From the IMG/VR virus record IMGVR_UViG_3300034418_010904, positions 1-22,549 of that record: a stretch of 22,549 nucleotides of DNA; one strand, 5' to 3'. The translations under genes and the position numbers were made by a program. The notes under the pieces are model-generated. The model was not told where the DNA came from. It was given only the letters and a program-made list of their open reading frames with translations, and ran no database searches. Source of the stretch: a virus. Every line of letters starts with the position of its first letter. Within the stretch, counting starts at the first letter, position 1. Shown here in pieces: positions 1-22,549 of the stretch.

Positions 1-176
1 CGGAAATTGCTGTTATAGCTGGTTTGCTTCCATGTTCCCGCTAAACCAAGCTGGTTGATGAACGCTTGCCCACAACTTTCGCTTGAGGGAAACTCTCCTC
101 CACAGCAATTGTCGTTGTTTACTACTATTACTTGTTGAACAGTACCGTTTTCGTCTATTTGTGCAAAGTGTGCCAT
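1..176 (-). CDS. Small phage protein of the MAHFAQID family (partial, C-terminus outside window)
   Basis: The first 58 codons are visible, starting MAHFAQIDENGTVQQVIVV and followed by a Cys-rich stretch (DNCCGGEF) and a GTWKQTSYN segment. From memory this N-terminus, including the later '.GTWKQTSYN' motif, belongs to a short protein widespread in structural regions of T4-like and other aquatic phages. Its function is unknown to me; a virion or tail-fibre-associated role is inferred from its position. The start ATG overlaps the stop of the neighbouring adhesin-like gene by one base (TAATG), so the two are translationally coupled. The reading frame runs off the left edge of the window. Confidence 0.8.
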   Translation of the reverse strand, partial: MAHFAQIDENGTVQQVIVVNNDNCCGGEFPSSESCGQAFINQLGLAGTWKQTSYNSNF

Positions 177-1741
177 TATATTCCGTACCTCCCTCTTATT
201 GAGTTAAAATTGTCTAACACTTGACCGTCAGATAAAGTCCTATTATATATTTGAAGATTAGCTATATTTATTTCATGATAACTATTAGCATATGTAGGAG
301 CACTTGCAGTATAATTCCTAGCTAAAAAAGTAGAATTAGATATATCTCCACCATAGTTAATAGGACTAGCTGTTGATCCAGTCCACTTTGTTCCATTAAT
401 AACTTGATCATTAACATAGAATTTTATAGTATGTGTGCTGGTATCTAAATTCGCCGCTGAAACAGCAACAAAGTACCAATTGTTTTTTGAAAGAGACAGC
501 CCATTAGAACCATATACCTGCCAGGCCCAACTAGATCGTCCAAATTGTAGTCTCATTGCATTTGCAGATATTCCATAAGAGGCCGTCTCGTAAAAATAAA
601 AAGAAAAATTCTTTGTTGAAGAACTAAGACTAACATCTAGAGAAGAAAAAATCAAAGATACAGAAGATATTGGTTTCATAAGTGAACATAAAGTAAAATT
701 TCCACCCAAAGTTGAAACATCAAAATTAGGAATATTAATAGCTTGATTACTTCCATCAAAACCAAAATAGCCCGCATTTCCTGTTGAATAATCACTACTG
801 CTCATATTCTCAAAATTACCGAAAATCTTACTATTACTTAAATCAGCAGCAGTTTCCCCAAGAATAAAACTACCACTACTATTAAAAACATGAACTGTAT
901 ATCCTCTATGATTAAATATAAGATCTCCACCTTTTGCTCTTGGTGGTCCATTGTATCTGATAATTACAACTCCAGATCCACCATTGCCAGCAACTAAACC
1001 AGTCACATAGTTTCTATTCGATCCTCCACCACCTCCAGTGTTAGCCTGTCCGTCATCAGCCGCTGTGATATGACCATCTCCTCCTCCTCCTTTTCCACCA
1101 GTACCATCTGTTGACCCGCCTTGTTCTCCTCCAGCACCACCACCACCAGCAAACCATCCGTCATCACCTAAAGATGTGCCGTATTTATCTCCAAAATATC
1201 TACCTATACCACCATCTCCACCACTAACACTATCGCTTAATGAGTCTCCTCCTTCTCCGCCAGCACCTCCACCTCCTCCTCCATTATAAGAAGAATTAGG
1301 GGTATTTCCATCTCCTCCTTTATTTCCTTGACCCGCTGTTCCATTAGCTCCAGCAGCACCATTGTGACCACCTCCTCCAGAACCGCCAGTTGCAGCATAC
1401 TTTGGTGGATATTGACCTCCTCTACCTCCTCCTGTACTTGTAGTCCCTAAAAAAGAACTGTCGCTACCATTTCCAGCTCCGCTACCATTTCCAACACCAG
1501 CAGCACCTCCAGCACCTACAACTACATTATAAGTCCCAGTAGCTATAGTAACATTACCAGCTCCAGTTAATAATCCTCCAGCCCCTCCAGCACCAGAATC
1601 TCTTGATCCTCCACCACCTCCTCCAGCAACAACTAAATATTCAACATCTAATCCATCAGTAGGATAGGTCTTCTTACTAGCAGCATCTAAGCAAAATACG
1701 AGTCCATTATCATTAATTTTAGGTCCATACTTATTTGCCAT
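176..1741 (-). CDS. Glycine-rich/LamG-like tail adhesin, copy 1
   Basis: This 521-residue protein is a likely receptor-binding or tail-fibre-tip component. Residues about 10-25 (GLVFCLDAASKKTYP) look like the first strand of a LamG/concanavalin A-like domain. A long glycine-rich segment follows (about residues 34-265, from VEYLVVAGGGGGG to VVIIRYNG), then a completion segment GYTVHVFNSSGSF. The rest of the lectin-like beta-sandwich (about 300-515) carries YFGFDGSNQAINIP, NWYFVAVS and IKFYVNDQ. Polyglycine segments of this kind can pack as polyglycine-II sandwiches in phage adhesins. The protein is a paralogue of the next gene, with the same domain order and a similar end (GRYGI versus GRFGL). 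Start and stop codons overlap those of both neighbours by one base. No enzymatic motif is seen. Adhesin function is inferred from domain content and context. Confidence 0.8.
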   Translation of the reverse strand: MANKYGPKINDNGLVFCLDAASKKTYPTDGLDVEYLVVAGGGGGGSRDSGAGGAGGLLTGAGNVTIATGTYNVVVGAGGAAGVGNGSGAGNGSDSSFLGTTSTGGGRGGQYPPKYAATGGSGGGGHNGAAGANGTAGQGNKGGDGNTPNSSYNGGGGGGAGGEGGDSLSDSVSGGDGGIGRYFGDKYGTSLGDDGWFAGGGGAGGEQGGSTDGTGGKGGGGDGHITAADDGQANTGGGGGSNRNYVTGLVAGNGGSGVVIIRYNGPPRAKGGDLIFNHRGYTVHVFNSSGSFILGETAADLSNSKIFGNFENMSSSDYSTGNAGYFGFDGSNQAINIPNFDVSTLGGNFTLCSLMKPISSVSLIFSSLDVSLSSSTKNFSFYFYETASYGISANAMRLQFGRSSWAWQVYGSNGLSLSKNNWYFVAVSAANLDTSTHTIKFYVNDQVINGTKWTGSTASPINYGGDISNSTFLARNYTASAPTYANSYHEINIANLQIYNRTLSDGQVLDNFNSIRGRYGI

Positions 1742-3264
1742 TATAATCCAAACCTCCCTTTAGTAGCATTATAATTATCTAAAACTTCATCTGATCTTAG
1801 TATCTTATTATACAACTTAAACACAGCTAGATCCATTTGTGTATACCCGATAGGAAAACTAGAATAAGTATCTCTGAAATAAGCTATATAATATTTATGA
1901 CTAGAGCTTACGACCACACCAGCTTGACTACTAGTAGAAAAATTGCCATTTTCTAAAACACCATCAACATATAGATTCATAATTTGGCCCACATAATCAT
2001 AGGTCCAAACTAAATGATGCCATTCTCCGTCGTTGATATTCGATGTACCGGATGGGTCTGTAGTACCCCATCCATGCATTCTAAACTTATTTTCTTCAAT
2101 TCCAAGCCAAACTCTATTACTGGTAGAACCATTGATAAAATAAGATAATATAGGAACTCTTGTGTTACCAGTAGCGTTATAGTTACCTGTAATCCTAGCC
2201 CATAAAACTACGGTTCTAGTGTTGGTTTGTGTAAAAGTAGTAGGAACTTCGATATATTGATTGCTTCCGTCAAAACTAAAATAGCCCTTATTACCAGTTT
2301 TGTAATCGCTTGCACCCATATTTTTTAAGATACTAACAGTCTTACTAGTACTTAAACCATCAACAGCTTCATCAAGAACAAAACTACCACTACTAGTAAA
2401 AGTATGAATTGTATATCCATTTTTATAAACTATTGAATCTCCACCTGTAGCTTTTTGTTTTCCTCTGTATCTAATCATTACTATACCAGAACCACCATTT
2501 CCTCCAAATGTAGCCCTGGTGCTGTAAGTACCTCCTCCACCTCCACCTCCTCCAGTATTAGTTCCTCCAGCAGTACCATCTTGATTAATTATTCCTCCTT
2601 TTCCTCCTCCTCCTAAACCACCAGAAGGATCTCCTCTTAATCCTCCGGTTCCTCCTCCTCCAGCATAGTATGCCCATATATAATCTATTTTAGCCACTCT
2701 TCCTCTCGCTCCAGGTATACTAGATAAATTACCAACAGCAAGAGTCCCATCAAGACCAGCTTCTCCAGCACCACCGCCACTACCGCCTCTATACGACGCA
2801 GTACCATCTCCACCATCATTTCCCTGTCCAGGTACTCCAGAGCCACCAATACCATGAGGAACAGCATTATTGCCGTATCCACCACCGCCAGAACCACCAT
2901 CCAATCCATCTTGAATAGTCTTACATCCAGCACCGCCACCGCCATATGCAATTAAAGAAGCACCAATTTGACTATCTCCACCATTTGACCCTCTTGATCC
3001 ACTACTATTAGTACCTCTTCCACCACCAGCACCAACAGTAACGGTATGAGTTCCAGCAGTTAACTTAGTAGAATTTAAAAGAAAGCCACCAGCACCGCCA
3101 CCAACACCATCTCCCCAACCGCTACCGCCGCCACCGCCAGCAACAATAAGATATTCAATCCTTAATCCTTCAGGATCATATCCCTTATCACTCACAGCAC
3201 CAGCAGCATCTAGATTAAATACTAATCCATCTGATACAATCTTTGGACCACCTTTTACACTCAT
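1741..3264 (-). CDS. Glycine-rich/LamG-like tail adhesin, copy 2
   Basis: This 507-residue paralogue of the downstream gene has the same layout. A short lectin-like lead-in (GLVFNLDAAG) comes first, then a glycine-rich block (about 36-270, starting IEYLIVAGGGGGS and ending IVMIRYRG), then GYTIHTFTSSGSF. The C-terminal LamG-like sandwich contains YFSFDGSNQYIEVP, GEWHHLVWTYD and MNLYVDGV, a sequence typical of concanavalin A-like folds. It is probably a receptor-binding tail protein. The start at 3264 is supported by AAGGAG eight bases upstream. Its stop overlaps the next ATG, so the two adhesins should be made in linked amounts. The two lectin parts have diverged more than the glycine-rich framework, as expected if they bind different surface sugars; that is inference. 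Confidence 0.8.
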   Translation of the reverse strand: MSVKGGPKIVSDGLVFNLDAAGAVSDKGYDPEGLRIEYLIVAGGGGGSGWGDGVGGGAGGFLLNSTKLTAGTHTVTVGAGGGRGTNSSGSRGSNGGDSQIGASLIAYGGGGAGCKTIQDGLDGGSGGGGYGNNAVPHGIGGSGVPGQGNDGGDGTASYRGGSGGGAGEAGLDGTLAVGNLSSIPGARGRVAKIDYIWAYYAGGGGTGGLRGDPSGGLGGGGKGGIINQDGTAGGTNTGGGGGGGGTYSTRATFGGNGGSGIVMIRYRGKQKATGGDSIVYKNGYTIHTFTSSGSFVLDEAVDGLSTSKTVSILKNMGASDYKTGNKGYFSFDGSNQYIEVPTTFTQTNTRTVVLWARITGNYNATGNTRVPILSYFINGSTSNRVWLGIEENKFRMHGWGTTDPSGTSNINDGEWHHLVWTYDYVGQIMNLYVDGVLENGNFSTSSQAGVVVSSSHKYYIAYFRDTYSSFPIGYTQMDLAVFKLYNKILRSDEVLDNYNATKGRFGL

Positions 3265-3279
3265 ATGGAGAGCTCCTTA

Positions 3280-5697
3280 CTATGGTGTGCCCCCGTCGAT
3301 CAAGAAGTATTCTAGTCTAGTTGTTGGTGTAGTGCTACCTGAAGACGTACCTAGTAACTTATTATTACTAGCATCAAATCTAATATTAACATTAGTTTTA
3401 AGTGACTGATCACCGGTAGCATTATTCGCAAATGTAAGATAGTTGTCAGTATCGGATGCCTCATTAGATAGTGTTACTGTACCAGCGCCCTCAACAGTAG
3501 TGCTAATTTGAATATTTGCACTTCCATCAAAGAGACCACTACCAACAACATCTCCAGTAAGCTCGATATATCTTGCTGTAGCAAGCTTTGAGGCTGTACT
3601 AGCATTACCAGCTAGACTTGCAGTAATAGTGCCAGCACTAAAGTTTCCGCTAGAGTCTCTGCTTACAATAGTATCTGCTGTGTTAGCTGGAGTAGCATTA
3701 CTTGTAATTGTTGGCTTTTGAGCTTCTCCGCTAGTAATATCAATAGATAAACCTGTACCAGAAACATTTACGCTTTCTACATAATCTCCAGTAGTGTCTC
3801 CACTAAGGGCAACGCTATTAGGCTGAACACCACCAACAGTAATACTACTGATATTAATTGTTGGATCACCGCTAAGATCTGTCCATGTGTATGATCCTGA
3901 ACCTGTTACGTCTCCAGTAAGATTTACAGTAATAACAGGATCGGGAAAATTCGTGAAATTATTCCAATTAAGATAGTGTGAGCCATGTTGTCCGTCCAAA
4001 AGATCAGCATTTAGGTTTGTAACAAGTCCTGTTGAAGCAACTTCTAGTGGAGCTGTTGGACTCGATACCGTAGAAATGAATCTATTTGCTTGTAGGTTTT
4101 CAGACCCAACTTCCCATCTACCATCAACTTTATCCCAAACCAATTGCTTGTAGTTGGTAGTACCACTTTCTCTAACCTCAAGACCACCAGTAGGAAGACC
4201 ACTGGTATTTACTCGGATAATATTGTCACCAATTTCTACAACAGTAGAATTAACTGTGGTTGTAGTACCAGCCACAGTAAGATCACCACCAACTGTTACG
4301 TTTCCTGTGCTTGTAAGAGTTGTTACATCAATATGTCCAGCAGTAACTGTTCCAGTAGCTGTGACATTTGGAGATGTTAAAAGATTTGTAGCAGCATTAT
4401 AGGAGAGATCTCCATCTGTTCTTACAGTTTCATTAGTGGCAGATCCGTTATTTGAATCTACAAATGTTAAATAATGAGCTCCGGTATTATTCGCACTAAC
4501 AGTTTTAACTTGATCGGCACTAGAAATATTACCAACAACAGTACCAACTGTAAGAGTATTAGTGCTTGGATTATATGACAGATCGGTATCTGTTTCTATT
4601 CCCTGTGTTCCAGTAGCATCATCTACAAAAGTAAGATAAACCGTTTCGTTTGTGCTATTATTAGCAGTAACTGTTACATTGGTTGCTTCTGTAGCTGTAT
4701 CCGCATTTCCTGTTACATCACCAACAAGATCACCAGAGAAAGTAACTGCTGTTACAACATTAAAATCTCCAATATTCTTACTTCCGTCTACAACTACTGC
4801 GTCACCAGCACTAACAGTACCTGGAGTAACTCCATCCAGAACATTAAGTTCGCTGGCAGTAGCAGTTAAATTAGCACTAAGGTCTTCTAATGTGCCTGTG
4901 ACGCCTATGGTGAGGCTATTTAAGCCACTATTATAAATAAATCCTATTCCTGTGCCTTCTACTAATACCGTGTCTACATTGTCAGGAATAGAGCCTGAAA
5001 TAGCAGTGTCCCAGTCTGTGATTAAGGTATGTGGAATACCTGTAACTGCAACAGATAGCTCATTCGCTCCATCATTATAGTTCCACCCCACACCAGTATT
5101 ATTAACCAAGAAGCCTGCTCCAGCGCCACTTCCAACTGTGTCTTGAACAGCCTCAGTCCAATCGTTCACAAGAGTATGAGCAATTCCTGTAACACTAACG
5201 GTATAAACATTATTGTTATTTTCTGTGCTTGTAGAAACTCCGATACCTGTACTCTCATCAACCCTTAGTGCCATGCCAGTAACACTAACTGTTGTAAAGC
5301 CCGTACCATCGTTATAGTCTTTATTTATTCCAAAACCACCAAGAATACCACTATTTCCAATAATATCCTGAACACCTTCAACATTAATAGCTCCACTAGA
5401 TTGAGCGATAAAGTTGTCTAACCAATCTGTGTCAATATACCAAGTCGCACTTGATTGATCATCAGCAAAATCAATATTAACACCAGAACCACTAACACCA
5501 GAATAACTAATAAAGTTACCAGAATTTAATGGCACAGATGTGTAATCTAGGGTTGTCCAGGCCGTTTGGCCATCACCGACCTTAAACTTACCAGTATTTG
5601 TCTCGTAACCAATCTCACCAGCGTATAGAGTTGGATTAACGCTTGTCCATAGTTCTCCACTTCCTCTTCTTACTTGTAGTCTTGTATTTACTGGCAT
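3280..5697 (-). CDS. Tail fibre protein with Mtd-like N-terminal domain
   Basis: This 805-residue protein begins PVNTRLQVRRGSGELW, followed by NPTLYAGEIGYETNTGKFKVGDG. That pattern is typical of the N-terminal attachment domain of phage fibres related to the major tropism determinant. The body is Thr/Val/Gly-rich and repetitive, as in trimeric beta-fibres. VTGI.HTL..DW occurs twice (about 169-180 and 218-229). A YLTF..... ATG.Q ..TD.. SYN..TN.L unit occurs around residues 354, 409 and 753, and NLNADLLDGQHGSHY (561-575) is a common fibre motif. The C-terminus is LIDGGTP. The start is preceded by GGAG seven bases upstream. No chaperone or endosialidase domain is visible. It probably acts as a long or side fibre; the exact place in the virion is unknown. 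Confidence 0.8.
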   Translation of the reverse strand: MPVNTRLQVRRGSGELWTSVNPTLYAGEIGYETNTGKFKVGDGQTAWTTLDYTSVPLNSGNFISYSGVSGSGVNIDFADDQSSATWYIDTDWLDNFIAQSSGAINVEGVQDIIGNSGILGGFGINKDYNDGTGFTTVSVTGMALRVDESTGIGVSTSTENNNNVYTVSVTGIAHTLVNDWTEAVQDTVGSGAGAGFLVNNTGVGWNYNDGANELSVAVTGIPHTLITDWDTAISGSIPDNVDTVLVEGTGIGFIYNSGLNSLTIGVTGTLEDLSANLTATASELNVLDGVTPGTVSAGDAVVVDGSKNIGDFNVVTAVTFSGDLVGDVTGNADTATEATNVTVTANNSTNETVYLTFVDDATGTQGIETDTDLSYNPSTNTLTVGTVVGNISSADQVKTVSANNTGAHYLTFVDSNNGSATNETVRTDGDLSYNAATNLLTSPNVTATGTVTAGHIDVTTLTSTGNVTVGGDLTVAGTTTTVNSTVVEIGDNIIRVNTSGLPTGGLEVRESGTTNYKQLVWDKVDGRWEVGSENLQANRFISTVSSPTAPLEVASTGLVTNLNADLLDGQHGSHYLNWNNFTNFPDPVITVNLTGDVTGSGSYTWTDLSGDPTINISSITVGGVQPNSVALSGDTTGDYVESVNVSGTGLSIDITSGEAQKPTITSNATPANTADTIVSRDSSGNFSAGTITASLAGNASTASKLATARYIELTGDVVGSGLFDGSANIQISTTVEGAGTVTLSNEASDTDNYLTFANNATGDQSLKTNVNIRFDASNNKLLGTSSGSTTPTTRLEYFLIDGGTP

Positions 5698-5716
5698 TTT
5701 CTATCTCCGTTTTAAA

Positions 5717-5953
5717 TTAAGGTGTGCCGCAGTCTATTTCATAGTCATCTATAAATTCACTAAGATAATTATCTAAACCACTAATATATGTAACAGGAAT
5801 ATTGTCTGGTAAATCGCTAACTAGAAGCGGTTTGGTGCAAGTATCTATCTCCAAATAAACATTATTTAAATCAGCCCCAATAGTACTTTCTATTTCAACG
5901 TAATATTGTTGAGATTCTTGTATATCAACATGATAGTGGCAACATTCTTCCAT
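5717..5953 (-). CDS. Small acidic protein of the fibre operon, unknown function
   Basis: This is a 78-residue acidic protein beginning MEECCHYHVDIQE and ending EIDCGTP. I do not recognise a family. It lies between a beta-rich neck-like protein and the fibre gene, one base after the former's stop, so it is almost certainly co-transcribed and virion-related or an assembly factor. Its last residues (ID-x-GTP) match the end of the adjacent 805-residue fibre (IDGGTP), and the two genes share the bases GGCACACC just before their stops. It contains a CC pair near the N-terminus and one more Cys near the end. There are no membrane segments. The frame is supported by tight packing between neighbours rather than by homology. 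Confidence 0.65.
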   Translation of the reverse strand: MEECCHYHVDIQESQQYYVEIESTIGADLNNVYLEIDTCTKPLLVSDLPDNIPVTYISGLDNYLSEFIDDYEIDCGTP

Positions 5954-5954
5954 T

Positions 5955-6353
5955 TCAACAACTCATATTATTTGAAGATAAACTAAATCTTTTAATGATA
6001 TTTATATTACCATATATTAATCTTGTAGTATATTTACCTCCACCGCTATAAATGTCATCTGGGCTCTGAAGTTCTAAATCATATCTCGCTTTTTTAAAAG
6101 TCCAAATATTTGTTGTTTCTGCTGGAATAAGAAGCGTTATCTTGCCGTTTGGACCATCAATACTAAACTTATATACACTATAATCTAAATTCGTTGTATC
6201 AAAAACTAAAGTTGTATTGTTGCTGGTTTTCATTGTGAGTCTAGCACACCAGTTTGTAAGATCTATCACATTTTTGTCTTTGTCTTTATATACTAGTGTC
6301 ATCTTAAAAGACGAACCTTGTTCGATATTGAAGTCATATTGGGTGGCTGGCAT
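5955..6353 (-). CDS. Beta-rich structural protein, neck/baseplate-like (BppU-N-like pattern)
   Basis: This 132-residue protein reads YDFNIEQGSSFKMTLVYKD near the start, then VIDLTNWCARLTMK, GKITLLIPAETTN and ARYDLELQSPDD. This is the pattern of a common phage Ig-like or beta-sandwich protein ('IEQGSTF...W.D..G.PVDLTGY.ARM.IR...YDLEL'). I associate it with upper-baseplate (BppU N-terminal-like) or neck/fibre-adaptor proteins; that assignment is from memory. It is the first gene after the capsid terminator, and the start (6353) has AGGGGA a few bases upstream. A TATAAATA box lies about 30 bases before the start codon. It probably opens the fibre operon. Its precise role in the virion is not established. 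Confidence 0.65.
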   Translation of the reverse strand: MPATQYDFNIEQGSSFKMTLVYKDKDKNVIDLTNWCARLTMKTSNNTTLVFDTTNLDYSVYKFSIDGPNGKITLLIPAETTNIWTFKKARYDLELQSPDDIYSGGGKYTTRLIYGNINIIKRFSLSSNNMSC

Positions 6354-6383
6354 AGTCTTTCCCCTATGTTTAAATAATTACAG

Positions 6384-6391
6384 TATTTATA
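6384..6391 (-). promoter_or_regulatory. T4-like late promoter box TATAAATA
   Basis: Read on the minus strand this is an exact TATAAATA, the -10 sequence of T4-type late promoters. It sits in the only gap between the capsid terminator and the first gene of the fibre operon, with its 3' end about 30 bases before that ATG. No -35 box is expected for this class. The octamer is AT-rich and occurs elsewhere by chance within coding sequence, so the placement carries most of the weight. Confidence 0.5.
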
Positions 6392-6398
6392 TACACCT

Positions 6399-6436
6399 AA
6401 AAAAAAAGGCCGGCACAAGGCCAGCCTTTCTTTTTG
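6399..6436 (-). terminator. Strong intrinsic terminator after the capsid gene
   Basis: On the minus strand AAAGGCTGGC and GCCGGCCTTT form a 10-bp stem (one T-G wobble) around a 5-base loop CTTGT, followed by a run of about nine T. It begins about 20 bases after the capsid stop. This is the only classical Rho-independent terminator I see in the virion module. The opposite strand also ends in a T-rich run, so it may work in both directions. Confidence 0.9.
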
Positions 6437-6452
6437 TAGTGAACGGTAATTC

Positions 6453-7460
6453 TTAGAATGAACCCAAGATTACTCTACGGTTATCTAGGACAGCAAAGCC
6501 TTGCTCTGCCCATCCATAGTAGCCAGCTCTCTTTTGACGATGTAGTGATTCGTCTTCGAAGATCTGTACCTGCTCACGAACTGGCATGATAAAGCTATCA
6601 CGCTTGCTGAGGTCAAGACCAACTACAACTTCAACGTCTGTTCCTGGCATTGATCCACCAAGAACATTTTCGAAATATAGCTGATACTCCTGGCCTTCAC
6701 CAAGTTCATCTAGAGCATGTAGATTGATACCGAAGACTCTGGTTAATGAACCTGCACCGTCGTTAGCAACATAGATTTCTCTACGAGTAACTTCATCAAC
6801 CTGATCGACACCCCAGTTGCGAATATCTTCAAGAGCTTCTGGTGAAAGATATAGGTCAGTTAGTTGGGCACGATTGTTGCTAGTGCTGTTACCGCCACCG
6901 TTACGACGCATAACAGTTTTCATAAGAGAAACGAGCCTCTTTGTAAATTGACCCGCACCTGCATCGCTGTCATAAACAACGATATTACGGTCAACGCTAG
7001 CAGCTAGCATTGTGTGCCAACCATCATCACTCATCTTCTTAACGAAACCAGCCTCAAGAACTTCCATAGCACGACCGACAACATCCCAGCGGGCGTCACG
7101 AGCATACTTTAGAAGATAATCGATTGAGTTGCCAATGTCATAGGTTGGAACCATGACATAATCACTCTCAATATGGCGTTGTGGAATATAGCCATGATTA
7201 GGAATGGTATAGGCGACAAAATCTTTTTCAGTACCTGGAGCTAGAAAATCAAGAGGAAATTCTGGAGCAGCGCCTGGTTGTAGAACCACGGTTTCGAAAA
7301 TGCCGTCTAGGATATCACCATTGAGAACGCCTTGACGTAATGGTAATTCTAGAGCTTTTGCAAATTCTGTGCCGGCTGCAACAGCTTCATCTTTGTTAGC
7401 GGAACCAGAGCGTCTTAGAAGATCTGTAAGCTCTGGTGTTGGTTCAAATCTGTTAGACAT
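6453..7460 (-). CDS. Major capsid protein, HK97-type
   Basis: This 335-residue protein sits immediately after decoration, protease-scaffold and portal genes, the classic place for the major capsid protein. Its C-terminal stretch (QKRAGYYGWAEQGFAVLDNR, residues about 309-328) resembles the conserved end of a large group of phage capsid proteins. Upstream segments such as TDLYLSPEALEDIRNWG fit the peripheral/axial domain pattern of the HK97 fold. It is short for the fold and lacks an obvious N-terminal scaffold (delta) domain, which fits the presence of a separate scaffold. AAGGGAG precedes the ATG. A strong terminator follows, so it ends its operon, which fits high-level and separately controlled production. 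It polymerises into the prohead shell. No membrane or enzymatic features are seen. Confidence 0.9.
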   Translation of the reverse strand: MSNRFEPTPELTDLLRRSGSANKDEAVAAGTEFAKALELPLRQGVLNGDILDGIFETVVLQPGAAPEFPLDFLAPGTEKDFVAYTIPNHGYIPQRHIESDYVMVPTYDIGNSIDYLLKYARDARWDVVGRAMEVLEAGFVKKMSDDGWHTMLAASVDRNIVVYDSDAGAGQFTKRLVSLMKTVMRRNGGGNSTSNNRAQLTDLYLSPEALEDIRNWGVDQVDEVTRREIYVANDGAGSLTRVFGINLHALDELGEGQEYQLYFENVLGGSMPGTDVEVVVGLDLSKRDSFIMPVREQVQIFEDESLHRQKRAGYYGWAEQGFAVLDNRRVILGSF

Positions 7461-7484
7461 ATTTAATTCTCCCTTATTCTAAAA

Positions 7485-7940
7485 TTATGTAATGTTGATG
7501 TCTACTTTAACATAACCGTCAGCATCATAGTCGCTTAGGAAACGACCAACTTGAACGCTATTAGTGCTGCTAGTTGTAAGAGCACCATTGGCGCCATAAT
7601 AAGCAACATCGCCAGCGCTAATGTTAAGACCTGTTGCAACAACGTCTGTTACTACTGTACCTTGACGAAGTAATGTAACTTTACTTCCCTTTTGAACTTC
7701 GTCTTTATAAAAGTTAATGTGCTGTCTTGTTAGATCTAGATCAACAACATCACATAGTAGTAAACCCGCTGGATTTGTTCCAGACGGATCTGAGGCATAT
7801 TCAACAACAGCATTGGCATCGTCCATTGCTGCTCCTGAACCTGCGGTGGAATGTACTACAACACCACCACGTTCGCCTGTTTCATTCATGAAGAATGAGA
7901 TGTCTGTGTATGCTTCTACACGATCTGGTTTTAAAGCCAT
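7485..7940 (-). CDS. Probable capsid decoration/stabilisation protein
   Basis: This 151-residue protein is rich in Val, Ala, Gly, Asp and Thr and predicted mostly beta. It contains GAAMDDANAVVEYASDP, NPAGLLLCDVVDLDL, VTLLRQGTVVTDVV and a closing VGRFLSDYDADGYVKVDINI. Size, composition and position directly before the capsid gene fit head-decoration proteins in many tailed phages, which cap capsomers after expansion. I recognise the general type, not a specific family. Its leader (AAGGGAG then about nine bases to ATG) is almost the same as that of the capsid gene, suggesting matched high translation. The gap to the protease gene is only 12 bases. An alternative is a head-completion protein, but the order argues for decoration. 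Confidence 0.65.
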   Translation of the reverse strand: MALKPDRVEAYTDISFFMNETGERGGVVVHSTAGSGAAMDDANAVVEYASDPSGTNPAGLLLCDVVDLDLTRQHINFYKDEVQKGSKVTLLRQGTVVTDVVATGLNISAGDVAYYGANGALTTSSTNSVQVGRFLSDYDADGYVKVDINIT

Positions 7941-7952
7941 GTTTAATCTCCC

Positions 7953-8639
7953 TTACTTATTAGGTGTTTTACCGAGTCTACTATATACAAAATCAACTAA
8001 AGCTGCTCTTGTGTTTTCTAGTTCATTAACTTCTTCACTAGCAACGCTAAGATCAGGCTCTTCTGAAGGTTCAGCTGTTTCAAGAGCTTCTGAAATATCT
8101 TCAGATTCTGAAGCCATCTTCTTCTTCATCATCATTGCCTCTTCGTCCTTTTTCTTCATGTCTTCATCTTTCTTCTTCATCATAGCGAGAAGTGAAACCA
8201 TGTTTTCAAAGGATTCGTCGTCTAGTGATTCAAACTTTTCAACATTTGAAGTTGCTGATTCTTCATCAAGACCAGCTTCGAGAAGAGAAGCTTTGCGTTT
8301 CATCATAGCTTCCTTCTTCTTCATCTCTTCTTCTTTAGACTTATAGGCAGCGAGAACTTCGTTTGCAGCATCAAGTTCTGCCTTCATCTTTTCCATTTCG
8401 TCTTTCTTCTTCTTCATGTCTTCATCAGACATCTTAGCAGCTTCTTCTTTTTCAGTTAATGCGGTTTCTAAAGCAGTCTTGGTTTCGGCGTGAGCAACAC
8501 GCTCTGCGTCAAGAGCTGCTTCTAGCTCGGAGGCCTGAGCCTTTACTGTTTCAACAGAAGCGTAAGCTTCCTTTACCATTTCTGAACAATCACTCATAGC
8601 TTCTCCCTTTTCTGTTGGGTTAGTTGCTTCGGAATTCAT
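7953..8639 (-). CDS. Nested scaffold protein from internal start (Met279 of the protease)
   Basis: Within the protease-scaffold frame, the minus strand reads AAGGAGG followed by five bases and ATG at 8639, an ideal ribosome site. The in-frame product is 228 residues, starts MNSEATNPTEKGEAMSDCSE and covers exactly the charged coiled-coil half with no protease residues. This mirrors the well-known arrangement in lambda and relatives, where the scaffold (Nu3) is made from inside the protease gene (C). A second internal ATG at 8597 also has GGGAG at a usable distance. The free scaffold would outnumber the protease fusion. Translation initiation here is inferred from sequence only. Confidence 0.65.
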   Translation of the reverse strand: MNSEATNPTEKGEAMSDCSEMVKEAYASVETVKAQASELEAALDAERVAHAETKTALETALTEKEEAAKMSDEDMKKKKDEMEKMKAELDAANEVLAAYKSKEEEMKKKEAMMKRKASLLEAGLDEESATSNVEKFESLDDESFENMVSLLAMMKKKDEDMKKKDEEAMMMKKKMASESEDISEALETAEPSEEPDLSVASEEVNELENTRAALVDFVYSRLGKTPNK

Positions 8640-9473
8640 ATTTGCCTCCTTATTTTGGGCTTGACTAGAAAATACACCTTGTTCATTAAAATTATCTTTT
8701 TTTTCTTGAGAAGAATAAGTATTTTCAAACTTGAAATCTTCTTTATCGAAAATTATACTCTCTGGATTTGCAGGTCGATCAACAAATCCCTTACCGCTAA
8801 AGGTAATGTTTCTTAAAACTCTACCTATCTTATAGTTTTCATGTTCTCCAATCCCACCATAAGACCTTAAGTGTTTTGTTAGGAATGCTGTCTCTTCATT
8901 CCTTGCTAATACTTTAAATTCTCCTGTGCTCTTATCTGTTAAGCCATAATCAAATCCATTGAAAAAACATTCCATACTTACATATTTAGTTCCTTCTTCG
9001 ATTTCCGCAATAAGTTGATTTGCTCTACCGCTTAATTCTGGATCTGTAAATCCTTTGTAAATTACTGATGCAGTTAATATGTGGAATCTTTCGGGGAGAT
9101 TTTCAACTGGAGTTTCTGGGTGAATATAAATCCCATCTTCTGTTATAGGCCAATTTGCTGTGATGTGTCCAACTATTTCTGTCTCTCTATGTTCTAGATT
9201 TGTTGGCTTGTGTATTGGTGTGTCTTTGGCTGCCCAAACTTCTTCTTTGTCGAAGATATCATCATTTTTATTCCAGTCTGTGGTAACCAATATAGACTGT
9301 GTATAATATAGATCTTTATCGTTAACGCCAGCCTGAGCTTTTATTCTTTTCTTTTGTGATGCAGATAGTGTGTTTTCAGATCCCTTCTCTGCTATTGTGG
9401 CAAATGTTATAGACGCAGAAGCTTTGATTTGTTCTTCTAGACCGTCTTCGATTTCAGCTTTATAAATATTCAT
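7953..9473 (-). CDS. Prohead protease fused to scaffold
   Basis: This is a 506-residue two-part protein. Residues about 55-245 resemble phage prohead proteases: NLEHRETEIVGHI (candidate catalytic His95), KYVSMECFFNG (candidate nucleophile Ser166) and SGKGFVDRPANPESI (226-240). Residues about 279-506 are a highly charged helical and coiled-coil scaffold with many Lys and Met runs (MKKKKDEMEKMK, AMMKKKDEDMKKKDEE, AMMMKKKMASE). It is expected to build the core around which the capsid assembles, then cleave scaffold and itself. Protease assignment is from pattern and position between portal and capsid; catalytic residues are proposed, not proven. GGAAG lies upstream of the start. An internal start makes the scaffold alone. 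Confidence 0.82.
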   Translation of the reverse strand: MNIYKAEIEDGLEEQIKASASITFATIAEKGSENTLSASQKKRIKAQAGVNDKDLYYTQSILVTTDWNKNDDIFDKEEVWAAKDTPIHKPTNLEHRETEIVGHITANWPITEDGIYIHPETPVENLPERFHILTASVIYKGFTDPELSGRANQLIAEIEEGTKYVSMECFFNGFDYGLTDKSTGEFKVLARNEETAFLTKHLRSYGGIGEHENYKIGRVLRNITFSGKGFVDRPANPESIIFDKEDFKFENTYSSQEKKDNFNEQGVFSSQAQNKEANMNSEATNPTEKGEAMSDCSEMVKEAYASVETVKAQASELEAALDAERVAHAETKTALETALTEKEEAAKMSDEDMKKKKDEMEKMKAELDAANEVLAAYKSKEEEMKKKEAMMKRKASLLEAGLDEESATSNVEKFESLDDESFENMVSLLAMMKKKDEDMKKKDEEAMMMKKKMASESEDISEALETAEPSEEPDLSVASEEVNELENTRAALVDFVYSRLGKTPNK

Positions 9474-9513
9474 AATTTTCTTCCGTTATGAGAAATAGTT
9501 AGAATAATTTTAT

Positions 9514-11688
9514 TTACACCATAGAATAAAAATAAGCTTTCGTATATTTTAGTTCTTCAGCTGTCATTGTTCTGTTTAGTTCTCTGTTCATAGACTCTAT
9601 AAAAGATAAACAACTTATTTGTCTTTTTTTATTTTCAATACTATTAATAGTATTGAGTTTACTTAAAACTACTTCGTCTGTCACTTGTGCGTTTGGCTCT
9701 AGAGATAAGAATATCTTCGTTTTTGTTTCATCTGCTTCTTGATATTCTTCTGAAGATAAGCTTCTCATATTCTTTTTAGAGTAGAAGTCAAGAAGATGGG
9801 GATTCATTATATCTGAAATCTTCTCCTGAGCCTCAAGTCCCCATATTACAATAGAAGCATTTTGAGGAATACCGGTTTGTGGCTTAAACTCTCTTTGCTT
9901 TCTTTGTTCTGTGTCATTAGAATTCATTGGCCTTCCCTCTCCAGGAACACCTTTGGGTGGTTGGCTTTTGATCTTTTCTATTTCAGATTCTGTTTTAACT
10001 TCAACAATAGTTTTCTCTCCAGGAAGTCTTTCTTTAAGGTCTAATTCTACTTGACTTGGAGTAGCAAGACCCATCTGAAGAGCAATCTTTCTTAATCCAT
10101 TCTCAAAAGTTCCGCCATCATAATAAGGACCAGCCTTAGGTGACATTCTTCCACCGTCTCTTTGTTTTTCTTCATTTTTAATTCTTGATTTTTCCATCGT
10201 GGTATTAATACCAAATACTGTTTGTAGATATTCGTCACTTATTATATTTCTATCTGCTAGCTGGAGCAACAAAGCTTTTTCTGCTTCTTCATTACTAAGA
10301 TCCATTCTATCAAATTCAATCACTGCTGGCTCTTTAAATCCCATAGCTTTTTGAATCATAGAAATTTCATGATTCCAGAATTCTAACAATACCCTTCTTC
10401 CGTATTGTAGTCTTTGTGTAAGAGTTTTTAAGCTAATAAAATTATTGGTTGTTCCAGCAGCACCATAGGTTCCGGTAAGGGTTGGAGGGATACCCAAACC
10501 AGCATAAATGCTGTTAAGATGTGGGGTATATTTAGCCTCTCCTAAAAACTGATGAACGCTGGTTTTACTCTCAATAAGCTCGATATCTGGACCCCATACT
10601 AGGTCCATTGTTCCTCCACCAACATTATTCTGTAGGATATTACTAAGTTTGCTAGCAGCCGCTGGTGTTGGAGCAATCTTGTGGTCTAAACTACCAAGCT
10701 TAAATATACGAATGTTACTTATTGCGCCATCGAGAGCAGCAAGGTCAGCAAGCTTTAACTTTTCAATAACATTAATGTCGTCCATTATGGAATAGATCAT
10801 AGGATAAGCCCATGCTTTCCAGTCGTCTTTCTTATAATAAAACACCATAGTCTTGTTGGGATCTAAAACATACGGCTTTTTTGTTTTTGCTGCTTCAATT
10901 ACTGCTTCTGGTAATTGAGCTATTATGACTCTTTCTGCTTCTGTCTTTGGGGAATTAATCATCTTGCGTAAATTACCAGGTAATACTATAGAGTATACCT
11001 TCTTGCCAACAAAGCTCGCTAAAGGACCGCCAACAATATCAACAAGAACAGGATCAATAAAAGTATATTTCCAAGGTATTTCCTTTTTCTCTACATCTGG
11101 ACTAATATCGTTATACGTTAAATTCATGTCAGACTTTGCAGTGCTTTTATACATAGTCTTTTCAGCTTTTGTACTGATCTTTGCTGTTTGTCTATTTATA
11201 ACAACATTACCAAGACGATAAAGATTATTTAAAAACCTTTCACTTCTATCAACACCACGAATTTTTTGAAACCAGTTCTGGTAGAAGTTCTGTATTTTTT
11301 TATTAGGGTGTGAAATCCTTACTCCCTGACTAGCAAAATCGCCCATAAGATCAATAACATTTTTAACTAGACCAACACGATTATAAACGATATCACTTTG
11401 CTGAATAATACTTTTAATTTTCCTAGGAATAGATTCTTCAGGACGGAACACATCGTAGTCTCTACGGGTTAGTCCTGGTCTACCGCTAGTTGGCCCTGGT
11501 GCTAAATCAGAAAAATCTCTAGGGTAATAGTATCCCGCTGAAGCTCTATCTATACCACTAAATTCTTCTAGACTCCTCGAAGCTTCTGTTAGAGCGTTTC
11601 TCTTATCTGTTAGATTCTCGTCGCTCCAGGTAATATAAGCGTTCTCTGGAATTATATTTGCATCTGGTATATTTGTATTTTTGCTCAT
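9514..11688 (-). CDS. Portal protein
   Basis: This 724-residue protein lies directly between large terminase and prohead protease, the canonical portal position. Stretches such as VGLVKNVIDLMGDFASQGVR, FLNNLYRLGNVVINRQTA, YAGLGIPPTLTGTYGAAG and FDRMDLSNEEAEKALLLQLA fit the wing, stem and crown arrangement of phage portals. 'GLGIPPTL.G..G..TNN' is a pattern I associate with them. Portals form the dodecameric ring at one capsid vertex through which DNA is packaged. At 724 residues it is on the long side. The last 130 residues or so, after a Pro/Lys-rich linker (about 590-610), look like an extra helical C-terminal domain. AGGAAAATT precedes the ATG, and a 9-bp inverted repeat lies just upstream. 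Confidence 0.85.
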   Translation of the reverse strand: MSKNTNIPDANIIPENAYITWSDENLTDKRNALTEASRSLEEFSGIDRASAGYYYPRDFSDLAPGPTSGRPGLTRRDYDVFRPEESIPRKIKSIIQQSDIVYNRVGLVKNVIDLMGDFASQGVRISHPNKKIQNFYQNWFQKIRGVDRSERFLNNLYRLGNVVINRQTAKISTKAEKTMYKSTAKSDMNLTYNDISPDVEKKEIPWKYTFIDPVLVDIVGGPLASFVGKKVYSIVLPGNLRKMINSPKTEAERVIIAQLPEAVIEAAKTKKPYVLDPNKTMVFYYKKDDWKAWAYPMIYSIMDDINVIEKLKLADLAALDGAISNIRIFKLGSLDHKIAPTPAAASKLSNILQNNVGGGTMDLVWGPDIELIESKTSVHQFLGEAKYTPHLNSIYAGLGIPPTLTGTYGAAGTTNNFISLKTLTQRLQYGRRVLLEFWNHEISMIQKAMGFKEPAVIEFDRMDLSNEEAEKALLLQLADRNIISDEYLQTVFGINTTMEKSRIKNEEKQRDGGRMSPKAGPYYDGGTFENGLRKIALQMGLATPSQVELDLKERLPGEKTIVEVKTESEIEKIKSQPPKGVPGEGRPMNSNDTEQRKQREFKPQTGIPQNASIVIWGLEAQEKISDIMNPHLLDFYSKKNMRSLSSEEYQEADETKTKIFLSLEPNAQVTDEVVLSKLNTINSIENKKRQISCLSFIESMNRELNRTMTAEELKYTKAYFYSMV

Positions 11689-11703
11689 AATTTTCCTAAT
11701 TGT

Positions 11704-11734
11704 ATTGTAATATGATTGGCAATAGTATTACAAT
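11704..11734. repeat. Inverted repeat between terminase and portal genes
   Basis: ATTGTAATA (11704-11712) and TATTACAAT (11726-11734) are perfect 9-bp arms around a 13-base spacer, in the 58-base gap between large terminase and portal genes. No T-run follows on the minus strand, so it is not a typical terminator. It could be an mRNA hairpin upstream of the portal ribosome site or a protein-binding dyad. Confidence 0.5.
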
Positions 11735-11746
11735 TTTCATACACTA

Positions 11747-13783
11747 TTATCTGTATATCCCTTTATAAATTTCATCATTTGCTGATTCTGTGAACCAATT
11801 AGGCCCCTTGTACATAGAGCCAGTTTTTCCTTTCATAGTTCTCAGGTTTGCTCCGATAACACCATAGTTCATATCTGTAATAAGCTGCCTATTAATTTGC
11901 CTAGCAACCATATTAGCAATAATCAATGCACTATAACGGTCTTTACGAAGTTTTCCTTTCTTTCCATTTGGAAGCTTAATATCTGGAGTATCCCATTTAT
12001 CTCTTCCCCCAACTCCACTACTTGTTTGTGTCATTACAATAGTTGTAAGTTCATCTTTCAATTCTTCTATCTCTAATATACATTCACTTTCATTATCATA
12101 GATCTTTTCCATGTCCGTGTCCAGTATATCTTTTCCTTCTCTGTCTAAAGCAAAACCTAAAGAAAGCTCATCGAACCTTGGGAATAATAAAACCTTATCC
12201 TCTAAATCTTTTCTTAATCCGTGATTAGCACCTGCTGTCCAATCAGCCTTAGCAAACTGCACTAGTTCTAAAATATGAAGTCCCTGCTGATCATCTGTAT
12301 CTTTTTCTTTATCTGGATCGATAATAGGCCATATTAATTGCTCTCCTTCTTGTATCTTGTCAGGATCGTGCAGAGCCTCTTCTACTGCCACACCACCGCC
12401 TTGGGCATCCATTCCTATTCTTTCACAAGGAAATACTTTCATCAGCTCTCTAATTTTCCTAGCACAAAAACCATAGAAATCGTGCTCACCAACGAGTCCA
12501 GTTTTTAGTCTTTCTTTAAAGTTTGTTCTGTTTGTTGTCCAACAATAAACTATTCTAGTATGATCGGGATGAAGTTCTAGAACTACTATACTAAAATTAT
12601 CTTTCTCAGAAGCTGGATCGATTCCATAAACATATTTGTATTTAGAATTGCCTTTAGTGGCTATGTCGAAAAGAATCTTCTTATCATTAATTATTATTGG
12701 TTTGTCTTCTTTACAAACGCAACTTTCTATCAAACTTCTTTTAAAGAACCCATCACTATCTTCAGTGAAACAAGCGGCATACTCCATGTTATAAATTCCG
12801 GTATGAATCGTAGCTTTGGCTCTAGCAACCTGTTTGTCATCCATGAAACCTTTAGGAATTAATTCGTAGGGGATTCTAACTATGCTATAATCTTTCCAAT
12901 TAAAGTTTTCTGGCGCATCATTGCCGAAAATTTCTTTTAATTTATGTGGCCTACCCTTGCTATTAATAATCGCTTTGTAACGATTCCAGTATGAAGCGAA
13001 ATGCTTAAAACTATAATCCGCCGTTCCGCTGATAATAGCTTGGTTTCCTTTTTTAATCTGAATCTCTTCAAGCTCTTCGGTCCATATTCCAGCCTCTGTC
13101 ATTGCTTTCTTGCGAGCTTCTTCTTTCACGTTCTGAATAGGATTAGCGCTTACAGCTGCGAAACCTGCTACTACCGTTTCGTAAATATCCGGACTAATAC
13201 TAGCAAACTCATCAGCAATAATAATATGCGCACGAAGACCTCTAATCTTGCTTCCGTCTCCCATAGGAACAGCGATAGTCCAGCTGTCACCAAGACGAAT
13301 AGTACAACGATCAACATCTCTTCTGGGTCCATCTTCATTCCCACTAAATATACTCCTGATTATAGGACTATTTCTCCACATGTTTTCCATATATTCAAAT
13401 ATAACTTTACTTTGTCGGAAAGCCGCACCAACAATAACAATCTTTGTGCCTGGAACCATTATACACTTTAAAAAGCTATAAAGAGCCAAAGAAAAAGACT
13501 TACCAAAACCACGAGATGCAATAAACATAGGAAAAGGTCTGTACCAAAACTCTTGCATGAGTGCTACCTGAATCGGATGAAGCTCTATACCCATAAGGAG
13601 TTTAACAGTGGTTCCGAAATATTTGGGATTTCTGAGAAGACGAAGTAGATGTCTATCGGGATTTTCTATATCTTCCTTAGTTCTTCCAAAGAGAGGATTG
13701 TCTGGAAGAATAAGTTTATTTATATCACCTAGGCCTAGCCAACTATCGGCAAAAACATCTCTAGTTTCTGTTGTATTTGTCAT
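11747..13783 (-). CDS. terL: Terminase large subunit
   Basis: This 678-residue packaging motor has both expected domains. The N-terminal ATPase has a Walker A-like ASRGFGKS (89-96), Walker B HIIIADE (186-192, catalytic Glu192) and a coupling motif SGTAD (252-256). The C-terminal RNase H-like nuclease shows acidic residues in VYGIDPA (Asp389), IGMDAQGGG (Asp459) and KDRYSALIIA (Asp615). It docks on the portal, pumps DNA into the prohead and cuts the concatemer. Its first 23 bases overlap the end of the XPF-like nuclease gene, so expression is coupled. Length is a little above the usual 450-650. Function is certain from motifs and order; the packaging strategy (cos, pac or other) cannot be read from it. 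Confidence 0.96.
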   Translation of the reverse strand: MTNTTETRDVFADSWLGLGDINKLILPDNPLFGRTKEDIENPDRHLLRLLRNPKYFGTTVKLLMGIELHPIQVALMQEFWYRPFPMFIASRGFGKSFSLALYSFLKCIMVPGTKIVIVGAAFRQSKVIFEYMENMWRNSPIIRSIFSGNEDGPRRDVDRCTIRLGDSWTIAVPMGDGSKIRGLRAHIIIADEFASISPDIYETVVAGFAAVSANPIQNVKEEARKKAMTEAGIWTEELEEIQIKKGNQAIISGTADYSFKHFASYWNRYKAIINSKGRPHKLKEIFGNDAPENFNWKDYSIVRIPYELIPKGFMDDKQVARAKATIHTGIYNMEYAACFTEDSDGFFKRSLIESCVCKEDKPIIINDKKILFDIATKGNSKYKYVYGIDPASEKDNFSIVVLELHPDHTRIVYCWTTNRTNFKERLKTGLVGEHDFYGFCARKIRELMKVFPCERIGMDAQGGGVAVEEALHDPDKIQEGEQLIWPIIDPDKEKDTDDQQGLHILELVQFAKADWTAGANHGLRKDLEDKVLLFPRFDELSLGFALDREGKDILDTDMEKIYDNESECILEIEELKDELTTIVMTQTSSGVGGRDKWDTPDIKLPNGKKGKLRKDRYSALIIANMVARQINRQLITDMNYGVIGANLRTMKGKTGSMYKGPNWFTESANDEIYKGIYR

Positions 13784-14225
13784 GTACTGATCTCATTATT
13801 CTAACTGCCATTTTTTCTGCGTTATCTGCATCACCACAGAAAACTGTATGTATGCCGTAATTTATGTGAAAAAGACTAATCTGTTTAAGAATATAATTAT
13901 TCGAAACTCTCATCTTGTCCCACATTCTTTTTGGAATATCAGATCCAACAGGAAACTGATAAACATCGTCTAAATCAAATTCAAAAAGCATAAACCGGTG
14001 TGGGATTTCGCTCATTCTTTCTAAAAAAGCCGGGAACCTCTTCTCGGTAATATTATTCGCAATTTCACTTACACTCTGTTTTCTCTCTATACACAAAAGA
14101 TCCGCCATGCCCTCGATTGTATAGTCGCCCGTATCAATCTTCTCTCTGCTTGTAGTATGAGCACCAAACTCCCAAGGGTTTTGCTCTCTAGTATCAACTA
14201 TGATGGTAAAATTATCATGCTTCAT
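13761..14225 (-). CDS. XPF/ERCC4-type nuclease
   Basis: This 154-residue single-domain protein has the ERCC4 nuclease signature: VDTREQNPWEF (Asp11, Arg13, Glu14), TGDYTIEG (Asp34) and the core IERK (Glu47, Arg48, Lys49), followed by helical segments. Family members cut branched DNA such as flaps and Holliday junctions in a metal-dependent way. It has no helicase part and no obvious helix-hairpin-helix tail, so it is a minimal nuclease. It overlaps the large-terminase start by 23 bases and sits among packaging genes. A plausible job is resolving branched replication intermediates before packaging, comparable to T4 endonuclease VII, though from a different family; that job is inferred. Confidence 0.85.
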   Translation of the reverse strand: MKHDNFTIIVDTREQNPWEFGAHTTSREKIDTGDYTIEGMADLLCIERKQSVSEIANNITEKRFPAFLERMSEIPHRFMLFEFDLDDVYQFPVGSDIPKRMWDKMRVSNNYILKQISLFHINYGIHTVFCGDADNAEKMAVRIMRSVHDKYNRN

Positions 14226-14787
14226 TTTTTTTCTCGTCTCTATATTTCTTAGCTTTGTTTATCGCCCTTTTAACAACCATTTTTGCTACTGCGTCAACAT
14301 AAGGAATTCCCCTATTTTGACTCTCTTCCTTAAGCCAGCCGCAAATGGTTTCTAGATTTTCTTCGCACCATTCTATCCCACGAATATTCATCTCAAGCGC
14401 CCTTTTCTTGCAACTACAATTAGGAGTAGCCTTTATCCCAAGAGCAGAAAACATTCCAGCAAGAATGCTACCAGGACCATAAGGATCATTTTCTAATGTG
14501 GGAGGGAAAGTTTTTTGCAGGAAGGACTCTATCCCATCCTTGGCTGAAACCTCACGGAATTTTTCCTGGGCGTCTTTGATTGTGATGTCCTCTCGGAAGT
14601 TTTCGTCTTTGAATAGGATAATATTGGTGGGGCAAGGTTCAACGATAATATAGTATTCTTTTTGCGATGGGTGGCTTATATAGAGAATTTTAAGTTCGTC
14701 TGTTGTATATGGGGGTGGATTTGTAGTTTCTCCATTGGGGCCTGTTTGTGGGGGCGGTAAAAGTGTGATTGTTTTTTCAAGTTTCAT
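14215..14787 (-). CDS. Unknown protein with C-terminal Cys motif
   Basis: This 190-residue protein has a Pro/Gly-rich N-terminus (about 10-27), a beta-like middle (KILYISHP, YYIIVEPCP) and a C-terminal helical domain with Cys124, Cys126, Cys141 and Cys149. The segment LGIKATPNCSCKKRALEMN then GIEWCEENLETICGWLKEE resembles a short 'LGIKPT..CSCKKRA..MD..G..WC..N...I..WL.EEA..RG' motif. I have the impression of seeing this motif in phages and environmental bacteria without a known function. CxC plus further Cys might bind a metal. The gene overlaps the nuclease genes on both sides by 11 bases, and GGAG precedes the start. A DNA-metabolism or packaging link is suggested by position only. Confidence 0.7.
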   Translation of the reverse strand: MKLEKTITLLPPPQTGPNGETTNPPPYTTDELKILYISHPSQKEYYIIVEPCPTNIILFKDENFREDITIKDAQEKFREVSAKDGIESFLQKTFPPTLENDPYGPGSILAGMFSALGIKATPNCSCKKRALEMNIRGIEWCEENLETICGWLKEESQNRGIPYVDAVAKMVVKRAINKAKKYRDEKKNEA

Positions 14788-15049
14788 TCTTTTTCTCCAT
14801 AATTAATTTGTTAAAGAAATTAACATATGCTTCTTCGTTGCTGGTTATTTGTTTATGATGTTCTCTGCATAATGTAATACCGTTGTCGGGGTGATATCTT
14901 AATCCGGGGAAGTCACTCCATTTATAAATATGGTGGGCTTGTAGGCTTTTATTCTTCTTACATCCTGGCCATTGACATGTAAACTTATCCCGAGCATAAA
15001 TCTTTTTCCTCCAGTCTTTATACAAAGGGTCATTATAGTTCCTCATCAT
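14777..15049 (-). CDS. HNH endonuclease
   Basis: This 90-residue protein has a complete HNH motif. Cys25 and Cys30 (CQWPGC) and Cys61 with His64/His65 (LCREHHKQI) are expected to bind zinc. The AHHI pair (His39/His40) supplies the catalytic His, and Asn56 lies in YHPDNGITLC. Such small HNH proteins near terminase genes are common and in several phages stimulate terminase cleavage during packaging. The position, upstream of the ERCC4-like nuclease and large terminase and downstream of the small-terminase candidate, supports that over a homing role. The gene overlaps both neighbours, so it is not an inserted selfish element. Confidence 0.88.
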   Translation of the reverse strand: MMRNYNDPLYKDWRKKIYARDKFTCQWPGCKKNKSLQAHHIYKWSDFPGLRYHPDNGITLCREHHKQITSNEEAYVNFFNKLIMEKKNET

Positions 15050-15863
15050 CTAGATACTCCAAGCTTTCTGGTGTTAAGATTGGCTGGTCTACTTTCCCAT
15101 CCTGATATTGATGGTTCTCGTAGAGTTTTTCTTTAGCTTTTTGTGTTGCAATGGAGAGTATTTCCATTTCTTTACTTTCTTTCTCTCTAAGAACTTCATC
15201 TTCTAGCATTCTGATTAGTCCGACCCATGAACTTTTTCCATCCTCGATTCTTTTGATTCTTTGTTCTCTGGTGGCCTTGAGGTCTTTGCTGATTTTTTGT
15301 TGTTCGGAAAGCAGTTTGGTATATTCATTTGTATAGCTTGCTATAGAATTGCGGGCGAATGAGAGTTGTGTTTCGAGATTTGTGAGTTTAGGAATATCTC
15401 TTTGGTCTTCAGGCTTGTTGTATTCGTCGTCTACTTTTCTTTGAAGTCTTTCTGTTTCTGAGATGTGTCGCTTTCTTTCTTTCATAGAGCGATTAATAAG
15501 AATGTCTATTGTGATAAACTGTTTGATCTGAAGTTCTTCAGCAGGAAGTACGTCCTCTCTAAACTGTTTTACTAGGCCGATCCATGTATTTTCAAAATAT
15601 TCAAGCTCTCCTGTTTCTTCGTCAAATTGTCGAGTAATTTCAGACCAGAATGTTTTGGCGTGTAATTTTAATCGAAGATTTTGATCGGTAATATTTTCTT
15701 CTGGGTCGAACGAGAGCTTGTGATCAACAATATATCTTTGTATAGGTTTTGTGCTTCTGTTTAGAGCAGTGGCTATATCTTCTATACTCATAGAGCCGAT
15801 ATTGTCACGAATGAAATTCTGCTCATCTGTACTGAGCTGCCCTCTTTTTCTAGCTGCCTTCAT
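15033..15863 (-). CDS. HTH and coiled-coil DNA-binding protein, candidate small terminase subunit
   Basis: This is a 276-residue protein. Residues about 10-48 form a helix-turn-helix pattern (STDEQNFIRDNI, then IEDIATALNRSTKPIQRYI). The centre (about 128-205) is a long charged coiled coil. A short motif occurs on both sides of it: TWIGLVK (93-99) followed by EDVL, and SWVGLIR (212-218) followed by EDEVL, suggesting two symmetric arms of a helical hairpin. The C-terminus is acidic (EYLDDEEL). N-terminal HTH plus a helical oligomerisation core, with position upstream of large terminase in the same operon, fits a small terminase that recognises packaging sites. No sequence family is recognised with certainty; a transcription regulator is the alternative. 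Confidence 0.6.
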   Translation of the reverse strand: MKAARKRGQLSTDEQNFIRDNIGSMSIEDIATALNRSTKPIQRYIVDHKLSFDPEENITDQNLRLKLHAKTFWSEITRQFDEETGELEYFENTWIGLVKQFREDVLPAEELQIKQFITIDILINRSMKERKRHISETERLQRKVDDEYNKPEDQRDIPKLTNLETQLSFARNSIASYTNEYTKLLSEQQKISKDLKATREQRIKRIEDGKSSWVGLIRMLEDEVLREKESKEMEILSIATQKAKEKLYENHQYQDGKVDQPILTPESLEYLDDEEL

Positions 15864-16482
15864 GATTTATAATCTCTTTAATATCGTTGATAAGAATAAC
15901 CATTTCTGGCTTACTGATTTTAATTCCGGTTTTAAGTTTTAAATAAACTTTCCTGGCTTCTCCGTGAAGCTCTTCTTCTATAATCTCTAGGATCTCCTTG
16001 TTACTTACTGATTCAACATGGTCGTTAGAATAATTTACTATATATTCTTTAATGTCCTCTACGGTATTAAGATACATTAGGTTTTTCTTGCTGTTGTTTC
16101 TGTTGTGCCATGTAAGAAAGTCTTGGCATTCAGTGGTGTCTGTAAATTTTTCGCAGGAGGAAGGGAATAAAGGGTTGTTGGGTCGGAATAAAGGACAAGA
16201 GTTGCATGGTTTATCTGGTCTCTGATAGTTATCTCTTTTGAAATTAAAGAGACGGTTTCTTACATGGGTCCATAAAAAGTTTTCTAGTGGTCTTTTATGG
16301 TCGTAATTTTGAAGTCCTTCGATTGCAAATACGCTAATTTGCTGTCGCATATCCTCTATTTCGTGATATCCGAATTTGAATTTATAGGCGAGCTTCTTGC
16401 TGATGGTTTCTATTGTTTCTAGAAGTTCTTCCTCTGTTACATTATTCTGCTTGTGTGTCTTTACTCTCTTCTTTTTCTTCAT
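15850..16482 (-). CDS. Sigma70-like factor with Cys cluster, candidate late-gene sigma
   Basis: This is a 210-residue protein. Residues about 23-86 look like sigma region 2: ISKKLAYKFKFG, IEDMRQQISVFAIEGLQNYD and NFLWTHVRNRLFNFKRDNY. Here DMRQ stands for the core-binding helix and the aromatic, basic end for -10 recognition and melting. A Cys cluster follows (Cys93, Cys96, Cys110, Cys119; C-x2-C-x13-C-x8-C), possibly a zinc site. The C-terminal helices (about 162-205) could be a reduced region 4 or clamp-binding part. Size and layout recall T4 gp55-type late sigma factors, and a TATAAATA box lies at 6384-6391. Role in late transcription is inferred. It is the second gene from the minus-strand promoter. 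Its start overlaps the upstream gene and has only a weak ribosome site. Confidence 0.65.
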   Translation of the reverse strand: MKKKKRVKTHKQNNVTEEELLETIETISKKLAYKFKFGYHEIEDMRQQISVFAIEGLQNYDHKRPLENFLWTHVRNRLFNFKRDNYQRPDKPCNSCPLFRPNNPLFPSSCEKFTDTTECQDFLTWHNRNNSKKNLMYLNTVEDIKEYIVNYSNDHVESVSNKEILEIIEEELHGEARKVYLKLKTGIKISKPEMVILINDIKEIINHEGS

Positions 16483-16594
16483 TAAGCAGTGATCCGATGG
16501 ATTTTGTTTGTGTTTTTTCTAGGTCTTTCTGTGCAGAAAGTTCAAGTTCCTCAGAGGCTTTAACTCTAAGTTCGCTGGATACGATATTGTTCAT
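16442..16594 (-). CDS. Small Glu-rich protein, first gene of the minus-strand operon
   Basis: This 50-residue, Glu/Lys/Ser-rich, probably helical protein (MNNIVSSELRVKASEELELS...) is of unknown function. I chose the ATG at 16594 because AAGGTG lies five bases upstream; a longer frame from 16645 would cover the promoter and lacks a ribosome site. It overlaps the sigma-like gene by 41 bases. It may be a real small regulator or mainly a leader peptide that couples translation into the sigma-like gene, whose own ribosome site is weak. No recognised domain, Cys or membrane segment. Confidence 0.5.
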   Translation of the reverse strand: MNNIVSSELRVKASEELELSAQKDLEKTQTKSIGSLLNEEKEESKDTQAE

Positions 16595-16633
16595 ATGTTC
16601 ACCTTGATTAGTGTTTTGAAAGCCAAGCAATAT

Positions 16634-16662
16634 ATTATAGTACACAAGAAATTAAGAAGCAA
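16634..16662 (-). promoter_or_regulatory. Sigma70-type promoter of the minus-strand operon
   Basis: On the minus strand a consensus TATAAT -10 box (16639-16634) follows TTGCTT (16662-16657) at an ideal 17-base spacing, about 40 bases before the first ATG. The -35 match is only partial. It would drive the sigma-like gene and the packaging genes behind it. Confidence 0.55.
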
Positions 16663-16810
16663 CATTTTATAGCATCAAAGGGGCAAAGAGGATAGTTTAG
16701 GTATTACATATTTGTATTTGGGGGCTTATTGTTTTTGGACCACCGCGCGATTTTATATAGGGTGTTATACCGCCAGTATAAAATATAAAAACCCCCTTTT
16801 GTATATTATA

Positions 16811-16896
16811 TGTTATATAGTATATATTTTAGTATATATTTTAGTATGTTTAGTATATTTTTAGTATATTCTTAGTATATTTTTAGTATATTATAG
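16811..16896. repeat. Phased AT-rich direct repeats (TAG/TATATTT units)
   Basis: Eight units of the form TAGTATATTTT, some degenerate, start with TAG at 16818, 16830, 16842, 16851, 16862, 16873, 16884 and 16894. Spacings of 12, 12, 9, 11, 11, 11 and 10 bases put one unit on each turn of the helix. The block is almost pure A/T, so it should be curved and melt easily. It could be an origin unwinding element with iterons, or an array for one DNA-binding protein. Confidence 0.75.
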
Positions 16897-16969
16897 TTTT
16901 GGGTTTCGGGGTGGTCGGTTTGGTGTGTTCGGGGTGACAGATTTGATGCCGTCAGGCAGTTCGGGCGAG

Positions 16970-17023
16970 CCGATTTTCTCAAAATCCCAAGTGTCCACCC
17001 AGAAAATCGGAAAATCCCAAGTG
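16970..17023. repeat. Interleaved inverted and direct repeats upstream of the first plus-strand promoter
   Basis: Inverted arms CCGATTTTCT (16970-16979) and AGAAAATCGG (17001-17010) are perfect over 10 bp with a 21-base spacer. The 13-mer AAAATCCCAAGTG occurs at 16981-16993 and again at 17011-17023, exactly 30 bases on. A related AAAATCTCAA lies at 17065, and another at 22278 upstream of a different promoter. This looks like an operator cluster. Confidence 0.6.
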
Positions 17024-17084
17024 ACGTAAGTGGTTGAAAATACTAGACTTATGACCAAATCGTGAAAATCTCAAAAGTTTTTTC

Positions 17085-17112
17085 TGGACAATGCCGATTC
17101 AGTTTGTAGAAT
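17085..17112 (+). promoter_or_regulatory. Promoter 1 (TGGACA, TAGAAT) with GCCGATT in the spacer
   Basis: TGGACA (17085-17090) and TAGAAT (17107-17112) are 16 bases apart. GCCGATT lies inside the spacer. GAAAATCTCAA ends exactly ten bases before the -35 box, as it also does upstream of the promoter at 22298. The promoter drives the first accessory genes. Confidence 0.7.
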
Positions 17113-17151
17113 GAATGCAGAACGACAACGACAACCACAAGGAACGAAACG

Positions 17152-17409
17152 ATGAACGGTTTTCAGAAAATCGACAATATCATGAACATTGCAAAAGAAG
17201 CATTTAATACTACCGACCGTATCGTGTGTCGTGTTGTGCGAGACGACGATCGTGTGTTTGATAACTTTTTCTTTGAATCATTCAATGCTTCCAAGAAAGA
17301 TAGCACACACACTCTCGTGCTTTATAGTGAAACACAAGGTTTCAAGAGTATCAAACTTTCCCGCATCAAGAGTGTCGAAAAGATTGGACGATTCGCCTAC
17401 CCCGCATAA
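17152..17409 (+). CDS. Accessory small protein, unknown function
   Basis: This 85-residue basic protein begins MNGFQKIDNIMNIAKEAFN and contains RIVCRVVRDDDRVF, a short beta-rich middle (HTLVLYSETQGFKSIKLSRI) and FAYPA at the end. No family recognised. AAGGA lies eight bases before the ATG, and the promoter at 17085-17112 is correctly placed with a short leader. It is the first gene of the plus-strand block, directly next to the control region, the place where many phages keep strongly expressed early takeover genes. The frame is well supported by promoter, ribosome site and length. Confidence 0.7.
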   Translation: MNGFQKIDNIMNIAKEAFNTTDRIVCRVVRDDDRVFDNFFFESFNASKKDSTHTLVLYSETQGFKSIKLSRIKSVEKIGRFAYPA

Positions 17410-17456
17410 CGGGGTTTTGGGGGGTCTATGAGTTTCATATACTAGGAGATTATACT

Positions 17457-17702
17457 ATGCCAATGTCGAATGCACACTTTCTTGCCGTCGCTTGTGATAT
17501 CCACGGGGCTGAGTTAGCAGAAGGTTATACCGGAGATTGTATCGAGATTGCGATTGATGAATCAATGGAAATCTGGGATGGTTGGGATGCTTTGTACAGT
17601 GTGAGAGTATATCGTGTGTCGAATGATGAGGATGGTAACCCTACACATGAGTGTGTGCATGAAGAGTTTGCCGGCAATAACCCGCCAGTTATACTAGACT
17701 AG
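17457..17702 (+). CDS. Accessory small acidic protein, unknown function
   Basis: This 81-residue acidic protein begins MPMSNAHFLAVACDIHGAEL and contains GDCIEIAIDESMEIWDGWDALYSVRVYRV. It is probably a small alpha/beta domain; no family recognised. The leader CTAGGAGATTATACT before its ATG is nearly repeated (CTAGGGGAGTATACT) before the 19-residue hydrophobic peptide gene that follows, so the pair share a translation signal. An alternative ATG two codons later is possible, but spacing favours the first. It is probably co-transcribed from the promoter at 17085, since no promoter is seen in the 47-base gap. Confidence 0.65.
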   Translation: MPMSNAHFLAVACDIHGAELAEGYTGDCIEIAIDESMEIWDGWDALYSVRVYRVSNDEDGNPTHECVHEEFAGNNPPVILD

Positions 17703-17713
17703 GGGAGTATACT

Positions 17714-17773
17714 ATGATCGCTATAGTGTGGATTGTATTTGTTTGGATAGTATTGTTATATACTAACCTATAG
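17714..17773 (+). CDS. Hydrophobic micro-protein, 19 residues, single membrane helix
   Basis: The complete product is MIAIVWIVFVWIVLLYTNL, almost entirely hydrophobic and just long enough for one membrane-spanning helix. AGGGGAG lies six bases before the ATG, and the leader copies that of the preceding gene. It lies 11 bases after that gene and ends in TAG. Phage micro-proteins of this kind can act on the host membrane or on a membrane enzyme, or assist lysis; nothing here says which. It could be a chance frame, but the strong ribosome site, tight spacing and a second similar micro-gene at 18923 argue that it is real. Confidence 0.55.
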   Translation: MIAIVWIVFVWIVLLYTNL

Positions 17774-17817
17774 TATAACTATACTTTTGTTCACCATCAC
17801 CCAAGCAAGGGGGCTAT

Positions 17818-17866
17818 CCCCCCATTGTGGGGGTGGCGGCCGGCCGGCATCCCCCATTAGGGGGGT
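17818..17866 (+). repeat. GC-rich multi-hairpin intergenic repeat, copy R1
   Basis: Layout: C6, ATTGT, G5 (hairpin A); a centre containing the palindrome GGCCGGCC; then C5, ATTA, G6 (hairpin B) and T. No T-run follows, so it is not a typical terminator. It follows the first three-gene unit. A reversed AGCAAAT-N4-TGCCAAA site lies 6-24 bases downstream. Confidence 0.85.
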
Positions 17867-17872
17867 AAGAGT

Positions 17873-17890
17873 TTTGGCATGATATTTGCT
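17873..17890 (-). promoter_or_regulatory. Bipartite site AGCAAAT-N4-TGCCAAA (reverse orientation)
   Basis: Reads TTTGGCA, TGAT, ATTTGCT on the plus strand, the reverse complement of the sites at 19848 and 20463. It lies between repeat R1 and promoter 2. Possible protein-binding or recombination site. Confidence 0.55.
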
Positions 17891-17925
17891 ACTCAGAAAA
17901 AATCCAAAAAACATTTGTACACCTG

Positions 17926-17954
17926 TTGACAGGCTCAAGAAAATCTGCTCCAAT
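17926..17954 (+). promoter_or_regulatory. Promoter 2 (TTGACA, TCCAAT)
   Basis: TTGACA (17926-17931) is followed after 17 bases by TCCAAT (17949-17954), a weak -10. The upstream ACATTTGTACA box is shared with promoter 3, 228 bases on. It lacks the clear GCCGATA box seen in most of the other promoters. It drives the first CPCC mini-protein. Confidence 0.55.
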
Positions 17955-17996
17955 GTCGATATGACAAGTAGGAAACAGTTCTTGAAAGGAAATGAA

Positions 17997-18134
17997 ATGC
18001 AAAACGAAATCAACGAAATCCTGGCCTTCTCCGAGTGCTGCCTGGAACAAATGGTTGGCGAGCAACTCGACCACGAAATCTGCCCATGCTGTGGCGAACA
18101 CTGCCAGGTAACGTATGAGGATTGGAGTTGTTGA
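17997..18134 (+). CDS. CPCC mini-protein A, putative zinc-binding
   Basis: This 45-residue acidic protein has Cys pairs arranged as SECC, 13 residues, CPCC, GE, HCQV. The same spacing CC-x13-CPCC-x2-HC occurs in the product at 18738, so the two are paralogues. Four or more of these Cys/His residues could hold one or two zinc ions in a tiny ribbon. I chose the ATG at 17997 because AAAGGA lies six bases before it and the promoter is just upstream; an upstream extension would run through the promoter. The CPCC proteins I know of have a different spacing. The role is unknown; zinc ribbons often contact nucleic acid or RNA polymerase. Confidence 0.7.
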   Translation: MQNEINEILAFSECCLEQMVGEQLDHEICPCCGEHCQVTYEDWSC

Positions 18135-18151
18135 AAAACATTTGTACAGTG

Positions 18152-18180
18152 TTGACAGCCCGAAACCAGTTTAGTAGAAT
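18152..18180 (+). promoter_or_regulatory. Promoter 3 (TTGACA, 17, TAGAAT)
   Basis: Perfect TTGACA (18152-18157) and TAGAAT (18175-18180) at 17-base spacing. The spacer begins GCCCGAAACCAG, a diverged form of the GCCGATAACAG seen in promoter 10. ACATTTGTACA lies just upstream, as in promoter 2. Confidence 0.75.
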
Positions 18181-18210
18181 CAGAGCATCATCAACCCAAG
18201 GAACCTAACC

Positions 18211-18507
18211 ATGACTGACGACTTTCTGACCGTTGACCAGTTCAAAGCCGCCATCGCAGAACTGAACAGAGAACCCCTCTCAGAGGGGGAAGAGTTCTTC
18301 GACGCCCTTGAGGATTTTCGTGGGCCTGAGATTGAACTAGACTATACGCCTGAACAGGATGCCGCCTATGACGAGTGGTTGGCAAAGCGTAAAGCGAAGC
18401 GAGCCAAGAAGCGAGCTGCTGACCATGAGGCTGAGACGAGAGCGAAGACGCTGGCGTTCTATATGAACGAAGACAACATACTGAACGAACGTTCACTGTG
18501 GGACTGA
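18211..18507 (+). CDS. Small charged helical protein, unknown function
   Basis: This is a 98-residue protein. The first half is acidic (TDDFLTVDQFKAAIAELNRE, then EGEEFFDALEDFRGPE). It is followed by DYTPEQDAAYDEWLAKRK and a strongly basic helix (KAKRAKKRAADHEAETRAK), then an ending ILNERSLWD. The basic helix could bind nucleic acid or a partner. No family recognised. AAGGAAC precedes the ATG by six bases. The gene has its own promoter and is followed by repeat R2. Its GC content is visibly higher than that of the genes at 20-21.5 kb, a sign of separate origins within the block. Confidence 0.72.
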   Translation: MTDDFLTVDQFKAAIAELNREPLSEGEEFFDALEDFRGPEIELDYTPEQDAAYDEWLAKRKAKRAKKRAADHEAETRAKTLAFYMNEDNILNERSLWD

Positions 18508-18533
18508 ACGTCTGTACACTGAACACCCGTACA

Positions 18534-18582
18534 CCCCCCATTGTGGGGGTGCGGGCCGGCCGGCATCCCCCATTAGGGGGGT
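18534..18582 (+). repeat. GC-rich multi-hairpin intergenic repeat, copy R2
   Basis: Same layout as R1: C6-ATTGT-G5, a centre with GGCCGGCC, C5-ATTA-G6, T. It is preceded by TGAACACCCGTAC starting at a stop-proximal position, which also precedes R4, so the conserved unit can extend leftwards. Confidence 0.85.
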
Positions 18583-18592
18583 ATGCTGCCAG

Positions 18593-18633
18593 AGCAAATG
18601 GTGTGCCAAACTATTTTTGGCATAGGATTTGCT
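18593..18633. promoter_or_regulatory. Paired inverted bipartite sites
   Basis: AGCAAAT, 4 bases, TGCCAAA (18593-18610) faces TTTGGCA, 4 bases, ATTTGCT (18616-18633) across a 5-base centre. Arms are perfect over both 7-base blocks, while the 4-base parts do not match each other. Single copies occur near R1, R4 and R5. The dyad resembles a protein-binding or recombination site more than an RNA hairpin. Confidence 0.65.
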
Positions 18634-18668
18634 ACAAAAAAAATTCCAAAAAAAACTTGGCCGAGGGG

Positions 18669-18697
18669 TTGACGCTTACCGATATCTATTGTAGACT
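18669..18697 (+). promoter_or_regulatory. Promoter 4 (TTGACG, 17, TAGACT) with ACCGATA
   Basis: TTGACG (18669-18674) and TAGACT (18692-18697) at 17-base spacing with ACCGATA inside the spacer. It starts the three-gene unit 18738-19211. Confidence 0.65.
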
Positions 18698-18737
18698 TGG
18701 GGGCATGATAACCAACCTTACCAACGGAGACTCACTC

Positions 18738-18911
18738 ATGAGCATCGCCTTTGAAACCGTCCAGATCGAGGAAACCTTTGCCGAAGTTCAGGTCGCCACT
18801 AGCGGCTGCTGCAACGTGTTCCTCGATGACACCGAGGTAGAATACGAAGTCTGCCCATGCTGTAAGGATCACTGTGAGGTGATCATCGACTACATGCCCG
18901 TTCAACTGTGA
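18738..18911 (+). CDS. CPCC mini-protein B, putative zinc-binding
   Basis: This is a 57-residue acidic protein: MSIAFETVQIEETFAEVQV, then SGCC, 13 residues, CPCC, KD, HCEV, and an ending of Asp/Tyr/Met/Pro. Cys spacing is identical to the protein at 17997, with [HY]E[IV]CPCC..HC.V shared. The rest has diverged strongly, so the Cys frame is what is kept. GGAG lies nine bases before this ATG. The ATG at 18705 would be at the expected transcription start and have no ribosome site, so I reject it. It is the first gene of a unit with a membrane micro-protein and a small basic protein. Confidence 0.72.
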   Translation: MSIAFETVQIEETFAEVQVATSGCCNVFLDDTEVEYEVCPCCKDHCEVIIDYMPVQL

Positions 18912-18922
18912 GGAGTGAACAA

Positions 18923-19012
18923 ATGTCACCACTATACTGGATCATCCTGCTCTGCAGTTCCCCCCTACTTCTGGTAGCCTACCTATATCTAATCTATCCC
19001 GAATCGGAGTAA
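18923..19012 (+). CDS. Hydrophobic micro-protein, 29 residues, single membrane helix
   Basis: The product starts MSPLYWIILLCSSPLLLVAY and ends IYPESE. One hydrophobic helix of about 22 residues spans most of it, with an acidic tail. AGGAG lies seven bases before the ATG, and the gene sits 11 bases after the CPCC protein and 4 bases before the next ATG, so it is fully embedded in an operon. The leader (GGAG then seven bases ending ACAA) is nearly the same as that of the next gene. Probably an inner-membrane peptide; target and purpose unknown. It parallels the 19-residue peptide at 17714. Confidence 0.65.
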   Translation: MSPLYWIILLCSSPLLLVAYLYLIYPESE

Positions 19013-19016
19013 ACAA

Positions 19017-19211
19017 ATGTTCAGTATCGAAAACAATGGCCCATACTTCCAGGCTGTGCTCGAAACCATGAGCGATGAGGAGATCACCGCTCGCATGCAC
19101 GGTGCAAGCCGTAGGCTATCTGATCAAACGATCAGTACTGCACACCGTACACTACTGCGGTGCGTTATCACCGAAGGCGCAACCGAGTTGCGAAAGAGGT
19201 GGTTCAACTAG
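19017..19211 (+). CDS. Small basic helical protein, unknown function
   Basis: This 64-residue protein begins MFSIENNGPYFQAVLETMSD and continues with EEITARMHGASRRLSDQTIS and a helix ending ATELRKRWFN. It is probably all helical and slightly basic. No family recognised. GGAG lies seven bases before the ATG. It closes the unit from promoter 4 and is followed by repeat R3. TGTACA occurs twice right after the stop, recalling the TGTACA boxes of promoters 2 and 3. Confidence 0.68.
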   Translation: MFSIENNGPYFQAVLETMSDEEITARMHGASRRLSDQTISTAHRTLLRCVITEGATELRKRWFN

Positions 19212-19268
19212 TGTACATCTGTACATCCTAAACCACCCGCCTATGAGGCCCACGCACAAGGGGAAACA

Positions 19269-19317
19269 CCCCCCATTGTGGGGGTGCGGGCCGGCCGCCA
19301 TCCCCCATTAGGGGGGT
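19269..19317 (+). repeat. GC-rich multi-hairpin intergenic repeat, copy R3
   Basis: C6-ATTGT-G5, a centre with GGCCGGCC, C5-ATTA-G6, T. The final T is also the first base of a TTGACA box, so the repeat abuts the promoter with no spacer, as in R6. Confidence 0.85.
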
Positions 19318-19345
19318 TGACAAAAATCTTTTCTTTTTCTAAAGA
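19317..19345 (+). promoter_or_regulatory. Promoter 5 (TTGACA, 17, TAAAGA), with a second GCCGATA/TATAGG element downstream
   Basis: TTGACA (19317-19322) fused to R3, a T-rich spacer, then TAAAGA (19340-19345). About 15 bases on, GCCGATA (19361-19367) is followed after five bases by TATAGG (19373-19378) without a TTGACA at the normal distance. Either element could direct the gene at 19408. The first half closely matches promoter 8 (TTGACAARAATCTTTT). Confidence 0.5.
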
Positions 19346-19407
19346 GTGGTGCAGGATTGAGCCGATACTATCTATAGGAAAGATTGGTACTTGTCAAGGG
19401 GATACAA

Positions 19408-19578
19408 ATGTTCACTGCTTTTTTCATGGTGTTTGGGTTTGGGTTTGGGTTTGAGGGGATTGAGGGTAATAGGGTCTATCTTGGGGTCTATACTCCTACT
19501 CATGAATATGGGTATGTTGTGGAAGATGGGGAAATCTGGCTTGATGTGGTCATGGAAAAAAATGAAAAAAATATTTGA
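19408..19578 (+). CDS. Small protein with hydrophobic Phe/Gly N-terminus
   Basis: This 56-residue protein starts MFTAFFMVFGFGFGFEGIEG, followed by a Tyr-rich, acidic beta-like part (VYLGVYTPTHEYGYVVEDGE) and a charged tail. The N-terminus may insert in or lie on the membrane. AAGGGG lies six bases before the ATG at 19408; the frame is open further upstream but has no ATG there. The FGFGFGF codons create a (GGGTTT)3 repeat that could fold as a G-quadruplex near the start codon. No family recognised. Confidence 0.6.
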   Translation: MFTAFFMVFGFGFGFEGIEGNRVYLGVYTPTHEYGYVVEDGEIWLDVVMEKNEKNI

Positions 19579-19585
19579 GAAGGGG

Positions 19586-19613
19586 TTGACGGGTTGCCGA
19601 TACTCTGTATAAT
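19586..19613 (+). promoter_or_regulatory. Promoter 6 (TTGACG, 16, TATAAT) with GCCGATA
   Basis: TTGACG (19586-19591), 16-base spacer containing GCCGATA, then a perfect TATAAT (19608-19613). It begins eight bases after the previous stop and drives the hyperacidic protein. Confidence 0.8.
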
Positions 19614-19638
19614 AGGAGCATCACAAGGAGAAAACGAA

Positions 19639-19782
19639 ATGTTCGACGAAGACGAAATGCTCGACGGTGAATGGGTGGATGGCTGCGATTATGAAGATGA
19701 CGGTCAGCCCGACGAGTACACCGAGTGGCAAGACCTGTACGGTGGCGACGATTGGGATCATGGGCAGTATGACGAATACTGA
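19639..19782 (+). CDS. Hyperacidic mini-protein, DNA-mimic candidate
   Basis: This 47-residue protein has 20 Asp/Glu and no Lys or Arg (starts MFDEDEMLDGEWVDGCDYED), with Tyr/Trp spread along its length. AAGGAG lies eight bases before the ATG, and promoter 6 has a perfect TATAAT, so high expression is likely. Small, highly acidic early phage proteins such as T7 Ocr mimic DNA and block restriction enzymes or other DNA-binding host proteins. This protein is shorter than known examples and shares no recognisable sequence with them, so the role is inferred from charge only. Repeat R4 follows the stop within about ten bases. Confidence 0.68.
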   Translation: MFDEDEMLDGEWVDGCDYEDDGQPDEYTEWQDLYGGDDWDHGQYDEY

Positions 19783-19791
19783 ACACCCGTA

Positions 19792-19841
19792 CCCCCTCCT
19801 TTGGGGGGTGCGGGCCCGCCGGCATCCCCCATTCGGGGGGT
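19792..19841 (+). repeat. GC-rich multi-hairpin intergenic repeat, copy R4
   Basis: C5-TCCTTT-G6, a centre GGGCCCGCCGGC, C5-ATTC-G6, T. Stems match R1-R3 but both loops differ, and the GGCCGGCC palindrome is altered, which suggests selection on base pairing. Confidence 0.82.
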
Positions 19842-19847
19842 ATGCCC

Positions 19848-19865
19848 AGCAAATGCCGTGCCAAA
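19848..19865 (+). promoter_or_regulatory. Bipartite site AGCAAAT-GCCG-TGCCAAA
   Basis: Forward copy of the bipartite site, six bases after R4 and followed by an A/T-rich stretch with CTGGATTTT that also follows the site at 20463. Confidence 0.6.
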
Positions 19866-19893
19866 TAAAATTTTATTTTTTCTGGATTTTCTC

Positions 19894-19921
19894 TTGACAC
19901 CGTGCCGATACTAGGTATAAT
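19894..19921 (+). promoter_or_regulatory. Promoter 7 (TTGACA, 16, TATAAT) with GCCGATA
   Basis: Perfect TTGACA (19894-19899) and perfect TATAAT (19916-19921), spacer 16 with GCCGATA five bases before the -10. A small TAACG/CGTTA hairpin (19929-19946) lies at the expected transcript start. It is among the strongest promoters in the window by consensus. Confidence 0.85.
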
Positions 19922-19972
19922 GAGAGCATAACGATTGGAAACGTTAACTAACCCCTCTTTGGAGAATCTATT

Positions 19973-20326
19973 ATGTGCTACGATTGCAGTCCTGAAAACT
20001 TGGTTGGTAAGATTGTGCAGGGAACTGGTAGGTATGACTTCAAAGGTATTCCTAATAGTGAAAATAGTTTCTATGTGGTTGAAGGTGTGACCTTTAGGAA
20101 CCATGGTAAGACTTATAACTTTACTTTGCGTTCTCTGATTGGTGGATATGAGTGTTCTATTTCCCGTATTCGTCGTGGAACCTTTTATAATCATTTCCAG
20201 CATACTACTGAAGTACCGGAAAAGATTTATGATAGAATCAAACGAGATATTGAATATTATCAAGAAAAGGTTACTAGTGCCCGTAAGATTCTAAAGCGGC
20301 TGAAGAAGCCCAAGGTAACTTCCTGA
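19973..20326 (+). CDS. Small basic protein, unknown function
   Basis: This is a 117-residue protein: MCYDCSPENLVGKIVQGTGR at the start, a beta-rich middle (NSFYVVEGVTFRN, then KTYNFTLRSLIGGYECSISRI), and a basic helical tail (about 85-117, EYYQEKVTSARKILKRLKKPK). The first 75 residues could form an SH3-like or OB-like barrel, and the tail could bind nucleic acid. No family recognised. TTGGAG lies eight bases before the ATG. A single-gene unit with its own consensus promoter, followed by two small hairpins and repeat R5. Its DNA is T/G-rich on the coding strand, unlike the C-richer genes at 18-19.2 kb. Confidence 0.72.
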   Translation: MCYDCSPENLVGKIVQGTGRYDFKGIPNSENSFYVVEGVTFRNHGKTYNFTLRSLIGGYECSISRIRRGTFYNHFQHTTEVPEKIYDRIKRDIEYYQEKVTSARKILKRLKKPKVTS

Positions 20327-20350
20327 GGGGTTGGGAAGGTCGGAGGCGAG

Positions 20351-20381
20351 GGTGGGCTTGTCCCACCTAAGCCTTCGGCTT
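20351..20381 (+). terminator. Tandem small hairpins, possible weak terminator
   Basis: GGTGGG-CTTGT-CCCACC (20351-20367) is followed at once by AAGCC-TTC-GGCTT (20369-20381). No T-run follows. They lie about 25 bases after the previous stop, so they may end that transcript or protect its 3' end. Confidence 0.35.
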
Positions 20382-20409
20382 GATTGCTCGTGTTGATAGC
20401 CAGCGAGAT

Positions 20410-20459
20410 CCCCCGCTGTTGGGGGGTCTGGACCGGCCCGGATCCCCCATCGGAGGGGT
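20410..20459 (+). repeat. GC-rich multi-hairpin intergenic repeat, copy R5
   Basis: The most diverged copy: C5-GCTGTT-G6, a centre GGACCGGCCCGG, C5-ATCGGAGGGG, T. Hairpin A is intact, while hairpin B has changed bases (CCCC.ATCGGAGGGG). Confidence 0.78.
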
Positions 20460-20462
20460 AAT

Positions 20463-20480
20463 AGCAAATCCCATGCCAAA
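20463..20480 (+). promoter_or_regulatory. Bipartite site AGCAAAT-CCCA-TGCCAAA
   Basis: Forward copy, four bases after R5, followed by TAAAAATAAA and TTTTCTGGATTTT as at 19848. Confidence 0.6.
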
Positions 20481-20511
20481 TAAAAATAAAAGATTTTCTG
20501 GATTTTGGGTG

Positions 20512-20539
20512 TTGACATGGACGATAAAGAGTGTAGAAT
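20512..20539 (+). promoter_or_regulatory. Promoter 9 (TTGACA, 16, TAGAAT) with GACGATA
   Basis: TTGACA (20512-20517), spacer with GACGATA, TAGAAT (20534-20539). It starts the three-gene unit 20565-21571. Confidence 0.78.
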
Positions 20540-20564
20540 CAGAGCATCAAGAGGAGAAACAATC

Positions 20565-20834
20565 ATGCGAACGCTTAAAGTTGGTGTTGATAATATTAAA
20601 ACCCATAATAAGTATGTTAGGGTTATTGAGTTTGATAATGGTTATCAAGCCAGTATTGTATCTCACCAGTATTCATATGGTGGGGAGAATGGTCTGTTTG
20701 AGATTGCTATTCTTGACCGGGAAGGAGAGTTTGTGTATGATACTTGGATCACGCCCGATGTGATTGGGCATCTTGACTTTGCTGGTGTTGCTGCTACACT
20801 TAAGGATATTGAGGAACTTCCCCCAAGGAACTAG
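20565..20834 (+). CDS. Small protein with 'SYGGENGLFEIA' motif, unknown function
   Basis: This is an 89-residue, probably alpha/beta protein with VRVIEFDNGYQASIVSHQ, SYGGENGLFEIAILDREGEF and VIGHLDFAGVAATLKDIEEL. The combination 'YGG..GLFE.A....G...YD...T.DVIG.LDF..V...L..I..LP' reminds me of short conserved phage proteins without known function. The start at 20565 has GAGGAG eight bases upstream; an upstream in-frame ATG would overlap the promoter. Five bases separate its stop from the next ATG. The function cannot be deduced. Confidence 0.72.
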   Translation: MRTLKVGVDNIKTHNKYVRVIEFDNGYQASIVSHQYSYGGENGLFEIAILDREGEFVYDTWITPDVIGHLDFAGVAATLKDIEELPPRN

Positions 20835-20838
20835 AACT

Positions 20839-21177
20839 ATGCAGACTTACAATGGTTACGCTAACTATGAAACTTGGTTGGTTTCAGTGTGGATTGATAA
20901 TGATCAGGGTAATATTGACCATTGGATTGATGTTGCACGGCATCATTATAGTATCTCGGAAGATAGAAAGTATTTCACTAAGAAAGAAGAGGCTATTATA
21001 TCATTCTCTGAGGATATGAAAGAATGGTATGGTGATCGTGTGCCAGATAGTGATGATATTGGTGGATTGTGGACAGATATGATTAATGCCGCACTAGGTA
21101 GTGTTGATTGGCATGAGTTGGCTGGAAAGTATATGGAACAGTATTTAGAGAGTGTTACAGAAAAGGAGCGTGTCTAG
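20839..21177 (+). CDS. Conserved 'NGYANYETWLVSVWIDND' phage protein (DUF7249-like)
   Basis: This 112-residue protein starts MQTYNGYANYETWLVSVWID, an N-terminus I recognise from a widespread conserved phage family ('YNG..N.ETW.V.LWI.ND'), which I believe corresponds to DUF7249. The end is also typical (LWTDMINAALGSVDWHELAGKY). It is all helical, with several Trp/Tyr. Function unknown in the family. AAGGA lies about nine bases before the ATG. It lies in one operon with the genes on either side; the next start is two bases after its stop. Family name is from memory. Confidence 0.8.
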   Translation: MQTYNGYANYETWLVSVWIDNDQGNIDHWIDVARHHYSISEDRKYFTKKEEAIISFSEDMKEWYGDRVPDSDDIGGLWTDMINAALGSVDWHELAGKYMEQYLESVTEKERV

Positions 21178-21178
21178 T

Positions 21179-21571
21179 ATGTATGGTTATATTGCTTTTG
21201 CTGGTATTGTTTGTGCTGTTGCTGGTTTCGTTTGGTTCAATCTATATTATGGTATCCGTGGAGATTTGAAGAATGCAAAGCAGGGTGAAGTTTATCATTT
21301 TCGATATCTTCAGCCTGCGACTGGTGATTATGAAAGACATATGGTTAAGGTGTTGAAGAATGTTACGTTGACTGATGAGCAGATTCAGAAGTTAAATGCA
21401 CGTTCAAAGTATAGACGGTTTGATAATAGTTTCCGTCGTACTAATCACCTAGTTACTGGTCAGAGTGCTAATGGTCAGATCCGTAACTTTTATGCTGAAA
21501 GGGTTGATGGATGTAAGCGTTCCGGTGTAGGTCGCCTGGCTTTTAGTATAGGGATTGCTAATCTATTTTAA
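21179..21571 (+). CDS. Membrane-anchored small protein with conserved C-terminal domain
   Basis: This is a 130-residue protein. Residues 3-24 (GYIAFAGIVCAVAGFVWFNL) form one membrane helix at the N-terminus. The rest is a soluble, probably beta-rich domain: VYHFRYLQPATGDYERHMVKVL, LNARSKYRRFDNSFRRTNHL, and GQIRNFYAERVDGCKR. The motif 'LNA.S.YR..D..F.RT.HLVT....G.IRNFYAERV..C' looks like a conserved domain of unknown function. The soluble part probably faces the cytoplasm, given the positive residues that follow the helix. AAGGAG overlaps the end of the previous gene, ten bases upstream. Confidence 0.7.
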   Translation: MYGYIAFAGIVCAVAGFVWFNLYYGIRGDLKNAKQGEVYHFRYLQPATGDYERHMVKVLKNVTLTDEQIQKLNARSKYRRFDNSFRRTNHLVTGQSANGQIRNFYAERVDGCKRSGVGRLAFSIGIANLF

Positions 21572-21605
21572 TATTATATTAAATCCCCACCCTCAAGGGA
21601 GGCTA

Positions 21606-21654
21606 CCCCTCCTTTGGGGGGTGCGGGCCGGCCCGGATCCCCCACGAGGGGGGT
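21606..21654 (+). repeat. GC-rich multi-hairpin intergenic repeat, copy R6
   Basis: C4-TCCTTT-G6, a centre with GGCCGGCC, C5-ACGA-G6, T. Its last T is the first base of TTGACA, as in R3. Hairpin A uses the TCCTTT loop of R4, while the centre (GGCCCGGAT) resembles R5, so copies look like shuffled combinations. Confidence 0.82.
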
Positions 21655-21681
21655 TGACAAGAATCTTTTTTGTGCTAAAGT
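21654..21681 (+). promoter_or_regulatory. Promoter 8 (TTGACA, 16, TAAAGT), GCCGATA further downstream
   Basis: TTGACA (21654-21659) fused to R6, spacer AGAATCTTTTTTGTGC, TAAAGT (21676-21681). GCCGATA (21696-21702) then five bases and TTTAGG recalls the second element of promoter 5. Confidence 0.5.
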
Positions 21682-21741
21682 CCCGGCTACGGATGGCCGA
21701 TAAGTATTTTAGGACATTTCACTTGACAAAGGAGTATAAGT

Positions 21742-22014
21742 ATGGTAGAATCACTCGCAGTTCTGGGCATTATCTTGAATCTGATCCGGCCACCTCAACA
21801 GTTGCCACCACAGTATCCGTATCAATATCCTGCCCAACATTATTATCAACCACAACCACCACAGGTTCCTTATTATGTCCAACCGCAAGAAAACAGAAAC
21901 TATCAAACTGAATATCAAACCAGTTTGGGAAGTCGCTCGTGGTCACAGGCAGGATCGTTGCCATACGGAAATGGACAACAGACCCAAACGCCAACGAACT
22001 CGATCTGGCGTTGA
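21742..22014 (+). CDS. Gln/Pro/Tyr-rich protein with N-terminal hydrophobic helix
   Basis: This is a 90-residue protein. Residues about 1-16 (MVESLAVLGIILNLIR) are hydrophobic and could be a short membrane anchor. The remainder is low-complexity, with 16 Gln, many Pro and Tyr, and runs such as PPQQLPPQYPYQYPAQHYY. It is probably disordered or extended. AAAGGAG lies seven bases before the ATG. Eleven of the 16 Gln codons are CAA. The gene directly precedes a tRNA-Gln(UUG), and the stop codon lies inside the TTGACA box of the tRNA promoter. No family recognised; similar Pro/Gln-rich proteins can be surface or scaffold proteins. Confidence 0.7.
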   Translation: MVESLAVLGIILNLIRPPQQLPPQYPYQYPAQHYYQPQPPQVPYYVQPQENRNYQTEYQTSLGSRSWSQAGSLPYGNGQQTQTPTNSIWR

Positions 22015-22039
22015 CAAAGTGTGGCGTCGGGAGTATAAT
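22011..22039 (+). promoter_or_regulatory. Promoter 11 (TTGACA, 17, TATAAT) for the tRNA
   Basis: Perfect TTGACA (22011-22016), 17-base spacer, perfect TATAAT (22034-22039), the best consensus promoter in the window. The -35 box overlaps the stop codon of the preceding gene. It lacks the GCCGATA box. A TAGAAT follows two bases later. Confidence 0.85.
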
Positions 22040-22046
22040 GTAGAAT

Positions 22047-22154
22047 AGTCCAGTAGCCGTCGCCATGAGCCAGACGAACCGCAAGGTTCTAGAGAGGATT
22101 TCCGTGGACGGTTTTAGGAATCGGGGCGTAAAAGATTCCGCTGGTTTATCCCAT
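22047..22154 (+). other. Transcribed leader between promoter 11 and the tRNA
   Basis: About 108 bases with no convincing gene. A 34-codon frame from ATG at 22065 lacks a ribosome site and ends inside the tRNA, so I do not call it. The stretch probably forms the tRNA precursor's 5' leader, removed by RNase P. I see no strong hairpin in it. Confidence 0.4.
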
Positions 22155-22225
22155 TCGGGGGTGGTGTAACGGTAGCACAAAGGATTTTGGTTCCTTTTGT
22201 CGGGGTTCGAATCCCTGCCCCCGAG
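22155..22225 (+). tRNA. tRNA-Gln (anticodon TTG)
   Basis: The cloverleaf is complete: acceptor TCGGGGG/CCCCCGA, D stem GTGT/GCAC, anticodon stem AAGGA/TCCTT with loop TTTTGGT (anticodon TTG, reads CAA and by wobble CAG), and T arm CGGGG-TTCGAAT-CCCTG with one G-T pair. The discriminator is G. No CCA is encoded, so the host must add it. The total is 71 bases. It has its own consensus promoter about 115 bases upstream. A small imperfect hairpin follows at 22239-22261. The phage may use it to support Gln codons, including those of the Gln-rich gene upstream. Confidence 0.93.
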
Positions 22226-22238
22226 TTTCTTGTCTCAC

Positions 22239-22261
22239 CTTATCCAATAAGATTGGCTAAG
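22239..22261 (+). terminator. Small hairpin downstream of the tRNA
   Basis: CTTA-t-CCAAT, loop AAG, ATTGG-c-TAAG: nine pairs with one mismatch. No T-run follows. It may mark the 3' end of the tRNA transcript. Confidence 0.3.
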
Positions 22262-22297
22262 ATGGCAATAGTCAGCGAAAATCTCAAGTTTTTAGGG

Positions 22298-22325
22298 TTG
22301 ACAAGCCGATAACAGTTGGTAGAAT
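22298..22325 (+). promoter_or_regulatory. Promoter 10 (TTGACA, 16, TAGAAT) with GCCGATA
   Basis: TTGACA (22298-22303), spacer AGCCGATAACAGTTGG, TAGAAT (22320-22325). GAAAATCTCAA (22277-22287) ends ten bases before the -35 box, exactly as at promoter 1. Confidence 0.82.
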
Positions 22326-22345
22326 GAGAGAAAAGGAGATTGCTC

Positions 22346-22546
22346 ATGCAAGTAGTTAGAGTAGAGTTCGTCACAGATTGTAATGATGCCCAGGAAGCAG
22401 TAAATCTAGTAGAAGTGCTACTGCCAAATCTCAGAAATCGTAACGTATCCGGCTTAGAATCTTGGAATGTTTATTGGGTGGATGAAACTGTTGCTACCAA
22501 AGTAAGTCATCCTGTTGAGGATGGAAAGGTTATCTATAATGACTAA
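22346..22546 (+). CDS. Small acidic protein, unknown function
   Basis: This is a 66-residue acidic protein (MQVVRVEFVTDCNDAQEAVN..., then LLPNLRNRNVSGLESWNVYW and an ending DGKVIYND). The pattern strand-helix-strand (VVRVEFVTD, AQEAVNLVEVLLPN, SWNVYWVDE) suggests a small ferredoxin-like alpha/beta fold. No family recognised. AAAGGAG lies seven bases before the ATG, and a two-codon upstream extension has no ATG. It has its own promoter with the GCCGATA box. Complete, ending three bases before the window edge. Confidence 0.7.
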   Translation: MQVVRVEFVTDCNDAQEAVNLVEVLLPNLRNRNVSGLESWNVYWVDETVATKVSHPVEDGKVIYND

Positions 22547-22549
22547 GAT

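Follow-up and report, generated by a model that had tools for sequence, protein, structure and literature searches.

The two mini-proteins encoded by the window (the whole 22.5-kb virus record analysed here, part of an uncultivated phage) belong to a recurring, selected and syntenic family of small acidic Cys/His proteins, bounded here by profile searches of all the fetched IMG/VR-derived loci, of which 66, some overlapping one another, yielded 83 distinct members. The family is not catalogued in the family libraries and isolate collections that were used, and a search pattern for it is provided; it is new and unnamed, and small zinc ribbons form the broad, familiar class into which it falls. 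Our preferred reading, to which we assign a probability of about 45%, is that these uncatalogued acidic proteins, which come from a large lineage of uncultivated phages, bind metal, are made early and dock on a host or phage protein, with the paralogues having different targets.

The left three quarters of the window comprise late-type genes on the minus strand, which include tail-fibre-like genes, an ERCC4-type nuclease, an HNH endonuclease (all profile matches) and the terminase large subunit (11747..13783, minus strand), assigned through its match to phrog_2 (E 1.4e-22) and by synteny. Rightwards from ~17.1 kb the plus strand carries small open reading frames (ORFs) arranged in units, and it is here that both mini-genes are located, 4.2-5.0 kb from the terminase and on the opposite strand. 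The first (17997..18134, plus strand) encodes a 45-residue protein containing SECC-x13-CPCCGEHCQ, and the second (18738..18911, plus strand) a 57-residue protein containing SGCC-x13-CPCCKDHCEV; an in-frame ATG lies upstream of the latter gene at 18705, and its start at 18738 is preceded by GGAG. The ORF listing of this region holds many spurious frames. The list also contains a 98-residue acidic ORF (18211..18507, plus strand) that separates the mini-genes and occupies a cassette of its own; its sole match in PHROGs was a weak one to a scaffolding protein (E 0.003). At 15850-16482 (minus strand), adjoining the divergent intergenic region, is an ORF with a weak, below-cut-off match to sigma-70 region 2 (Pfam E 0.0003), which is possibly a phage late sigma factor, and a tRNA-Gln (TTG) gene (22154-22226, plus strand) is positioned at the right end of the window.

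According to the original prediction the two products share the pattern S-x-C-C-x13-C-P-C-C-x2-H-C-[QE]-V, and this is indeed present in both translations. The similarity between the 45- and 57-residue proteins is beyond chance, as a single BLASTP comparison returned 12 identities in 30 positions with an E value of 6e-08. Orthologues of the shorter protein, displaying 84-96% identity, are found in L010, L014, L021 and L022, while those of the longer one (77-93% identity) are in L007, L014, L015, L016 and L020. Between close homologues dN/dS is about 0.04-0.19 for the 45-residue gene and 0.11-0.15 for the 57-residue gene; in comparisons with the window copies it is 0.04-0.17 and 0.11-0.14, respectively. 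These values are well below 1 and thus both mini-genes are selected genes, whose products are under strong purifying selection.

The wider family was collected with an exact DNA pattern scan of IMG/VR, which identified 17 contigs, a profile scan of the same resource with 19 seed proteins (53 loci) and a wider pattern scan (35 stretches). Members are roughly 38-60 residues in length and conform to the signature S-[DEG]-C-C-x(9-17)-C-P-x-C-G-[ED]-H-C-E. A profile search for homologues retaining the Cys positions had been proposed as a check on the two genes; the members found (83) include 67 that were aligned, in all of which S12, C14, C15, C29 and C32, the Ser, CC and CxxC positions, are invariant. 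H35 (65/67) and C36 (66/67) are near-invariant, and P30 is retained in 55. The third Cys of CPCC, at position 31, is found in just 22 of the aligned proteins, however, and the loop between CC and CxxC, although 13 residues long in 62 of the 83 members, contains 9, 10, 11 or 17 residues in the others. Thus, the CPCC motif and the rigid x13 spacing, which the two window proteins share, are features of a sub-group. The idea of a conserved Cys/His micro-domain under selection is upheld by the invariant Cys residues, the low dN/dS and a fold that is predicted with confidence. One paralogue in L014 (37-165, minus strand) lacks the His and the last Cys (CPCCGEWTEP) and retains the four invariant Cys. 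Two members, at 5926-6333 of L133 and 5995-6417 of L152, have long C-terminal extensions, the open frame continuing for ~100-130 residues past CC. All 74 members examined are acidic, with a net charge of -2 to -15 (median -9.5), and 20 of these contain no Lys or Arg. Acidity extends to further small ORFs in the array that carries the mini-genes (-11, -15 and -20).

Searches of Pfam and PHROGs revealed no match for the two window proteins, and Pfam, NCBIfam and PADLOC provided no convincing match for any family member, PADLOC yielding only two single-member matches (E 0.03-0.05). The best PHROGs matches across the family, to phrog_37054 (E 0.0005) and phrog_22001 (E 0.0008), were obtained with few of the mini-proteins, and the function of both PHROGs is unknown. 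No account of this family was found in the literature on CPCC phage zinc proteins, YdjO-SigA and zinc-binding early phage proteins. The view that known CPCC families have another arrangement of Cys residues is consistent with these data, as no Pfam CPCC or CPXCG match was above cut-off. PF14206 (Cys_rich_CPCC), of which 8ey3 and 8ey4 are solved members, was not among the matches listed for any of the 67 proteins. Like the mini-proteins it is small, rich in Cys and built on a CC...CP-x-C core, and 8ey3 was matched by the A1 profile with E 0.07; the aligned stretch of 8ey3, however, is CPCCGNKT...CYEICPICG, which places CPCC on the first knuckle, whereas in the family described here CPCC is not conserved and, in the members that have it, belongs to the second knuckle. 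Similarly, PF14255 (Cys_rich_CPXG) is short, Cys-rich and contains CPxC, but matches to it are not significant; none was above the gathering score, two of the 67 members matched weakly (best E 0.048) and the other 65 had no match.

Models of both window proteins were generated with AlphaFold from family alignments and had a mean pLDDT of 89.6 (45 residues) and 83.7 (57 residues), with values above 90 in the Cys region. The predicted order of elements is a strand, SxCC, a short helix, CPxCGEHC and a second strand; around the motifs SECC and CPCCGEHC the strands are at 6-12 and 38-44 and the helix is at 21-25, all at high pLDDT. In the models two Cys/His knuckles each lie beside a strand of a small sheet, the arrangement that defines a zinc ribbon. 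Structural matches were weak, with Z reaching at most 2.8 and Foldseek E values near 1, and were largely to zinc-binding modules, namely the zinc ribbons of Rpb2 and Rpb12, the knuckles of MetRS and MCM and the rubredoxin-like DUF35, while profile searches of the PDB returned nothing significant. With Rpb12, the C-terminal ribbon of Rpb2 and DUF35 the predicted models share two knuckles bridging a two-stranded sheet, VIA-align giving weak scores (Z 2.1-2.8 over 34-43 residues) against these zinc-ribbon/rubredoxin-like folds. In contrast to these ribbons, the mini-proteins are free-standing and very acidic, and their first knuckle is a vicinal CC rather than CxxC, the second being CPxCGEHC. The predicted fold and the nature of the matches make a metal site likely, in which the metal, most simply Zn, would probably be bound by four of C14, C15, C29, C32, H35 and C36. 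Judging by the CPCCGEWTEP copy in L014, H35 and C36 appear not always to be needed as ligands; the core metal site may accordingly consist of the four invariant Cys.

The synteny seen in the window recurs elsewhere. At 42 loci, some overlapping, where a mini-gene was found together with a related terminase, it lies 2.8-7.5 kb upstream of the terminase and on the opposite strand, and the mini-genes sit in an array of small cassettes, with up to four copies per contig (L014) and three in both L015 and L061. Among 15 further records that were tested, nine carry the terminase family (54-77% identity); the remaining six could be fragmentary or belong to other lineages. Even the closest terminases from cultured phages show only about 23-26% identity, and the lineage is therefore essentially uncultivated. 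In a tblastn search of 50,697 isolated-phage records with family members and the consensus there were either no matches or marginal ones (E 0.9-10), 45-residue queries being insensitive in such a search; four of the marginal matches were inspected with the family profile and none was a convincing member. Plasmids provided marginal matches only. Two matches, one of them plausible, were obtained in 84,980 bacterial and archaeal genomes. The plausible match is on a short contig of a gammaproteobacterial metagenome-assembled genome (L155), which is likely to be a binned phage. The other, in Mesorhizobium, looks spurious, and the family profile run over its genome gave no confirmation.

It could be argued that the two mini-genes arose through a duplication peculiar to this phage. 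In the tree, however, for which low support is expected with such short sequences, the 45- and 57-residue genes fall into separate clades, and both have orthologues of their own in L014, L015 and other phages. The two are thus not each other's closest relatives, and the tree indicates that they are old out-paralogues. A recent duplication of a cassette is evident in L014 (169 nt at 91%). Between the window and L014 cassette DNA is 82-97% identical, whereas the structural genes are mostly 64-67% identical at the DNA level and the terminases about 55% identical as proteins; in addition, L016 and L020 contain the same cassettes in a different order. The similarity of cassettes in phages with diverged terminases, together with this reordering, shows that the cassettes move between phages, plausibly through recombination at repeated intergenic elements.

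Two such elements recur in the array. A 53-nt GC-rich dyad is present in six copies, at 17818, 18534, 19269, 19793, 20411 and 21606 (70-92% to the reference copy). The repeat search placed the first upstream of the 45-residue cassette (17818..17870, plus strand), the second between the two mini-gene units (18534..18586, plus strand) and the third after the 57-residue unit (19269..19321, plus strand). RNA folding covered all three of these copies, and the fold of 17805-17885, which spans the first, has an energy of -39.9 kcal/mol (z -1.8). The dyad occurs in the relatives L016, L017, L019 and L020, and in diverged form in L015; copies flank the mini-genes in L016/L031 and L020. Ordinary intrinsic terminators were considered and rejected as an explanation, as most copies are not followed by a T run and a terminator scan made no call; the dyads are possibly processing or recombination sites. 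The second element, TGGCAY-N5-TTGC, is ~70-fold over-represented in the window (5 observed against 0.07 expected, at 17875, 18594, 18618, 19849 and 20464) and was detected in 128 of 176 loci. One copy is upstream of the 45-residue gene (17875..17889, plus strand) and an inverted pair is upstream of the 57-residue gene (18594..18632). In either orientation it lies within 400 nt upstream of 42 of the 74 mini-genes with enough sequence, typically ~45-51 nt upstream of a TTGAC box and often as inverted pairs. The motif resembles the -24/-12 consensus of sigma-54; its independence of orientation suggests the site of a regulator rather than a sigma-54 promoter.

The mini-genes had been assigned to separate transcription units with different promoters. 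Separate units agree with the layout, in which a TTGAC-type promoter-like site stands before both genes, TTGACA-N17-TCCAAT (17926..17954, plus strand) before the 45-residue gene and TTGACG-N17-TAGACT (18669..18697, plus strand) before the 57-residue gene, with a GC-rich dyad between the units. The promoter regions are not, however, different in kind, for both share a single layout of TGGCAY-N5-TTGC followed by a TTGAC-type site. The homologous L014 cassette has TTGACA-N17-TAGAAT at the position equivalent to the first site, and a strong promoter-like sequence of this same form (18152..18180, plus strand) directly follows the 45-residue gene, before the next small ORF. Across the family, TTGAC-type sites are present within 400 nt upstream of 41 of 74 mini-genes, compared with 20% of random windows. 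The small genes of Cluster K mycobacteriophages are associated with short repeats, SAS and ESAS, with a possible role in regulating these genes and as targets of recombination (PMC3203893). The window resembles that system in having repeated intergenic elements in a small-gene array, but the sequences, positions and hosts differ, the elements here being the GC-rich dyad and TGGCAY-N5-TTGC upstream of TTGAC-type promoters.

In the reading that we favour, each mini-protein would be a two-stranded ribbon, running from an N-terminal strand through the first knuckle (S-x-C-C), a short helical loop that differs in length between members and the second knuckle (C-P-x-C-G-E-H-C) to a C-terminal strand, and holding, most likely, a single zinc. 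It would be expressed from an individual promoter cassette in the small-gene array opposite the structural genes, probably early in infection, a timing suggested by the strong promoter-like sites of this array, which opposes the late genes. The protein would then dock on a basic, possibly nucleic-acid-binding, surface of a host or phage protein, such as RNA polymerase, a nuclease or a defence protein, and the partner would be inhibited or redirected, the paralogues serving different targets. Protein docking is the most likely action in view of a conserved body with variable tails and loop, a strongly negative charge and the accumulation of paralogues. It should be emphasized, however, that the acidity may partly reflect the genome, as neighbouring small ORFs are also acidic, and this weakens the argument from charge. 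A more specific formulation, a new family of acidic zinc ribbons with CC/CPxC/HC ligands, known so far essentially from uncultivated phages alone and both multiplied and exchanged as single-gene cassettes, in which each paralogue neutralises or re-tasks a different host protein, is put forward tentatively. If members do bind host proteins they would be compact tools, of 45 residues and with a confidently predicted fold, with which further vulnerabilities of the host could be sought, and the layout of the cassettes shows how such genes spread between phages.

Small, acidic, early-type proteins that are present in multiple copies, on cassettes exchanged between phages, might also be inhibitors of restriction, CRISPR or abortive-infection systems, whose copies are kept by an arms race. 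This we consider unlikely, since defence-linked matches are single and weak (at best phrog_6422, Lar-like, E 0.043) and selection among close homologues is strongly purifying, not diversifying. A set of conserved residues that comprises five Cys, among them the invariant vicinal CC, and a His within ~45 residues would also suit zinc buffers, thiol redox carriers or iron-sulfur proteins with no specific target. Such a metal or redox role is doubtful, however, as a structured binding module is indicated by the conservation of S, G, E and P near the Cys residues, the defined predicted fold and the tails that are specific to each paralogue. Redox proteins with CPxC normally adopt a thioredoxin fold, and the predicted model is not one. 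The resemblance of the predicted fold to ribosomal and RNA-polymerase zinc ribbons, and weak profile matches to archaeal zinc-ribbon RNA-binding proteins (E 0.18-0.5), could indicate direct binding of nucleic acid by transcription or translation factors akin to small ribosomal zinc proteins. Those matches are not significant, however, and the median charge, with over a quarter of members devoid of Lys and Arg, is unfavourable for contact with a phosphate backbone; as all 74 members are acidic, direct nucleic-acid binding is quite improbable and protein docking the more likely action. That the two window genes are unrelated or spurious ORFs with a chance resemblance, as their very short length in a region rich in spurious frames might imply, is refuted by the 83 distinct homologues, the conserved synteny and the dN/dS values.

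Small partner ORFs of 59-67 residues are found near the mini-genes, in the window at 19017-19211 and also in L012, L109, L177, L206 and L210. The window copy (19017..19211, plus strand; 64 residues) follows the 57-residue gene in the orthologous cassettes of L007, L014, L015, L016 and L020. This type adjoins the 57-residue clade, to which it is confined, and a second type occurs elsewhere in the lineage; the two types may be distantly related, although their similarity is not significant. Downstream neighbours elsewhere differ, and no operon partner conserved across the family was found. In two contigs, G019 (L139) and G020 (L126), the terminase is split, at different sites, into two matching parts within one long frame of ~1,024-1,031 residues, an arrangement suggestive of inteins.
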